From Sneathiella limimaris (GTDB lineage: Bacteria > Pseudomonadota > Alphaproteobacteria > Sneathiellales > Sneathiellaceae): a DNA stretch of 64,000 nucleotides. Position 1 is the first letter of the stretch. The number at the start of each line of letters is the position of its first letter. Where the stretch lies: the NCBI RefSeq assembly GCF_012932565.1, contig NZ_JABBYJ010000001.1, positions 2,356,001 through 2,420,000 on the forward strand. The letters are read 5' to 3'. Both the position numbers and the translations under genes were made by a program. Below the pieces are notes generated by a model. It searched no databases. It was not told where the DNA came from and worked only from the letters and a program-made list of their open reading frames with translations. Shown piece by piece: positions 1-64,000 of the stretch.

Positions 1-96
1 ATGTTGGGCAGGTCCATTCAGGATGTTGGTTGCCCAACAATAATCCTGACATGCTCGTTATTCAACCTAAACTGTGTGAATGATAATTGACACTTT
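1..96. other. Window-edge intergenic segment with an inverted repeat
   Basis: No gene is visible here. A 9-bp perfect inverted repeat, TGTTGGGCA at 2-10 and TGCCCAACA at 31-39, is separated by 20 bases. It could be the stem of an RNA structure or a protein-binding site belonging to a gene left of the window. No T-run follows on the plus strand, so it does not read as an intrinsic terminator. Its role is unknown. Confidence 0.4.
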
Positions 97-987
97 TCAA
101 GTGTTTGGATCGATTTTACGCTCACGATAAAGGATATAAAGACCGCTGCAGACGATTATCACAGCGCCGAGAATTGTAAACTCATCTGGCAGGTCTCCAA
201 ATGCGAAATATCCAATAATTGCAGCAGAAATCAATTGTGTATATGAGAAGGGGGCAACGGTCGACGCCGCAGTGTAATTAAAAGCCAGAATAATAATGAA
301 GTGGCTAACACCGCCTATCAAACCAATAACAATTAGCATCCCCCATCCAAAAAGATCCGGTTGAACCCAGAAGAAAGGCGCTATGCAGCTCATGACAATT
401 GTCCCAACGAGGGCTGTATAGAAGATTGTCGTGTAGGAACTATCAACTCCGGCGAGCTTACGGGTCGCAATTTGATAGGAGGCATAAAAAACGGACATGC
501 AAACAACCAGGAACATAGCTGGGTGAACCACGCCAAGTCCTGGCCTTAGAATAATCAAGGCGCCGCAGAACCCAATCAAGACGGCTGTCCAGCGGCGAAA
601 ACTGACTTTTTCGCCTAAGAGGAGGACAGAGAGAACAGTAACGAAAAGAGGCGAGGTACTGGCCATTGCACCCGCATCCGCAAGCGGAACAAATTTTAGC
701 GCGGTGAAGAAACACATGGTGGCTCCAAGCAAAAGCATGGAGCGGAATATCTGAAGCTTTGGCTTTGCCGTTTTGACGAGCTTCATTCGCAATTTTGGGG
801 CCAATACCAAGGTCATTAGAACCATGTGGAAAAAATATCGGGCCCAGACAACTTGCAATGGCTCATAAGTCTGGTTGGCATATTTGACGATCGAATCCAT
901 GATCACGAACATGGTGATCGCTGTGCAGTAAAGGAGAATACCTTTGTAGGATTGTGGGATAATTTTAGTGACTTGCTCAGCCGTCAT
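97..987 (-). CDS. DMT-superfamily (EamA) inner-membrane permease
   Basis: A 296-residue integral membrane protein made almost wholly of hydrophobic segments, with the ten-helix, two-repeat pattern of drug/metabolite transporters (EamA domains). Family members export amino acids, nucleobases or other small metabolites; the substrate cannot be told from sequence. An in-frame TTG at 1089 would add 34 basic residues but would overlap the upstream gene, so the ATG at 987 is preferred and gives the usual family length. It lies 46 bases downstream of the D-amino-acid dehydrogenase gene on the same strand and is probably co-transcribed with it, which hints at amino-acid-related cargo (inference). Confidence 0.85.
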   Translation of the reverse strand: MTAEQVTKIIPQSYKGILLYCTAITMFVIMDSIVKYANQTYEPLQVVWARYFFHMVLMTLVLAPKLRMKLVKTAKPKLQIFRSMLLLGATMCFFTALKFVPLADAGAMASTSPLFVTVLSVLLLGEKVSFRRWTAVLIGFCGALIILRPGLGVVHPAMFLVVCMSVFYASYQIATRKLAGVDSSYTTIFYTALVGTIVMSCIAPFFWVQPDLFGWGMLIVIGLIGGVSHFIIILAFNYTAASTVAPFSYTQLISAAIIGYFAFGDLPDEFTILGAVIIVCSGLYILYRERKIDPNT

Positions 988-1033
988 GAGGATCCGTTTC
1001 CGCCGCGATTTAATGGTTTTATTGGTTAGCAGC

Positions 1034-2284
1034 TTAAAAACGATCCACTGAATAGGCCGTAATGTCAAGTTGCGGTTGTTTGTTTCCAATCAGGTCAGAA
1101 AGAAGTTTTGCTGAGCCTGAACTGAGTGTCCAACCCAAATGACCATGTCCGGTATTGAGGAATAAATTGCTGTATTGGGTTTTGCCTATGAGAGGGACAC
1201 AGTCAGGGGTCATGGGTCGAAGACCACACCAGCGTTCAGCCGCATCAAAATCACCAGCATTTGGAAATAGGCTTCGAACAGCATCCAAGACCATATTTTC
1301 CCGAGTTTGATTGGGCTCGGTTGTATAACCATTGATCTCAGCGGTTCCAGCTGCCCGCAAATGAGAACCAAGCCGACTGATAACCACGTGATTTTCCATA
1401 TCTGTGATACTGGTCCAGGGTGCTGTGTTGGATTGGGCGATAGGAATACTGACGGAATACCCTTTTACTGGATATATTGGGAGTTTCAGGCCAACAGATT
1501 TAGCGAGCAGGGGGCTGAATGAGCCGGCACAAAGAACATATGCATCAAAATGTCTACGGTCCTTTCCGGCATAGAGCGAATTTATAGAGGCTCCTTTAGC
1601 GTCCATTCCTGTAATTGCTTGCCCCATTTCAAATGTGACACCCATTTTACGGCAAACGCTTTCGAGTTGAACAACGAATTCGTGGGCGTTTCCACTTTCA
1701 TCCATTTTGGAATATGTTCCGCCAAGGATGTTGAGATTTGACGTTTCGATGGCGGGTTCAATTTTTTCGCATGCAGTGCGGTCTAATAACTCTTGTACAA
1801 ATCCATTTTGCTGTAGCCATTTTTGTTGTCTTTGAGCTTCTTTAGCAGCTTTGCTGGTTGAAAAAAGCTTCAGAATGCCGCGGGTTTCTCTTTGATAAGA
1901 TAGATTTTCGTCTTCAACGGTCTTAACCAGAACTTCTTTACCAAAAATTCCCAGCTTCAGGTTTTTAAGTGCATTTTTGTAAAACGGTCCTGATCGCGCA
2001 TTAATAAGAAATCGTATCGCCCAACTCCAAAGGTAAGGATCTGTTTGTAGCTTTAAGACGAGTGGGGCATCTTGTCGTCCGAGCCATTTAAGGATTTTCA
2101 TAGGAACATCAGGGCTATTCCAAGGAAAAGGCTGGCTGATTGAGATTTGACCACCGTTTGCGAAACTGGTTTCTGTTGCGACTTGGTGGTTTCGATCGAA
2201 TACGGTTACTTCATGGCCGTCTTTCGCCAGATGATAAGCTGTCGTTACGCCGGAAAGGCCTGCACCGATGATGGCAATTCTCAC
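1034..2284 (-). CDS. dadA: D-amino-acid dehydrogenase, FAD-dependent (DadA family)
   Basis: A 416-residue flavoprotein of the DAO/DadA family. It oxidatively deaminates D-amino acids to 2-oxo acids and passes electrons to the respiratory chain at the inner membrane. An N-terminal Rossmann motif GAGLSG (residues 7-12) is followed by an acidic strand end, VTVFDRN. The C-terminus has the family signatures GLRPMTPD and NTGHGHLGWT. The length is typical for DadA. The start is GTG, with AGGA about 12 bases upstream. It is the first gene of a likely pair with the EamA permease and diverges from the crotonase gene. Relatives such as sarcosine or glycine oxidases share the fold, but length and signatures favour DadA. 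Confidence 0.85.
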   Translation of the reverse strand: MRIAIIGAGLSGVTTAYHLAKDGHEVTVFDRNHQVATETSFANGGQISISQPFPWNSPDVPMKILKWLGRQDAPLVLKLQTDPYLWSWAIRFLINARSGPFYKNALKNLKLGIFGKEVLVKTVEDENLSYQRETRGILKLFSTSKAAKEAQRQQKWLQQNGFVQELLDRTACEKIEPAIETSNLNILGGTYSKMDESGNAHEFVVQLESVCRKMGVTFEMGQAITGMDAKGASINSLYAGKDRRHFDAYVLCAGSFSPLLAKSVGLKLPIYPVKGYSVSIPIAQSNTAPWTSITDMENHVVISRLGSHLRAAGTAEINGYTTEPNQTRENMVLDAVRSLFPNAGDFDAAERWCGLRPMTPDCVPLIGKTQYSNLFLNTGHGHLGWTLSSGSAKLLSDLIGNKQPQLDITAYSVDRF

Positions 2285-2417
2285 GATGAAAATGTCCTAA
2301 GGTCTTAGAGTTTCGGAGGCAACATATAGAATGGTTTTGATAGTTCTCAATGAAAAAATTCTGCTGTGGGAGGTTCCTGTTTGCATTCGGGCTAAAAAGA
2401 ACTAAAGTTTGCTCACC

Positions 2418-3218
2418 ATGACTGAACCATTAATTTATGAACAGAATGAGGGAATTGTAACCCTCACAATCAATCGTCCAGAGGAGCGCAATGCCCTTTC
2501 CGACGATCTCATCTTCACTGCATTTTTAGATGCGGCGAACCGGATCAATTCAGATAATTCTGTCCGGTGCGTGATTTTGACGGGTAAGGGTAAGGCCTTT
2601 TCTGCGGGCGGTAACGTCAAGCATATGCGTGACCGAGAAGGTTTGTTTGCCGGGATCCCAACAGAGCTACGTCAAGGGTATCGCCATGGAATTCAAAAAA
2701 TTCCGCTAGCTTTTTACAATCTTGAAGTTCCAACAATAGCTGCTGTCAACGGTCCTGCAGTTGGTGCCGGTTGTGACTTGGCCTGCATGTGCGATATTCG
2801 AATTGCTGGAAAATCGGCCAAATTTGCAGAAAGCTTCGTGAAGCTGGGAATTATCCCAGGCGATGGCGGGGCCTGGTTCCTGCCACGGACGATCGGACGA
2901 AGTCGCGCCGCTGAGCTAACCTTTACAGGTGACATGATTGACGCGGATACGGCTCTTGAATGGGGAATGGTTTCCCGGGTCGTAGAGGATGAAGACTTGA
3001 TGTCTGCTGCCAATGAGTTGGCAGGCAGAATTGCGAAAAATCCACCTCATGCATTGCGTTTGTCCAAGAAGCTAATGCGAGAAGGGGAGCATACGCGATT
3101 GGACAGTCTCCTGGAATTATCAGCCAGTTTCCAGGCTTTGAGTCATTACACAGAGGATCACATGGAAGCCATTAATGCCTTTTTTGAAAAGCGCGATGGT
3201 GATTTCAAAGGTAAATAG
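2418..3218 (+). CDS. Enoyl-CoA hydratase/isomerase (crotonase) family protein
   Basis: A 266-residue crotonase-fold protein that should act on an acyl-CoA thioester in the cytoplasm. The oxyanion-hole segments are clear: AFSAGGNVK near residue 60, and GPAVGAGCDLACMCD near residue 115. By eye, the two glutamates of classical enoyl-CoA hydratase (in CELA and QPEILIG of the rat enzyme) are replaced here by Asp in GAGCD and Phe in AESFVK, while an Asp occurs in PGDGG. It may therefore be an isomerase, hydrolase or another subfamily rather than a standard hydratase. ATG 2418 is chosen over a TTG nine bases upstream. It stands alone with its own terminator. Confidence 0.85.
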   Translation: MTEPLIYEQNEGIVTLTINRPEERNALSDDLIFTAFLDAANRINSDNSVRCVILTGKGKAFSAGGNVKHMRDREGLFAGIPTELRQGYRHGIQKIPLAFYNLEVPTIAAVNGPAVGAGCDLACMCDIRIAGKSAKFAESFVKLGIIPGDGGAWFLPRTIGRSRAAELTFTGDMIDADTALEWGMVSRVVEDEDLMSAANELAGRIAKNPPHALRLSKKLMREGEHTRLDSLLELSASFQALSHYTEDHMEAINAFFEKRDGDFKGK

Positions 3219-3230
3219 AGGTATATATCA

Positions 3231-3254
3231 GGGCGGCTTTTGCCGCCCTTTTTT
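3231..3254 (+). terminator. Intrinsic terminator of the crotonase gene
   Basis: A perfect 7-bp stem, GGGCGGC (3231-3237) and GCCGCCC (3242-3248), with a TTTT loop and a run of six T. It lies 13 bases after the crotonase stop codon. Confidence 0.9.
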
Positions 3255-3344
3255 GTAAATTTTGGAAATGTATCTAAAGTGGGTTTTTGATAGTTTCCTA
3301 CCTATATCATCGACATCGCAACGTTATTGGCTATTTGGACTGAG

Positions 3345-4328
3345 ATGAGAATGAAACCTTATTCCTTCGTCCTATTTATTTTTTCTGCTTTGCTATTGAT
3401 TGCATGCAGCCCAAAAATACAGCCCTCGAAAGAGGCATTTCGCCCGGCCACGTTACAGGAGGCTCAGTTTCAAGCCCCTGATGGTGTAGATCTCCCCTTA
3501 AAAACCTGGAAATCATTAGACCCTGAAAAAGCGATTGTCATCGCGGTACATGGATTTAATGACTATCGCAATGGCTTTGCATTCCCGGCTAGCTGGTGGA
3601 TGCAGCGAGGCATTACGACGATTGCCTATGACCAAAGAAGTTTTGGAGAATCTGAAAATGTCGGAGTCTGGCCTGGTACAGAGCAGCTTTTGAATGATCT
3701 TAGCCAAATCGTCTCTCTCGTTCGCCAGAAAAACCCAGATAGTCCAATATACCTGTTGGGAGAGAGTATGGGCGGTGCTGTTGTCATGACTGCAGTGACG
3801 CAACCCGGATTTCCAGCAGTCGATGGTATAATTCTGTCTGCACCTGCTGTGTGGGGTTGGAAATCTCTAAATCCTTTCTATCGAACATCTTTGTGGGCAG
3901 CTGCTCATCTATTCCCCTCTTGGACGGCTTCTGGGAGCGGGCTTGGCATACAGGCGTCTGACAATATTTCGGTGCTTCGTAATCTGGGACGGGATCCATT
4001 GTTTATTAAAGAAACACGGATTGATGCGGTCTATGGATTAGTTGGTTTGATGGATCGTGCCTATGACAGCGCAGAGAATTTGAAACTGCCTCTATTGGTT
4101 CTTTATGGGGCCAATGACGAAATTATACCGAAATCGCCTGTTGAAGACGTGGTCGCGAGGCTGCCAAAGAGTGCGGATGTTGTGCTTTACGAGGATGGAT
4201 GGCATTTATTGATGCGGGATTTGCAGGCAGAAGTCGTTTGGAATGATATCGAAAGCTGGATCAAAACGCGTTCTATCCCTTCAGGGAATGAAGTGAACCA
4301 GCTTCCTCTATTCGCTAGCCGTGACTGA
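3345..4328 (+). CDS. Alpha/beta-hydrolase lipoprotein (monoacylglycerol-lipase-like)
   Basis: A 327-residue serine hydrolase of the Hydrolase_4 (lysophospholipase/monoacylglycerol lipase) type. A hydrophobic leader ends in the lipobox LLIAC with the modified Cys at 21, so it should be a membrane-anchored lipoprotein on the periplasmic side. HGFNDYRN supplies the oxyanion region, GESMGG holds the nucleophile (Ser141), and the later motifs YGANDEIIP and DGWHLL supply the catalytic Asp and His. The start could be ATG 3345 or 3351; an upstream TTG at 3327 is less likely. Its 3' end overlaps that of convergent gph by 14 bases with no terminator between them. The substrate is unknown. Confidence 0.8.
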   Translation: MRMKPYSFVLFIFSALLLIACSPKIQPSKEAFRPATLQEAQFQAPDGVDLPLKTWKSLDPEKAIVIAVHGFNDYRNGFAFPASWWMQRGITTIAYDQRSFGESENVGVWPGTEQLLNDLSQIVSLVRQKNPDSPIYLLGESMGGAVVMTAVTQPGFPAVDGIILSAPAVWGWKSLNPFYRTSLWAAAHLFPSWTASGSGLGIQASDNISVLRNLGRDPLFIKETRIDAVYGLVGLMDRAYDSAENLKLPLLVLYGANDEIIPKSPVEDVVARLPKSADVVLYEDGWHLLMRDLQAEVVWNDIESWIKTRSIPSGNEVNQLPLFASRD

Positions 4329-4986
4329 GTGCATCCAATGCATCCACCAGCTCATCAAAATGATCGATGACTATGTCAGCGCCGAGTTCACGAGGAGGTG
4401 TGTCGGTGTAGCCAAAGCTAACTGCGATATTGGCAAAACCAGCAGCCTTTGCTGCATCAATATCATTGTTACTGTCACCAACCATAACAACTGGTAAGTC
4501 CTTGCCGCCCATTTGTTCTAGTGTCAGTGTAAGATGTCTAGGGTCTGGCTTTTTAAAGTCAAAACTATCCCCACCGGTAATTGCTGAAATATAAGGGTCC
4601 ATGCCAAAATCAGTGGAGAGTTCCCGTGCAAAATTGACAGGTTTGTTAGTGCAAATGCCCATTTCGCAACCCTTTGCTTTCAGTGTTTCAAGGGCATTCA
4701 TGACACCCGGAAACGGAACACTGACGTCAGAGAGATGTTTTCCGTAATATTCAAGAAAGACTTCGAAAAGATGGTCAAGCTGGGCTTCTTCTACCATGCC
4801 ACCGGTTGCATTCAAACCTCGTATCAGGAGGTTTCTGGCTCCTTGACCCACCATGTGTTTAACACTCTCAAGAGAAACTTCCTCTCGTCCTTGATATTTT
4901 AGGCAGTAATTTAATGATTTGTGAAGATCAGGTGCTGTATCAAGGAGAGTACCGTCAAGGTCGAACAGAATACGCAATGGAAACAT
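4315..4986 (-). CDS. gph: Phosphoglycolate phosphatase (HAD hydrolase)
   Basis: A 223-residue HAD-superfamily phosphatase. Motif I is FDLDGTLLDT, with nucleophile Asp9 and general acid Asp11. A helical cap follows, then motif II around CTNKP, a Lys in FKKPDP, and motif IV VGDSNNDI. This matches Gph, which dephosphorylates 2-phosphoglycolate arising from DNA repair or oxygenase side reactions. ATG 4986 begins just before the core; an in-frame TTG at 5052 would add 22 unusual residues and is rejected. It diverges from glmU. HAD paralogues are hard to separate by eye, so the substrate is likely rather than certain. Confidence 0.82.
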   Translation of the reverse strand: MFPLRILFDLDGTLLDTAPDLHKSLNYCLKYQGREEVSLESVKHMVGQGARNLLIRGLNATGGMVEEAQLDHLFEVFLEYYGKHLSDVSVPFPGVMNALETLKAKGCEMGICTNKPVNFARELSTDFGMDPYISAITGGDSFDFKKPDPRHLTLTLEQMGGKDLPVVMVGDSNNDIDAAKAAGFANIAVSFGYTDTPPRELGADIVIDHFDELVDALDALSHG

Positions 4987-5101
4987 TTTGAAAAATCCAG
5001 TAACACGTTGTGATTTGGCGAGAAGGTACACTCTGTGCCAGATTGCGTTCAACCTTAAATCGGTATACTTGGGCAGACTTTTTTAATTTACGGGCAAAAA
5101 G

Positions 5102-6439
5102 ATGACAGCGGTAAAATCCGTAATACTGGCTGCGGGGATGGGCAGCCGGATGAAATCCAAAAAACCAAAGGTGCTTCATGCGCTTGGTGGGCAACCGATG
5201 ATCTCTCATTTAATGGGAACGGTTTCTAAAATTAGCGCTGAGACACCGATCGTTGTAATTTCTCCTGACATGGCAGATGTTGCGAAAGTTGTTGCTCCGG
5301 CAAAAACAGTTGTTCAACCTACGGCTGAAGGGACGGGACATGCCGTTTCTTTCGCTCTGGACGAGCTGGATGGCTTTGCGGGGACTGTCCTCATCTTATA
5401 CGGTGATACGCCGCTGATTAGCGAAGAAACACTAACACAGATGATCAATGTGAGGGAGGGAGCCGACAATCCGGCAGTGGTTGTATTGGGGTTCGAGCCT
5501 GAAGATCCGTTGGAGTATGGGCGATTAGTGTCTTCTTCGGACGATGAATTGGATGCAATCGTTGAATTTGCTGATGCTTCTGAACAGGTGCGTAAAAGCC
5601 GGTTATGTAATTCCGGTGTAATGGCAATAGATGGTGCCGTCATCCGCGAGCTGATTGAGGCAATTGGGAATGATAATGCCAAAGGTGAATATTATCTGAC
5701 AGATGTCGTTGAAATAGCGCGAAAAGCGGACCGAACTTGTAAATTTGTTATTGGCGATGAACTTGAACTTCTTGGCGTTAATAGTCGAGTACAATTGGCT
5801 GAAGCTGAAAAAATCATCCAGCGGATCTGGCGGCTGGCTGCCATGGATAGTGGGGTAACCCTCATTGATCCAGATACAGTATTTTTCAGTTATGACACGG
5901 AACTTGGACAAGATGTGCTCGTGGAACCAAACGTTTTCTTCGGTCCAGGTGTCAAAGTCGGTGCTGAAGCGCGCATTAAAGCCAATTCCCATCTTGAAGG
6001 ATGTCACGTCGGTTCCGGATCTCAAATCGGTCCCTTCGCCCGCTTGAGACCAGGTGCTAATCTGGGGACGGATGTAAAAATCGGTAATTTCGTTGAAGTG
6101 AAGAAATCAGATCTTGCCGAAGGCGTTAAAGTCAGCCATCTCTCCTATATCGGGGATGCAACTATTGGTTCCGAGGCGAATATCGGAGCTGGAACAATAA
6201 CATGTAATTATGATGGTTATGACAAATATCAGACAACAATCGGGGCTGGAGCATTTATAGGCTCTAACACGGCTTTGGTTGCGCCAGTTAGCGTTGGAAA
6301 AGGCGCAATTGTTGGCGCGGGTAGTACTGTCACCAAAACAGTTGAAGATGATGCTCTTATTGTTGAGAGAGCAAATGAAGTACAGAAACCAGGATGGGCA
6401 TCGCGTTTTCGCGCCCTCAAAGCCCGCTTAAAATCCTAA
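5102..6439 (+). CDS. glmU: Bifunctional UDP-GlcNAc pyrophosphorylase / GlcN-1-P acetyltransferase
   Basis: A 445-residue bifunctional cytoplasmic enzyme that makes UDP-N-acetylglucosamine for peptidoglycan and lipopolysaccharide. The N-terminal uridyltransferase domain has the nucleotide-binding loop LAAGMGSRMKSKKPK at residues 9-23. The C-terminal half, from about residue 250, is a left-handed beta-helix of hexapeptide repeats (for example IGPFARLRPGANLG, IGNFVEVKKS), with the acetyltransferase segment GAGTITCNYDG. The length is normal. It is followed 32 bases later by glmS, so the two steps of amino-sugar activation sit in one transcription unit. Confidence 0.96.
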   Translation: MTAVKSVILAAGMGSRMKSKKPKVLHALGGQPMISHLMGTVSKISAETPIVVISPDMADVAKVVAPAKTVVQPTAEGTGHAVSFALDELDGFAGTVLILYGDTPLISEETLTQMINVREGADNPAVVVLGFEPEDPLEYGRLVSSSDDELDAIVEFADASEQVRKSRLCNSGVMAIDGAVIRELIEAIGNDNAKGEYYLTDVVEIARKADRTCKFVIGDELELLGVNSRVQLAEAEKIIQRIWRLAAMDSGVTLIDPDTVFFSYDTELGQDVLVEPNVFFGPGVKVGAEARIKANSHLEGCHVGSGSQIGPFARLRPGANLGTDVKIGNFVEVKKSDLAEGVKVSHLSYIGDATIGSEANIGAGTITCNYDGYDKYQTTIGAGAFIGSNTALVAPVSVGKGAIVGAGSTVTKTVEDDALIVERANEVQKPGWASRFRALKARLKS

Positions 6440-6471
6440 GTCATTAACAGATTAATTGAGAAGAAATATCC

Positions 6472-8295
6472 ATGTGCGGAATCGTTGGTGTTCTAGGAAA
6501 AGATAATGTCGTGCCTTCATTGTTGGGGGGGCTTAAGCGCCTTGAGTATCGGGGATACGATAGCGCGGGAATTGCAGTTCAGTCTGAGGGGGAATTGGAC
6601 CGAAGACGGGCAGAAGGAAAGTTGAAAAACCTGGAAGCAGTTGTCAGGCAAAACCCACTGGAGGCTTTGGCTGGAATTGGGCACACCCGCTGGGCAACCC
6701 ATGGCGTTCCTAATGAGACTAATGCCCATCCCCATATGACGACTAAGCTTGCGTTGGTTCACAATGGTATCATTGAGAATTACCAAGAACTCGCCGCAGA
6801 GCTCGTAGATCGCAATTACACATTTGAATCCGAAACCGACACAGAAGTCGCTGCATGGCTTATCACAAGTTTTCTCGACGATGGTTTATCACCAGAAAAA
6901 GCGGTTGAGGCTGCGCTTGGCAAGTTCCATGGTGCTTTCTCTCTAGCCGTGATTTTTAAAGGCCATGATAATCTGATGATTGGTGCTCGGCGTGGAGCTC
7001 CTCTTGCGGTTGGCTGGGGGGACGGCGAGATGTTCCTTGGGTCTGATGCAATGGCACTGGCGCCGCTAACCCAGCGGATATCCTATTTGGAAGAGGATGA
7101 TTGGGCCGTTTTGACAAGAGAGGGAGCCGTTTTTCATGATCAATCGGGCGCCGTCGTTAGCCGGGATATTAAGCTGACCCAATTAACGGGTGCCATGATA
7201 GGTAAGGGCAATCATCGTCATTTTATGATGAAGGAAATCGTTGAACAGCCGGCTGTCATCGGTGATACCCTCAACAGCTTCTTTAACCCCAAAACTCGAA
7301 GCATTTCTCTTCCAGATCTTCCATTTGACTGGAATGAATTGACCAAAGTGACCATTGTTGCATGCGGTACCTCATACTATGCAGGAATGGTGGCAAAATA
7401 CTGGTTTGAAAAACTGGCTCATCTGCCGGTGGAAGTCGACATTGCTTCGGAATTCCGTTACCGCAACATGCCTCTACCAAAAGGGGGACTAGCGCTCTTT
7501 ATCTCCCAATCCGGAGAAACAGCCGACACGTTAGCAGCGCTTCGCTATGCACGTGAGCAAGGACAGTTTATTGCCTCGATTGTAAATGTAGAGGAAAGCT
7601 CTATGGGGCGTGAGTCTGATATGGTTTTCCATACTCAGGCAGGACCAGAGATCGGGGTTGCATCGACGAAAGCGTTTACCTGTCAACTTGTCACGTTAGC
7701 TTGCATTGCCATTCACGCGGGTAAAAAACGCCAAACCCTGGATCACCAGGAAGAGGCGGTACTTTGCCAGGCACTGACGGAAGTGCCCTCCAGAACGGCA
7801 GATATTCTGGAACATGATGAGAAGATACAGAAACTTGCGGCGGATCTCTTTGAATGTCGGGACATTCTCTACATTGGCCGTGGCCCCGGCTATCCGATTG
7901 CCCTGGAAGGGGCGCTAAAGCTTAAGGAGCTCTCATATATCCATGCGGAAGGGTACGCCGCTGGTGAATTGAAACATGGACCCATCGCATTGCTCGATGA
8001 CGCTGTTCCTGTCATTGTTGTTGCCCCTTCAGACGAGTTTTTTGAAAAAACAGCGTCGAATATGCAGGAAGTCATGGCCCGAAATGCTAAGGTGATTTTT
8101 CTCTCTGATAGTGAGGGGGTCGAGAAGTTAGGCGGGAAAGCTATGGGGACAATTACTCTTCCAAAGGTAAATCCATTTGTCGCCCCGATCTTATATGCTA
8201 TCCCAGTCCAAATTCTGGCTTATCATGTCGCGGTTCTTAAAGGAACCGATGTTGATCAACCACGAAACCTGGCAAAATCGGTGACAGTAGAGTAG
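6472..8295 (+). CDS. glmS: Glutamine--fructose-6-phosphate aminotransferase (isomerizing)
   Basis: A 607-residue enzyme that makes glucosamine-6-phosphate from fructose-6-phosphate and glutamine, the first committed step toward UDP-GlcNAc. It begins MCGIVGVLG, so Cys2 becomes the N-terminal nucleophile of the class II glutaminase domain. Two SIS domains follow (SQSGETADT, STKAFTCQ, GRGPGYPIALEGALKLKE), and the C-terminus is the conserved PRNLAKSVTVE. The length is typical. Only 32 bases separate it from glmU, too few for a glmS ribozyme, so any feedback must act some other way. Confidence 0.97.
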   Translation: MCGIVGVLGKDNVVPSLLGGLKRLEYRGYDSAGIAVQSEGELDRRRAEGKLKNLEAVVRQNPLEALAGIGHTRWATHGVPNETNAHPHMTTKLALVHNGIIENYQELAAELVDRNYTFESETDTEVAAWLITSFLDDGLSPEKAVEAALGKFHGAFSLAVIFKGHDNLMIGARRGAPLAVGWGDGEMFLGSDAMALAPLTQRISYLEEDDWAVLTREGAVFHDQSGAVVSRDIKLTQLTGAMIGKGNHRHFMMKEIVEQPAVIGDTLNSFFNPKTRSISLPDLPFDWNELTKVTIVACGTSYYAGMVAKYWFEKLAHLPVEVDIASEFRYRNMPLPKGGLALFISQSGETADTLAALRYAREQGQFIASIVNVEESSMGRESDMVFHTQAGPEIGVASTKAFTCQLVTLACIAIHAGKKRQTLDHQEEAVLCQALTEVPSRTADILEHDEKIQKLAADLFECRDILYIGRGPGYPIALEGALKLKELSYIHAEGYAAGELKHGPIALLDDAVPVIVVAPSDEFFEKTASNMQEVMARNAKVIFLSDSEGVEKLGGKAMGTITLPKVNPFVAPILYAIPVQILAYHVAVLKGTDVDQPRNLAKSVTVE

Positions 8296-8386
8296 GGCGG
8301 TAAAACCCAGCGGCTATTCCTTCTGATTGATTGCCCTATATCCTTAAGTAAAGGGAGTGGGGCCCGTCTAAATTAGGAGGTTCAGC

Positions 8387-9004
8387 ATGCAGCGTATGGT
8401 TACACCGGAGTCGCCCCCGATTAGGGAAGCGGTTGGCGTCTTTACCGATATCTCTTCCTTCTACGAATGTATTGATCAGCTTCAACAGGAAGGCTTTGAT
8501 CGATCTGAAATTAGTCTTTTGAACTATCATGATCTGCAATCCAGAAGTCGAAGAAGGGATCAGATTGATACCCGTGAAACAGAAGATGATCCGAAAGTAA
8601 AAAGGAATGCGTTTATCGATCCACAATCGCTCGGGGATGCGCAAGGCGCAATTATCGGCTTGCCGACATATGTTTTGACGATGGCTGGCTTGGCTATTGG
8701 TATCTCTCTTGAGTTTTCAATGATGAACACCATCCTTAGCTCTGGGATTGGAGGGTTAGTCGGTTTCCTGTTGGGTATGCAAGGAAGCATCTGGTTAAAA
8801 TCGAGATCAAAAGTTGATCTTGATGAACAGATTAATCACGGCGGTATACCCGTTTGGATCCGTATTCATAATGTCAAACAGGAAAGACAAGCACTTTCAA
8901 TCCTATCCGACAGTCATGCAGAAGATATTCATGTTCATGATTTGGAAGAACAGAGTTATCCCGTTGAGGACGGGCGAACTACGGTTGTTCATATTCTTCA
9001 TTAA
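8387..9004 (+). CDS. Membrane protein with a general-stress-protein-17M-like N-terminus
   Basis: A 205-residue protein whose N-terminal 45 residues (REAVGVFTDISSFYECIDQL and the following EISLLN) resemble the YflT/general stress protein 17M-like domain. A charged, Arg-rich linker follows. A glycine-rich hydrophobic stretch of roughly residues 86-140 could form two membrane helices. The soluble tail contains a second alpha/beta segment (GGIPVWIRIHN). The start is ATG 8387, preceded by a strong AGGAGG. It is a single-gene unit with its own terminator. The function is not known; a role in envelope stress is only suggested by the domain resemblance. Confidence 0.6.
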   Translation: MQRMVTPESPPIREAVGVFTDISSFYECIDQLQQEGFDRSEISLLNYHDLQSRSRRRDQIDTRETEDDPKVKRNAFIDPQSLGDAQGAIIGLPTYVLTMAGLAIGISLEFSMMNTILSSGIGGLVGFLLGMQGSIWLKSRSKVDLDEQINHGGIPVWIRIHNVKQERQALSILSDSHAEDIHVHDLEEQSYPVEDGRTTVVHILH

Positions 9005-9024
9005 AAGATAAATTAGCTAAACAG

Positions 9025-9056
9025 AAACCGGGCTCCAAAGGCCCGGTTTTCTTTTT
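9025..9056 (+). terminator. Intrinsic terminator
   Basis: A 9-bp stem, 9025-9033 paired with 9041-9049 (core CCGGGC and GCCCGG), with a 7-base loop, followed by TTTTCTTTTT. It ends the stress-type membrane protein gene and insulates the ProB-like gene. Confidence 0.88.
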
Positions 9057-9110
9057 CACACAGATCCCTTTCAGTGCGTTTTGCAGTTTTGGTCAAGAAA
9101 GGAATTGCAA

Positions 9111-10487
9111 ATGTCTGGAGAGCACGTAGGGCAGACCGAATTTTTTTATAATCAAGATATGAAGGATCCTAAGCAACAGGAAAAGAGAGAAATTCTTGGC
9201 AGGGCCAAACGCATAGTCATAAAAATTGGTTCTTCTCTGATTTTGAGAAAAGACGACAATGGAAATGATGTAATCGATGAAAATCGAATGAATTGGATCA
9301 TTGGTGATATGCGTCATTTGATGGAGGCGGAAAAAAAACGACTAATATTTGTATCTTCCGGGGCGGTTGGATTGGGCAGAGCGATGCTGGAACAGTCAAA
9401 GGGTGGAGAATCCCTTGAAGATAAACAGGCCGCGGCTGCAGTCGGCAATCCGGAATTGATGAGTTACTATGCCCATGCTTTTGGCTGTCCTCTCAAACGG
9501 GAAGGGAATGGCTACGCTCGCTTAAGACCAGAGAAAGAAACTCAAATCAAACAATATAAAGTTGGTCAGGTTTTAATGACACCACTAAACACAAAGGAGC
9601 CGCGTCGTCGTCATAATATTCGCAAGACAATCTTGAAAATGCTGGAAAGGGGAGTTGTACCCATCATCAATGAGAATGATGCCGTAACGACTTACGGTAT
9701 TCGGTATGGTGATAATGATAGTTTGGCGTCTTTGGTCGCGGAGGTTGTTTCTGCCGACGCCGTTATTCTGCTGACTGATATCTTGGGATATTATGAGAAT
9801 TTTGCGAGACCTGATCAAAAACTTCTAAGCTTAACTAAAGGTGTTTCGGCAGAACATCGAGAGGGCGCAAGAGGTGCTGGTTCAGATGTGGGAACTGGCG
9901 GCATGGCGACTAAAGTTAACGCTGCACAGATAGCAATAGAAGCAGGGTGTGATCTATTTATTGCCTGTGGCCGAGATGTAGTAAAAGTATTTGGTTTTGA
10001 AAAGCAAAATCTTAATTGCAGGGCTGAACTTAAAAATTTAGAAGACGCCGCAGAGAGAGATTTGGTTGAAATAGAGAGGTTGAAGCAGGGTTTAAAACAG
10101 AAGCTTAAAAGAGGTGATGAAAAGGAATTTGGAAACTTGAAAGCCTTATTTGACGGTAAATTACCAAGCACCCTCTTCCAAACAAGTTTCACTCCCGCTG
10201 AAGTGAGAAAACTAAATATTATGAAAAAGGGTTCAATCAGTCATGGAGCCATTATTGTTGGTGAAAATTATGTGAGTGGAAATATAGAGCCTCATCATGT
10301 GTTTAGTACGACAGGATCTGCTGATAGGGGAGAAGTCGTCAGTATCAAGCGTTACTTGAAAGGAGCGTCGTTGCAGTTGGTAGGCTGGGGCGTTTTGGAG
10401 CATAGCCTAGAAGACGTTATTACAATCAAGGGGTTGGAAACTCTGATATTGAAAAAGCGCTTGGTTACTCTGGAAGATATGCCGTGA
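9111..10487 (+). CDS. Divergent glutamate-5-kinase-like protein (amino-acid kinase + PUA)
   Basis: A 458-residue protein of the amino-acid-kinase family, closest to glutamate 5-kinase (ProB). Visible kinase motifs are VIKIGSS (36-42), VSSGAVGLG (81-89), INENDAV (186-192), GDND (200-203) and GTGGMATK (261-268). A PUA-like domain follows at about 363-450. Odd features are an insertion of about 24 residues at 125-148, a long charged, probably coiled-coil linker (292-350), heavy use of AGA/AGG and AT-rich codons unlike its neighbours, and no proA nearby. ATG 9111 has AAAGGA upstream. Family ProB makes glutamyl-5-phosphate for proline; whether this one does is uncertain. It may be an acquired paralogue. 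Confidence 0.7.
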   Translation: MSGEHVGQTEFFYNQDMKDPKQQEKREILGRAKRIVIKIGSSLILRKDDNGNDVIDENRMNWIIGDMRHLMEAEKKRLIFVSSGAVGLGRAMLEQSKGGESLEDKQAAAAVGNPELMSYYAHAFGCPLKREGNGYARLRPEKETQIKQYKVGQVLMTPLNTKEPRRRHNIRKTILKMLERGVVPIINENDAVTTYGIRYGDNDSLASLVAEVVSADAVILLTDILGYYENFARPDQKLLSLTKGVSAEHREGARGAGSDVGTGGMATKVNAAQIAIEAGCDLFIACGRDVVKVFGFEKQNLNCRAELKNLEDAAERDLVEIERLKQGLKQKLKRGDEKEFGNLKALFDGKLPSTLFQTSFTPAEVRKLNIMKKGSISHGAIIVGENYVSGNIEPHHVFSTTGSADRGEVVSIKRYLKGASLQLVGWGVLEHSLEDVITIKGLETLILKKRLVTLEDMP

Positions 10488-10558
10488 TGAAAGCTAATGA
10501 TATTGTGTTGAAGCTGGAAGATGGATCCACTGTTATGGGTGAGGATGCAGACATCTAA
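10487..10558 (+). CDS. Possible 23-residue ORF coupled to the ProB-like gene
   Basis: An ATG at 10487 overlaps the TGA of the ProB-like gene in a TGATG arrangement, typical of translational coupling. It opens a 23-codon frame, MKANDIVLKLEDGSTVMGED and three more residues, ending at TAA 10558. No homology is recognised. It could be a real small protein, a remnant of a longer gene cut off by the convergent PAS gene (4-base overlap), or chance. Confidence 0.25.
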   Translation: MKANDIVLKLEDGSTVMGEDADI

Positions 10559-11070
10559 CTTTTCTGACCAAGCGCGCCTACGAAATGAGTGATTTCCCCT
10601 TTAGAATTTACTAATGGGCAATCAACACTTTCAAACTGGATATACTGGCGGTCGACAAAGCTGAGATCGCCAGTGCATTTATAAGCAGTCTTGTCTGTAC
10701 TAATCATATCTAGATATTCAGCGAGAATTTGATCCTCAAAGGCGGGGCTATTCAGCATGATTGGATGCTCCCGGTAATGTCTGCCAATGAGGTCACCAAC
10801 GAGATCACCGCAGAGCCGATAGTCGTAGTGACCAGGATTAAATCGTTCAATCAGATAGATATTTGCTGCAATAGAAGGGACCTGAGAAATATCAAACTGT
10901 TCCCGCGTTGGAATTTGGGGCGAGAATGAACTCCACCAATTATAGAGGGTTATGGTCGGTTCCAGGGTGAGGTCCTCAATATCAAGAAGCTTTACACTTT
11001 TGATGTTCCGAAGGTTATCTTCTCTTTTTTCAATGTCAGCCTGAAGGTCGTTCGTCACGCAAATACTCAC
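10555..11070 (-). CDS. PAS-domain protein (PAS_5-like)
   Basis: A 171-residue cytoplasmic protein resembling the alphaproteobacterial PAS_5 family. The landmarks are LYNWWSSFSP followed by a PAS-like core (YRLCGDLVGDLIGRHY, DRQYIQFESVDCPLV) and a GALGQ end. No output domain is present, so it is likely a stand-alone sensor or binding module; its ligand is unknown. The start is uncertain: the GTG at 11070 has no clear ribosome site. It overlaps the stop of an 8-codon upstream ORF that begins at an ATG near 11094, which could couple its translation. It lies 40 bases downstream of the CDF transporter on the same strand. Confidence 0.65.
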   Translation of the reverse strand: MSICVTNDLQADIEKREDNLRNIKSVKLLDIEDLTLEPTITLYNWWSSFSPQIPTREQFDISQVPSIAANIYLIERFNPGHYDYRLCGDLVGDLIGRHYREHPIMLNSPAFEDQILAEYLDMISTDKTAYKCTGDLSFVDRQYIQFESVDCPLVNSKGEITHFVGALGQKS

Positions 11071-11110
11071 AGGAAATCTTTACAGAAACTCATATGATAA
11101 GTGAAGGATC

Positions 11111-12043
11111 TTAATTGATCGTTGCACTTTCCAGATGTCCTTTAACGCTTTGGACTTCAATAAACAGTCGTTTCACAAACGGGTGCTTGGATTTGATCTC
11201 CTTTTCAAGGTCGGAAATCGTTTGCTCGGCCCTTTCGGTTGTCAGGCCATCCTGAAAATCAACGCTCATTGTGACAAGGATATCTGTGGGTCCCAGATGC
11301 ATGGTGAGGATCTCATTGACGGCGAGGATACCATCACCGGATCTGACAATTTCTTCCAAGCTTTGCCGGGTTTCTTTTGTGGCTGCCTCTCCGATTAGAA
11401 GTCCTTTACATTCGATGGAAAGGAGGATCGCCACCAAGGCTAGAATGCAGCCGATAAGGATGGAAGCCACACCGTCCAACTCAGGAATGTTGAGGGCCTG
11501 AGATAAATAGATGCCGAGCATCGCCACCACCAAGCCGGTCAAGGCTGCGGTGTCCTCCAGAAGGACGGTAAAAATGGTGGGATCTTTACTCCGTTGAATG
11601 GCCGACCAAATGGATTGATCTCCGATAACTTTCTTGAATTCCCGATAGGCGACGCTCCATGCCCAACCCTCAAACACAATTCCAAGGCCAAGAATAGAGT
11701 AGTTCCACACGACGTTATTCAGCGGGTGCGGATCCTGAATTGCATGAAAACCTTCATAGATTGAAATGCCAGCGCCAAGGGCGAAAATAAGGATCGCCAC
11801 CATGAAAGACCAGAAGTAAATCTCCATCCCATACCCAAAAGGGTGTTTCTGATCAGGACCTTTCTGGGCCCTTTTCAGGCCGAGAAGCATTAAGCCTTGG
11901 TTGCCCGTGTCGACGAGGGAATGAACGCCTTCACTTAACATGGCTGAACTTCCAGTGACAGTAGCGGCAGTGAATTTACTGACAGCGATAAGGGCGTTGC
12001 CTAATAGTGCTGCATAAATAACCTTTTTAGAACCACTGGCCAT
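11111..12043 (-). CDS. Cation diffusion facilitator (CDF) metal transporter
   Basis: A 310-residue inner-membrane protein of the cation diffusion facilitator family, which exports divalent metals such as zinc, iron or cobalt in exchange for protons. The first helices carry the family sequence SAMLSEGVHSLVDTGNQ, with the metal-site Asp/His type residues, followed by KHPFGYGMEIYFWS. The C-terminal cytoplasmic dimerisation domain of about 90 residues is present. The loop lengths and sequence look like the SLC30A9-like branch. The start ATG 12043 is preceded by GAGAGGG. The metal specificity is unknown. A PAS gene follows on the same strand. Confidence 0.85.
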   Translation of the reverse strand: MASGSKKVIYAALLGNALIAVSKFTAATVTGSSAMLSEGVHSLVDTGNQGLMLLGLKRAQKGPDQKHPFGYGMEIYFWSFMVAILIFALGAGISIYEGFHAIQDPHPLNNVVWNYSILGLGIVFEGWAWSVAYREFKKVIGDQSIWSAIQRSKDPTIFTVLLEDTAALTGLVVAMLGIYLSQALNIPELDGVASILIGCILALVAILLSIECKGLLIGEAATKETRQSLEEIVRSGDGILAVNEILTMHLGPTDILVTMSVDFQDGLTTERAEQTISDLEKEIKSKHPFVKRLFIEVQSVKGHLESATIN

Positions 12044-12191
12044 GACGTCCCTCTCGGATGGTGGTAAAAAACCTGTTTTTGCAACTTATAAAAGTGTTCA
12101 GGGATTTGCAAATCATTGAGCATTGCAGCCACTTCTTTTCTGCCCTAAACTCCGGCCTCAATTGATAAGAGTAACCTGGGAGACCCCTGAC

Positions 12192-13673
12192 ATGTTGGAC
12201 AATGTAACAAACCCTCTGAACTTAAAAGATCCGTCTCTTTTCCGTCAGCAAGGCCTGATCAACGGTGTCTGGTCAGATGCGGACAGCGGCAAGACCATCG
12301 ACGTTACCAATCCAGCCACAGGTGAAGTTATCGGAACAGTGCCTGAAATGGGTGCTGATGAAACCCGCCGGGCTATTGAAGCCGCTCGCGATGCCATGCC
12401 GGAATGGGCAGCCAAAACCGCAAAAGAGCGGGCGACCATCTTGCGGAAATGGAATGATTTACTTCTTGAAAATGCAGATGATTTGGCGCGGTTGATGACC
12501 ATGGAAATGGGTAAACCTTTGGCTGAGGCCAAAGGTGAGGTTGCCTATGCGGCTTCCTTCATCGAATGGTTTGCCGAGGAAGGAAAACGTATTTACGGGG
12601 ATACAATCCCTGAGCATCAGAGCGACAAGCGTATTATTGTCATTAAGCAGCCGATTGGTGTGACCGTCGCGATCACGCCATGGAATTTCCCGATTGCCAT
12701 GATTACCCGTAAAGCGGCGCCGGCGTTAGCAGCGGGCTGTCCAATGGTCATTAAACCATCAGAACTGACACCATACTCTGCGTTTGCGATGGCGGTTCTG
12801 GCAGAGCGGGCAGGGGTTCCAGCTGGTATCCTGAGTGTTGTGACAGGTATTCCGCAAGCCATTGGCAGCGAAATGACCAGCAATCCGATTGTCACCAAAC
12901 TGACTTTCACTGGCTCCACTGCAACTGGCAAGATTCTGATGGAACAATGTGCTTCCACCGTCAAGAAAACATCTATGGAGCTTGGCGGCAATGCACCGTT
13001 CATCGTGTTTGATGATGCAGATCTTGATGACGCGGTTGAGGCTGCAATTGCTTCAAAATATCGGAACGCTGGGCAGACATGCGTTTGCGCGAACCGTATC
13101 TATGTTCAAGATGGCATTTATGACGCTTTTGCCAATCGTTTGGCCGAAAGAGTGAAAGAGTTCAAGGTTGGTAACGGTCTTGAAGATGGTGTGACTCAAG
13201 GCCCACTGATTAATCAGGCGGCCGTTGAAAAAGTTGAGCGTCATATCGAAGATGCTCTTTCAAAAGGTGCGAAAATCCTTACCGGTGGGAAACGTCATGA
13301 ATTAGGTCAGACTTTCTTTGAGCCAACAATTCTTACAGATGTTACCCCAGATATGATGGTGTCCAAGGAAGAAACATTTGGCCCGATGGCGCCGCTCTAT
13401 CGCTTCAGCGAGGAGAAAGAGGCTATTCGCCTGGCCAATGATACAGAGTTCGGTTTGGCAGCCTATATTTGTGCGAGAGATATTGGTCGGATTTGGCGTG
13501 TGGGCGAAGGTCTTGAGTATGGCATCGTTGGCATCAATACCGGCATTATTTCGACAGAAGTTGCGCCTTTTGGTGGGGTCAAACAATCCGGTATTGGCCG
13601 CGAGGGTTCAAAATACGGAATTGATGATTATCTGGAAATTAAATATCTCTGCCTTGGTGGTTTGGATAAATAA
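12192..13673 (+). CDS. gabD: Succinate-semialdehyde dehydrogenase (aldehyde dehydrogenase family)
   Basis: A 493-residue NAD(P)-dependent aldehyde dehydrogenase. ITPWNFP and FTGST mark the cofactor site, ELGGNAPFIVF holds the general base Glu, and GQTCVCANR contains the catalytic Cys. Overall sequence and C-terminus (PFGGVKQSGIGREG, EIKYLC) match GabD-type enzymes that convert succinate semialdehyde to succinate in 4-aminobutyrate breakdown. ATG 12192 with GGGAG upstream is chosen over a longer reading. No gabT is nearby. It is followed by glutathione reductase after 37 bases, so the two may be co-expressed. Related substrates such as glutarate semialdehyde remain possible. Confidence 0.85.
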   Translation: MLDNVTNPLNLKDPSLFRQQGLINGVWSDADSGKTIDVTNPATGEVIGTVPEMGADETRRAIEAARDAMPEWAAKTAKERATILRKWNDLLLENADDLARLMTMEMGKPLAEAKGEVAYAASFIEWFAEEGKRIYGDTIPEHQSDKRIIVIKQPIGVTVAITPWNFPIAMITRKAAPALAAGCPMVIKPSELTPYSAFAMAVLAERAGVPAGILSVVTGIPQAIGSEMTSNPIVTKLTFTGSTATGKILMEQCASTVKKTSMELGGNAPFIVFDDADLDDAVEAAIASKYRNAGQTCVCANRIYVQDGIYDAFANRLAERVKEFKVGNGLEDGVTQGPLINQAAVEKVERHIEDALSKGAKILTGGKRHELGQTFFEPTILTDVTPDMMVSKEETFGPMAPLYRFSEEKEAIRLANDTEFGLAAYICARDIGRIWRVGEGLEYGIVGINTGIISTEVAPFGGVKQSGIGREGSKYGIDDYLEIKYLCLGGLDK

Positions 13674-13710
13674 CTTCGGGCGCGTTACAGAAATTAAAGG
13701 AATAAGCTAA

Positions 13711-15069
13711 GTGTCTTATGATTATGATCTTTTTGTCATCGGAGCAGGCTCCGGTGGTGTTCGAGCGTCTCGAATTTCTTCCTCTTTCGGTGCAAAGGTC
13801 GCGATAGCGGAGGAGTATCGTGTAGGGGGAACCTGTGTTATTCGCGGATGCGTGCCGAAGAAGCTATTCGTCTATGCCAGTCACTTTTCTGAGGATTTTG
13901 AGGACGCCGCAAATTATGGTTGGTCGGTTGGAAAGGCCACTCATGACTGGAAGACCATGATCAAAAACAAGGATGCTGAAATTGATCGCCTTAATGGCAT
14001 CTATTACAGCATACTCTCCAACAATAACGTTGAGCTGTTTGAAAATCGTGCTGAACTTATTGACGCTCATACCGTTAAATTGGGCGAGAGGACAGTCACT
14101 GCAAAATATATTCTCATTGCAACCGGTGGAACACCTGTGATGCCGGAGGTTGAAGGTATTGAGTATGCAATTTCCTCAAACGAAGCCTTCCATTTGGAGG
14201 AAATGCCAAAACGTGTCGTCGTCGTCGGTGGTGGCTATATCGCGGTGGAGTTTGCGGGTATCTTTAACGGCCTAGGTGCGGATGTAATCCAGCTTTACCG
14301 AGGCGAGCAGATCTTGCGCGGCTTTGATCATCATGTTCAGCAGATGGTGGCCGATGAAATCACCAAGAAGGGAATTGACCTTCGCACACATGCCAATCCA
14401 GCCAAGATTGAAAAAACGACTGATGGTTTGAAAATTACCCTCGAAGATGGAGGCGTGATTGAAGCGGATGCCATTATGTATGCGACGGGCCGCCGACCTA
14501 ATACTGCCGGGATGGGACTTGAAAATGTTGGTGTGGATCTGAAACCGAACGGTGCTGTTGTTGTTGATGAATATTCCAAGACGTCAGTCGACAATATTTA
14601 CGCCATTGGTGACGTGACGGATAGAGTTGCACTAACGCCGGTTGCTATTCATGAAGGGATGGCTTTTGCTGAAACGGTTTTTGCTGGCAAACCCCGTGCT
14701 TTTGATCACAGTAATGTACCGTCTGCAGTCTTTTCTCAGCCACCGGTAGGAACTGTCGGCCTGACCGAAGCGGAAGCTCGTGAAAAATATGGTGACGTGG
14801 ATATTTATAAGTCCGAATTTCGCCCGATGAAACAGACCATCACATTGGGGAGTGAGCGGGCTATGTGCAAGCTGATTGTTCATCCGGAGACAGACAAAGT
14901 CCTTGGTGTGCATGTGGTTGGTGCTGATGCAGGGGAAATAATTCAGGGCTTCGGAGTGGCTGTGAAAATGGGCGCGACGAAAGAGCAGTTTGATGCAACC
15001 GTTGGCGTTCATCCAACCCTAGCAGAAGAGTTGGTCACAATGCGCGAGAAATATACCGGCGACTCATAA
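13711..15069 (+). CDS. gor: Glutathione-disulfide reductase
   Basis: A 452-residue flavoprotein that reduces oxidised glutathione with NADPH. The FAD motif GAGSGG (residues 11-16) is followed by the redox-active disulfide CVIRGC (Cys42 and Cys47). A second Rossmann motif, GGGYIAVEFAG, binds NADPH, and the C-terminal GVHPTLAEE carries the catalytic His of the partner subunit. The start is GTG with AAAGGA upstream. The Cys-Val-Ile-Arg-Gly-Cys form of the active site is one known in bacterial and plant glutathione reductases. It lies just downstream of gabD. Confidence 0.93.
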   Translation: MSYDYDLFVIGAGSGGVRASRISSSFGAKVAIAEEYRVGGTCVIRGCVPKKLFVYASHFSEDFEDAANYGWSVGKATHDWKTMIKNKDAEIDRLNGIYYSILSNNNVELFENRAELIDAHTVKLGERTVTAKYILIATGGTPVMPEVEGIEYAISSNEAFHLEEMPKRVVVVGGGYIAVEFAGIFNGLGADVIQLYRGEQILRGFDHHVQQMVADEITKKGIDLRTHANPAKIEKTTDGLKITLEDGGVIEADAIMYATGRRPNTAGMGLENVGVDLKPNGAVVVDEYSKTSVDNIYAIGDVTDRVALTPVAIHEGMAFAETVFAGKPRAFDHSNVPSAVFSQPPVGTVGLTEAEAREKYGDVDIYKSEFRPMKQTITLGSERAMCKLIVHPETDKVLGVHVVGADAGEIIQGFGVAVKMGATKEQFDATVGVHPTLAEELVTMREKYTGDS

Positions 15070-15225
15070 AGTTGCCGGAACGCCTTTGAAATTTCACGAA
15101 AATACTATTTTCCCCACTTTTTCCTGTAATTTTGTGGCTTTAGGCGTTGCGTTACTGGCAAAAGACTGTAGAAATTACAAGCTTATATATTAGGTTACAA
15201 GGATTCACCTTAAGGAATAGAGACG

Positions 15226-16605
15226 ATGTCAAAAACATGGACCCCTGAAAGCTGGAGAAGCAAGCCGATCAGGCAGGTGCCGACATATCCGGATGAAGCG
15301 GTATTGAATTCGGTTGAGGAAGACTTGAAAAACTTTCCTCCGCTTGTTTTTGCAGGTGAAGCCCGGAATTTGAAAAAACAACTGGCAAAGGTTGTTGAAG
15401 GGAAAGCTTTCCTTTTGCAGGGCGGTGATTGTGCCGAGAGCTTTACTGAATTCCATCCAAACAACATTCGCGATACCTTTAAGGTTCTATTGCAGATGGC
15501 TGTTGTTCTGACTTATGGCGGCAATCGCCCAGTGGTTAAAGTTGGTCGCCTTGCGGGGCAATTCGCTAAACCACGATCTTCGGACACGGAGACAGTTGAT
15601 GGTGTGGAACTGCCAAGTTATCGCGGCGACATTATCAACGGTTTTGATTTTGATGAAGAAAGTCGCGTGCCTGATCCTCGCAGAATGCTAACCGCATATT
15701 CTCAGGCAGCCTCAACCCTGAACTTGCTTCGCGCGTTTGCCCAAGGTGGTTATGCAGACCTTCATCAGGTTCAGCAATGGAATATGGGTTTTGTCGCCAG
15801 CAAGCCACAAGGTGCACGGTACCGGGAAATGGCCGAACGTATTCAAGATGCATTGGCCTTCATGGAATCTTGCGGTGTAACGGCTGAAAATACGCCTCAG
15901 ATGGGTAAGACTGATTTCTTTACGTCTCACGAAGCATTGCTTCTACGATATGAGCAGGCTTTGACCCGTGTCGACAGTACATCTGGTGAATATTACGACA
16001 CATCAGCGCATATGCTATGGATTGGAGATCGGACTCGGGATCCTGATGAAGCACATGTCGAATTCCTGCGAGGTGTCGGTAACCCAATTGGGGTGAAAGC
16101 AGGCCCGTCACAGGACCCTGACACGCTCTTGCGTCTTATTGATAAGCTAAATCCAGAAAATGATCCTGGACGCCTAACTGTAATTTGCCGATTTGGTGCT
16201 GGGAATGTGGACAAGCATCTGCCTGCAATGATCCGCAAAATTGAGCAAGAAGGCCGCAAGGTTGTTTGGTCTTGTGATCCGATGCACGGGAATACGATTA
16301 AATCATCGACAGGCTATAAAACCCGGCCGTTCGACCGGATCCTGAGTGAAGTCCGGGAGTTTTTCGAAGTACACAATGCAGAGGGAACTCATGCAGGTGG
16401 CGTTCATTTCGAAATGACAGGTCAGGATGTAACAGAATGTCTCGGCGGTGCCTTTGAAGTGACAGAGGAGCGTTTGAGCGATCGGTATCATACAGCCTGT
16501 GACCCGCGCTTAAATGCCAACCAAGCCTTGGAACTTGCATTCCTGATTGCGGAAATGCTGAAAAATGAAAGAGGAGATGGTAGGGTCGCTGCAACGGCAT
16601 CCTAG
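15226..16605 (+). CDS. Class II 3-deoxy-7-phosphoheptulonate (DAHP) synthase
   Basis: A 459-residue class II (plant-type) DAHP synthase, which condenses phosphoenolpyruvate and erythrose-4-phosphate at the entry to aromatic amino-acid synthesis. The family start TWTPESWR, the metal-Cys segment [25 protein letters not shown]-like text and the C-terminal [10 protein letters not shown] and GGVHFEMTG are all present. The length fits the class. The start ATG 15226 has AGGAATAG upstream. A nicotinate phosphoribosyltransferase-like gene starts 14 bases after it, so they are probably in one unit although the pathways differ. The type II dehydroquinase aroQ lies 40 kb away in this window. Confidence 0.93.
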
Positions 16606-16619
16606 TCTCGAAATTCCCC

Positions 16620-17768
16620 ATGACACACCAGAATGTGAAAAATCCTTTAGCGGCGATTGATGAGTCAATCGCCGCGCATACGGACCAGTACTTTAATCGA
16701 ACAAAATTTATTGTCGAAAAATTTGGCGATAAAACAGTAACTTATGCTGTGTTTATGCGGCGCCCCGTGATCTTTGCCCCAAGACTACTTTTGGAATGGC
16801 TGCAGAAGATTAACGAACTACGCGGTCATAATTTTAAAGTTGAACCTTGTTATGAAGAGGGTGACTGGGTCGGTGCGGGTGAGCCGTTGGTCTACATTAC
16901 GGGTAGCTTCGTGGATTTGGTGGACCTCGAAACAATTTACCTACAAAAACTTGGGCCAGCTTGTGTAGCGGCTTATAATGCTTACCAAATGTGCACCTTC
17001 ATGCCGGATGCCTCCTTCTTGGCGATGGATGCTCGTCATTGCGCAGGTGCCGAAATGGCCGAGATGATGGCGTATGCAGCGTCTGTTGGGGGGGAAGCTG
17101 CTCGAAAAGAACATGGCTCAAAAGGCTTCATTGGCAATGCGAATGATAGTACAGCCCATTACTTCGGTAATTCGCTCGGTCTGGGAACGATGCCACATGC
17201 TCTGATCGGGTATGCAGGTAGTACACTTAGAGCTGCTGAAATGTTTTCAGAGAGTTATCCCGGCGATCCTTTGACAGTACTTGTTGATTATTATGGTCAG
17301 GAAGTGACCGATGCGATCGCGGTTTGTCAGCGTTTCCCTGAATTGGTAGAAGCGGGTAAAATGTCCGTCCGGATGGATACGCATGGTGGACGCTTTATTG
17401 AAGGATTGGATCCTGCCCAGTCTTACGCTGTTTTGGAAAGGTATGTTCCAAAAGGCATTCGCCAATATCGTTCGGAAGAGGAACTCCGCTGGCTTGTTGG
17501 TACTGGGGTTTCCGCTGCTGCTATCTATCACATGCGGGAAAGTTTGGATGCCGCCGGTTTTACGAAGGCCAAAATTGTGGCTTCTTCCGGTTTTTCGCCA
17601 GATAAATGTCGGGTGATGGGAAGTTTGAAGGCGCCAATTGATGTTATCGGAACAGGCTCATATCTTCCAGATCGGTGGGCAGAGACCTATGCAACCGCTG
17701 ACGTAATCTCATACGATGGTGTTCCAAGCGTAAAATTGGGTCGTGAATTCCTTCTGAAGAAAAAATAG
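16620..17768 (+). CDS. Nicotinate phosphoribosyltransferase-like protein
   Basis: A 382-residue protein of the nicotinate/nicotinamide phosphoribosyltransferase superfamily. It is expected to join nicotinate to PRPP, giving nicotinate mononucleotide for NAD salvage. Key segments are TDQYFNRTKF near the N-terminus, GNANDSTAHYFG, the GTMPHALIG block with His193 in the position of the phosphorylated His of the family, and VRMDTHGGRF for phosphate binding. It is shorter than the classical PncB. It directly follows the DAHP synthase gene, and nadE, the last NAD-synthesis step, lies 1.6 kb downstream with one MFS gene between. The exact pyridine substrate is inferred. Confidence 0.8.
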   Translation: MTHQNVKNPLAAIDESIAAHTDQYFNRTKFIVEKFGDKTVTYAVFMRRPVIFAPRLLLEWLQKINELRGHNFKVEPCYEEGDWVGAGEPLVYITGSFVDLVDLETIYLQKLGPACVAAYNAYQMCTFMPDASFLAMDARHCAGAEMAEMMAYAASVGGEAARKEHGSKGFIGNANDSTAHYFGNSLGLGTMPHALIGYAGSTLRAAEMFSESYPGDPLTVLVDYYGQEVTDAIAVCQRFPELVEAGKMSVRMDTHGGRFIEGLDPAQSYAVLERYVPKGIRQYRSEEELRWLVGTGVSAAAIYHMRESLDAAGFTKAKIVASSGFSPDKCRVMGSLKAPIDVIGTGSYLPDRWAETYATADVISYDGVPSVKLGREFLLKKK

Positions 17769-17922
17769 TTTGAGTCTCTTTTCAAAGAGCGATAGGTACA
17801 TTTAGAACATATTGGGGACTGAACAGGTTATTGGCTTTTAAAGGTCGATAGTCAGGGCAGTCCCTAATCTTTTAAACACCCTATTGATCGGTTTTCAGAT
17901 TTGCCGGTCTAAGGAGATATGC

Positions 17923-19308
17923 ATGACTGAAGCCCTCAAATCGTGCTGGCCATTACTATTGGGGATCGGCCTGATGATGCTCGGAAACGGGTTGCAGGGC
18001 AGTTTGCTGGGTGTTCGAGCAAGCATCGAAGGTTTTCCAACCGCCATTACCGGTCTGATCATGTCGGCCTATTATATGGGCTTTTTGTTCGGGTCGATCA
18101 TAACACCTAAAATTCTGGCGTCTGTCGGTCATGTAAGGGTATTTGCCGCTTTGGCTTCGTTAGCCTCAACAGCTGCATTGATCCATGCTGTGTTTGCGGA
18201 TCCTTATGTCTGGGGTGTGTTTCGCCTTTTGACCGGTTTTTCCTTTGCGGGTCTGTATATTGTTAGTGAAAGCTGGCTCAATGATACTGCCACTAATGAA
18301 ACACGGGGATCCATTCTCTCCATTTATATGGTGATCACTTTTGGTGGGATGGCAGGAGGCCAAATTCTGTTGAACTCATACGATCCAGCAAGTTTCCAGC
18401 TGTTTGTGATCGTTTCTGTCCTCGTTTCCTTGGCGTTGATTCCTTCTGCCTTGAGTGCATCTCCAATGCCAAATATGGAAGCACCTGATAATCTTGGTAT
18501 TCGACAACTCTATGCGATTTCGCCTTTGGGTGTTGTTTCCGCGCTCGTAGTTGGCATTGCTCACGGCGGTTTTTATTCAATGGCAGCGGTTTACGGATCA
18601 TTGATTGGTCTTTCAGTTGGGCAAATCTCAATCTTTATTAGTGCCGCCGTTGTCGGAGGGGCTTTGTTGCAAATGCCAATCGGGCGTCTGTCTGATTTTA
18701 TGGATCGTCGGAAGGTCCTTTTAATGACTGCGGCCGTTTCATTGGCACTCTGTTTGGTGCTATTGGAATTGCAAACCTGGGATAATAAGCTTTGGTTTAT
18801 GGGTGGGGCGATGCTGTTTGGGGGGTTCTGTTTCCCTCTCTATTCCTTGTGTTTGGCTCATACCAACGACCATTTGCAACCAAATCAAATGGTTGCGGCG
18901 AGTAGTGGGTTGCTTTTGGTGAATGGTGTAGGAGCGATCGCAGGTCCTATCGGGGTATCCCTGTTGATGGGAGCAGTTGGGTCCTGGATGTTCTTTGTCT
19001 TTATGGGCGGTGCCTGTTCTATCATCGTAATATTTGCTATTTACCGAATGTCTGTAAAAGAAGCCGTCCCCCTTGATGATCAGAATGACTTCGTCGCCAT
19101 GCCGGTTCGCTCAGGGATGGTTGCAGTTACCTTGAACCCAGAATCTGAAGAATGGGATGAAGAGGAACCTGACGAGACTTCACCGCCAAAAATGAGTAAA
19201 GCCTCAATAGGCATCATGGCTGATCGTGAAGATGAGGATGAAGAAGAGGAAGATGAGGAACAAAGCCCATTAAACGATGGGCCAACACCTTGGAACCGAA
19301 ACGGTTAA
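17923..19308 (+). CDS. MFS permease (YcaD-like) with an acidic C-terminal tail
   Basis: A 461-residue major facilitator with twelve predicted helices. The conserved loop between helices 8 and 9 reads GRLSDFMDRRKV. Overall it resembles the YcaD group, whose substrates are unknown. The last 75 or so residues are hydrophilic and very acidic (for example DREDEDEEEEDEE) and should lie in the cytoplasm. ATG 17923 is fixed by AAGGAGA six bases upstream; a TTG at 17884 is rejected. It sits between a nicotinate phosphoribosyltransferase-like gene and nadE, so pyridine transport is a possible but unproven role. Confidence 0.8.
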   Translation: MTEALKSCWPLLLGIGLMMLGNGLQGSLLGVRASIEGFPTAITGLIMSAYYMGFLFGSIITPKILASVGHVRVFAALASLASTAALIHAVFADPYVWGVFRLLTGFSFAGLYIVSESWLNDTATNETRGSILSIYMVITFGGMAGGQILLNSYDPASFQLFVIVSVLVSLALIPSALSASPMPNMEAPDNLGIRQLYAISPLGVVSALVVGIAHGGFYSMAAVYGSLIGLSVGQISIFISAAVVGGALLQMPIGRLSDFMDRRKVLLMTAAVSLALCLVLLELQTWDNKLWFMGGAMLFGGFCFPLYSLCLAHTNDHLQPNQMVAASSGLLLVNGVGAIAGPIGVSLLMGAVGSWMFFVFMGGACSIIVIFAIYRMSVKEAVPLDDQNDFVAMPVRSGMVAVTLNPESEEWDEEEPDETSPPKMSKASIGIMADREDEDEEEEDEEQSPLNDGPTPWNRNG

Positions 19309-19392
19309 GTTTGTTCTTGTCTTTCTTTTTCTTTTGAATAACGTGCATTCTTTTCGTTGCTGCTTTATTCAAGGGGCGTTAAAACCAACATC

Positions 19393-21054
19393 ATGACTGA
19401 CAAATTGAAAATTGCCCTTGCCCAGGCAAACCCAAAGCTTGGGGATATCGCAGGAAATATCAAACTTGCTAGAGAGTTCCGGGAAGAAGCGGAAGCCGAA
19501 GGTGCTGAGCTCGTCGTTTTCCCAGAACTGTTTATTTGTGGTTACCCGCCAGAGGATCTAGTTTTAAAGCCATCATTTGTCAGGGCTTGTGAACAAGCCA
19601 TGTCAGAGCTTGCTGAACTAACCCTTGATGGGGGGCCGGCAATGCTAATGACCGGGCCGATGATGGATGGTCCTTTCCTCCGCAATACAGTTTGTCTCCT
19701 TGAAGAAGGAAAAATTTCAGCAACTCGATACAAAAACAAACTTCCGAATTATGGGGTCTTTGACGAAATTCGCGTCTTTGAACCCGGGCCGCTTCCTGGG
19801 CCAATTCCGTTTAAGGGTGTCCGCATGGGCGTGATGATCTGTGAGGACATGTGGTATCCAGATGTTGCCGAATGTCTGGCTGAAACAGGGGCCGAACTTC
19901 TGATTGTTCCCAACGGAAGCCCTTATGATCACGAAAAAGGCGATGCGCGTCTTAATTATGCGGTCGAACGGGTTAAAGAGACAGAATTGCCAATCGTTTA
20001 TGTCAATCAAATTGGTGGTCAGGATGAGCTCGTTTTCGATGGTGGCTCATTCGTTTTGAATGATGACTGCACCTTGAATGTGCAAATGGCCTGCTGGAAA
20101 GAAGATTTGCTGGTGACCGACTGGGAACGGGATGGCGATCGCTGGAAATGTGCCACAACATCGCTTGTTGAGCCCGGTGGTGATCTGGAGCGGATCTATA
20201 ATGCCATGGTTCTGGGGCTGAAAGACTATGTCAATAAAAACGGTTTTCCAGGGGTTGTCCTCGGCCTGTCCGGTGGAATTGATAGTGCGTTAAGTGCTGC
20301 TGTGGCGGTGGATGCCCTCGGTGCAGATCGCGTTCACTGCGTGATGATGCCATCCCGCTATACATCACAGGAAAGCTTGGATGATGCAGCAGAATGTGCA
20401 CGCCTTTTAGGAACCAAGCTGGATACTGTTCAGATTGAACCGGCCGTAGATGCGTTTGATGGCATGCTGTCACATTTGTTCGAAGGAACCAATGCGGATA
20501 TCACCGAAGAGAATATTCAATCTCGGATCCGTGGCCTCACGCTGATGGCGATTTCCAACAAATTTGGAAAGATGGTGCTCACCACGGGTAACAAGTCTGA
20601 AATGTCTACGGGATACGCAACGATCTACGGTGATATGTGCGGCGGTTACTCGGTTTTGAAAGATCTATACAAAACCAAATGTTTTGAGGTGTCTCACTGG
20701 CGGAACAAGTCCAGCTCTGATCTGTTTTTGGGGCCAAATGGTGCCGTGATGCCTGAAAATGTGATTGTGAAGCCACCAACCGCGGAATTACGTGAGGATC
20801 AGAAGGACGAAGACAGTCTCCCGCCTTATGAAATTCTCGACGGTATACTTCATGCTTTGATCGAGGATGAAAAATCCTACGCTGAGATTGTTGAAGCTGG
20901 ATATGATGGGGCACTGGTCAGTCGGGTTCAGAACCTACTTTATGTCGCTGAATATAAGCGTAGACAGGCCCCTCCAGGTGTCAAGATAACGACGCGCAAC
21001 TTTGGTAAAGACAGACGCTATCCGATTACAAACGGATTTAGGGATAAGAGATGA
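19393..21054 (+). CDS. nadE: Glutamine-dependent NAD+ synthetase
   Basis: A 553-residue two-domain enzyme that amidates nicotinate adenine dinucleotide to NAD+. The N-terminal carbon-nitrogen hydrolase domain has the Glu in FPELFICGYPPE (Glu45), the Lys in YKNKLPNYGVFDE and the Cys in MICEDMWYP, so it can draw ammonia from glutamine. The C-terminal synthetase domain has the ATP motif SGGIDSAL starting at Ser293. ATG 19393 has only a weak ribosome site; a TTG at 19357 is less likely. The stop overlaps the gltX start by four bases (ATGA), showing coupled translation. Confidence 0.94.
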   Translation: MTDKLKIALAQANPKLGDIAGNIKLAREFREEAEAEGAELVVFPELFICGYPPEDLVLKPSFVRACEQAMSELAELTLDGGPAMLMTGPMMDGPFLRNTVCLLEEGKISATRYKNKLPNYGVFDEIRVFEPGPLPGPIPFKGVRMGVMICEDMWYPDVAECLAETGAELLIVPNGSPYDHEKGDARLNYAVERVKETELPIVYVNQIGGQDELVFDGGSFVLNDDCTLNVQMACWKEDLLVTDWERDGDRWKCATTSLVEPGGDLERIYNAMVLGLKDYVNKNGFPGVVLGLSGGIDSALSAAVAVDALGADRVHCVMMPSRYTSQESLDDAAECARLLGTKLDTVQIEPAVDAFDGMLSHLFEGTNADITEENIQSRIRGLTLMAISNKFGKMVLTTGNKSEMSTGYATIYGDMCGGYSVLKDLYKTKCFEVSHWRNKSSSDLFLGPNGAVMPENVIVKPPTAELREDQKDEDSLPPYEILDGILHALIEDEKSYAEIVEAGYDGALVSRVQNLLYVAEYKRRQAPPGVKITTRNFGKDRRYPITNGFRDKR

Positions 21055-22382
21055 CCGCAAAATTTCGATTTGCACCAAGCCCAACCGGTTATTTACACGT
21101 AGGGAATGCACGGCTCGCCCTGATTAACTGGCTTTATGCTCGCAAAATTGAGGGTGAATTTGTTCTTCGTCTGGATGATACGGATGAGGAGCGTTCCACT
21201 GAAGAATTTGCTGAAGGGATCAAGGAAGATCTAACTTGGCTTGGGCTTGTTTGGGATGATCTGAAAAAACAGTCGGATCGCGCCGACCGGTACACTGAAA
21301 TTTTTGAGAAACTCAAGGCTGAGGGCCGTCTTTATCCGTGTTATGAAACGGGTGAGGAGCTTGAATATAAGCGGAAACGGCAGCTCGCCCGAAAATTGCC
21401 ACCTGTTTATGATCGTTCTGCATTGAAGCTGACAGACGAAGAAAAACAGGCCTTTGAAGCAGAAGGACGCCAACCACATTGGCGCTTCCTACTGGATCAG
21501 GAGGTTGTGGCTTGGGACGATCATGTGCGAGGTCGTGTGGAAGTTGACTGTGCCAGTATGTCGGACCCTGTTCTCATTCGGACTGATGGACGTCCACTAT
21601 ATCATTTGCCATCTGTTGTTGATGATGTGGATTTCGGGATTACCCATGTGATCCGGGGCGAGGATCATGTCAGTAATACAGCACTTCATATCCAACTCTT
21701 TAAGGCGATGGGCGCAACTGTACCAGAATTTGCTCATATTCCACTTTTGATGGGACCTGATGGAGGACCGCTCTCTAAACGGGAAGGGAGCTTGTCTTTA
21801 AGGGATATGCGAGATGAAGGGCTTGAGCCGATGAGCATCAACTCGTTGCTCGCACGCCTCGGAACCTCGGATAATGTCGTCGGCCAATATGATTTGGCAA
21901 AACTTATTGAAGGATTTGATATCGGTCACTTCAGTCGAGCCGCAGCTAAATTCGACCCGGCAGAACTTAAAAACCTGAATGCCAAGATTTTGCATGAGAT
22001 GCCATGGGAACTCGTGAAAGATCGCCCTGAGCTTGAAGGATGTACGGCAGATCTGTGGGCCGTCATCCAAGGAAATTTGTCTGTTCTGGGTGAAGCTAAA
22101 TTGTGGACCGAAGTAACCTACGGGCAAATCAATCCAGTTATTGAGGATGAGAGCTTTGCTGCGAAAGCAGCGGAACTGCTACCTGCTGGAACCCTGGATG
22201 GAGACAGCTGGAAAAGCTGGACCAATGCCATTAAGGATGAGCTGGGGGTTAAGGGAAAAGCCCTATTTATGCCGCTGAGACAAGCACTTACAGCTCAGTC
22301 TCATGGTCCAGAAATGGGTAAGTTACTCCCCTTGTTGGGACGAGAGAAGACCTTGAAACGTCTTAAAGGAGAGGTGGCCTAA
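21051..22382 (+). CDS. gltX: Glutamyl-tRNA synthetase
   Basis: A 443-residue class I synthetase that charges tRNA-Glu. The HIGH-type signature is HVGN (residues 16-19) in APSPTGYLHVGNARLAL, and the KMSKS-type loop reads PLSKREGS. Alphaproteobacteria often carry two GltX paralogues, one of which may charge tRNA-Gln for amidation; only one lies in this window. The anticodon-binding domain at the C-terminus is present and the length is at the short end of the family. It starts inside the nadE stop and is followed 21 bases later by cysS. Confidence 0.94.
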   Translation: MTAKFRFAPSPTGYLHVGNARLALINWLYARKIEGEFVLRLDDTDEERSTEEFAEGIKEDLTWLGLVWDDLKKQSDRADRYTEIFEKLKAEGRLYPCYETGEELEYKRKRQLARKLPPVYDRSALKLTDEEKQAFEAEGRQPHWRFLLDQEVVAWDDHVRGRVEVDCASMSDPVLIRTDGRPLYHLPSVVDDVDFGITHVIRGEDHVSNTALHIQLFKAMGATVPEFAHIPLLMGPDGGPLSKREGSLSLRDMRDEGLEPMSINSLLARLGTSDNVVGQYDLAKLIEGFDIGHFSRAAAKFDPAELKNLNAKILHEMPWELVKDRPELEGCTADLWAVIQGNLSVLGEAKLWTEVTYGQINPVIEDESFAAKAAELLPAGTLDGDSWKSWTNAIKDELGVKGKALFMPLRQALTAQSHGPEMGKLLPLLGREKTLKRLKGEVA

Positions 22383-22403
22383 TTGCCATCCCGAGGATAG
22401 ATC

Positions 22404-23783
22404 GTGAAGTTACATCTTTATAACACTGCAACCCGACAGAAAGAGGAATTCGTTCCTATCGATCCAAAGAATGTTGGCATGTATGTGTGCGGCCCAACTG
22501 TGTATGACTTTGCGCATATCGGTAATGCGCGTCCGGTCGTGATTTTTGATGTTTTGGTTCGCCTTCTTCGCTCAATATACGGCACTGATCATGTGACCTA
22601 TGTTCGGAATATTACAGATGTCGAAGATAAAATTATCGAGGCGGCAGCCCGTAACTGTGAAACGATTGATGACCTGACATCGCGCACAACTAAGGCTTAC
22701 CATGATGATATGGCTGCTCTTGGTGCGGCTATGCCGGATCGGGAGCCGCATGCCACGCAGCATATCGATGGTATGATTGATATGATCAACACCCTGATCG
22801 AAAAGGGGCATGCCTATGAAGCAGAAGGTCATGTTCTTTTTGATGTTCAGTCCATGCCAGATTACGGCAAACTTTCTGGTCGGAACCGGGATGACATGAT
22901 TGCCGGTGCTCGTGTTGAAGTCGCTCCTTATAAAAAAGATCCTGCCGATTTTGTGCTTTGGAAACCCTCAACTGATGACATGCCCGGTTGGGATAGCCCC
23001 TGGGGGCGTGGGCGGCCGGGTTGGCATATTGAATGTTCTGTCATGTCAAAAGCGGAACTTGGAGATACATTTGATATTCATGGCGGTGGTCGGGACCTGA
23101 TATTTCCGCACCATGAAAATGAAGTTGCCCAAAGCTGCTGCGCTAATGGTCCAGATACATTTGCCAAATACTGGGTGCATAACGGCTTTCTGACAGTTGA
23201 AGGGGACAAGATGTCCAAATCCCTCGGTAATTTCCGGACAGTTCGGGAGTTGCTTGAGGAAGCGCCAGGCGAAGCGTTGCGCTTAAATATGCTCACGGCT
23301 CATTATCGCCAACCTCTTGACTGGACATCCGACGGGGTCAAGCAATCCAAGACAAATTTGGATCGACTTTATACAGCACTTCAGAAACTTGATGATGTTG
23401 ATCCGGCGGCTGATATTGTTGCAGAAGATGTCCGTGATGCTTTGATGGATGACTTGAACACGCCAAAAGCTTTAACAGCGCTGTATGCATTGGCATCTCA
23501 AGCAAATAAAGCGACGGATGCTTCTGAAAAAGCTGTTTTAAAAGCCAAACTCTTATCAGCTGGCGATCAACTGGGCCTCTTGCAGTTGTCTCCGGAAGAT
23601 TGGTTCAAGGGTGGTAGCAGCGACGGATTAGATGAGGCGACTATTGAAAGTCTGATCGCCGAGCGACTGGAAGCGCGTGCCAACAAGGATTTTGCCCGTT
23701 CGGATGAAATTCGAGATGATCTGAAAGCGCAAGGGGTCATTCTAGAGGATGGGCCCGGCGGAACCACCTGGAAGCGGGCATAA
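22404..23783 (+). CDS. cysS: Cysteinyl-tRNA synthetase
   Basis: A 459-residue class I synthetase for tRNA-Cys. Cys29 in MYVCGPTVYD is the first zinc ligand, HIGN occupies 38-41, and the KMSKS motif begins at Lys269. The zinc-binding Cys/His segments HIECSVM and FPHHENE are also present. The start is GTG 22404 with GAGGA upstream. It sits 21 bases after gltX, in a likely nadE-gltX-cysS unit. Confidence 0.96.
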   Translation: MKLHLYNTATRQKEEFVPIDPKNVGMYVCGPTVYDFAHIGNARPVVIFDVLVRLLRSIYGTDHVTYVRNITDVEDKIIEAAARNCETIDDLTSRTTKAYHDDMAALGAAMPDREPHATQHIDGMIDMINTLIEKGHAYEAEGHVLFDVQSMPDYGKLSGRNRDDMIAGARVEVAPYKKDPADFVLWKPSTDDMPGWDSPWGRGRPGWHIECSVMSKAELGDTFDIHGGGRDLIFPHHENEVAQSCCANGPDTFAKYWVHNGFLTVEGDKMSKSLGNFRTVRELLEEAPGEALRLNMLTAHYRQPLDWTSDGVKQSKTNLDRLYTALQKLDDVDPAADIVAEDVRDALMDDLNTPKALTALYALASQANKATDASEKAVLKAKLLSAGDQLGLLQLSPEDWFKGGSSDGLDEATIESLIAERLEARANKDFARSDEIRDDLKAQGVILEDGPGGTTWKRA

Positions 23784-23901
23784 CCAACCCTTAAACTGCC
23801 GTCTATTGTTGACCATTTCAATTTATGGGTCTATTGCTTTGTCTTTGTTGCAATGGCTTCAAAAGAATTGAAATAAATAGAAAAATCAGGTGCGTGAGAC
23901 G

Positions 23902-25509
23902 ATGTCCTCTAAAGAGCGGTTATATTTGTTTGATACGACGCTGCGCGATGGTGCACAGACACACGGTGTAGACTTTAGCGTCGAAGACAAAATTGCGATT
24001 GCCGAAACTTTGGATAAGCTGGGCATTGATTATATTGAGGGCGGCTGGCCTGGGGCAAACCCGGGGGACACTGAATTTTTCGCCCGTGATCATAACTATA
24101 AAAATGCGACTTTCACGGCATTTGGAATGACACGTCGCCCAGGGCGAAGCGCTTCCAATGACACTGGATTGAAGGCAGTTCTGGATTCTGAAACGCCAGC
24201 TGTTTGTCTTGTTGGTAAGAGCTGGGATTTTCAGGTTGAAGTCGCCTTGGGTATTGAACTTGATGAGAATGTTGAGCTGATCTCTTCCTCTATGGAAGAA
24301 TGTCGTCGTCTCGGCCGGGAGCCGATGTATGATGCTGAGCATTTTTTCGATGGTTATAAAGCTAATCCTGAATATGCATTGAAATGTGCAAAAGCAGCGT
24401 ATGATGCGGGGGCACGTTGGGTTGTTCTTTGTGATACCAACGGCGGCACACTCCCGCATGAAGTTGAAGCAATTGTTTCTGAAGTCGTGAAACACATTCC
24501 CGGTGATCATTTGGGTATTCATACTCATAACGATACGGAGAACGCGGTTGCCAATTCGTTGGCTGCAATTCGGGCAGGGGTTCGGCAAGTGCAGGGGACA
24601 CTCAATGGGTTGGGGGAGAGGTGTGGCAATGCCAATATGGTTAGTCTTATCCCAACCTTATGTTTGAAAGAGCCCTACAAATCCCAATTTGAAACGGGAA
24701 TTACGTCGGATGGGCTGAAAAAACTTCGCTTAGCCTCTTTGATGCTGGATGAAATCCTGAACCGGGCACCAAACAGGCATCAACCATATGTTGGTGCATC
24801 AGCCTTCACCCATAAAGGTGGGCTGCATGTGTCCGCTGTACAGAAAGATCCAACTACTTATGAGCATGTTGATCCAGCGTCTGTTGGGAACCGACGTGTC
24901 ATTCCGGTTTCCGATCAGGCCGGACGATCCAATCTGATCGCTCAGTTCCAGGAGTTTGGACTTGAAATTGATCCCAAAGATCCAAGGGTTGACCGGCTGC
25001 TCGAGGAAGTGAAGGAGCGGGAGCATAACGGCTATAGCTATGATGGGGCACTTGCCAGTTTTGAATTAATGGCCCGTCGGCGTCTCGGGCAGGTTCCCGA
25101 ATATTTTCAGGTTGAAAGCTTTCGTGTTCAGGTCGAGCGTCGCCACAATGCCAATGGAGATTTAATAACAATCTCTGATGCGGTCGTGAAAGTCATCGTA
25201 GACGGGGAACGGCTAATGTCGGTCGCAGAGGGAAATGGTCCTGTGAACGCATTGGACCAGGCCCTTCGGAAAGATTTGGGGGCATATTCCGAATACCTGA
25301 AAGATTTACGCCTTGCTGATTTTAAGGTTCGGATCCTTTCAACCGGAACCGAAGCGGTGACCCGCGTTATGATCGAAAGCACAGATGATACTGGCCATCG
25401 CTGGTTTACCATTGGCGTTTCCCCTAATATTGTGGATGCATCATTCGCTGCGCTTTTGGATAGTATTACTTATAAACTGTTGCGGGATGGGGCGCCGGCG
25501 AGTAAGTAG
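23902..25509 (+). CDS. cimA: (R)-citramalate synthase
   Basis: A 535-residue enzyme of the isopropylmalate-synthase-like family, subtype CimA. It condenses acetyl-CoA and pyruvate to citramalate, giving a threonine-independent route to 2-oxobutyrate and isoleucine. The N-terminal TIM-barrel motifs LFDTTLRDGAQ and LGIHTHNDTENAVAN hold metal and catalytic residues. The C-terminal LeuA-type regulatory domain spans roughly residues 390-535 and should mediate feedback inhibition. ATG 23902 is chosen over a GTG four codons earlier. Homocitrate or isopropylmalate synthase are less likely from the sequence around VDFSVEDK and GGWPGANP. Confidence 0.88.
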   Translation: MSSKERLYLFDTTLRDGAQTHGVDFSVEDKIAIAETLDKLGIDYIEGGWPGANPGDTEFFARDHNYKNATFTAFGMTRRPGRSASNDTGLKAVLDSETPAVCLVGKSWDFQVEVALGIELDENVELISSSMEECRRLGREPMYDAEHFFDGYKANPEYALKCAKAAYDAGARWVVLCDTNGGTLPHEVEAIVSEVVKHIPGDHLGIHTHNDTENAVANSLAAIRAGVRQVQGTLNGLGERCGNANMVSLIPTLCLKEPYKSQFETGITSDGLKKLRLASLMLDEILNRAPNRHQPYVGASAFTHKGGLHVSAVQKDPTTYEHVDPASVGNRRVIPVSDQAGRSNLIAQFQEFGLEIDPKDPRVDRLLEEVKEREHNGYSYDGALASFELMARRRLGQVPEYFQVESFRVQVERRHNANGDLITISDAVVKVIVDGERLMSVAEGNGPVNALDQALRKDLGAYSEYLKDLRLADFKVRILSTGTEAVTRVMIESTDDTGHRWFTIGVSPNIVDASFAALLDSITYKLLRDGAPASK

Positions 25510-25548
25510 TCTGCCATTATTTGATGGTAACGACATAGGCACAGTTTC

Positions 25549-26292
25549 ATGAGTGGGCAACAGAATTCGCCAGCGATTATTCTTGTGGAACCCCAAATGG
25601 GGGAAAATATAGGCGCGGCCGCCAGAGCGATGCTTAATTTCGGTTTGACCGATATGCGCTTGGTAAGCCCCCGAGATGGCTGGCCGAACGAAAAAGCCGT
25701 TGCTATGGCTTCGCGGGCTGACGAGGTCTTAGAAAAGGCACGGGTTTTTGAGACGGTTCAGGACGCCATCGCAGATCTTCAGCATGTTTATGCCACAACT
25801 GCCCGCCCACGGGACATGATCAAACATGTGGTAACACCTAAAGCCGCCGCGACAGAAATTCGTGGGCATAAATTAAGCGGGGAGGGAGTTGGAATTCTCT
25901 TCGGTAAGGAAAGTTGGGGCCTTACCAGTGAGGATATCACTTACGCGGATACCATCATTACGGTTCCTTTGAACCCTGATTTTTCCTCGATCAATTTGGC
26001 GCAGGCTGTCTTGCTGGTTGCTTATGAATGGTATCAGGTAGCAGATACAACACCTGAAAAGCGGTTGATCAATGATGAGCGCCCCGCGACAAAGGAGGAA
26101 ATGAATTTCCTTTTTGAGCGGATAGAGCGAGAGCTTGACGCCCGCGGCTATTTTGACCGTATGATGAACCGTAAACCTGTGATCTTGAAAAATATGCGGA
26201 ACATGTTTCATCGCTTTGGCATGCTGGAGACGGATATCAAAGCGATGCAAGGGATCATAAAGGGACTGTCGAGACATAAAAAGGAAGAATAA
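25549..26292 (+). CDS. tRNA/rRNA 2'-O-methyltransferase, TrmJ type
   Basis: A 247-residue SPOUT-class methyltransferase. The N-terminal signature LVEPQMGENIGAAARAMLNF and the later FGKESWGLTSED and VPLNPDFSSINLAQA segments form the knotted SAM site. TrmJ methylates the ribose at position 32 of certain tRNAs. The C-terminal extension after the SPOUT domain also fits TrmJ. The stop TAA shares its last base with the ATG of the following hydrolase gene. Confidence 0.85.
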   Translation: MSGQQNSPAIILVEPQMGENIGAAARAMLNFGLTDMRLVSPRDGWPNEKAVAMASRADEVLEKARVFETVQDAIADLQHVYATTARPRDMIKHVVTPKAAATEIRGHKLSGEGVGILFGKESWGLTSEDITYADTIITVPLNPDFSSINLAQAVLLVAYEWYQVADTTPEKRLINDERPATKEEMNFLFERIERELDARGYFDRMMNRKPVILKNMRNMFHRFGMLETDIKAMQGIIKGLSRHKKEE

Positions 26293-27194
26293 TGACTGAC
26301 ATCAGGGAGGGGTTCGCGGATCTGGGGGACATCAGACTGCATTATGCAGAATCCGGACAAAAGGGAGAAAAACTGATCATCCTCCTGCATGGGTTTCCCG
26401 AATTCTGGTTTACCTGGCGCAAGCAGCTCCCCGTATTGGGAGAGAAGTATCACGTGATTGCACCGGACATGAGGGGCTATAATCTCTCAGAACGCCCGAA
26501 GGACATAGCGGACTATAAGATCAATCATTTGATCTCTGATGTTGTCAAATTAGCCAAATTTCATGGCTATGATGAATTTTACCTTGCCTCACATGATTGG
26601 GGAGCTGCAGTCGCCTGGTCAGTCGCCATAGCCAAACCGGATCTAGTGAAAGGTTTGATGGTTTTTAATGGTCCACATCCCTATATCTTCGCAAATCTTT
26701 TGCAGCATAATGACGATCAAATAGCCCATAGTCAGTATATGGCAGATTTTCGGAAAGAAGGGATTGAGGAGCGCTTGCTTGCAAATGATTGCCAATGGTT
26801 TTGGGATTGGACATTTGCTGAGCATGAAAAAAGGGGGCTAATCACACCTGAAGAAAAGGCGGAATATTTACGTGCTTGGCAAATCCCAGGAGCTGTAACC
26901 GCAATGTTGAATTATTATCGGGCATCGCCGTTGACACCTCGAAAACTACAAGCAGGCGATAAACCTTTATCGCTTAATCCAGAAGACTTTATCGTTAAGG
27001 TTCCAACTCTTGTTGTCTGGGGTGAAAAGGATCATGCTTTGATCCCGGAAAACATAGACGGGCTTGAAAAATTCGTTCCCGATCTAAAGCTAGTCAAACT
27101 GCCAGAAGTTAGTCATTGGGTGACCCATGAGGACCCTGAACGAGTATCCAGTGAAATCCTGACATATTTGGCCGAGTTGGAGGCACGTTCATAA
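26292..27194 (+). CDS. Alpha/beta hydrolase, epoxide-hydrolase-like
   Basis: A 300-residue alpha/beta hydrolase. HGFPEFWFTW supplies the oxyanion hole. The nucleophile is Asp102 in ASHDWGAAVAW, as in epoxide hydrolases and haloalkane dehalogenases, rather than Ser. The charge-relay Asp lies in VWGEKDHALIP and the His in VSHWVTHED. An epoxide or related substrate is likely, but fluoroacetate or haloalkane activity cannot be excluded. Its ATG shares one base with the stop of the trmJ-type gene, so it is translationally coupled to it, without an obvious pathway link. Confidence 0.8.
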   Translation: MTDIREGFADLGDIRLHYAESGQKGEKLIILLHGFPEFWFTWRKQLPVLGEKYHVIAPDMRGYNLSERPKDIADYKINHLISDVVKLAKFHGYDEFYLASHDWGAAVAWSVAIAKPDLVKGLMVFNGPHPYIFANLLQHNDDQIAHSQYMADFRKEGIEERLLANDCQWFWDWTFAEHEKRGLITPEEKAEYLRAWQIPGAVTAMLNYYRASPLTPRKLQAGDKPLSLNPEDFIVKVPTLVVWGEKDHALIPENIDGLEKFVPDLKLVKLPEVSHWVTHEDPERVSSEILTYLAELEARS

Positions 27195-27207
27195 CTTGGA
27201 TAAGCTG

Positions 27208-27235
27208 TTGACATGGGTAATTCCATGAGTATATT
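27208..27235 (+). promoter_or_regulatory. Sigma-70-type promoter of rpsD
   Basis: A perfect -35 hexamer TTGACA (27208-27213), a 16-base spacer and -10 TATATT (27230-27235), 65 bases before the rpsD start. It is a clear housekeeping promoter match in this window. Confidence 0.7.
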
Positions 27236-27299
27236 GCCCACTTCCTGTGCAAGCCTCGTCGGCATGCCTTAATCCTAAATTTAGATTGGAATTAAGTTT

Positions 27300-27917
27300 A
27301 TGAGTAAACGTATTCAGGCAAAATACAAAATTGACCGCCGTATGGGTGAAAACATCTGGGGCCGTCCAAAAAGCCCAGTAAACACTCGCGAATATGGCCC
27401 AGGTCAGCACGGACAGAACCGCCGCGGTAAACTGTCTGACTTCGGTATCCACCTGCGCGCTAAACAGAAGCTAAAAGGTTACTACGGTAACATTACAGAG
27501 AAAGCTTTCCGTCGTCTTTATGCGGAAGCTGTTCGTCTGCGCGGTGACACTTCTGAAAACCTCATCGGTCTGCTGGAACGTCGTCTTGACGCAGTCGTCT
27601 ACCGGATGAAATTTGTTCCAACTGTTTTTGCTGCACGTCAGTTCGTGAACCACGGTCATGTTCTAGTCAACGGCAAGAAAGTGAACATTGCATCTTACAT
27701 GGTTAAGCCAGGTGATGTGATTGAGGTTCGCGAAAAATCAAAACAGATGGCTTTGGTTCTGGAAGCATCAGCTTCAGCAGAACGGGAAGTTCCTGATTAC
27801 ATCGAAGTTGATCACAAGACCATGAAAGGTTCTTTCAATTCTATTCCGAAACTGGCTGACGTTCCTTACCCAGTTGTAATGGAACCAAACCTGATCGTCG
27901 AATTCTACTCCCGCTAA
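27300..27917 (+). CDS. rpsD: 30S ribosomal protein S4
   Basis: A 205-residue primary 16S rRNA-binding protein that starts assembly of the 30S subunit. [21 protein letters not shown] at the start, the S4 domain [14 protein letters not shown] with [14 protein letters not shown], and the IVEFYSR end are diagnostic. As in alphaproteobacteria generally, it is a solitary gene outside the large ribosomal operon, with its own promoter and terminator. Confidence 0.98.
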
Positions 27918-27964
27918 TTGGGAGACAAATACCGGCGCAGTTACTTGCGACGGCTTAATTTGGA

Positions 27965-27993
27965 AGGCTCTGCAGATTTGCAGAGCCTTTTTT
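27965..27993 (+). terminator. Intrinsic terminator of rpsD
   Basis: A perfect 10-bp stem, AGGCTCTGCA (27965-27974) and TGCAGAGCCT (27979-27988), with a 4-base loop and a T-run. It lies 47 bases after the rpsD stop. Confidence 0.92.
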
Positions 27994-28092
27994 CTTGGGC
28001 TTTTTTCATTTGCACTAAAACCGATGGGAAACAAAGGCTTGTTTGGCATGTTTAAGCGTCTTATGTCTTGAGGAAAGCTGAGGGGGAAGCAT

Positions 28093-28830
28093 ATGTTTCT
28101 GGAAATATTGACTGATCCGACATCCATAGTCGCCTTACTAACGTTGATCGTTATGGAAATCGTCCTTGGGATCGATAACTTGATCTTCGTTTCAATCCTG
28201 AGCAACCGCTTGCCAGAGCATCAACGGAAAACAGGCCGGTTAATCGGGATCGGGCTCGCCATGGTTCTCAGATTGGTTCTGTTAAGCCTGATCGCGATTA
28301 TTGTGACCCTGACGGAACCTGTTTTCTCTTTTCAGGATTTTGATTTCTCCTGGCGGGATTTGATTATGCTGGCAGGCGGGCTTTTTCTGGTTTGGAAGGC
28401 AACAACAGAAGTTCATCACCATATGCAGGGGGCTGAGGAAGCTGAAGACGAGGGGCAAGTTAAAGTTTCAAGCTTTGCTGCAGTTATTGTTCAGATCCTG
28501 CTTCTAGATATCGTCTTTTCTGTGGATAGCATTATCACAGCCGTTGGCATGACAGATGAGATTGCAATCATGGTTATTGCTGTGGTGGTGTCTGTTGGCA
28601 TTATGATGGTTGCAGCTAACCCACTCTCAGAATTTATTTCCAAAAACCCAACCGTTGTAATGCTGGCGCTTGGTTTTTTGTTGATGATCGGAATGACCTT
28701 GATTGCCGAAGGATTAGGGTTCCATGTGCCAAAAGGATACATCTACGCTGCTATGGCATTTTCTGCGGGAGTGGAAACCCTCAATTTATTGGCGCGCAAG
28801 AATAGGCGAAAAAGAAAACCGGCTTCATAA
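28093..28830 (+). CDS. TerC-family integral membrane protein
   Basis: A 245-residue inner-membrane protein of the TerC family. The two conserved acidic motifs, [11 protein letters not shown] and [11 protein letters not shown], lie in membrane helices and suggest metal ion handling. Family members have been linked to manganese export and to supplying metal to secreted enzymes. Seven helices are expected. GAGGGGGAAG precedes the ATG. It converges with purN; the stop codon lies inside the hairpin that terminates purM-purN. Confidence 0.85.
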
Positions 28831-28837
28831 GCCGGTT
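28808..28837 (-). terminator. Terminator of purM-purN between convergent genes
   Basis: A 9-bp stem AACCGGCTT (28817-28825) and AAGCCGGTT (28829-28837) with a 3-base loop. On the minus strand it is followed by TTTCTTTTT, as a purN terminator should be; on the plus strand there is no T-run. The terC stop codon overlaps it. Confidence 0.8.
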
Positions 28838-28844
28838 TGTGGTG

Positions 28845-29489
28845 TTATCGGGTTTGAGGATTGGTAATACTTGTTCCATCCTCATCAGGTTCGCTGATTT
28901 TACAGACAGATCCATGAACCTTTACACGTTTTTCAGCAATCAGCTTGAGTGCGAGCGGATAGATTTTGTGTTCCTGAACAAGGATCCTGGCTGCTAGATC
29001 GTCCGGCGTATCGTCCTGGAGAATGGGAACCGCTGCCTGGACAATAATGGGCCCGTCATCCATTTCAGGGCGCACATAATGAACCGTGCAACCGGTAAAT
29101 CGCGCACCAGACTCGATCGCCCGTTCATGAACGTGCAAGCCTTTGAAAGCTGGAAGGAGTGAAGGATGGATGTTGAGGATCCGATCCCGCCATCTGTTTA
29201 CAAATTTTGCTGACAAGAGGCGCATAAATCCAGCAAGGCAGATAAGGTCAACTTTCTTATCCGTCAGATACTCTGTAATGGCGTCGTCAAAATCTTCGCG
29301 TTCATCAAAATCCCGATGGTTGATGACTTTGGTTTCAATGCCTTTATCTTTTGCGAACTGGAGGCCTGCAGCTTCGGGGTTGTTAGAGAGAACTGTAACA
29401 ACTTCCGCCGGAAATCCTTCTTTTTGCGTGGCATTGACAAGGGCCTGCATGTTTGAGCCCCGTGAAGAAATCAGAATGGCGACTTTCAC
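28845..29489 (-). CDS. purN: Phosphoribosylglycinamide formyltransferase
   Basis: A 214-residue enzyme that transfers a formyl group from 10-formyl-tetrahydrofolate to GAR, the third step of purine synthesis. [11 protein letters not shown] binds the substrate phosphate. [12 protein letters not shown] holds the catalytic Asn and His, and [15 protein letters not shown] the catalytic Asp. The start GTG overlaps the purM stop by four bases (GTGA), giving a coupled purM-purN pair as in many proteobacteria. A strong hairpin ends the unit. Confidence 0.95.
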
Positions 29490-30568
29490 TTTAGAAATGC
29501 CTCTTCAAGATCATTAATGAGGACCTGTTCCTGATCGTTTGTGCGTGCACTCAAACGACCAATTTCGAAAACTGTCTCGCCAGCCTCCTCTAGCAACTGG
29601 ATTAGGGCCGATTTATTTGCAGGAGCTACGGCAACTACCATGCCAATTCCACAGTTAAAAGTGGTAGCCAGTTCCCGCTCAGCAATATTACCTATTTCTG
29701 CCATCCATTGGAATAAGGGGGGCAGGGGCCACGATTTGGCATCAAGTTCGGCAATCAAATTTTCAGGGAGAATGCGGGGAATGTTTTCATAAAGTCCGCC
29801 ACCAGTAATGTGGGACAATGCTTTAATGTAACCTGCGCGGACGCCGGCAAGGCAACTTTTCACATAGATCCGTGTCGGTGCGATTAAGGCCTCTCCCAGG
29901 TTTTGGGAGGTATCAAATGGCGCGGGAGCGTTCAAATCCAGATCAAAATCGGCAATCAGACGTCTAACCAGTGAATATCCGTTGGAATGGACACCACTGG
30001 AACTGAGCCCTAGCAGTATATCGCCTTCGTTTAGGGTGTCTGCCTTTAACAGTTGATCCCGTTCAACGGCACCAACGGTAAAACCAGCCATGTCATAGTC
30101 GCCTTTAGCATACATACCTGGCATTTCGGCTGTCTCGCCTCCAATAAGTGCGCAGCCGGCCTGAACACACCCATCAGCGATTCCCTTGACGATATCTCGG
30201 GTCGCCTCGACGTCCAATCCACCTGTTGCAAAATAGTCGAGGAAAAAGAGAGGTTCTGCGCCCTGAACGACCAAGTCGTTTACGCACATTGCAACAAGAT
30301 CAATTCCAACCGTATCATGCTTATCAAGATCGATGGCGAGTTTTAACTTCGTGCCAACACCGTCTGTAGCTGAGACTAGAAGCGGGTCTTCGAAGCCAGC
30401 GGCCTTAAGATCAAAAAGCGCCCCAAAACCACCTAAGTCGGCATTGGCACCAGATCGTTTTGTCATGGCAGCAAGAGGCTTGATGGCATTGACCAGGGAA
30501 TTTCCTGCCTCAATATCGACACCAGCGTCCTTATAACTATAACTTTTTTTGGAGCTTTCACTTGTCAT
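29486..30568 (-). CDS. purM: Phosphoribosylformylglycinamidine cyclo-ligase
   Basis: A 360-residue AIR synthetase, which closes the imidazole ring in purine synthesis using [15 protein letters not shown] at the N-terminus, [21 protein letters not shown] and [14 protein letters not shown] are diagnostic of PurM, and the length is normal. It is the first gene of the minus-strand purM-purN unit and diverges from the DUF2066 gene across 66 bases. Confidence 0.96.
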
Positions 30569-30634
30569 GGGATATGTTCTGCTTAATGTCCTACAATATC
30601 TCGGGCCAACATACGATTTTTCCAGTGGTTTGCA

Positions 30635-31786
30635 ATGATGGAAACAGTTCGACCAAATAATTACTTCATATTAGCACAAACGCTGGCGCTGTTTGCGACT
30701 ATCTTTTTTGGCACTATCTCGGCTGCATCAGCAGAGGGGTTGTTTTCTGCACGTGGTATATCAGTCGATGTTACTGCCAGTTCTGCAAATGAAGCTCGTG
30801 AAATTGCAATTAGTGAAGCGCAAGTGAGAGCTTTTAATGCCCTGTTACGCAAATTGACACCAGAAACTTACCACACAGAGCTTCCCAGCCTACCGGAAAC
30901 TGAAATTGCGGGCATGGTTACTGGGGTCCAAGTGAAAAATGAGAAAACTTCAGCTACGCGGTATTTGGCTGATTTTACTGTGGACTTTAACCGGGAACGC
31001 ATTTTGCCGTTGTTGCGTGCAAGGGATATTCCTTATGCGGAGAGCATCAGTAAACCAATTTTAGTTCTTCCTGTGTACGAAGATAAGGGGACCAAGAACC
31101 TTTGGGATGAACCTAACCCATGGCGGGATGCCTGGATTGATATATTCGATAACCGAAATGGCCCTGAAGGAAACCTGCAACGACAGGATGACTGGGCGCA
31201 AATCCCCGTTTTGCCTGTTCGAGTTCCTGTGGGAACACTTGATGACATGAAGGCTGTTACTGTTGAAGACGCGATCTACCTTCGAGAAGAGCCTATTAGG
31301 TCGATAGCTGAGGAATATGGCGCGAGTGCGGTGATGGTTGCATATGCCAGCCTGCAAAATAACAACGGTATCCGCCGTCTTGATATTTCCTATCAACGGA
31401 GCGACATGTTGACCCCTGCTGTTGTTGAGAGCTTTACAGGTGGGGATACCGATGAAGAAATATTCCGGGCAGCGATCTTCGATATGTTTCAAAACCTTCA
31501 GGAGGGGTGGAAAGATCAAAACATCTTGGATCGGTCTGTTGAAAACAAGTTGGCGGTTTCGACTACAATTAACAGCCTGAAAGACTGGGTTGACGTTAAG
31601 ACAAAAACCTCTGAAATCCCGGCAATTCAACAGGTGAAAGTGCGGGAAATTTCAGTCGGAAACGTTTTCTGGGAGATCGAGTTTGTGGGTAACCTCAGTC
31701 AACTGCGGCAGGCTTTCGCACAAAAGAGCCTTGTGCTCGACGATGCAGAGGGTTATTGGACATTGAACAAGCAGGGTCTTAACTAA
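30635..31786 (+). CDS. DUF2066 exported protein
   Basis: A 383-residue protein with an N-terminal signal peptide (hydrophobic stretch ending in ISAASA) and a DUF2066-type body ([26 protein letters not shown]). It should be periplasmic. The function is unknown. It starts at a tandem ATGATG. In alphaproteobacteria this family often sits between purM and the CDP-alcohol transferase/PerM/HdaA genes, as here, which points to a conserved but unexplained neighbourhood. Confidence 0.7.
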
Positions 31787-31832
31787 TCGATCCCTTTTTG
31801 GTTATACTGGCGCCGCTCAGGTCAGTGAGTGT

Positions 31833-32402
31833 GTGTGCAATCTGAAATCTGGTAATAAATTGAATATCCCCAATACAATTACATTGGCGCGGATTTTTTC
31901 TGTGCCGCTTATCGTCTGGCTGATTTTAACCGAACAGATGCTGGGTGCGTTTGTGGTTTTTGTTCTGGGCGGCGTATCAGACGCCTTGGATGGTTTGATC
32001 GCCAAACAGTTTGATTCAGTGACTATGCTTGGAAAGTATCTTGATCCTTTAGCGGATAAGATCCTGCTGGTTTCTATTTTTGTTACCCTTGGAATAAAAG
32101 AAGAAATACCAAGTTGGTTGGTTATTTTGGTGGTGAGCCGCGATATTCTCATTATAGGCGGTATTTTGTTTTCCTATTTGATGGAAATAAAGGTGGTGAT
32201 CAAGCCCGTGATGATCAGTAAAGCAAATACCTTCTTTCAGATCGTGCTTGCAGCTCTCGTGTTGGCAAATGCAGCTTTTACAATGGAAATCGCCCTGATG
32301 ATTGTCATCTTTGTGTATATTGTGGCGATGACGACAGTGCTTTCTGGATACAGTTACTTGACGACCTGGGTTAAGCAAAGCAATCTGCCAAAGATCGATT
32401 AA
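31833..32402 (+). CDS. CDP-alcohol phosphatidyltransferase family protein
   Basis: A 189-residue membrane enzyme of the CDP-alcohol phosphatidyltransferase family, close to PgsA (phosphatidylglycerophosphate synthase) or cardiolipin synthase types. The N-terminal NIPNTITLARI is typical. The catalytic signature reads DALDGLIAK, then eight residues, GKYLDPLAD, so all metal-binding Asp residues are present but the usual Arg after Ala is Lys. Several helices follow. The start is unclear: GTG 31833 and TTG 31860 are both possible. It leads into the permease and HdaA genes. Confidence 0.8.
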   Translation: MCNLKSGNKLNIPNTITLARIFSVPLIVWLILTEQMLGAFVVFVLGGVSDALDGLIAKQFDSVTMLGKYLDPLADKILLVSIFVTLGIKEEIPSWLVILVVSRDILIIGGILFSYLMEIKVVIKPVMISKANTFFQIVLAALVLANAAFTMEIALMIVIFVYIVAMTTVLSGYSYLTTWVKQSNLPKID

Positions 32403-32419
32403 CTGAGGAAAAAAACTGA

Positions 32420-33505
32420 ATGACAATCCGTCAACATCTGAAATTCTGGATTATTGCGACAGTTGTTTTTCTCGCAATTTTGGTCCTCCTTCGAGAGATC
32501 CTGCTTCCTTTTGTGTTGGGGATGGCGGTTGCCTATTTCCTGGACCCGGTCGCAGATAAACTCGAAGAAAAGGGGATGGGCCGGACTTCTGCCACTTCTC
32601 TAATTGTGGGAATCTTTCTTTTGATTACGATTCTGGCAGTTGTATTGCTGATCCCTGCACTGGCTGATCAGCTTATTGGATTAGTGAAGCGGCTGCCGGG
32701 TTATTTTCAGGCTGCATATGACTTGATTGTTCCTTTGCTCTCCCGTGTGGTTGATATCCCGGGTTTGGATAATGGCGGTGATTTCCGTAAAGTGCTGAGC
32801 GAACAGGCAACCTCTGCCTTTAAGAATTTAGGATCGATTACAACCAATATACTCGATCAAGGGTTGGCTTTCGTTAATCTGCTGAGCCTGTTGGTGATTA
32901 CGCCAGTTGTTGCTTTTTACTTGCTGCGAGATTGGGATTTAATTGTAGAGCGGGTTGACGGTTGGCTGCCTCGGAAACAACAGCAGACTATTCGAACACT
33001 GGTGAAGCAAATTGATGACGTTCTCGCCGGATTTGTTCGAGGTCAATCCACAGTTTGTTTGATTTTGGCAATTTACTATGGCGTTGCCTTGTTAGTTGTA
33101 GGGCTGGAATTTGGCTTGGTTATCGGGATATTAACCGGCTTGATTTCTTTCATTCCATTTGTTGGTGCCATCATCGGATTTATTGCTTCTGTTGGGGTGG
33201 CTCTATTTCAGTTTTGGCCTGACTTCATTCAAATTGGAATTGTTGGCGGCATTTTTGTTGTTGGTCAAATGCTTGAAGGGTATGTGCTCACACCGAAATT
33301 GGTTGGCGGTAAGGTAGGGCTCCATCCGGTTTGGGTTATGTTCGGCTTGTTGGCTGGTGGCGCTCTATTTGGGTTTGTTGGTGTTTTAGTCGCTGTACCA
33401 GTCGCCGCAGTGATAGGTGTCCTAAGCCGGTTTGCGCTTACCCAATATATGGATAGTCCGATCTATGGAGATGCTAACGATTTTGAAAAGCTGAGTAAGG
33501 ACTGA
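32420..33505 (+). CDS. AI-2E-family (PerM-like) transporter
   Basis: A 361-residue inner-membrane protein of the AI-2E/PerM family. About eight helices are predicted, with a soluble region near residues 70-150 and the conserved segments GLISFIPFVGAIIG and LTPKLVGGKVGLHP in the C-terminal half. Family substrates vary (autoinducer-2, ions), so no substrate is assigned. It starts 17 bases after the CDP-alcohol transferase, and its TGA shares one base with the ATG of hdaA. Confidence 0.8.
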   Translation: MTIRQHLKFWIIATVVFLAILVLLREILLPFVLGMAVAYFLDPVADKLEEKGMGRTSATSLIVGIFLLITILAVVLLIPALADQLIGLVKRLPGYFQAAYDLIVPLLSRVVDIPGLDNGGDFRKVLSEQATSAFKNLGSITTNILDQGLAFVNLLSLLVITPVVAFYLLRDWDLIVERVDGWLPRKQQQTIRTLVKQIDDVLAGFVRGQSTVCLILAIYYGVALLVVGLEFGLVIGILTGLISFIPFVGAIIGFIASVGVALFQFWPDFIQIGIVGGIFVVGQMLEGYVLTPKLVGGKVGLHPVWVMFGLLAGGALFGFVGVLVAVPVAAVIGVLSRFALTQYMDSPIYGDANDFEKLSKD

Positions 33506-34173
33506 TGCAACAAATTCCACTTGAATTTGCCTTTATTTCCAGCAAAGGCAGAGAGGATTTTCTTGTTTCGGATGCTAATTCAACAGCTGTTTCCTGGTTA
33601 GATAAATGGCCGAATTGGCCGGCTCCTTTTTTGTTGATCACAGGCCCCAAGGGATGTGGAAAAACCCATTTATCACATATATGGGCAGATAAAACGGCTG
33701 CGAAAACTCTTCAGGCAAATGATCTTGATAGACTAACCATTGAAGAATTGGCGGAGGTAGCTAAATCCTGCGTGGTTCTGGAAGATGTGGACGAGGCAAC
33801 GAATGAGCCAAACTTTTTTCATCTTTATAATTTGATCAAAGAAAATGGCCAATTTCTGCTAATCACCAGTCAACTGATTATTGACGAATGGGACATTCAA
33901 TTGCCGGACTTAAGATCGCGTATGGCAACTGTTCAAGTGGCTCGAATTGAAGAGCCTGATGACATGCTTTTTGGGGCCATACTTTTGAAACTATTTTCGG
34001 ATCGTCAGTTACAGGTCACGCCTGAGGTCATTCAATATCTTCTAACCCGTTTGGAGCGGACTTTTAAGGCGGCTCTCTCTACCGTCGAAGAACTGGATAG
34101 TCTTTCTTTATCCGAAAAAAGGCGAATAACTATACCTTTGGTGCGCGACCTTTTAAATGGGATGAATAGTTAG
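33505..34173 (+). CDS. hdaA: DnaA-related regulatory ATPase, HdaA type
   Basis: A 222-residue protein related to the AAA+ core of DnaA, without a DNA-binding domain IV. The Walker A motif GPKGCGKT spans 47-54; the Walker B-like VVLEDVDE follows. The first residues, QQIPLEF, resemble a sliding-clamp binding motif as in Hda. Hda/HdaA with the clamp stimulates ATP hydrolysis by DnaA and so prevents re-initiation of replication. The location after a PerM gene and before ppk matches alphaproteobacterial HdaA. It overlaps the permease gene by one base. Confidence 0.85.
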   Translation: MQQIPLEFAFISSKGREDFLVSDANSTAVSWLDKWPNWPAPFLLITGPKGCGKTHLSHIWADKTAAKTLQANDLDRLTIEELAEVAKSCVVLEDVDEATNEPNFFHLYNLIKENGQFLLITSQLIIDEWDIQLPDLRSRMATVQVARIEEPDDMLFGAILLKLFSDRQLQVTPEVIQYLLTRLERTFKAALSTVEELDSLSLSEKRRITIPLVRDLLNGMNS

Positions 34174-34255
34174 CGGGTATAGGCCGTTGACATTTCTCTT
34201 GCCTTGCAACTTCCGCATCGTATCATCACATTGTATAGAATAGGGAGGGTTGTTT

Positions 34256-34684
34256 ATGAAACTTTTATCCGCGTTGACGATTGGCTTGGGACTGTTTTCC
34301 ACAACTGTTTTTGCAGCCAACGATGTCGTTGGTATTTGGGAGACTGTTGAGGGGAAAAGTCATGTTGAGATCAGTAAATGTCAGACTGACAAATATTGTG
34401 GTAAGATTACATGGCTGAAAGAGCCGAATAACGACAAGGGTCAGCCAAAAACGGATATTAATAATCAAGATGTAAAACTGAGAGAGCGAAAAATCCTGGG
34501 AATAGAATTGCTTTCTGGCTTGGAAAAGGTTGGGGCCAATGAGTGGGATGATGGAGACATCTATAACCCTGAAGACGGGAACACTTACAGCTCTGAAATG
34601 TCGTTATTGGACGATAATACGTTGGAAGTGAAAGGCTGTGTCTTGTTTATTTGCAAAACACAGGTTTGGAAACGGATTAAATGA
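34256..34684 (+). CDS. DUF2147 secreted protein
   Basis: A 142-residue protein with a signal peptide ending near VFAAND. The mature part has the DUF2147 pattern: GIWETVEGKSHVEI, CGKITWLKEP, a DGDIYNPEDG turn and a C-terminal CKTQVWKR. It has two pairs of cysteines, which could be disulfides in the periplasm. The function is unknown. ATG 34256 is fixed by GGGAGGG seven bases upstream. It stands between hdaA and ppk with gaps on both sides, so it is probably transcribed on its own. Confidence 0.75.
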   Translation: MKLLSALTIGLGLFSTTVFAANDVVGIWETVEGKSHVEISKCQTDKYCGKITWLKEPNNDKGQPKTDINNQDVKLRERKILGIELLSGLEKVGANEWDDGDIYNPEDGNTYSSEMSLLDDNTLEVKGCVLFICKTQVWKRIK

Positions 34685-34707
34685 AGTTGTCTTACTGAGA
34701 TAAAACG

Positions 34708-34740
34708 GTCTCTGTTGTAATAAATTGGAGACATTTTTTT
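34708..34740 (+). terminator. Weak intrinsic terminator
   Basis: A 5-bp stem, GTCTC (34708-34712) and GAGAC (34728-34732), with a 15-base loop, followed by ATTTTTTT. The T-run is good and the stem is weak. It could end the DUF2147 transcript just before ppk. Confidence 0.45.
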
Positions 34741-34781
34741 GCTAGAAACAACTTATAGGTTATCGCTTTAGAAAGAAGAAT

Positions 34782-36935
34782 ATGAACTCTTCAGTTCCCA
34801 TAGATCAGGCCCAGAAATTAGATGCAGTTGATTTGTCATCTTCAGATCGGTTTATCAACCGGGAACTTTCATGGATTTCATTCAATTCAAGGGTTTTGGA
34901 AGAGGCAGAAAATACTGCTCATCCACTTTTGGAGAGACTGCGTTTTTTATCCATTTCTGGGTCTAACCTAGATGAGTTTTATATGGTTCGTGTTGCGGGC
35001 CTCTGGGGGCAGGTCCATGCTCGTGTTGCCACTGTCAGTCCAGATGGTCTTACACCTGCACAGGCATTGGAGCAGGTGGATATTACCGCAGGCCACTTGA
35101 TGGATAAACAACAGCAAGTCTGGAAAGATCTGTTGGAATTGATGGAAGCGGAAGGCATCCATCTTGTGTTGCCAGGTGACCTGACCAAAGCGGATAAGAA
35201 ATGGCTTCAGGGTTATTTTGAAGAACAGATTTTTCCGATCCTGACACCCATGGCTATTGACCCGTCTCACCCTTTTCCGTTTATCCAAAACTTAGGGTTT
35301 GGAATGATTTTGGAAATGGCTGGACGGAAAAACGAGCCCAATCTCAAGGCCCTAATCCCATTTCCGAACGCAGCACATCGATTTGTTCGTTTACCAGGCG
35401 ATGAAATTCGTTTCATCTCTCTGGAAAGCATTGTCACCCTCTATCTGGATAAAATTTTCCCAGGATACAAAGTCTTGGGATCAGGGTTATTTCGATTAAT
35501 TCGAGACAGTGATATTGAGATTGAGGAAGAAGCTGAAGATCTCGTCCGGCTTTATGAAACGGCCTTGAAACGCCGTCGCCGGGGCAGTGTAATCCGCTTG
35601 AAAGTCAATCAAGAGATGCCAGAATCTCTTCGAAAGCTCCTTATCGAAGAGATTGATATTGATAATCGTGCGTTGACTGTCGTTGATGGAATTCTCGGAA
35701 TATCCCAAGTCTCTCAGATGATTACTGAGGATCGACCGGATCTATTGTTTCAGCAAGCAGAACCAAGATATCCTGAGCGGGTGAGGGAGGCTGGGGGTAA
35801 CGTTTTTCAGGCCATCAGCATCAAGGATTTTGTGGTCCACCACCCCTATGAAAGCTTTGATGTTGTTGTTCAGTTTCTGAAACAAGCAGCCCGTGATCCT
35901 GACGTTGTCGCGATTAAGCATACGCTGTACCGAACATCTTCAGATAGTCCGATTGTTAAGGCCTTGATTGAGGCAGCAGAGGCCGGAAAATCAGTGACTG
36001 CCCTGATTGAATTGAAAGCTCGTTTCGATGAAGAGGCCAACATTCGTTGGGCTCGCGATTTGGAGCGGGCCGGAGCCCAGGTGATATACGGCTTTGTGGA
36101 TCTTAAAACTCATGCCAAAGTCTCTGTTGCCGTCCGCCGTGAAGGACAATCCTTGAAAAGTTATATGCATTTCGGGACTGGCAATTACCATCCCAACAAT
36201 GCGCGGATCTATTCCGATCTTTCCATGTTCACAGATGATCAGGACCTGGCAAAGGATGTCACATTGATGTTCAACTACATCACGGGATATTCGAAACCGG
36301 AAAACATGAGCAAGCTGTATCTTTCTCCATACAATCTTAGGGAAGCCTTGATGGAGATGATTGAGAAGGAAATAGACTTTGTTAAAAAAGGAAAACCAGG
36401 AGCCATCTGGGCTAAATTGAACTCTCTTGTGGATCCTGAAATTATTGATGCACTCTATAAAGCTTCAAATGCGGGTGTAAATATCCGACTTGTGGTTCGC
36501 GGGATTTGTTGCCTGCGTCCTGGCGTTAAAGGAATGTCAGAGAATATCCAGGTGCGGAGCATCATTGGTCGGTTTTTGGAACATTCAAGAATGGTCTGTT
36601 TCGGAAATGGGGCAGGTTTACCATCCCCGGAAGCGAGAGTATTTTTGTCTTCAGCCGATTGGATGCCTCGAAATCTAAATCGTAGAATTGAAACACTTGT
36701 TCCTGTAACGAACGAGACAATTCACCGTCAGGTTCTGGATCAGATTATGGTCGCCTGTATCAAGGATAACCAGCAAACCTGGATTTTGGAAGCTGATGGA
36801 ACCTACACACGATTGCACGATGATCAGCAACCATTTTCCGCACACAACTATTTTTTGACAAATCCATCTTTATCTGGCCGAGGAAAAGCTTTAAAAGTGA
36901 ACATGCCGGTGCCAGATTTAACACCGCCGGTATAG
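34782..36935 (+). CDS. ppk: Polyphosphate kinase 1
   Basis: A 717-residue PPK1, which reversibly makes long-chain polyphosphate from ATP. The N-terminal domain begins RFINRELSWISFN. The phospholipase-D-like catalytic domains carry HFGTGNYHP with His463, the expected phospho-acceptor, and FLEHSRM with His601. The length is typical. It is followed after 25 bases by ppx, so synthesis and breakdown of polyphosphate are encoded together. Confidence 0.96.
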   Translation: MNSSVPIDQAQKLDAVDLSSSDRFINRELSWISFNSRVLEEAENTAHPLLERLRFLSISGSNLDEFYMVRVAGLWGQVHARVATVSPDGLTPAQALEQVDITAGHLMDKQQQVWKDLLELMEAEGIHLVLPGDLTKADKKWLQGYFEEQIFPILTPMAIDPSHPFPFIQNLGFGMILEMAGRKNEPNLKALIPFPNAAHRFVRLPGDEIRFISLESIVTLYLDKIFPGYKVLGSGLFRLIRDSDIEIEEEAEDLVRLYETALKRRRRGSVIRLKVNQEMPESLRKLLIEEIDIDNRALTVVDGILGISQVSQMITEDRPDLLFQQAEPRYPERVREAGGNVFQAISIKDFVVHHPYESFDVVVQFLKQAARDPDVVAIKHTLYRTSSDSPIVKALIEAAEAGKSVTALIELKARFDEEANIRWARDLERAGAQVIYGFVDLKTHAKVSVAVRREGQSLKSYMHFGTGNYHPNNARIYSDLSMFTDDQDLAKDVTLMFNYITGYSKPENMSKLYLSPYNLREALMEMIEKEIDFVKKGKPGAIWAKLNSLVDPEIIDALYKASNAGVNIRLVVRGICCLRPGVKGMSENIQVRSIIGRFLEHSRMVCFGNGAGLPSPEARVFLSSADWMPRNLNRRIETLVPVTNETIHRQVLDQIMVACIKDNQQTWILEADGTYTRLHDDQQPFSAHNYFLTNPSLSGRGKALKVNMPVPDLTPPV

Positions 36936-36960
36936 TTGGATCAGTAAAAGAGCAGGTTCA

Positions 36961-38487
36961 GTGCAGGATATTTTAGAGTCCCGGGAGAATGGCCAGGAAA
37001 CTCTGGTCACGACAACTCAGAACCTTACCGCTGTCATTGATATCGGTTCAAACTCGGTCCGACTGGTGGTTTTTGACGGGCCATCGCGTGTACCTCTTCC
37101 CAAATTTAACGAAAAAGTTCTGTGTGGACTGGGGCGGGACTTGGGGCATTCCAACCTTCTGAACCAAGAAGCAATGGACGAGGCCATGCGGGCCATTCGT
37201 CGATATACCTACCTGGTACATCACATGGGAATTGATCGGATTATTGTAGCGGCAACCGCCGCCGTTCGTGAAGCTGAAAACGGTTCTGAATTTGTTGCAG
37301 AAATTGAGCAAGAATGTGATCTGAATGTTCAGGTCTTGAGTGGTAAGCAAGAAGCTCGCTATGCGGGTCTTGGTGTTCTTTCAGGGATGCCATTCGCCAA
37401 TGGGCTTGTCGGAGACTTGGGCGGCGGTAGTTTGGAGCTCGTCAATGTTGGTGATCACCGAATTGGAAATACAGCCACATTGCCATTGGGTGCCTTGCGG
37501 CTTTCACGGATGGGTTTTTCCCGCGAGGATCTAGTCAATTACCTCCATGCCCAATTTGAGAGTGTCGACTGGCTTGATGAAGTTCGAGGTAAAAATTTCT
37601 ACGTTGTTGGTGGTGCTTGGCGCGCTCTTGCCAAATATCATATTCAGAAGAACTTACATCCTCTGAATATCGTTCATAATTACAAGTTGCATTTTTCAGA
37701 AATGAAACTGTTGATCCGCGAGATCATGTCGTTCTCGGATGATGATCTGATGCGGAACCCGTTTATTCAAAAATCAAGGGCTGAGACCTTGAAAACGGCT
37801 GCTGTTATCATGGACCAGCTATTTAGTGTGGTTAAGCCAAAGAATGTGATTTTCTCTGCCAATGGTTTGAGGGAAGGTCTTTTGTTTTCTGAGTTGAAGA
37901 AACCGGTTCGGAAAATAGATCCGCTTTTGGAATCCTGTCGCAATATGGCCGCTAAAGAGGGTCGTTTTGCGGAGCATGGAGAAGAAATTTATCAATGGTT
38001 GATGCCTGCCTTTGATGAGTTAGGTTCAAAAGGAAAGCGGTTGGCTTTAGCGGCCGCGACACTTTCTGATATTGCCTGGACCATGAGCCCGGACTATCGC
38101 GCTCCACAAGCTTTTCGCAGAATTTTCAGAGCACCCTTCAGTGGTATTGGCCACAAAGGGCGTGCGATCGTTGCTCTGGCCGTTTATGCTCGCTATCGAG
38201 GCGGCTTTGTGGGCAATGCTCCGGAAGACGCATTAGCTTTAGTTGATAGCGAGGAAAGACAGCATTCATTGAGCTTAGGCCTTGCACTACGGCTATCTCA
38301 TTCCTTGAGCGGGGGTACACAAGGCATCCTGCCAAAAACGAACCTGATCGCGGACAAGAATGAAATAATCCTGGAGGTGCCAGAAGAGCTCTCTATCCTT
38401 CTGGGAACAAGTGTTCATTCTCGCTTGGCCGCACTTGCAAGCTGTCTTGGGAAAACTTATTCTATTCGGATTATTGAAGATCAATAA
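36961..38487 (+). CDS. ppx: Exopolyphosphatase (Ppx/GppA family)
   Basis: A 508-residue member of the actin-like ASKHA ATPase fold. AVIDIGSNSVRLVVFDG is the first phosphate loop and VGDLGGGSLELVNV the second. A C-terminal HD-type helical domain of about 190 residues follows. Ppx removes terminal phosphates from polyphosphate; GppA activity on pppGpp is also possible in this family. The start is GTG 36961 with GCAGG upstream. Its 3' end overlaps convergent rnd by 17 bases with no terminator visible. Confidence 0.9.
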   Translation: MQDILESRENGQETLVTTTQNLTAVIDIGSNSVRLVVFDGPSRVPLPKFNEKVLCGLGRDLGHSNLLNQEAMDEAMRAIRRYTYLVHHMGIDRIIVAATAAVREAENGSEFVAEIEQECDLNVQVLSGKQEARYAGLGVLSGMPFANGLVGDLGGGSLELVNVGDHRIGNTATLPLGALRLSRMGFSREDLVNYLHAQFESVDWLDEVRGKNFYVVGGAWRALAKYHIQKNLHPLNIVHNYKLHFSEMKLLIREIMSFSDDDLMRNPFIQKSRAETLKTAAVIMDQLFSVVKPKNVIFSANGLREGLLFSELKKPVRKIDPLLESCRNMAAKEGRFAEHGEEIYQWLMPAFDELGSKGKRLALAAATLSDIAWTMSPDYRAPQAFRRIFRAPFSGIGHKGRAIVALAVYARYRGGFVGNAPEDALALVDSEERQHSLSLGLALRLSHSLSGGTQGILPKTNLIADKNEIILEVPEELSILLGTSVHSRLAALASCLGKTYSIRIIEDQ

Positions 38488-39622
38488 TCTTTATTTTTTT
38501 ACCATCAATGGTGAAAGCAATTTTCCCTTTTTTGAGGGCGAGCGCGTCTTTTCCAAAAACTTCATAACGCCAGCCTTTAAGTGCGGGGACATCCGCATCA
38601 TCATTGGCTGCAATTTGCTCAAGCTCGGAAGTGTTGCACACTAATTTTTGGGCAACTTCATTCTCTTCGCAGCGAAGTTTCAAAAGAACTTTCATCAATT
38701 CCATCTGGGGGCCAAGGCCTTTAGGCGGAGCAGCCCTTTGTTTGACAACAGGACATTCTTCATCCGGCAATTCCACGCCAGCCTGAATGGCTTTCAGCAA
38801 GCTTTGACCGCTTTTCCCCTCAGCGAATTTTTTGCTGATACCTCGAACATGGGTTAGTTTTTCAGCATTTTTAGGTGGGTTGGATGCAATTTCAATCAGT
38901 GCTTCATCCCGAAGAATTCGATTGCGGGGGATATCCTGACGATGTGCCCCTTCTTCGCGCCAGGTCGCGATGGATTTCAAAATGGCAAGAAAACGCGGCT
39001 TGTTATTGCGAGTTTTAATCCGTTTCCAGGCATTTTCAGGGTGAATAAAATACGTATCTGGACTTTCCAGAATTTTCATTTCGTTGTCCAGCCAATGTGT
39101 TCGACCGGATTTCTCTAACTTTTGCAGTAGCTTATCGTAGATAACCCGAAGATGCGTAACATCGGCAAGGGCGTATTCCAGCTGCCGTTCTGTCAGCGGG
39201 CGGCGGGACCAATCCGTAAATCGGGAGGATTTATCAATCCGTTGACCTGTAAGGCTCCCAACCAACGTGTCATAACCGACTGACTCTCCAAAACCGCAGA
39301 CCATTGCGGCAACCTGGGTGTCAAAAATTGGGGCAGGGACCACACCTGTCTGATGGTGAAAGATCTCGAGATCCTGACGACCTGCATGGAAAACTTTGAG
39401 GACATCGGGATTAGAAAGCAGCTTATAAAGAGGCGCTAGATCAATGCCATCGACAAGAGGATCTATGATGGCTGCTTCATCTGTGCTAGCAATTTGAACG
39501 AGACAAAGTTTTGGCCAAAAAGTGCTTTCCCGGAGAAATTCTGTATCGATCGTGACAAATGGATGTTCGGACAGGCGATTACAGAGCTCGTCCAGTTTTT
39601 CTGTTGTTGTAATAATTTGCAT
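38471..39622 (-). CDS. rnd: Ribonuclease D
   Basis: A 383-residue 3'-5' exoribonuclease that trims tRNA and other small RNA precursors. The DEDD exonuclease domain shows VTIDTEFLRES (first Asp and Glu), VFHAGRQDLEIF (Asp) and LEYALADVTHL (Tyr and Asp). HRDC-type domains follow, with KRIKTRNNKPRFLAILK and the second near the C-terminus. The length is typical. It diverges from aspS and converges with ppx. Confidence 0.93.
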   Translation of the reverse strand: MQIITTTEKLDELCNRLSEHPFVTIDTEFLRESTFWPKLCLVQIASTDEAAIIDPLVDGIDLAPLYKLLSNPDVLKVFHAGRQDLEIFHHQTGVVPAPIFDTQVAAMVCGFGESVGYDTLVGSLTGQRIDKSSRFTDWSRRPLTERQLEYALADVTHLRVIYDKLLQKLEKSGRTHWLDNEMKILESPDTYFIHPENAWKRIKTRNNKPRFLAILKSIATWREEGAHRQDIPRNRILRDEALIEIASNPPKNAEKLTHVRGISKKFAEGKSGQSLLKAIQAGVELPDEECPVVKQRAAPPKGLGPQMELMKVLLKLRCEENEVAQKLVCNTSELEQIAANDDADVPALKGWRYEVFGKDALALKKGKIAFTIDGKKIKIIDLQ

Positions 39623-39772
39623 GATTTTTCGAATTTATCGGTCTGACACTCTACCAAAAACTGAATTTTGCTTCTTTTCGACGCAAAAACGACGTTAGAC
39701 CCTTTTATTACACAAAGGAAGGTTGGCGTCTTGGAAAAAAGTATGTAATACAGGCCCTTTGAATCCCTGAGT

Positions 39773-39786
39773 GGGACTATTGTCCC
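39773..39786 (+). other. Small hairpin in the aspS leader
   Basis: GGGAC (39773-39777) and GTCCC (39782-39786) flank a TATT loop, 25 bases before the aspS start. No T-run follows, so it is not a terminator. It may affect leader stability or have no role. Confidence 0.3.
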
Positions 39787-39811
39787 GAGATAAAGCAATA
39801 AGAGAGCTCTG

Positions 39812-41596
39812 ATGCATAGTTATCGTACGCACACATGTGCTGAACTTCGCGAAAGCAATGTTGGTGAAACCGTTCGCCTGTCCGGCTGGGTCCATCGTAA
39901 AAGGGACCATGGCAATCTCTTGTTCATCGACCTTCGGGATCACTATGGCATCACTCAATGTGTAATCGAGAACGATGTTCCTATTTTCCCTGAAGTCGAG
40001 GCGGTTCGCGCTGAGAGCGTTATCACCGTAACAGGAACGGTCGTCGCCAGAAGCGAAGAAACTATCAATCCAAATTTGCCGACAGGTAAGGTGGAGCTGG
40101 ATATTAAAGAATTTACTCTGCAATCTGCTGCTGATGAGCTGCCAATGCCAGTTTTTGGCGAGCAGGAGTATCCAGAAGATATTCGCTTGCGCCACCGGTA
40201 TTTGGATCTTCGTCGGGAGCGGCTTCACAATAACATCGTGTTACGCTCTCAAGTGATTGCTGAGCTTCGTAAGAACATGCAGGATCAGGGTTTTATGGAA
40301 TTCCAGACACCCATTCTGACAGCGTCGTCTCCGGAAGGTGCCCGTGACTTCTTGGTTCCGAGCCGGATGCATCCTGGCCAGTTTTATGCGTTGCCACAAG
40401 CCCCGCAGCAATTCAAACAGTTGGTAATGATGTCAGGGTTTGATCGTTATTTCCAGATTGCTCCTTGCTTCCGCGATGAAGATGCGCGCGCTGATCGTTC
40501 TCCAGGTGAATTTTATCAGCTGGATATCGAAATGGCCTATGTCACTCAGGACGATGTTTTTAACGCCGTAGAACCTGTATTGACAAAAGTGTTCCAGAAA
40601 TTTGCGGGCGACCGTGAAGTTGTTACGCCATTTGTGCGAATTCCATTTGATGAAGCCATGCTGAAATATGGCTCAGACAAACCAGATTTGAGAAACCCGA
40701 TTATTCTGTCTGATGTAACAGAAGAATTCCGCGGTTCAGGCTTTGGCTTGTTTGCCAAAGCGGTTGAAAACGGTTCTGTCGTTCGGGCAATTCCTGCGCC
40801 TGGTGCGGGTGACCGTGCGCGGAGCTTCTTCGACAAGATGAATGATTGGGCCCGTAAAGAGGGGGCTGGTGGTCTTGGCTACATCATTTTCAAGGATGGA
40901 GAAGCAAAAGGACCGATTGCCAAAAACCTGGATGAAGAGCGGATCGCAAAAATTATGGAAACTGCCGGCCTGAAAGATGGCGATGGTGTTTTCTTTGCTT
41001 GCGACAAAGAGTTGAAAGCAGCAGAGCTTGCTGGCAAGGCCCGTAACATCATCGGTGCTGATCTCGACATTTGTGAAAAGAATGTCTTCAAATTCTGTTG
41101 GGTAATCGATTTCCCAATGTTTGAATATGACGAGACAGAGAAAAAACTCGATTTCAGCCATAACCCGTTCTCTATGCCACAAGGTGGTTTGGACGCCTTG
41201 GAAAACATGGATCCTCTGGACATTAAAGGCTATCAGTATGATATCGTTTGTAACGGTATTGAGCTGTCTTCCGGTGCAATCCGTAACCACCGCCCAGACA
41301 TTATGGTCAAGGCTTTTGAAATCGCTGGTTATGATGCGCAAGTCGTTGAAGATCGATTTGGTGGAATGCTAAATGCTTTCCGTTATGGCGCTCCTCCGCA
41401 TGGTGGTATTGCTCCTGGTGTGGACCGGATTGTCATGCTGTTGGCTGATGAGCCTAATATTCGTGAAGTCATCCTGTTCCCAATGAATCAGCAGGCGCAG
41501 GATCTGATGATGCAGGCTCCGGCGCCAGTTCCACCTAAGAATCTGCGAGAGCTGCATATTCGGACGGTTCTTCCTGATCCTAAAGTTTCAGAATAA
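39812..41596 (+). CDS. aspS: Aspartyl-tRNA synthetase
   Basis: A 594-residue class II synthetase. An N-terminal OB-fold anticodon domain ([14 protein letters not shown]) precedes the catalytic core with motif 2 [19 protein letters not shown] and motif 3 [14 protein letters not shown], plus the bacterial GAD insertion domain. Many alphaproteobacterial AspRS also charge tRNA-Asn, to be amidated by GatCAB; this cannot be decided here. It has its own terminator and diverges from rnd. Confidence 0.97.
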
Positions 41597-41625
41597 GTCT
41601 GGAAAAACTCATAAAAATTCATATT

Positions 41626-41650
41626 GCCCGGCTTCGGCCGGGCTTTTATT
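41626..41650 (+). terminator. Intrinsic terminator of aspS
   Basis: A perfect 7-bp GC stem, GCCCGGC (41626-41632) and GCCGGGC (41637-41643), with a TTCG tetraloop, followed by TTTTATTT. Confidence 0.9.
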
Positions 41651-41707
41651 TGCCTTTTCTTAAGGAATGAACGGCTATTGTGTTCTCAGATGTGAGAGGG
41701 CTCAATA

Positions 41708-43387
41708 GTGACAGACGCTAAACTCAATGAACTCAAGGGTGATAAAGAACGCTTTGTCGCTTTTTCTTTTGCCGCAGCAGATCTCCTCGTGGAGTTGGAT
41801 GCGAAGGGTAAGATTTGTTTTGTCTCCGGCGCTGCCAAGGGGATTACCGGAGTTGACTCCTCCAAACTGATTTCTATGGATTTTGGTGATCTGCTGGATC
41901 CTTTAGACCAACGAATGGTTTGTTACCTTCTCAAGAACATGAAAGAAGGTGAACGAATTAATCCGGTTGGTGCCCGTATGAAAAACACCAATGTTTCGGC
42001 AATTGTCGGTGCATGTAGTCTTCCAAGAACCCATGGCCATATTTATCTAGCCATTAACGTGTCTGCATTGCCCGCGGCACAATCCTTAGCCGTAAATCGA
42101 GATACAGAAACAGGTCTTTTGGACAAAAATGACTTTGTCATGCTGGCAAAAGAACAACTGGCTCTTGCCGCCGATACAGGCCAAGATCTTGAGCTGACTT
42201 TGTTGCATCTTGAAAATATCCGGGACATGGCATCCCATACCACAGAAGATGGTATGACTGAGTTTTTGGATAAAATGGGTGCTGTCTTACGCGGCTATTC
42301 TTATGGCGGTGATTCAGCGGGTCGTATTGATGGTGACAAGTACGGCGTTCTGCATAGTAAATCGATGGATAGCGAGCTATTGCGCAGCAAAGTGGAAACA
42401 CTGTCTGATGAAGTCGCGCCGGGGCATGGGCTTGCCGTTAAGGCCAGCAATGTTAACCTAGATAAAGGTCATTTAAGTGCAGAGCATGCCAGTCAGGCAT
42501 TGATGTTTGTTGTGAACAGTTACATCAATAATGAAGGGTCCGAGTTCAAGATTGAAAATCTGGCTGATGGACTTCAAGGTCGAATGGAAACGACCATGAA
42601 CCGAATTTCTTCATTAAAAACAGTATTCTTAAAGAATCAATTTAATCTGGTGTATCAACCGATTGTCAGCTTGCTTGATGAAAGCACTCACCATTATGAG
42701 GTTCTTTGCCGATTTAAAAACGGCGAGTCTCCCTTTGAGACGGTGACATTTGCAGAAGAAGTTGGAATTATTATTGATCTTGACCTTGCTGTGGTTAAGA
42801 AATCGCTGGAATATCTGAAATCATTTTTGAAAACTGGCACCAAACCGCCAAATTTGGCGATTAATATTTCAGGTCACTCACTGGAGTCGGATGCATTTGT
42901 TGATAGCCTAATGCAGTTGATCGAACTGAATAAAGATGTCAGTAATTTTATTGGTCTGGAAATTACAGAAACCAGTGAAGTGGGTGATCTCATTCGCGCA
43001 GACCGGATTATTCAGAATTTCCGGCGCAAAGGCATACATGTAAGTCTTGATGATTTGGGATCGGGTTCAGCTTCATTCCAATATATCAGGGCCCTCAACA
43101 CAGATTTTGTCAAAATTGATGGCGCTTATGTTCGTGATGTTCTGAATAATGAGCGAGACAAAGCGATCCTAAAAAGTATGGCAAGGCTTTGTATTGATCT
43201 TAAGATTGGAACAATTGCCGAAATGGTGGAGACCAAGGAGCAAGCAGCTCTTCTCAAAAACATCGGCATTGGCTACGCCCAAGGTTGGCTTTTCAGTAAG
43301 CCTGTAGATGAAATTGTTGTGCCGAAAGCTCGCAATACAATGTCTATAAATATGAAGCGGCAAGGCTTCAAAGCAGGTTGGGGCTAA
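41708..43387 (+). CDS. EAL-domain c-di-GMP phosphodiesterase with PAS-like and degenerate GGDEF regions
   Basis: A 559-residue cytoplasmic signalling protein. The N-terminal 120 residues look PAS-like (SFAAADLLVELDAKGKICFV). A GGDEF-like region follows, but its signature is degraded to DGDKYG, so it probably makes no c-di-GMP. The C-terminal EAL domain runs from about residue 310. The EAL triplet reads EVL (Glu331), and the Asn in NISGHS, Glu in EITET, DDLGSG, Lys in FVKIDG, Glu in AEMVET and Gln in YAQGW are kept, so hydrolysis of c-di-GMP is plausible. The start is GTG 41708 with GAGAGGG upstream. It stands alone between aspS and hutU. Confidence 0.88.
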   Translation: MTDAKLNELKGDKERFVAFSFAAADLLVELDAKGKICFVSGAAKGITGVDSSKLISMDFGDLLDPLDQRMVCYLLKNMKEGERINPVGARMKNTNVSAIVGACSLPRTHGHIYLAINVSALPAAQSLAVNRDTETGLLDKNDFVMLAKEQLALAADTGQDLELTLLHLENIRDMASHTTEDGMTEFLDKMGAVLRGYSYGGDSAGRIDGDKYGVLHSKSMDSELLRSKVETLSDEVAPGHGLAVKASNVNLDKGHLSAEHASQALMFVVNSYINNEGSEFKIENLADGLQGRMETTMNRISSLKTVFLKNQFNLVYQPIVSLLDESTHHYEVLCRFKNGESPFETVTFAEEVGIIIDLDLAVVKKSLEYLKSFLKTGTKPPNLAINISGHSLESDAFVDSLMQLIELNKDVSNFIGLEITETSEVGDLIRADRIIQNFRRKGIHVSLDDLGSGSASFQYIRALNTDFVKIDGAYVRDVLNNERDKAILKSMARLCIDLKIGTIAEMVETKEQAALLKNIGIGYAQGWLFSKPVDEIVVPKARNTMSINMKRQGFKAGWG

Positions 43388-43388
43388 T

Positions 43389-43421
43389 CAAAAAAACGGC
43401 AGCGACCGGAAGATCGCTGCC
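43389..43421 (-). terminator. Terminator of the hut operon, shared with the EAL gene
   Basis: A perfect 8-bp stem, GGCAGCGA (43398-43405) and TCGCTGCC (43414-43421), with an 8-base loop. On the minus strand it is followed by GTTTTTTTGATT, a good T-run, so it ends hutIHU. It sits 10 bases past the EAL stop and may also slow plus-strand transcripts. Confidence 0.85.
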
Positions 43422-43435
43422 AGATATCTTTATTT

Positions 43436-45106
43436 TCAATCCAGAATGGCCGGAAGGTTGAGCTCGTGCTCTTTTGCACATTCTTTTGCAATGTCGTAGC
43501 CTGCATCTGCGTGACGCATAACGCCAGTTGCCGGATCATTCCAAAGAACTCTCTCAATCCGTTTTGAAGCTTCGTCAGTTCCGTCACAGCAAATAACAAC
43601 GCCTGAATGTTGACTGAAACCCATGCCAACACCACCACCGTGATGTAAACTGACCCAGGTTGCGCCAGAAGCCGTGTTCAGAAGTGCGTTGAGGAGGGGC
43701 CAATCAGATACTGCGTCAGATCCGTCTTTCATGGCTTCTGTCTCGCGGTTTGGCGATGCAACAGATCCTGAGTCCAAATGATCTCGGCCAATAACAACTG
43801 GTGCTTTAAGCTCACCGTTCTTGACCATCTCATTGAACGCTAATCCCAGGCGATGACGATCTCCAAGACCGACCCAACAAATCCGGGCAGGCAGGCCTTG
43901 GAATTCGATCCGTTCAGCCGCCATATCCAGCCAGTTGTGCAAATGTGGATTGTCCGGGATCAGCTCTTTCACTTTAGCGTCAGTTTTGCGGATATCTTCT
44001 GGATCACCAGATAGCGCTGCCCATCGGAACGGTCCAATACCCTGACAGAATAGGGGGCGAATGTAGGCCGGAACAAACCCAGGGAAGCTAAAGGCATTTT
44101 CCAGGCCTTCTTCGAAAGCCATCTGGCGGATATTGTTACCGTAATCAACGGTGGGAATACCCATTTCAGAAAAGGCAACCATTGCTTCAACTTGCGTTTT
44201 CATGGATGCACGAGCCGCTTTTTCCACTTTCTTTGGATCAGTTTGCTGAGCTTCAAGCCACTCAGCCATAGTCCAGCCTTGGGGAAGGTATCCGTGAATT
44301 GGGTCATGAGCCGAGGTCTGATCGGTAACCAGATCTGGCTTGATACCTCGTTTGACAAGTTCCGGGAAAATATCCGCAGCATTTCCAAGAAGTCCGACTG
44401 ATTTGGCTTCGCCTGCTTTTGTCCATTTATCGATCAGGGCCAAAGCTTCATCCAGATTATCAGTTTTCTCATCTACGTATCTGGTTCGTAAGCGAAAATC
44501 GATTTTCTCTTCATTGCATTCCACGGCAAGGCAGCAAGCACCTGCCATGACTGCTGCCAAAGGCTGAGCGCCGCCCATACCCCCAAGACCACCTGTCAGG
44601 ATCCATTTACCGGTCATGTCGCCGTCAAAATGCTGCCGACCTGCTTCGACAAAGGTTTCATATGTGCCTTGAACAATGCCTTGACTGCCGATGTAGATCC
44701 ATGAGCCAGCCGTCATTTGGCCATACATCATCAATCCCGCTTTATCGAGTTTGTTGAAGTGGTCCCAGGTGGCCCAGTTGGGAACCAGATTTGAGTTAGC
44801 AATCAACACTCGAGGAGCGTCTTCGTGGGTTTTAAAGACACCGACGGCCTTACCAGATTGAACCAGCATGGTTTCATCTTTTTCCAGCGATTTGAGTGTT
44901 TCTGTGATGATGTCAAAGTCACGCCAAGTCCGGGCTGCTCGTCCAATGCCACCATAAACCACCAATTCATTTGGGTTCTCGGCGACATCTGGATCCAGAT
45001 TATTCATCATCATCCGAAGTGGTGCTTCTGTCAGCCAAGATTTGGCGTTCAGTTCAGTTCCTCGAGGGGCGCGAATTTCGCGAATGTTATGACGTGGGCT
45101 ATTCAT
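43436..45106 (-). CDS. hutU: Urocanate hydratase
   Basis: A 556-residue NAD+-dependent lyase that converts urocanate to imidazolonepropionate, the second step of histidine breakdown. The N-terminal [17 protein letters not shown], the NAD-binding [15 protein letters not shown] and the C-terminal [14 protein letters not shown] with its Cys region are diagnostic. The length is exact for HutU. It is the last gene of the hutI-hutH-hutU unit, 26 bases after hutH, with TGGAGAT before its ATG. Confidence 0.97.
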
Positions 45107-45132
45107 TTGTATCTCCAGTTCGCTGGCATATT

Positions 45133-46668
45133 TCAGTCTGCTAGTTGGGGTAAATTTTCAAATTCAACGGCTTCAATAAGAACGCCGTTAGATATCAAGG
45201 TGGCAGCCTTTTCCAGATCGGGCGCCATATACCGGTCTTCCTTCACCGCATTAATCTGGGATCGGGTTTTTGAAATGGCTTTTGCAAGCTTTTCACTTGT
45301 CTTCAGCGGAGCGCGAAATTCAATACCTTGGGTGGCGGTCAGGGCTTCAACACCCAATATATATTCAAGGTTTGAATTCATTTTCAGTAAGCGCCGCGCG
45401 CCATGGCAGGCCATGGAAACATGATCTTCCTGATTGGCAGAAGTTGGGGTTGAATCGATAGATGCCGGGTGGCAGAGCTGTTTATTTTCGGACATGAGTG
45501 CGGCTGAGGTTACTTCTGCAATCATCAAGCCTGAATTCAACCCTGGTTCCGGTGACAAAAATGCCGGCAAGCCAAAGCTCAGAGCCGGATCTACTAGGAG
45601 AGCGATCCGGCGTTGGGCAATTGCCCCAATTTCAGAAATAGCGATTGCAATTTGATCGGCGGCGAAAGCGACCGGCTCTGCGTGAAAATTACCACCGGAT
45701 ACGATCGATCCGTCGGATAACACTAGGGGATTATCCGTTACGGCATTTGCTTCTGTTTCTAGGGTTTTACCCGCCTGCCGTAAGAGATCCATTGCAGCTC
45801 CCATCACCTGGGGTTGGCAGCGGATACAATAGGGGTCTTGGACTCGCGTATCACCTTCCCGATGGGTTTCCCGAATTTCAGAGCCGCTCATCAATTTTCG
45901 AAGAGTTAAACCCGCATCTATTTGACCTTTATGACCGCGAAGCTCATGAATTTCTGCTCTGAAAGGGGCGGATGACCCCATTGCCGCATCCGTAGATAAG
46001 GCACCTGTGATAAGTGCCGACTGGGCCGCATTCCAGGCTTTAAAAAGGCCAATAAGGGCAAAAGCAGTAGAGGTTTGAGTACCATTGATAAGCGCAAGTC
46101 CTTCCTTAGCGGACAGGCATATCGGTTCCACTCCTGCTTTCTCGAGTGCTGCTTTTCCAGCTAATCGCTCTCCTTCATAAAAAGCTTCACCCTCTCCAAT
46201 TAGGACTGCGGCCATATGGGCGAGGGGGGCTAGATCACCGGAAGCCCCTACAGAGCCTTGAGCCGGTATGACTGGAATAATCTCTTTCTCAAGTAAAGCT
46301 TCAATTTGACGAACCACTTCCATGCGTACGCCAGAGGCTCCTCTGCCGAGGGACATTAATTTGAGAGCAAGGATGAGACGGACTGTTGGAGCGTCAACAG
46401 GTTCCCCAACACCACAGCAATGGGACAGGATTAGGTTTCGCTGGAGTGTTTCGGTGTCCTTGGGCGGGATTTTTATGCTCGCAAGTTTCCCAAAACCTGT
46501 ATTTACCCCATAAATGGCGTCGTCACCATTTGCCGCTGCCTCAATCAACGAAGCTGAATGCTTAATAGCAGGAATAACTCGCGGATCAAGCTGAATGGGC
46601 CCAGTTGACTCATATATATGTAAAAGATCGGTGAGTTTAATTTCACCAGGCACAAGGGTTATGGTCAT
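45133..46668 (-). CDS. hutH: Histidine ammonia-lyase
   Basis: A 511-residue enzyme that deaminates L-histidine to urocanate. The Ala142-Ser143-Gly144 triad in [14 protein letters not shown] cyclises to the electrophilic MIO group. [10 protein letters not shown] at 53-62 carries the catalytic Tyr. The length is typical. Its ATG overlaps the hutI stop by four bases, so translation is coupled. Confidence 0.97.
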
Positions 46669-47876
46669 TCAAACTCTCCGCGAACGACTTTGAACAATGG
46701 GTTGAAACCAGCTTGATAGGCAAGTTCAGCAGGATGGGTGATATCCCAGATCAGGAAATTCGCATCTTTGCCCGCTTCTATGGTTCCTTTTTCATGGCCG
46801 AGACCTAAAGCCTTAGCTGCATTTTTAGTGACTCCGTTTAAGGCTTCTTCTGGTGTTAATCTGAATAGGGTGCAAGCCATATTCATGATAAGGAGCAATG
46901 ACATAATTGGTGAAGAACCAGGATTGCAATCCGTTGCCAGTGCAATAGGAACCCCTTCGGATCGTAAGTCTTCAATCGGTGGAAGTTTAGTTTCCCTCAA
47001 CGTGTAAAATGCACCCGGCAGGAGAACGGCAACTGTTCCGGCTTCTTTCATCGCTTTCACGCCATCCAAATCCAGATATTCGAGATGGTCAGCAGATAGG
47101 GCTTGGTATCGAGCCGCTAGCTCCGTTCCTTTCAGGTTGGATAATTGCTCTGCATGAAGCTTTACAGGAATTCCCAATGCAGTCGCTCTTTGAAAGACTT
47201 TGTCGACTTGATCGGGGGAAAAGGCGATGCCTTCGCAGAAGGCGTCAACCGCGTCAACCAGACCTTCTTCTGCAGCCTGAGTGAGACCGGGCAGAACGAC
47301 TTCATCTATATAGCTGTCGCTATTCTTTTTATATTCAGGTGGAATTGCATGAGCAGCAAGGTAAGTCGTTTTAATTTTTACATCCCGCAAGGTTTCTAAT
47401 TTGCGAGCAGCCCTGAGCATTTTGAGCTCATCTTCGATGCTTAGGCCGTATCCAGACTTAATCTCAACGACACAAACTCCTTCCGCTAGTAGTGCATCTA
47501 GGCGAGGAAGGGCAGAATTGATCAGTTCCTCTTCAGAAGTATTTCGCGTAGCTGTTACTGTGGAAAGAATACCGCCGCCAGCTTTGGCTATTTCCTCGTA
47601 ACTGGCGCCTTCAAGGCGCATTTCAAATTCCTTAGCGCGACTGCCTCCGTAAACAAGATGAGTGTGGCAATCTATGAGGGCAGGAGTAATCAATTTGCCG
47701 CCTAAATCTTCCCGAGGAAAATTCTGGTAAGTCTGCGGAAGGTTTTTGCTCTTTCCAACCCAGTCTATCCGATCCTGGATGACAACGACCGCAGACTGCT
47801 CAAGCAGGCCATAAGGCTTTGAAAGCTTATCGGACAGTGTCGCAACAGTAGCGTTTGTATAGATTCTGGAAACCAC
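46665..47876 (-). CDS. hutI: Imidazolonepropionase
   Basis: A 403-residue metal-dependent amidohydrolase that opens imidazolonepropionate to formiminoglutamate, the third step of histidine breakdown. The metal motif HTH lies in [12 protein letters not shown]; further ligands are in [18 protein letters not shown] and [10 protein letters not shown]. The start is GTG 47876 with AAGGGG upstream. It is the first gene of the operon. No hutF or hutG for the following step is within the window, so the formiminoglutamate step must be encoded elsewhere. Confidence 0.95.
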
Positions 47877-47907
47877 GGAAACCCCTTAGGTTATTTTTAT
47901 ATACATA

Positions 47908-47937
47908 TTGATATTATGTATGTACATAATAGGTCAA
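47908..47937 (-). promoter_or_regulatory. Putative promoter of hutIHU
   Basis: Read on the minus strand: -35 TTGACC (47937-47932), an 18-base spacer and -10 TATCAA (47913-47908), about 31 bases before the hutI GTG. The spacer is almost entirely filled by a perfect inverted repeat, as expected for a promoter blocked by a repressor. Confidence 0.5.
47913..47930. promoter_or_regulatory. Likely HutC operator
   Basis: A perfect 8-bp inverted repeat ATTATGTA (47913-47920) and TACATAAT (47923-47930) with a 2-base centre. It lies between divergent hutI and hutC and inside the putative hut promoter. HutC-type GntR regulators are known to bind AT-rich palindromes of this sort (TGTATATACA-like). A related sequence, TTATATACATAT, lies just left, near 47898-47909. 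Confidence 0.65.
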
Positions 47938-48040
47938 ATAAAAAATGTGCTAGGGAAAAACTTGTTTATATTATCTGGGTGTGCAGACCGTCTCCCTTTA
48001 GGGATTAAGTATATTTCAAAATAGAGTTGGACAAGTTTCA

Positions 48041-48745
48041 GTGCGGAAAAAGACAAAATCCTCATTTCAGGATATCAAGGCAGATATCCTCGAAAAGATA
48101 AAAACTGGGCTTTGGTCTCCAGGTGACACAATCCCTGGGGAAGAGAAACTCGCCGAATCCTATGGTTGTTCGAGGGTTACTGTAAACCGGGCTTTACGGG
48201 AATTAGCGGAAACTGGATTTGTGGAACGCCGGCGTAAATCAGGAACCCGGGTCAGTGAAAAAACTGTTCGGGACGCCCGTCTTCAAATTCCGATCGTCCG
48301 CGAGGAAATAGAAGCCAAAGGGGCAAAATACCAGTTTGTCCTACTTGATAAGACCGAAATTCAAGCGACAGATAAGGTTAGGCGACTTCTTGGCGTGTCG
48401 GAAAATGCACCTGTGTTACATGTCCGCTGTCTACACCTTGCGGATGGGCGGCCCTATCAATATGAAAATCGCTGGATAAATCTTGAAAAAGTGCCAGCGG
48501 CCAGAGATCAAACTTTTGAAGCGATTAGCCCGAATGAGTGGCTTATCCGAAAAGAACCATTTTCCAATGCTGAGCATACATTTTCTGCAGCCTTAGCAGA
48601 TGAGGAAACTGCGAAATTGCTGGAGATAGAAGTTGGCGATGCCCTGTTTGTGGTGGAGCGTAGGACTTGGCAGGATGATGCCAGTATTACTGCTGTGGAA
48701 TTAAAATTCCCCGGGGCCTCATATAAAATGACGTCCCGGGGATAA
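48041..48745 (+). CDS. hutC: Histidine utilization repressor, GntR family
   Basis: A 234-residue regulator with an N-terminal GntR winged helix (GLWSPGDTIPGEEKLAESYG, CSRVTVNRALRELAE) and a C-terminal UTRA ligand domain from about residue 85. In known hut systems HutC represses the catabolic genes until urocanate binds. It diverges from hutIHU, with the palindromic site between them. The start is GTG 48041; the ribosome site is weak. The ligand is assigned from context. Confidence 0.92.
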   Translation: MRKKTKSSFQDIKADILEKIKTGLWSPGDTIPGEEKLAESYGCSRVTVNRALRELAETGFVERRRKSGTRVSEKTVRDARLQIPIVREEIEAKGAKYQFVLLDKTEIQATDKVRRLLGVSENAPVLHVRCLHLADGRPYQYENRWINLEKVPAARDQTFEAISPNEWLIRKEPFSNAEHTFSAALADEETAKLLEIEVGDALFVVERRTWQDDASITAVELKFPGASYKMTSRG

Positions 48746-48855
48746 GTGATACGCTTACTCTTACTGGACTAACAGGTGTATTGACTGAGTACGCTACCGA
48801 GGGGTTTACAATTACCACTAAGACGCTACTCAACCCGTTTCAACCAGCTACTCGT

Positions 48856-51800
48856 TTAGGAGCAGCCGCTTGTTGAACCACATGTGTCACATTTCATGCA
48901 GGTACCGTTGCGCACCAGAGTGAAGTTCCCACACTCAGAACAATTATCGCCTTCGTAGCCCTTCATACGGGCTTCCATGACTTTATCCGCTCTTCCGCCG
49001 CCATTGCCGCTGACTGAAGCTGCAGCGACTGTGCCTGCTGGCGTACTCATGACTGCGGCCTCTACAGTGCCTGAGCCAGATGCACTTGCCTGTGCAGACG
49101 CAGCGGAGGCCATGGCAACTTGGGAAAGCCCACCTTGCAAAACTTCAAAATTTTGAGAGCGAACATAGCCAGTGGAGGCAAGATTGATGACGTTACCCAA
49201 CTGGTTTGTCTGTTCTACAGGTTCATCCTCAGAGATTTCCGCCTGTTCCTCACCGCCGCCAATGGCATCAATCCGCAGATCATCACCAGACACATGGGCG
49301 AGGTCATTGCGGCCAAGGTAAGAGATAGCAAGCTCACGGAACAGGTAATCCAGAATGGATGTGGACATCTTGATCGCATCATTACCTTCCACGATCCCTG
49401 AAGGTTCAAAACGCGTAAAGGTATAGGCTTCGACGAATTCTTCCAGTGGGACCCCATATTGAAGTCCGATGGAAATTGCGATAGCGAAGTTGTTCATCAA
49501 GCTTCTAAAAGCGGCGCCCTCTTTGTGCATGTCTACGAAGACTTCACCGAGAGAGCCGTCGTCATATTCACCGGTTCGTAGATAAACTTTATGGCCACCA
49601 ACAACGGCTTTTTGCGTATAACCTTTGCGACGTGTTGGCAGTTTCTTGCGACCACCGGCAACACGTTCCACAATTCGTTCAGCAACAACCGTGCTGGCTA
49701 CAGCTGGAGCCTCCTGAATAACGGCCTCCATTTCCATTTCATCTTCTTCATCAAGAGCAATGGCAGAAAGCGGCTGGCTGAGTTTGGAGCCGTCGCGGTA
49801 AAGCGCGTTGGCTTTCAGGCCTAGTTTCCAAGAGAGAAGATATGCTTCTTTGCAATCTTCCACAGTGCTGGCATTCGCCATGTTGATGGTTTTGGAGATA
49901 GCACCAGAGATAAATGGCTGAGATGCAGCCATCATCTTGATATGGCTATCAACAGAGAGGAAGCGTTTTCCAATCCGGCCACAAGGGTTAGCGCAATCGA
50001 AGACAGAGAGATGCTCTTCCTTCAAGTGCGGTGCCCCTTCAAGGGTCATGGTTCCGCAGCAATAGTTGTTTGCAGCTTCGATTTCTCCTTTGGTGAAGCC
50101 GATGGCAGCCAAAAGGTCAAAGTTGTAATCATTCAGGCTGGCAGCATCCAAGCCCAGAATATTGGTGCAGAAGCCTTCACCGAGCGTAAACTTATTGAAG
50201 ACAAACTTGATATCGAAGCTAGCTTCGAGACCCTGTTCGATCTTCTCAATGGCTTCGTCGTCAAACCCTTTGGCCCGCAAGGTGTCGTGATTAACGCCCG
50301 GCGCGTCTGCCAAAGTCCCATGTCCAACCGCATAAGAAATGATTTGATTAATTTCTGAACGATTATACCCAAGCTTTTGTAATGCTTCAGGAATTGTGCG
50401 GTTAATAATCTTGAAGTAACCCCCACCTGCGAGCTTCTTAAATTTAACGGTCGCAAAGTCAGGCTCAATACCTGTGGTGTCGCAATCCATGACAAGACCA
50501 ATGGTGCCTGTTGGTGCAATTACAGTGGCTTGTGCATTCCGGTAGCCATGTGCTTCACCAAGTTTAAGGGCTTCATCCCAAGCCGCAGTCGCGGCATTTA
50601 GAAGATTTTGATCCGGGCAATTTGCATGATCAAGTGGAACTGGGGTGACTGACAAGCCTTCGTAACCATCTGCATTTCCATGAGCTGCATTCCGGTGGTT
50701 TCGAATAACCCGTAACATATCTGCTGCGTTTTTATGATAACCCGGGAAGGCGCCAAGTTCAGCAGCCATTTCGGCACTGGTTGCGTAAGCCGTTCCTGTC
50801 ATCAAAGCTGTGATTGCACCGCATAGGGCTCGTCCTTCGTCAGAATCGTAGGATAGTCCTTCTGCCATCAGCAAACCACCAATGTTGGCAAATCCAAGCC
50901 CCAAAGTCCGGAACTTGTATGACAACTCGGCGATTTCATCTGATGGGAACTGCGCCATCAGAACGGATATTTCAAGTGTGACTGTCCAAAGACGGCATGC
51001 GTGGATAAAGCCCTCTACATCAAAGCTTTTGTCGGCTTTGCGGAAGTTCATCAGGTTAAGGGATGCTAGGTTACACGCAGTATCATCTAGGAACATATAC
51101 TCAGAGCAGGGGTTTGATGCGTTGATCCGACCATCCTGAGGACATGTGTGCCAGTCATTAATTGTTGTATCATACTGCAACCCTGGATCAGCAGATTGCC
51201 AGGCGCTTTCGCCGATCATTTCCCACAGATCCCGAGCTTTAATGGTTTTTGCAACCTTTCCGTCGGTTCGGCGGATCAAATCCCAGTTTCCGTCATCGAG
51301 AACAGCTTGAATAAACTCATCTGAAACCCGAACAGAGTTATTTGAGTTCTGACCAGAAACACTCAGGTAAGCCTCAGAATCCCAGTCGGTATTATAAGTT
51401 GAAAACTCAATTTCTGTGTAACCCTGTTTGGCGAATTGAATGACCCGTTGAATATAGTTTTCAGGGACCATTGCCTTGCGGGCGCCAATGATTGCTTTTT
51501 TAAGTGCCGGGTTTTCTTGAGCGTTAAAGGCTTCGTCGCCTTCAAGTTCATTACAGGCTTTGATAACCTCATTCAAATGTTTGCTGCAAAGCTTTGAACC
51601 TGCAACGAGAGCTGCAACTTTCTGTTCTTCAACGGCTTTCCAGTTTACATATTCCTCGATATCCGGATGATCGATATCCAGGGTTACCATCTTTGCTGCC
51701 CGTCGGGTTGTGCCGCCAGATTTAATTGCACCAGCAGCCCGATCGCCGATTTTCAGAAAACTCATGAGCCCGGAAGACTTGCCGCCACCTGAAAGGCTTT

Positions 51801-52527
51801 CACCTTCACTTCTGATGTTGGAAAAATTTGTACCTGTACCGGATCCATATTTAAAGAGGCGGGCTTCACGGACCCAAAGATCCATGATTCCACCTTCATT
51901 TACCAAGTCATCATCGACAGATTGAATGAAACAGGCGTGTGGTTGCGGGTGCTCATAAGAGCTTTTTGATTTCGTTAGCTTACCCGTTTTATAGTCGACA
52001 TAAGAGTGACCTTGGGCAGGACCATCAATCCCATAAGCCCAGTGGAGCCCTGTGTTGAACCATTGTGGTGAGTTTGGGGCACTCATCTGTTTCGCAAGCA
52101 TATAGCGCATTTCATCGAAATACGCTTTGGCATCTTCCTCGCGGTCAAAGTATCCGCCTTTCCAGCCCCAATAGGTCCATGTGCCAGCAAGGCGATCGAA
52201 GACTTCAGTTGCGGAAGTTTCGCCGCCATAGCGTTCTTCTTCCGGAATATCTTTCAGGGCTTTTTCATCGGCAACTTGGCGGGTGAGCCAGTCGGGGACA
52301 CCTTTTTCCTTCACAGGCTTCAGGCGGGCAGGGACACCGGCTTTACGGAAGTATTTCTGGGCAATGATATCGCAAGCTACCTGTGACCAATCAGCAGGCA
52401 CATCAATGTCATCCAATTTAAAGACAACTGATCCATCCGGATTTCGGATTTCACTGGTCGCCTTTCGGAAATTGATCTTTGCGTAAGGTGAAGAGCCTTC
52501 ATCAGTGTAACGCCGAGAAATACGCAT
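48856..52527 (-). CDS. nrdJ: Adenosylcobalamin-dependent ribonucleotide reductase, class II
   Basis: A 1223-residue class II reductase, which makes deoxyribonucleotides with coenzyme B12 and without oxygen. [46 protein letters not shown] (active-site Cys and Glu), VIAPTGTIG and [13 protein letters not shown] are class signatures. The tail ends in a CxxC zinc-ribbon-like segment ([14 protein letters not shown]). The length fits alphaproteobacterial NrdJ. AAGGACC precedes the ATG. A 491-base gap lies upstream; no terminator was seen after the stop. No other reductase is in the window. Confidence 0.96.
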
Positions 52528-53018
52528 TTGTAACGGTCCTTGATTACCAAAAAATCCCCAAATTTATCGAGGGAAAGTCGCATTTTACCTGGAAAAACTC
52601 CCTTGAAACCAGGCGCTCCCAATACCATATGTAGTACGACCTTGCCTCTAAGACACAAGGATCGTGCATAGCCAGACTTCGGAAGTCAATAGCTAGTATA
52701 ACTACATTTTGTGTGATTTTGTTCCGCTGTGTCCTATATGTCGTGGATTATTGCGGTTTTGTGACTATAGCAATTAACCATGACGTAATTCCAAATTTTT
52801 GATTTTTTGTAATCGTGTAAAAATGCCACTCGTTTTCCTGTGGAAGACAGCCCCATTTGGCAGAATCAAACTGCTAAAGTACTGAATAGATTATCAGCGT
52901 AAAATGAGCACAGAATTGGGTAATTTTGCGCAAATCTTCTAAAGAAGCTCTGGACTGATCCGGTCTCTAGTGCCATATTCCAGCAAAACTTCAATGATTT
53001 CTGACGAAAGTGAAAGTG
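52528..53018. other. Long intergenic region between nrdJ and the NDUFA12 gene
   Basis: A 491-base gap with no convincing gene. The nrdJ side is a long leader. It holds small inverted repeats, such as GACTT and AAGTC around 52675-52687, and on the minus strand CCTGG and CCAGG about 16 bases apart. Two TGTG/ATAT-rich elements near 52702-52715 and 52728-52745 lie about three helical turns apart and faintly recall paired NrdR boxes, but neither fits the palindrome well. I could not match a cobalamin riboswitch. The right half is AT-rich and should hold the promoter of the NDUFA12 gene. Confidence 0.5.
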
Positions 53019-53384
53019 ATGGCAACAGTTGGAACTCGTCTGTTCACCTGGTGGAAAGGTGATCTGGTTGGTGAAGATCAATTTGGCAATAAGTATTATA
53101 AAGAAAAAGGGAACCCGACAGGGCCCTTTGGTCGGGAACGTCGTTGGGTGATTTATAAAGGTCGTCCAGAAGCCTCAAAAGTTCCAGCCGCTTGGCATAT
53201 TTGGTTGCATTACACCACGGACCTGCTGCCCGATCAGCAATCTTTTGAACGCAACACATGGGAAGAAGAGCATTTGCCAAACTTGTCTGGAACGAATATG
53301 GCCTATCACCCAGGTGGGTCGGTTGTTGTTTCAGGTGAACGTCAGAAAAGCACTACTGACTACGAAGCCTGGAAGCCTGAATAA
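53019..53384 (+). CDS. NADH:ubiquinone oxidoreductase accessory subunit, NDUFA12 family
   Basis: A 121-residue homologue of the mitochondrial complex I subunit NDUFA12, found in alphaproteobacteria. TWWKGDLVGEDQFGNKYYKE, RERRWVIYKG and PAAWHIWLHYTTD are characteristic, as is the Pro-rich tail. It likely helps assemble or stabilise complex I at the membrane; the core nuo genes are elsewhere. ATG 53019 is preferred over GTG codons just before it. mlaD follows 117 bases later across two small hairpins. Confidence 0.93.
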   Translation: MATVGTRLFTWWKGDLVGEDQFGNKYYKEKGNPTGPFGRERRWVIYKGRPEASKVPAAWHIWLHYTTDLLPDQQSFERNTWEEEHLPNLSGTNMAYHPGGSVVVSGERQKSTTDYEAWKPE

Positions 53385-53403
53385 GGCTAATGAAATGTCA
53401 ACT

Positions 53404-53449
53404 GTCAGACTTAGTTCTGACAAGTTATCCAGTTATCGACATACTGGAT
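53404..53449 (+). repeat. Two tandem small hairpins between NDUFA12 and mlaD
   Basis: First stem GTCAGA (53404-53409) and TCTGAC (53416-53421); second stem ATCCAGT (53427-53433) and ACTGGAT (53443-53449). There is no T-run, so they are not classical terminators. They may stabilise or process the transcript. Confidence 0.4.
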
Positions 53450-53501
53450 TACGGTTTCTGAGGTTATTGCCAAGGCAGATAATGTTTTAAGGGGAACAAA
53501 A

Positions 53502-53957
53502 TTGGGAAATAATATCGTTGAAACAATCATTGGCGCTGTTGTTCTGGCTTTCGCAGCCATCTTCCTGATTTTTGCCTATAGAACCGCTGATCTTGGGGGC
53601 GGAGGAAATGGCGTTAATCTAACGGCGCGTTTTGACAAGGTAGATGGGTTGACGGTCGGTAGTGATGTTCGAATGAGTGGCATCAAAATCGGGACCGTTA
53701 CAAGCCAAGAACTGGATAGTCAGACATTCCAGGCAGTTATCGGGATCAGCATCGCAGACAATATTCAATTGCCTGAGGATACCGCTGCCAAAATTTCGTC
53801 TGAAAGCCTTTTAGGTGGTAGCTATCTTGAACTGGAGCCTGGCGGGGCAGATGAAGTCCTCGCAAATGGCGATGAGATTACTTATACCCAAAGTGCTGTT
53901 AGTCTGATGGATCTTATTGGCCAGGCAATATTCAGCGCATCCAGCGGGGATGACTAG
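53502..53957 (+). CDS. mlaD: MlaD-type MCE-domain lipid transport protein
   Basis: A 151-residue inner-membrane-anchored protein. One N-terminal helix (IIGAVVLAFAAIFLIFAY) is followed by a single MCE domain (ARFDKVDGLTVGSDVRMSGIKIG). MlaD forms a hexameric ring that binds phospholipid between inner and outer membranes in the Mla pathway. The start is TTG 53502 with AAGGGG seven bases upstream. The mlaE and mlaF partners are not in the window. It overlaps the DUF2155 gene by eight bases. Confidence 0.88.
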   Translation: MGNNIVETIIGAVVLAFAAIFLIFAYRTADLGGGGNGVNLTARFDKVDGLTVGSDVRMSGIKIGTVTSQELDSQTFQAVIGISIADNIQLPEDTAAKISSESLLGGSYLELEPGGADEVLANGDEITYTQSAVSLMDLIGQAIFSASSGDD

Positions 53958-54387
53958 TTCCTTGTTAGTCCAACCAGTAGATTTGCGTAAATTGGTCTTT
54001 TTGAGTGGCCTGGCTATCTTGTTGGGCCTTTCCCCAACGACCAGTTCTGCGGAAAATCTGGTTGGCGAGGCTGCCGTTCTTAGAACCTTGGACAAGGTGA
54101 CGGCCCGAACTCAAGATCTCACTATACCTGTCGGAAGTTCTATCAAGTACGGGACATTGGAAATCACGGTACAAAAATGCCTTAAGCGTCCACCAGAAGA
54201 AACTCCTGAGACTTATACTTTTGTAGAAATAGATGAACTCCAACAGGACGAAGATCCCAAAGCCTTGTTTATGGGGTGGATGATGGCCTCAAGCCCAGCT
54301 TTAAATGCTCTGGAGCATCCTGTTTATGATGTCTGGGTGATAGATTGCAAAATAGCCTCTGAAGAGCAATCTAAAGGTAGTGAATAA
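53950..54387 (+). CDS. DUF2155 exported protein
   Basis: A 145-residue protein with a hydrophobic signal sequence (LVFLSGLAILLGL), cut near SSAEN, and a DUF2155 body: LRTLDKVTARTQDLTIPVG, FGTLEI-like IKYGTLEITVQKC, and MMASSPALNALEHPVYDVWVIDC with a Cys pair that could be a disulfide. It is periplasmic and the function is unknown. The ATG overlaps the mlaD stop. The final 64 bases overlap the 3' end of convergent aat, so the two C-termini are encoded on opposite strands of the same DNA. Confidence 0.8.
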   Translation: MTSSLLVQPVDLRKLVFLSGLAILLGLSPTTSSAENLVGEAAVLRTLDKVTARTQDLTIPVGSSIKYGTLEITVQKCLKRPPEETPETYTFVEIDELQQDEDPKALFMGWMMASSPALNALEHPVYDVWVIDCKIASEEQSKGSE

Positions 54388-54974
54388 AAATTTGCTGAAA
54401 CTTTAAGCGCATCGTTCAGTCTGCGATGGTACTCTTCTCGCGAAATTTCGATCGCTCCTAAACTTGCCAAATGATCTGTTAAAAATTGAGTATCCAAAAG
54501 CTTGAAGTTGCCTGCTCTTAACCGGGCAACAAGTGCGGTCAGAGCAATTTTGCTGGTGTCTGCCTCTCGTGAAAACATACTTTCGCCGCAAAAAGCTCCG
54601 GCAAATGAGACACCATATAATCCACCGACAAGTTTATCTTCTTTCCAAACTTCGACGGAATGTGCATTGCCTCGTTGATGGAGTTCTGTGTAAAGGTCGA
54701 GAATGGTTCGATTGATCCAAGTGTTTTTGCGACCACGGGCAGGGGCGGCGCACTCTTTCATGATCTGCCGAAAACAAGTATCAACTGTAATTTTGTAGGG
54801 CTCTTGCCGCATTTTTTTTCTGAGGCTTCGCGAAACATGGAAATCCTCGAGTGGAAAAATACCGCGACGTTCTGGATCGACCCAGAATATGTCTGGGTCG
54901 TCCCGAGTTTCGGCCATGGGAAATATCCCATGCGTGTAGGCATTCAACAGAATTTCTGGTGTTAAAACCGTCAT
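54324..54974 (-). CDS. aat: Leucyl/phenylalanyl-tRNA--protein transferase
   Basis: A 216-residue enzyme that adds Leu or Phe to proteins with an N-terminal Arg or Lys, marking them for ClpAP in the N-degron pathway. AYTHGIFPM, WVDPERRGIFPLE, GGLYGVSFAGAFCGESMFS and LLDTQFLTDHLASLGA are diagnostic. It lies 27 bases after accC, at the end of aroQ-accB-accC-aat. It overlaps the DUF2155 gene by 64 bases at the 3' end. Confidence 0.94.
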   Translation of the reverse strand: MTVLTPEILLNAYTHGIFPMAETRDDPDIFWVDPERRGIFPLEDFHVSRSLRKKMRQEPYKITVDTCFRQIMKECAAPARGRKNTWINRTILDLYTELHQRGNAHSVEVWKEDKLVGGLYGVSFAGAFCGESMFSREADTSKIALTALVARLRAGNFKLLDTQFLTDHLASLGAIEISREEYHRRLNDALKVSANFYSLPLDCSSEAILQSITQTS

Positions 54975-55001
54975 TTTCCGATCCTGCGTAAGAGAAACAG
55001 G

Positions 55002-56345
55002 TTAGCGTTTCTCTTCGATGAATTGTTCAAGCCAATGAATGTTATAGTCACCGGCTTTAAACTCTTCATTTTCAATAAGTGCCTGATGGAGTGGCAGTGT
55101 CGTTTTGATACCACCAACAACAAACTCCTCCAACGCTCGCTTTAACCTCAGCAAGCATTCATCACGATTGGAAGCATGAACGATCAGTTTGGCGATCAAG
55201 CTATCGTAATAGGGGGGAACGCTGTAGCCCGCATAAAGCGCAGAATCAACTCGAACACCTAGACCACCAGGTGCATGAAAATCGAGTACAGGGCCAGGTG
55301 AGGCTGCAAATGTATTTGGATCCTCTGCCGTAATCCGGCATTCAATGGAATGACCACTGAATGTAATGTCCTCTTGTTTAAGCTCGAGTGGGTGCCCAGC
55401 AGCGACCTTGATCTGTTCCCTTACAAGGTCAAGTCCTGTAACCATCTCGGTAACGGGATGCTCAACCTGCAAACGGGTGTTCATTTCAATGAAGTAGAAC
55501 TGATCGTTTTCGAAAAGAAATTCAATCGTTCCGACGCCTTCATATCCCATTTCACGAACAGCACTTGCGACTGTTTCTCCGATTTCGTCTCGAAGTTCTG
55601 GCTTCAAGGCAGGGGAAGGTGTCTCTTCCAGCGCTTTTTGGTGGCGACGTTGTAAGGAACAGTCCCGTTCACCTAGATGAACAACATTACCTTTACCATC
55701 AGCAAGGATCTGGATTTCAATGTGCCGCGGAGTACCGAGATATTTTTCGATGTAGACAGCATTATCACCAAACGCCAATTGGCTTTCAGCCCGTGCAGAA
55801 GAGTAGGCTTCTGAAATCTTTTCTGCAGATTCGGCAACCTTCATGCCACGCCCACCGCCACCAGCGGAGGCTTTAATAATCACAGGATAGCCAATTTCGG
55901 CGGCAATTTTTTGTGCTTCTTCTAGTGATTTAACTTCACCGTCTGAGCCAGGTACGCAAGGAACACCAAATTTTTTCATGGTGTCTTTCGCCGCTATTTT
56001 ATCACCCATCAAACGAATGTGATCAGCTGATGGACCGATGAACTTGATGCCGTGGGCAGTGACTATATCCACAAATTTAGCATTCTCAGAGAGAAAGCCA
56101 TAGCCAGGATGTATGGCATCAGCATTGGTAACTTCAGCAGCTGAGATGATTGCGGGCATGTTCAGATAGCTCAAAGTGGAGCTAGCCGGTCCAATGCAAA
56201 CACTTTCATCAGCAAGACGAACATGCATCGCGTTTGCGTCAGCCTCTGAATGAACAGCGACGGTTCGGATTCCCATTTCGCGGCAGGCCCGATGAATTCG
56301 AAGGGCTATCTCTCCGCGATTGGCGATGAGGATCTTTTCAAACAT
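55002..56345 (-). CDS. accC: Acetyl-CoA carboxylase, biotin carboxylase subunit
   Basis: A 447-residue ATP-grasp enzyme that carboxylates biotin on AccB, the first half of malonyl-CoA synthesis. [16 protein letters not shown] opens the preATP-grasp domain, [12 protein letters not shown] is the glycine-rich ATP loop, and [14 protein letters not shown] carries metal ligands and the catalytic Arg. ATG 56345 matches the family start; a TTG at 56366 would overlap accB. It follows accB directly. Confidence 0.96.
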
Positions 56346-56358
56346 ATGATCTAGGCGC

Positions 56359-56832
56359 TCACTCAATAATGACTAAAGGCTGTCCGAATTCCACTGGCGT
56401 GGCATCTTCAACCAAAACATCCAAAACTTTACCGCCTTTTGGAGCGGCGATTGGATTCATTGTTTTCATGGCTTCTACAATCAGCAGTGTCTGGCCTTGT
56501 GATACGGAATCGCCGACTTTAATAAAGTTTGCTGCACCGGGTTCCGGTGCCAGATAGGCGGTTCCCACCATCGGAGATTTCACTGCACCTGGATGATTTT
56601 CAGCATCGGACGCAGTGGGTGCTGAAACCTCTACGGCTGCTGCTGGTGCACTGACTGGAGCTGCGGCTGTGGCAACCGGTGCGGCAACGGTCGTTGCGGT
56701 AACTGCAGAAGTTCCCCGTGATACCCTTAAGCGATGATTTCCAGACTCTACCTCGATCTCACCAAGACCTGTTTCATTCATAATCTCGGCAAGGTCACGG
56801 ATAATGTCTTTGTCGATATCAAGTTTACTCAT
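56359..56832 (-). CDS. accB: Biotin carboxyl carrier protein of acetyl-CoA carboxylase
   Basis: A 157-residue carrier. An N-terminal helix region is followed by an Ala/Pro/Val-rich linker (about residues 42-75) and the biotinyl domain. The biotin attachment site is Lys123 in [11 protein letters not shown] 56832 is chosen; a longer reading would run back into aroQ. It sits 16 bases after aroQ and 13 before accC, so the three genes form one unit. Confidence 0.95.
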
Positions 56833-56848
56833 TGTGGTCGACTTTTCT

Positions 56849-57289
56849 CTATTGTTTAAAGTTGTCAGCAAGCGCCTCAAGGGCAAGTAGATAGCTGGTT
56901 ACGCCAAATCCACATATCACACCAAGCGCTGCTGGTGATATGTAACTATGGTGCCGGAATGGTTCTCTAGCGAAAGTGTTAGAAAGATGGACTTCCACCG
57001 CGGGCAGTCCAACCGCCTTTAACGCATCATGTAACGCAACTGAGGTGTGCGTGAAAGCACCGGCATTTAAAATAATACCATCCTGTTGTCCGTAGGCATG
57101 TTGAATAGCATCGATGAGCTCACCTTCATGATTGCTTTGCAGGAAGCTGACTTCCAGACCAAGCTTGGTGGCTTTATCGCGGCAGATCAGTTCAACATCA
57201 TCAAGCGTCGTAGTCCCATAAATATGAGGCTCACGAACACCGAGCATGTTGAGATTTGGTCCATTTAATATCAGAACAGATTTTTCCAT
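56849..57289 (-). CDS. aroQ: Type II 3-dehydroquinate dehydratase
   Basis: A 146-residue shikimate-pathway enzyme that forms a dodecamer. [18 protein letters not shown] contains the active-site Tyr and Arg loop; [16 protein letters not shown] and [18 protein letters not shown] supply the His and substrate-binding residues. It leads the aroQ-accB-accC-aat group, an order often seen in proteobacteria. Confidence 0.95.
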
Positions 57290-57488
57290 TCAAACCCCTG
57301 AACGACTTAAAGTCGGATAGTAGTTGCCCACTTATAAAGAAGTTTTTCCAGATGATAAAGCCGTACGAACTATTATTATGAATAAAGTGTTACAATGGGT
57401 ATTATCAAAGGTTGCAACGAACTCTTATGAGACCCATAATCCGCCAAGAATTTTCAATTTTATCCACAGTAGAAGCAAGGTAAGTTCC

Positions 57489-58484
57489 ATGCACCTCACC
57501 ATAAATGGGGAAAATCATCAGTTTGAAGTCGCTTTAACTCTTTCCTCCCTTCTTAAGCAATTGGACTTGGATGGAAGTAAAGTCGCTATTGAGCGAAACT
57601 TGGAAATTGTTCCAAAATCCACTTACGATTCTGTCATGCTGGCAGATGGCGATAAACTGGAAATTGTCCATTTTATTGGGGGCGGACACAGTGTCACTGA
57701 CCCCAATTCAGATGAAAATGACAATTTAATCGTCGCGGGTAGAACCTTAAAATCCAGACTTATTGTGGGAACTGGTAAGTACAAGGATTTTGAAGAAACC
57801 AAACTTGCCATCGAAGCTTCGGGTGCGGATATGGTGACCGTGGCGGTACGTAGGGTGAATATTACGGATCGAAATCAGCCAATGCTTGTCGATTATGTGG
57901 ATCCTAAGAAATATGTGTATTTACCGAATACGGCCTTTTGTTACACGGCCGATGAAGCTTTACGGACGTTACGGCTTGCCCGTGAAGCCGGTGGATGGGA
58001 TTTGGTGAAACTTGAGGTTTTAGGCCACGAGAAAACACTTTATCCAAATATGGTTGAAACTCTAAAGGCGGCAAGAACCCTCATCGATGAGGGTTTTAAA
58101 GTGATGGTTTATTGCTCTGATGACCCGATCATGTGCCAAGAACTAGAGGATATGGGGTGCGTTGCGATCATGCCGCTGGGCGCTCCTATTGGTTCGGGTC
58201 TTGGAATCCAAAATCCAGTAGGAATTGGAATTATCAAAGAGCAGGCGAAGGTACCGGTAATTGTGGATGCGGGAGTTGGAACTGCTTCTGATGCGACCAT
58301 CGCGATGGAACTCGGCTGTGATGGCGTTTTAATGAACACGGCCATTGCCCATTCACCTAACCCCATAACAATGGCTTCAGCGATGAAAGACGCCGTGACA
58401 GCGGGCCGGAAATCCTTTCTCGCCGGTCGTATGCCCCGCAAGAGTTATGCGGACCCCAGTTCACCGAGAACTGGGTTGATATAA
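57489..58484 (+). CDS. thiSG: Fused ThiS sulfur carrier and ThiG thiazole synthase
   Basis: A 331-residue fusion. Residues 1-66 are a complete ThiS ubiquitin-like domain ending in Gly64-Gly65-Gly66, and residues from about 78 are ThiG, with the Schiff-base Lys segment [11 protein letters not shown] and the phosphate loop GVGTASD. ThiG builds the thiazole of thiamine using sulfur carried as a thiocarboxylate on the C-terminal Gly of ThiS, which here is internal. ATG 57489 has AAGG eight bases before it; a longer frame starts at 57324 but lacks family likeness. No thiC, thiE or thiO lies nearby and no TPP riboswitch is evident. It ends six bases from a convergent gene. Confidence 0.88.
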
Positions 58485-58490
58485 CTTTCT

Positions 58491-59423
58491 CTAATTGGGT
58501 GCCGGGCTTGAAATATGTGTGATGACTCCGGCATCCATTAATTCCTCTGTCGACGGATACCACATTTCATCTGCGCGACTTTGGAACATTTTTTCCAAGA
58601 ACCAGGATCTAACATTCGCAATGGCGTAAAGATTACGGTCCTGTTCCATTTCAGCTTTTGCATCAAAATTAAGAACGTCGTAGCCGGCGTCGATCCGATA
58701 CTGATGGAAGCCAAGTTTGGCCCCCGGGTTCAACTTTCGGCTCTTTCCACCAATAAAAACGGTCGTACAGGCAGAACTACATTCAGTTTCAACAAATGTC
58801 GCGAGTCCCTTTTCCCGGATCATTTTTGAGATGCCCCGAGCTTCATAAATATTGCCGCCAGGGCTTGTAAGGGCCACCGTGTGCAGATTTGGGTGTCTTT
58901 CCAGCAATTTTGCAAATACCTTGGTAACGCCTAATTCAATTGAACCTGTGAATGCGAGGGTATATCCGTCTTCGGAGGGGGTAAACTTATAGCGACTTGC
59001 GCGTTCTGCATCTCTTTTGGCTTGCCAAACTTTATCATCAGGCGCCGGTAGCGTCATTTGCCATGCGCCGTAGGCATATGTTGCGGTTAGCCAGAAAGCC
59101 AGAATAACACCGACCTGAGCGCCCCAAAAGTTGGCCATAGCCATTGTTCCATTTTCTTTGAGGTAAGCCTCTGCAGATCGAAAAACACCAAGTATCTGCC
59201 ATGTAAATACAATGCCATGGAATAAAATCATGAGGAAAAGGACTTCGCTCCGGAAGGCTGTATAATCTGCACCTTTAACAGGGCTTAGCCAATCCTGGGT
59301 GATAAAGATGAGGGCTCGAAGAAGGATGAAGTTGACCCAGAATGACCATGCGAAACTTTGCCGTCCATACCAATGATCAGCAATATAATTTTTTGTGTGT
59401 TGCAGTGGTTTCAGCATAGACAT
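58491..59423 (-). CDS. ClpP-like membrane protein (COG3904-type)
   Basis: A 310-residue membrane protein. The N-terminal half has about four hydrophobic helices. The C-terminal half is a ClpP/crotonase-fold domain with TSPGGNIYEARGIS, the nucleophile-like Ser in ECSSACTTVF, and PGAKLGFHQYR. It resembles predicted periplasmic ClpP-like proteases of COG3904. The real substrate and even protease activity are unproven. It is a single gene that converges with thiSG. Confidence 0.7.
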   Translation of the reverse strand: MSMLKPLQHTKNYIADHWYGRQSFAWSFWVNFILLRALIFITQDWLSPVKGADYTAFRSEVLFLMILFHGIVFTWQILGVFRSAEAYLKENGTMAMANFWGAQVGVILAFWLTATYAYGAWQMTLPAPDDKVWQAKRDAERASRYKFTPSEDGYTLAFTGSIELGVTKVFAKLLERHPNLHTVALTSPGGNIYEARGISKMIREKGLATFVETECSSACTTVFIGGKSRKLNPGAKLGFHQYRIDAGYDVLNFDAKAEMEQDRNLYAIANVRSWFLEKMFQSRADEMWYPSTEELMDAGVITHISSPAPN

Positions 59424-59505
59424 TCCTATGTCTGAATATCTTCTTGTCTAAATTTTGCCTGTGACCTCAAAAGCAGTAATTGCAGGCAAGGCGATCACCA
59501 TCCGA

Positions 59506-59979
59506 TTAATCCGTTGAAATCATACTTTTTGCGACTTGATCCGCAGACTGATCAAGTTTCATAAGTATTGAGTTAAGGCTCTGTTTTTCTTCCTGACTGA
59601 GGATAGATAACAGTTGTTTTTCGTACTCTAGGGCAAGTGGGATAATTCGGATTAACACGTCTTCGCCTTCTGAAGTCAAGAAAAGGGCGAATGATCGTCT
59701 GTCTTTTGCGACTGTTTTGCGGATCAGTCGTCCCGCCTTTTCCAGCTTATCGATTGCGCGACTGATATTGACCTTATCAAGCGATGCGAGCTCACCGACT
59801 TCTCGGGCAGTTAAACCGGGTTGCTCCCCAAGGATCGCTACAATACGCCATTCATGGATCGAGAGATCAAATTGGTTTGAGTAACTCTCGGCAAGAGTTC
59901 GACTAATGATGCCCGAAAGCTTGGTCAGGCGGTAAGGCAGAAAATTCTGTAACTTCAGGGGTGTTGTCTTTGTGGTCAT
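59506..59979 (-). CDS. MarR-family transcriptional regulator
   Basis: A 157-residue winged-helix dimer. The recognition region reads WRIVAILGEQPGLTAREVGELASLDKVNISRAIDKL and the wing KDRRSFALFLTSEG. MarR regulators usually repress a neighbouring gene and release it when a small ligand or oxidant binds. The closest genes are the ClpP-like protein (downstream) and the DsbA-like protein (37 bases upstream on the same strand). No Cys sensor is evident. Its targets are unknown. Confidence 0.85.
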   Translation of the reverse strand: MTTKTTPLKLQNFLPYRLTKLSGIISRTLAESYSNQFDLSIHEWRIVAILGEQPGLTAREVGELASLDKVNISRAIDKLEKAGRLIRKTVAKDRRSFALFLTSEGEDVLIRIIPLALEYEKQLLSILSQEEKQSLNSILMKLDQSADQVAKSMISTD

Positions 59980-60016
59980 TCCCTATATTCGGTGATTGAC
60001 TGTAAAAGAACAATCT

Positions 60017-60787
60017 TTAGTTGGTCGTTGAGTTATTTTTTGTCTCTCTGGCGTTTTGAACCAAACTCATCATCTGTTGAGGTGGAATTGCGCCTGCTGC
60101 GATCCGATCTCCGATGACGAAGGCTGGCGTACCAGATATTTCCAGAGCGTTTGCGAGGCTATATGTTTGATTGATTTTCTGACTAATGTCTTCAGATTTC
60201 ATGTCTTGTTCAAGCTGTGCGACGTTTAAACCAACCTCTTCAGCAATATTCAGGACCTTGGGACCGCTAAGATTGCCTCTGCTTTCCATCAAAGCAATGT
60301 GAAATTCCATATACTTTCCTTGGGCAATTGATGCCATTGCGGCGCGACTGGCGAAAACTGATGAATCACCTAGGATGGGGAACTCTTTTAGAACCAAACG
60401 CACATTTCCATCAGCTTTGACTACTTGCATTAGATCCGGAAAACTTTTCTTACAGTAACCGCAGCGATAATCAAAAAACTCAACGATGGTGACATCACCA
60501 TCTGGATTACCTGCTACAAAACTGAAACCGTCATTTTCAAGAGCTTTGCGGTGCAGATCCAACGCTTGTCGTTCTCGATTTTGTTTGGCTTCCGCGTCCG
60601 CGAGTTGAAGCTTCTGAATCATTTCCCGGATAATGGTAGGGTTTTCTAGAAGGTATGCGCGTACCTTGTTACCAAACTGTTCATCGTTTCGCGATTTGCC
60701 GAGTTGATAGAACTGAGCTCCAGCAAGAGCGATAAGACCTGCAATTAACAGACAAAGCAGAATTAGAACGCGATTGTTTTTGGACAT
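60017..60787 (-). CDS. DsbA-family thiol-disulfide oxidoreductase
   Basis: A 256-residue membrane-anchored periplasmic thioredoxin-fold protein. A single N-terminal helix (residues 6-25) is followed by a helical region to about residue 85, then DGDVTIVEFFDYRCGYC with the redox pair Cys109 and Cys112, and the cis-Pro loop EISGTPAFVIGD. The N-terminal helical extension resembles ScsC/Com1-like proteins that oligomerise. It could form or isomerise disulfides; the direction is not predictable. It is followed by the marR gene, 81 bases after the BepA-like gene. Confidence 0.85.
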   Translation of the reverse strand: MSKNNRVLILLCLLIAGLIALAGAQFYQLGKSRNDEQFGNKVRAYLLENPTIIREMIQKLQLADAEAKQNRERQALDLHRKALENDGFSFVAGNPDGDVTIVEFFDYRCGYCKKSFPDLMQVVKADGNVRLVLKEFPILGDSSVFASRAAMASIAQGKYMEFHIALMESRGNLSGPKVLNIAEEVGLNVAQLEQDMKSEDISQKINQTYSLANALEISGTPAFVIGDRIAAGAIPPQQMMSLVQNARETKNNSTTN

Positions 60788-60868
60788 TTAAACCCTAACT
60801 GACGTCAAAAGATTTATAACGAATATACGAATGTGAAGGGTAAATCAAAGCACATCCATGTGAGGTGG

Positions 60869-62221
60869 TTAGCTTTTGTCTTTCAGCAGGTTTTTTGAAA
60901 TGGCGATAATATCGTCAGCCCTAAGATATCCAGGGGTTCCAACTGGAAAAAGATTTTGTGCCCGCTTTGCATGAAAAGACGCCTTTTGGGCATTACCTAA
61001 AAGCATAAATCGCTCAGCTGAGGCTAACGCTAAATTGGCTTCATCTCCAATCCGGCTGTAAGCAGTGGCCAATTGATACCAGGTTCGGCTGTTATTCGGA
61101 TCATAGGCAAGGGCGGTTTTTAAGGTATCAACCGCTTCCTGGTCTGTTTGTGGTTGATTATTCGCAATCAACGATGTGCCGTAGAGTGTCAGAATTAAGG
61201 GCTCATATGGCGCTATTTCAGTTGCTGTCTTTAAAGGCGCGAGGGAGGCCGCAATATTCCCGTTCTCGTAAAGCATTTGCCCCTTTAGCTCATAAAAGTA
61301 AGGGTTTGTGGGATTTTCTAAAAGCAAGCTATCAATTTCCTTTAACCCTTTTTCGATATCAGGATGGCGGAAATAGGCAATCGCACGGGCGTAGCGGGCA
61401 AACTCACTTTTATCTTCAGGTGGGTATTGTTTAAGCGTTTCACGCAAGTTTTCGGTAAACCCAACCAGTTTTGCCTGAATGAATTTCAACGCACGAATAT
61501 CTTGAGGGGAATCTGGAACGTCCCGATAGGGTGATTTTTCCACCTGCCTTGCGAGAGCGGCGATCCTTTCATTGTTTATCGGGTGGCTCCGCCAATAGGG
61601 ATCGACTTTTCCGTAACTTATTTGTTCGTTTTGTTCGAGAATACGAAGGAACTCCATCATACCGCGTCCGGAGGTCCCAGTTCTTTCCAAATATCGCAAT
61701 GAAGCCTGATCCGCTGAAGATTCCTGCTCCCTGCTATATTTAAGAAAAGATTTTTGGGCGAGGGCCTGAGCGCCCCCAACAACTGCTACACCACCTTCAG
61801 CACCACCGGCAATAACAGCTGCAGCTCCCAACAAATAGCCAATGATGGATTTGGTGGTTGCATTTTTTAAGGCCTCTTGCGTTCGGGCAAGATGACCGCC
61901 AGCAATATGGCCAGTTTCATGGGCGATAATGCCCTTTAGTTGACTTGGACTTTCAACCCTTTCCAACAACCCGGTAAAGAAGAACATTCGCTGACCGCCA
62001 GCGACAAACGCATTTATAACCTTGTTATTGATCAGATGAATTGAGACATCATTTGCATTAAGTCCTGCTGCCGTAAAGAGAGGGGTTGCGTAGGACCGCA
62101 GGGTATGCTCAATTTCAGCATCCCGGATATAGGAAAGCTTTGGTTGATTAGCTGCAACCGGTTGCGTGAAAAAGGCCGATACCAGAATGACCGACAAAAA
62201 TGTTGTAAATCGTTTGTTCAA
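60869..62221 (-). CDS. BepA-like M48 metalloprotease with TPR repeats
   Basis: A 450-residue periplasmic protein with a signal peptide cut near PVAANQ. The zinc site is HETGH (101-105), with the downstream Glu in SREQESSADQASLRYLE. TPR repeats fill roughly residues 270-440. This layout matches BepA/YfgC, which aids outer-membrane protein assembly and degrades stalled ones. The start is TTG 62221 with AAAGGGA upstream. A tiny ATG frame of three codons starts eight bases before it and ends across the TTG. Its 5' end meets the divergent gamma-glutamyltransferase-like gene. Confidence 0.85.
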   Translation of the reverse strand: MNKRFTTFLSVILVSAFFTQPVAANQPKLSYIRDAEIEHTLRSYATPLFTAAGLNANDVSIHLINNKVINAFVAGGQRMFFFTGLLERVESPSQLKGIIAHETGHIAGGHLARTQEALKNATTKSIIGYLLGAAAVIAGGAEGGVAVVGGAQALAQKSFLKYSREQESSADQASLRYLERTGTSGRGMMEFLRILEQNEQISYGKVDPYWRSHPINNERIAALARQVEKSPYRDVPDSPQDIRALKFIQAKLVGFTENLRETLKQYPPEDKSEFARYARAIAYFRHPDIEKGLKEIDSLLLENPTNPYFYELKGQMLYENGNIAASLAPLKTATEIAPYEPLILTLYGTSLIANNQPQTDQEAVDTLKTALAYDPNNSRTWYQLATAYSRIGDEANLALASAERFMLLGNAQKASFHAKRAQNLFPVGTPGYLRADDIIAISKNLLKDKS

Positions 62222-63728
62222 CAGTTCATTCCCTTTGTTGAACTTTAAAGTTAAGAAGTGTCATAGCTCTCGTCAATGGAAGGCTCTAACATCTTTACTC
62301 GCTGCAGGCTCACTTTTATTTTTGGCGGCTTGCGAAGATAGCTCCACAACCCAACTTGGCGTAATCGGCAGTGTTGAGGGCCCACTTGGGGGAGCAGCGG
62401 CTGATGAGCCACGCGCTGTATTGATCGCTGAAGATATTCTGTCAGCCGGAGGAACTGCCGCGGACGCGGCCACGGCACTTTATTTTACCCTTTCTGTAAC
62501 CTATCCCGTCGCAGGTTCCTTAGGGGGCGGTGGTGAATGTCTTGCCTATAGCAAGCAAAACAACCGGATAGATAATCTGAAGTTTCCCGTTGGTGTTGGA
62601 GAGAAGGGGGGTGCCATTGGTATCCCAGGAAATATACGCGGCTTTGCTGCTCTTCATGCGCGCTACGGAAAACTGAGTTGGTCCAGCTTGCTGGCTCCGG
62701 CTGAGAAGCTGGCGAACTTCGGCGAAAATATGTCTCGGGCACAGTATATGGCCATGGCTGATGCTGGTCGGGATTTATATCTAGATCGTCAATTGCGAGA
62801 GTTATATCTGAGCGAGGACGGTACCCTTAAAAAGGAGGGATCTCGAATTCAGCAAATACGTCTGTCTTCCGTCTTGAGTAATATCCGCTCTAACGGCGGT
62901 GCTTTCTTCTATTCAGGTAATCTTGCGAAAGCCTTTATTGAAGAAGCAAATCGGATAGGGGGCGAGCTAACAACCACTGACCTTGTGTATTACAGGCCCG
63001 TTTGGCAGCAGGCGAATACATTTGATGTGGATGTTTTGACTGTCGGCACGTCAAACAGTGAATATGGAAAACTGTTTCAAAGTGTTTGGCAAAAAATGTT
63101 TCAGGGTAAAGGTTTCTTGCATATTGGAACTGATATTTCCTATGAGAAATTAGCTGAGTCTTCAGCAACTACATTCAAGGACTATGCCCGATATAATCCG
63201 TTCGGTGCGGGTGGACAGACCTCTTTCGTAACAGCAGATAATGAGGGTAATGCAGTTGCTTGTGTCGTTGGGCTAGGAAAACCATTCGGTTCAGGAAATG
63301 TTGGATCTATATCTGGAATCGTTCTTGCTGAACCTTTAACCGATAAGGATGCGGCCTTTCCAACGACACCAGTTCTCATCATGAACCGCCCCAATAAACT
63401 ATTGTTTTATGCGGGAGGGGTAACCGGTGGAGCCGCCGGTACATTGAGTTCTGTATACACGGCGCTCAAGGTGGTTGCTGAAAACAAAAGTTTGGATGAA
63501 GCGATCAGAGTGCCTCGCTTGTTTACGATGGGGCCAGGGTTACCTCTGCTTTACGAACGTGGCATTGAGCCTGATGTTTTGCAGGATTTGACCAAGGCCC
63601 ATCCGGTCATGTTGGAAGTCAACAAAATTGGGTCTGTAAACGCCATACATTGTGCTGAAGGAAAACCTGAATTCTGCCAATCGAGTGCAGATCCAAGAGG
63701 GTTTGGACTTTCGATAAATCAGCGATAA
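62187..63728 (+). CDS. Gamma-glutamyltransferase-like lipoprotein
   Basis: A 513-residue protein of the gamma-glutamyltranspeptidase (Ntn-hydrolase) family. An N-terminal hydrophobic leader ends in LFLAAC, so it is likely a lipoprotein (Cys49). GGTAADAATALYFTLSVTYP and GSLGGGGECLAY match the large subunit. The processing-site nucleophile region, TTHxSVVD in classical enzymes, reads GQTSFVTAD here, with Thr as the candidate nucleophile. GGVTGGAAGTLSSVYTAL is the small-subunit loop. The start is uncertain: ATG 62187 has AAGG upstream but overlaps the divergent protease gene by 35 bases, while TTG 62238 would give a shorter leader. The substrate is unknown; glutathione is only a guess. Confidence 0.72.
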   Translation: MTDKNVVNRLFNSSFPLLNFKVKKCHSSRQWKALTSLLAAGSLLFLAACEDSSTTQLGVIGSVEGPLGGAAADEPRAVLIAEDILSAGGTAADAATALYFTLSVTYPVAGSLGGGGECLAYSKQNNRIDNLKFPVGVGEKGGAIGIPGNIRGFAALHARYGKLSWSSLLAPAEKLANFGENMSRAQYMAMADAGRDLYLDRQLRELYLSEDGTLKKEGSRIQQIRLSSVLSNIRSNGGAFFYSGNLAKAFIEEANRIGGELTTTDLVYYRPVWQQANTFDVDVLTVGTSNSEYGKLFQSVWQKMFQGKGFLHIGTDISYEKLAESSATTFKDYARYNPFGAGGQTSFVTADNEGNAVACVVGLGKPFGSGNVGSISGIVLAEPLTDKDAAFPTTPVLIMNRPNKLLFYAGGVTGGAAGTLSSVYTALKVVAENKSLDEAIRVPRLFTMGPGLPLLYERGIEPDVLQDLTKAHPVMLEVNKIGSVNAIHCAEGKPEFCQSSADPRGFGLSINQR

Positions 63729-63763
63729 ATAGAAAAGTGTTATTTTCTTAAGGTAGTTGTCTC

Positions 63764-64000
63764 GTGATTACAGCATCTCGTGCAGATATTTCGCCCTTTT
63801 ATGCAATGGAAGTCATGAAGGCTGCCAATAAGAGGGAGGCAGAAGGCAAGCAGGTTTTTCACATGGAGGTTGGCCAGCCTGCAACTTCCGCCCCGGCTCC
63901 TGTTATGGAAGCTGCTAAGAAAGCGCTTGATACTCGACCTATTGGATACACTGAGGCCCTGGGAATTCCAGAATTGAGAGAGGCTATCGCTGGTCACTAT
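63764..64000 (+). CDS. Class I/II PLP aminotransferase, partial
   Basis: The first 79 residues of an aminotransferase cut by the window end. ISPFYAMEVMKAANKREAEG, HMEVGQPATSAPAPVMEAA and PIGYTEALGIPELREAI are typical of the fold-type I class I/II family, close to aspartate aminotransferases. The PLP Lys lies beyond the window, so the substrate cannot be named. The start is GTG 63764, with AAGG 12 bases upstream; an ATG at codon 15 is possible. It follows the gamma-glutamyltransferase-like gene by 35 bases. Confidence 0.75.
   Translation, partial: MITASRADISPFYAMEVMKAANKREAEGKQVFHMEVGQPATSAPAPVMEAAKKALDTRPIGYTEALGIPELREAIAGHY

Follow-up and report, generated by a model that had tools for sequence, protein, structure and literature searches.

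A ThiS-ThiG fusion with an internal glycine triplet in Sneathiella limimaris, and the probable release of its ThiS part by a JAMM metalloprotease

How is the sulfur carrier ThiS charged when the glycines that should form its end lie in the middle of a longer protein? In the known pathway ThiS is adenylated on its last glycine, which then becomes a thiocarboxylate, and the glycine triplet is used as a free end. The locus described here, from the alphaproteobacterium Sneathiella limimaris, encodes ThiS and the thiazole synthase ThiG as a single chain in which the carboxyl group of that last glycine is locked in a peptide bond, so that one must suppose a cut in the chain, a shorter product of the ribosome or a different chemistry; the protein has a bifunctional appearance, but as long as ThiS stays within one chain it cannot, by known chemistry, be charged with sulfur. 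The best explanation of the observations below, and one that we regard as quite likely to be correct, is that a Prok-JAB (JAMM) metalloprotease encoded elsewhere in the genome releases ThiS by cutting after the glycines; both the agent and the site of the cut we infer from sequences and their distribution.

The fused gene and its genomic setting

The window, that is, the whole stretch of DNA analysed, comprises 64,000 nucleotides (NCBI RefSeq assembly GCF_012932565.1, contig NZ_JABBYJ010000001.1, positions 2,356,001 to 2,420,000 of the forward strand). In window coordinates the features of the gene are the following.

57489-58484, + strand: fused ThiS-ThiG frame, 331 codons, with ATG at 57489 and stop codon at 58482-58484
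57489-57686, + strand: ThiS domain, 66 residues ending in Gly64-Gly65-Gly66; TIGR01683 matches residues 3-66
57678-57686, + strand: the three glycine codons GGG GGC GGA, read from the sequence; the cut is presumed to fall after Gly66
57687-57722, + strand: linker of 12 residues, predicted to be disordered (pLDDT below 50 at residues 65-69 and 71-75)
57723-58484, + strand: ThiG (thiazole synthase) domain with the stop codon; PF05690, E 1.2e-107

As the preliminary description of this DNA had proposed, one frame holds a full ThiS running to Gly64-Gly65-Gly66, a 12-residue linker and a full ThiG. The ThiS part scores 70 bits against the equivalog model TIGR01683 (cut-off 37.45), and in the ThiG part, which has 1wv2, 1xm3 and 1tyg as relatives in the PDB, PF05690 covers 2-247 of 247, the full length. 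Judged by sequence comparison the arrangement is far beyond chance, since both families match over their full length and the same arrangement recurs in 73 of the 180 ThiG loci considered below. Further candidate starts lie 5' of the ATG at 57489, out to a TTG at 57324. The glycine pair, which in ThiS should stand at a free C-terminus, is internal in the encoded protein, and a free glycine end would need processing. In a structural model of the fusion confidence is low at most residues from 65 to 75, which is, as expected, consistent with a flexible junction. No match to a TPP riboswitch or any other known RNA was found with Rfam between 56900 and 58700 up to an E-value of 1, and the promoter- and terminator-like sites near the gene are few more than in shuffled sequence.

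A separate thiS, to which the preliminary description had pointed as what might undo its reading, was not found in a search of the whole genome (3.66 Mb in three contigs) with the family PF02597, in which the sole other match is MoaD, a protein of 83 residues whose gene has a moeA-like gene before it and a moaE-like gene after it (both labelled by eye); the fused copy is the sole ThiS found. One full-length ThiF/MoeB-type E1 was found, which at 259 residues is too short for a rhodanese part. In the stretch L003:439-2253 (G000:C1 near 703252) its gene comes immediately after genes for a cysteine-synthase-like protein (by eye) and an Rrf2-type regulator, a neighbourhood reminiscent of the CysO-CysM-Mec+ set. 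ThiE is present, no match to ThiO reaches its cut-off, and a search for ThiC gave nothing here or in the four further genomes sampled from the genus. With no ThiC found the thiamine pathway looks partial: the bacterium probably produces its own thiazole and depends on uptake for the pyrimidine half.

The genome also encodes one strong Prok-JAB (JAMM) protein, 145 residues long and located outside the window, around G000:C2:393084-393404, which scores 70.3 bits against PF14464 (cut-off 25). PF14464 matches that scored less than 50 bits were left out of the JAB counts, and that of L007, the one such match in this genome, resembles RadC. The JAB gene does not adjoin thiSG here; by eye, it is flanked on one side by a threonine-aldolase-like gene and on the other by a small gene, beyond which lies an rluD-like gene. 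An rluD-like gene stands near JAB in many of 16 neighbourhoods compared by eye, fused and unfused alike, and this shared neighbour suggests that the JAB proteins are orthologues. The protein itself is intact, with the Glu, His-x-His and Ser-x-x-Asp metal and catalytic residues in place, and the JAMM signature (E24, H83, H85, S93 and D96) is invariant in nine aligned JAB proteins. A model built from this nine-sequence alignment (pLDDT 92.4) has among its closest solved folds 2kks (Z 19.6) and Pyrococcus JAMM1, both alone and with SAMP2. Archaeal JAMM1 acts on protein conjugates; in its complex with SAMP2 (PDB 5lda) it shares the JAB fold (Z 18.7, rmsd 1.7 over 129 residues) at 21% identity. Against the halophile desampylase model NF041370 the JAB protein scores 63.6 bits, below the cut-off of 130.

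Conservation of the junction across the class

The class-wide sample consisted of 385 genomes, the window's own included, of which 193 have a strong ThiG match; 180 loci were examined, and the 13 ThiG genomes outside this set are G008, G040, G046, G096, G124, G213, G218, G232, G241, G256, G322, G323 and G381. ThiS and ThiG occupy one frame in 73 of the 180 loci, the window counted (in G343 the gene is cut by a contig end). Gly-Gly-Gly stands at the junction in all 73 fused genes, a count in which the triplet belonged to the classifier of fusions and which was rechecked with a ThiS profile that ends before the glycines and was built from the fused set: this profile recovers 72 of the 73, and a search of the loci with it found no fused ThiS that lacks the triplet. 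The glycine codons themselves vary, as do the length of the linker (1 to 20 residues, as we draw the ThiG boundary) and its letters. The ThiS part, glycines included, is conserved in 15 aligned fusions, and in two relatives from the same genus, which have the fusion as well, the overall identity is 89 and 85%. On the ThiG tree the fusion state has changed at least 14 times.

The 107 unfused loci have ThiS beside ThiG in 99 cases, with none in the stretch examined for the remaining eight. Unfused ThiS terminates at the glycines in 97 of the 99 (Gly-Gly, with Gly-Gly-Gly in 34), so that it is the free glycine end that has been preserved. The two exceptions end in GGGALS (G170) and GGGM (G320). 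In the latter genome (locus L116) thiS and thiG are separate, in the other sampled genomes of its genus they are fused, and JAB was not found, a case that does not fit release by JAB. The former (locus L171) has a genome of 0.9 Mb in which the unfused ThiS runs three residues past the glycines and the JAB gene is kept, making it a natural test case for trimming.

The same set of genes bears on what the ribosome might do. It had been suggested from the letters of this locus that a programmed shift at the GGGGGC run could yield some free ThiS, an idea to which we give almost no weight. The run exists, at 57678-57683, one base to the right of the 57677-57682 first assigned to it, and the -1 frame does reach the TGA that had been pointed out, after 7 sense codons from the first glycine codon; a -1 stop also lies within 10 codons in 29 of the 73 fused genes. 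Yet GGGGGC occupies the window's place in just three of the 73 (the window, G229 and G123; a fourth has it one codon further on), and elsewhere the -1 stop lies up to 387 codons away or, in three genes, was not found, while +1 stops come 5 to 131 codons on. Neither the run nor the nearby stop is conserved among genes that all keep the glycines, and a shifted product would not end in glycine.

Co-occurrence of the fusion with Prok-JAB

Prok-JAB was sought in the same 385 genomes, with matches of 50 bits or more taken as strong, and 82 genomes have such a match. The fusion and the JAMM protein co-occur strongly: JAB is present in 68 of the 73 fused genomes vs 7 of the 107 unfused ones, and one of these seven (G116) has a long protein of different architecture, which leaves six. 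For 68/73 vs 6/107 Fisher's test gives p 5e-36, a value that disregards kinship. None of the 13 ThiG genomes outside the locus set has a strong JAB (G213 reaches 45.1 bits, G323 33.0), and about 192 genomes without strong ThiG contain seven with JAB at 50 bits or more (G019, G044, G184, G194, G227, G287 and G315). Within the window's genus three sampled genomes have both fusion and JAB, and two have neither strong ThiG nor JAB.

At the level of families the pattern is the same. Of 26 families whose sampled members are all fused, 25 have JAB in one genome or more and 21 have it in every genome; of 52 all-unfused families, 3 have it. Three families are mixed, and in one of them a single genus includes three fused genomes with JAB and an unfused one without. 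A test of correlated evolution on the ThiG tree, a kind of test that is liberal, gives a likelihood ratio of 69.6 (p 2.7e-14) for fusion and JAB, as against 18.1 (p 0.001) for the control gene ThiC. With independent pairs, a stricter test, the supported branches gave 7 pairs and no significant result (median p 0.22), with on average five pairs in the same direction, one in the opposite direction and 0.9 showing no difference.

A second sample was drawn from named genomes scanned with the fused alignment; the best 80 loci comprised 70 fused and 10 unfused, and JAB was sought in 50 of these genomes, covering the whole unfused set of 10 and 40 of the 70 with the fusion. Among these best 80 loci JAB at 50 bits or more is present in 38 of the 40 fused genomes vs 1 of the 10 unfused ones, with a weak match of 30.5 bits in another unfused genome. 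Five of the 40 fused genomes and none of the 10 unfused ones overlap with the first sample by identical DNA; when these are set aside, JAB is found in 33 of 35 fused genomes from the best 80 loci (p 5.9e-7). The holders of the fusion among the loci listed include Kordiimonas, Magnetospirillum, Tistrella, Sphingomonas and Erythrobacter.

In the two samples, the second being limited to the best 80 loci, a JAMM gene accompanies the fusion in 68 of 73 and 38 of 40 genomes, and the exceptions are mostly fragmented drafts. The five fused genomes in which JAB was not detected even with a profile of the JAB proteins themselves (G052, G224, G264, G313 and G343) are all in 50 to 450 contigs, but G264 is listed as 100% complete. 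One of the two named fused genomes in which JAB is missing, again among the best 80 loci, is Candidatus Magnetobacterium casense, which we take to lie outside the Alphaproteobacteria. The converse exceptions are the six unfused genomes with this kind of JAB, in five of which ThiS ends at the glycines, and the seven without strong ThiG; they point either to another use of JAB or to its retention, perhaps because it disappears only gradually once a fusion has split.

Release of ThiS and the alternatives to it

One protease that acts on a ThiS-like carrier, at the end formed by its glycines, is Mec+, a JAMM protein. Mec+ frees cysteine from its adduct with the carrier CysO, in a set that likewise has an E1 and a cysteine synthase (CysM) as partners (PMC3227635); it differs in that what is released is a cysteine adduct, and a separate carrier of the CysO type was not found in the genome studied here. 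Closer parallels are the MoaD-MoaE fusions, in which a ubiquitin-fold sulfur carrier is likewise joined, by way of glycines inside the chain, to the enzyme that consumes the sulfur, and in which the glycine end must likewise be released, although they serve molybdopterin rather than thiazole synthesis. In MoaX of M. tuberculosis the cut falls between Gly82 and Ser83 and is required for function; the article (PMC4326299) leaves the protease unnamed, unlike the Deinococcus case, in which the D. radiodurans fusion DR2607 is cleaved by the JAMM protein DRJAMM/DR0402 (PMC8832034). Cleavage is thus reported for MoaD-MoaE, whereas for ThiS-ThiG it is the distribution of genes that points to it. Fusions of ThiS and ThiG were noted in many proteobacteria by Iyer, Burroughs and Aravind (2006), who in a single sentence suggested that JAB might cut fused ThiS or MoaD (PMC1779556). 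The literature searched, with most subscription journals outside its scope, contained neither a report of ThiS-ThiG cleavage nor a test of this suggestion, in keeping with the earlier remark that the chemistry of such fusions is rarely discussed.

Among the possibilities first named for this locus, a cut after the glycines is the one that the comparative evidence favours, through the association with JAB in both samples and its correlated evolution with the fusion. The gene would accordingly be read into a single ThiS-ThiG precursor, which the JAMM metalloprotease would cleave by hydrolysis of the peptide bond that follows Gly66; ThiS would leave with its Gly-Gly-Gly end free, and ThiG would retain a short tail at its N-terminus. 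The freed ThiS would then be adenylated by the one full-length ThiF/MoeB-type E1 of the genome, gain sulfur as a thiocarboxylate and hand it to ThiG, as in ordinary thiazole synthesis.

It is conceivable, if rather unlikely, that some other protease cuts after the glycines and that JAB goes with the fusion through common descent or because it has a different role in those clades, for example the release of cysteine from a ThiS-type carrier in the manner of Mec+ and CysO. The five fused genomes without detectable JAB would be explained in this way, and the distance between JAB and thiSG in the window's genome and the position of the E1 gene directly behind a cysteine-synthase-like gene (by eye) would fit, but JAB tracks the fusion closely in each sample and among families, and in the MoaD-MoaE fusion a JAMM enzyme makes just such a cut (PMC8832034). 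That the uncleaved fusion works as it is, with sulfur reaching ThiG without a ThiS thiocarboxylate and ThiS serving as a merely tethered subunit, seems to us very improbable. Such a chain might be expected of an arrangement as widespread as this one, found in two-fifths of the ThiG loci, yet its glycine triplet should then drift, and it is invariant in the fusions while unfused ThiS nearly always stops at the glycines. We think it equally improbable that the ThiS part is a dead remnant and that MoaD or an unseen carrier serves ThiG: MoaD is present, ThiC was not found and the pathway looks partial, but the ThiS part scores well above the TIGR01683 cut-off, the aligned fusions have conserved it together with its glycines, and the same-genus relatives retain the fused gene.

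Release of ThiS by the JAMM protein therefore remains the preferred reading, and a bolder version of it can be framed, which we think improbable as a whole: the JAMM protein would be a dedicated, unrecognised thiamine gene in many alphaproteobacterial families and would act on a second product as well, ThiS serving both thiazole and cysteine synthesis, with JAMM separating it from ThiG to begin with and afterwards from a cysteine adduct, in the way Mec+ acts on CysO. A role of ThiS in cysteine synthesis is raised as a possibility because the E1 gene lies behind a cysteine-synthase-like gene.

The fusion is ordinary in the class and has long been on record; what is added here is a specific partner, possibly a thiamine gene that has not been listed as one. 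If the JAMM protein does make the cut, many bacteria of the class would rely for their vitamin B1 on a ubiquitin-type protease, a gene would be missing from their metabolic models, and the JAMM family would gain a clear housekeeping substrate.
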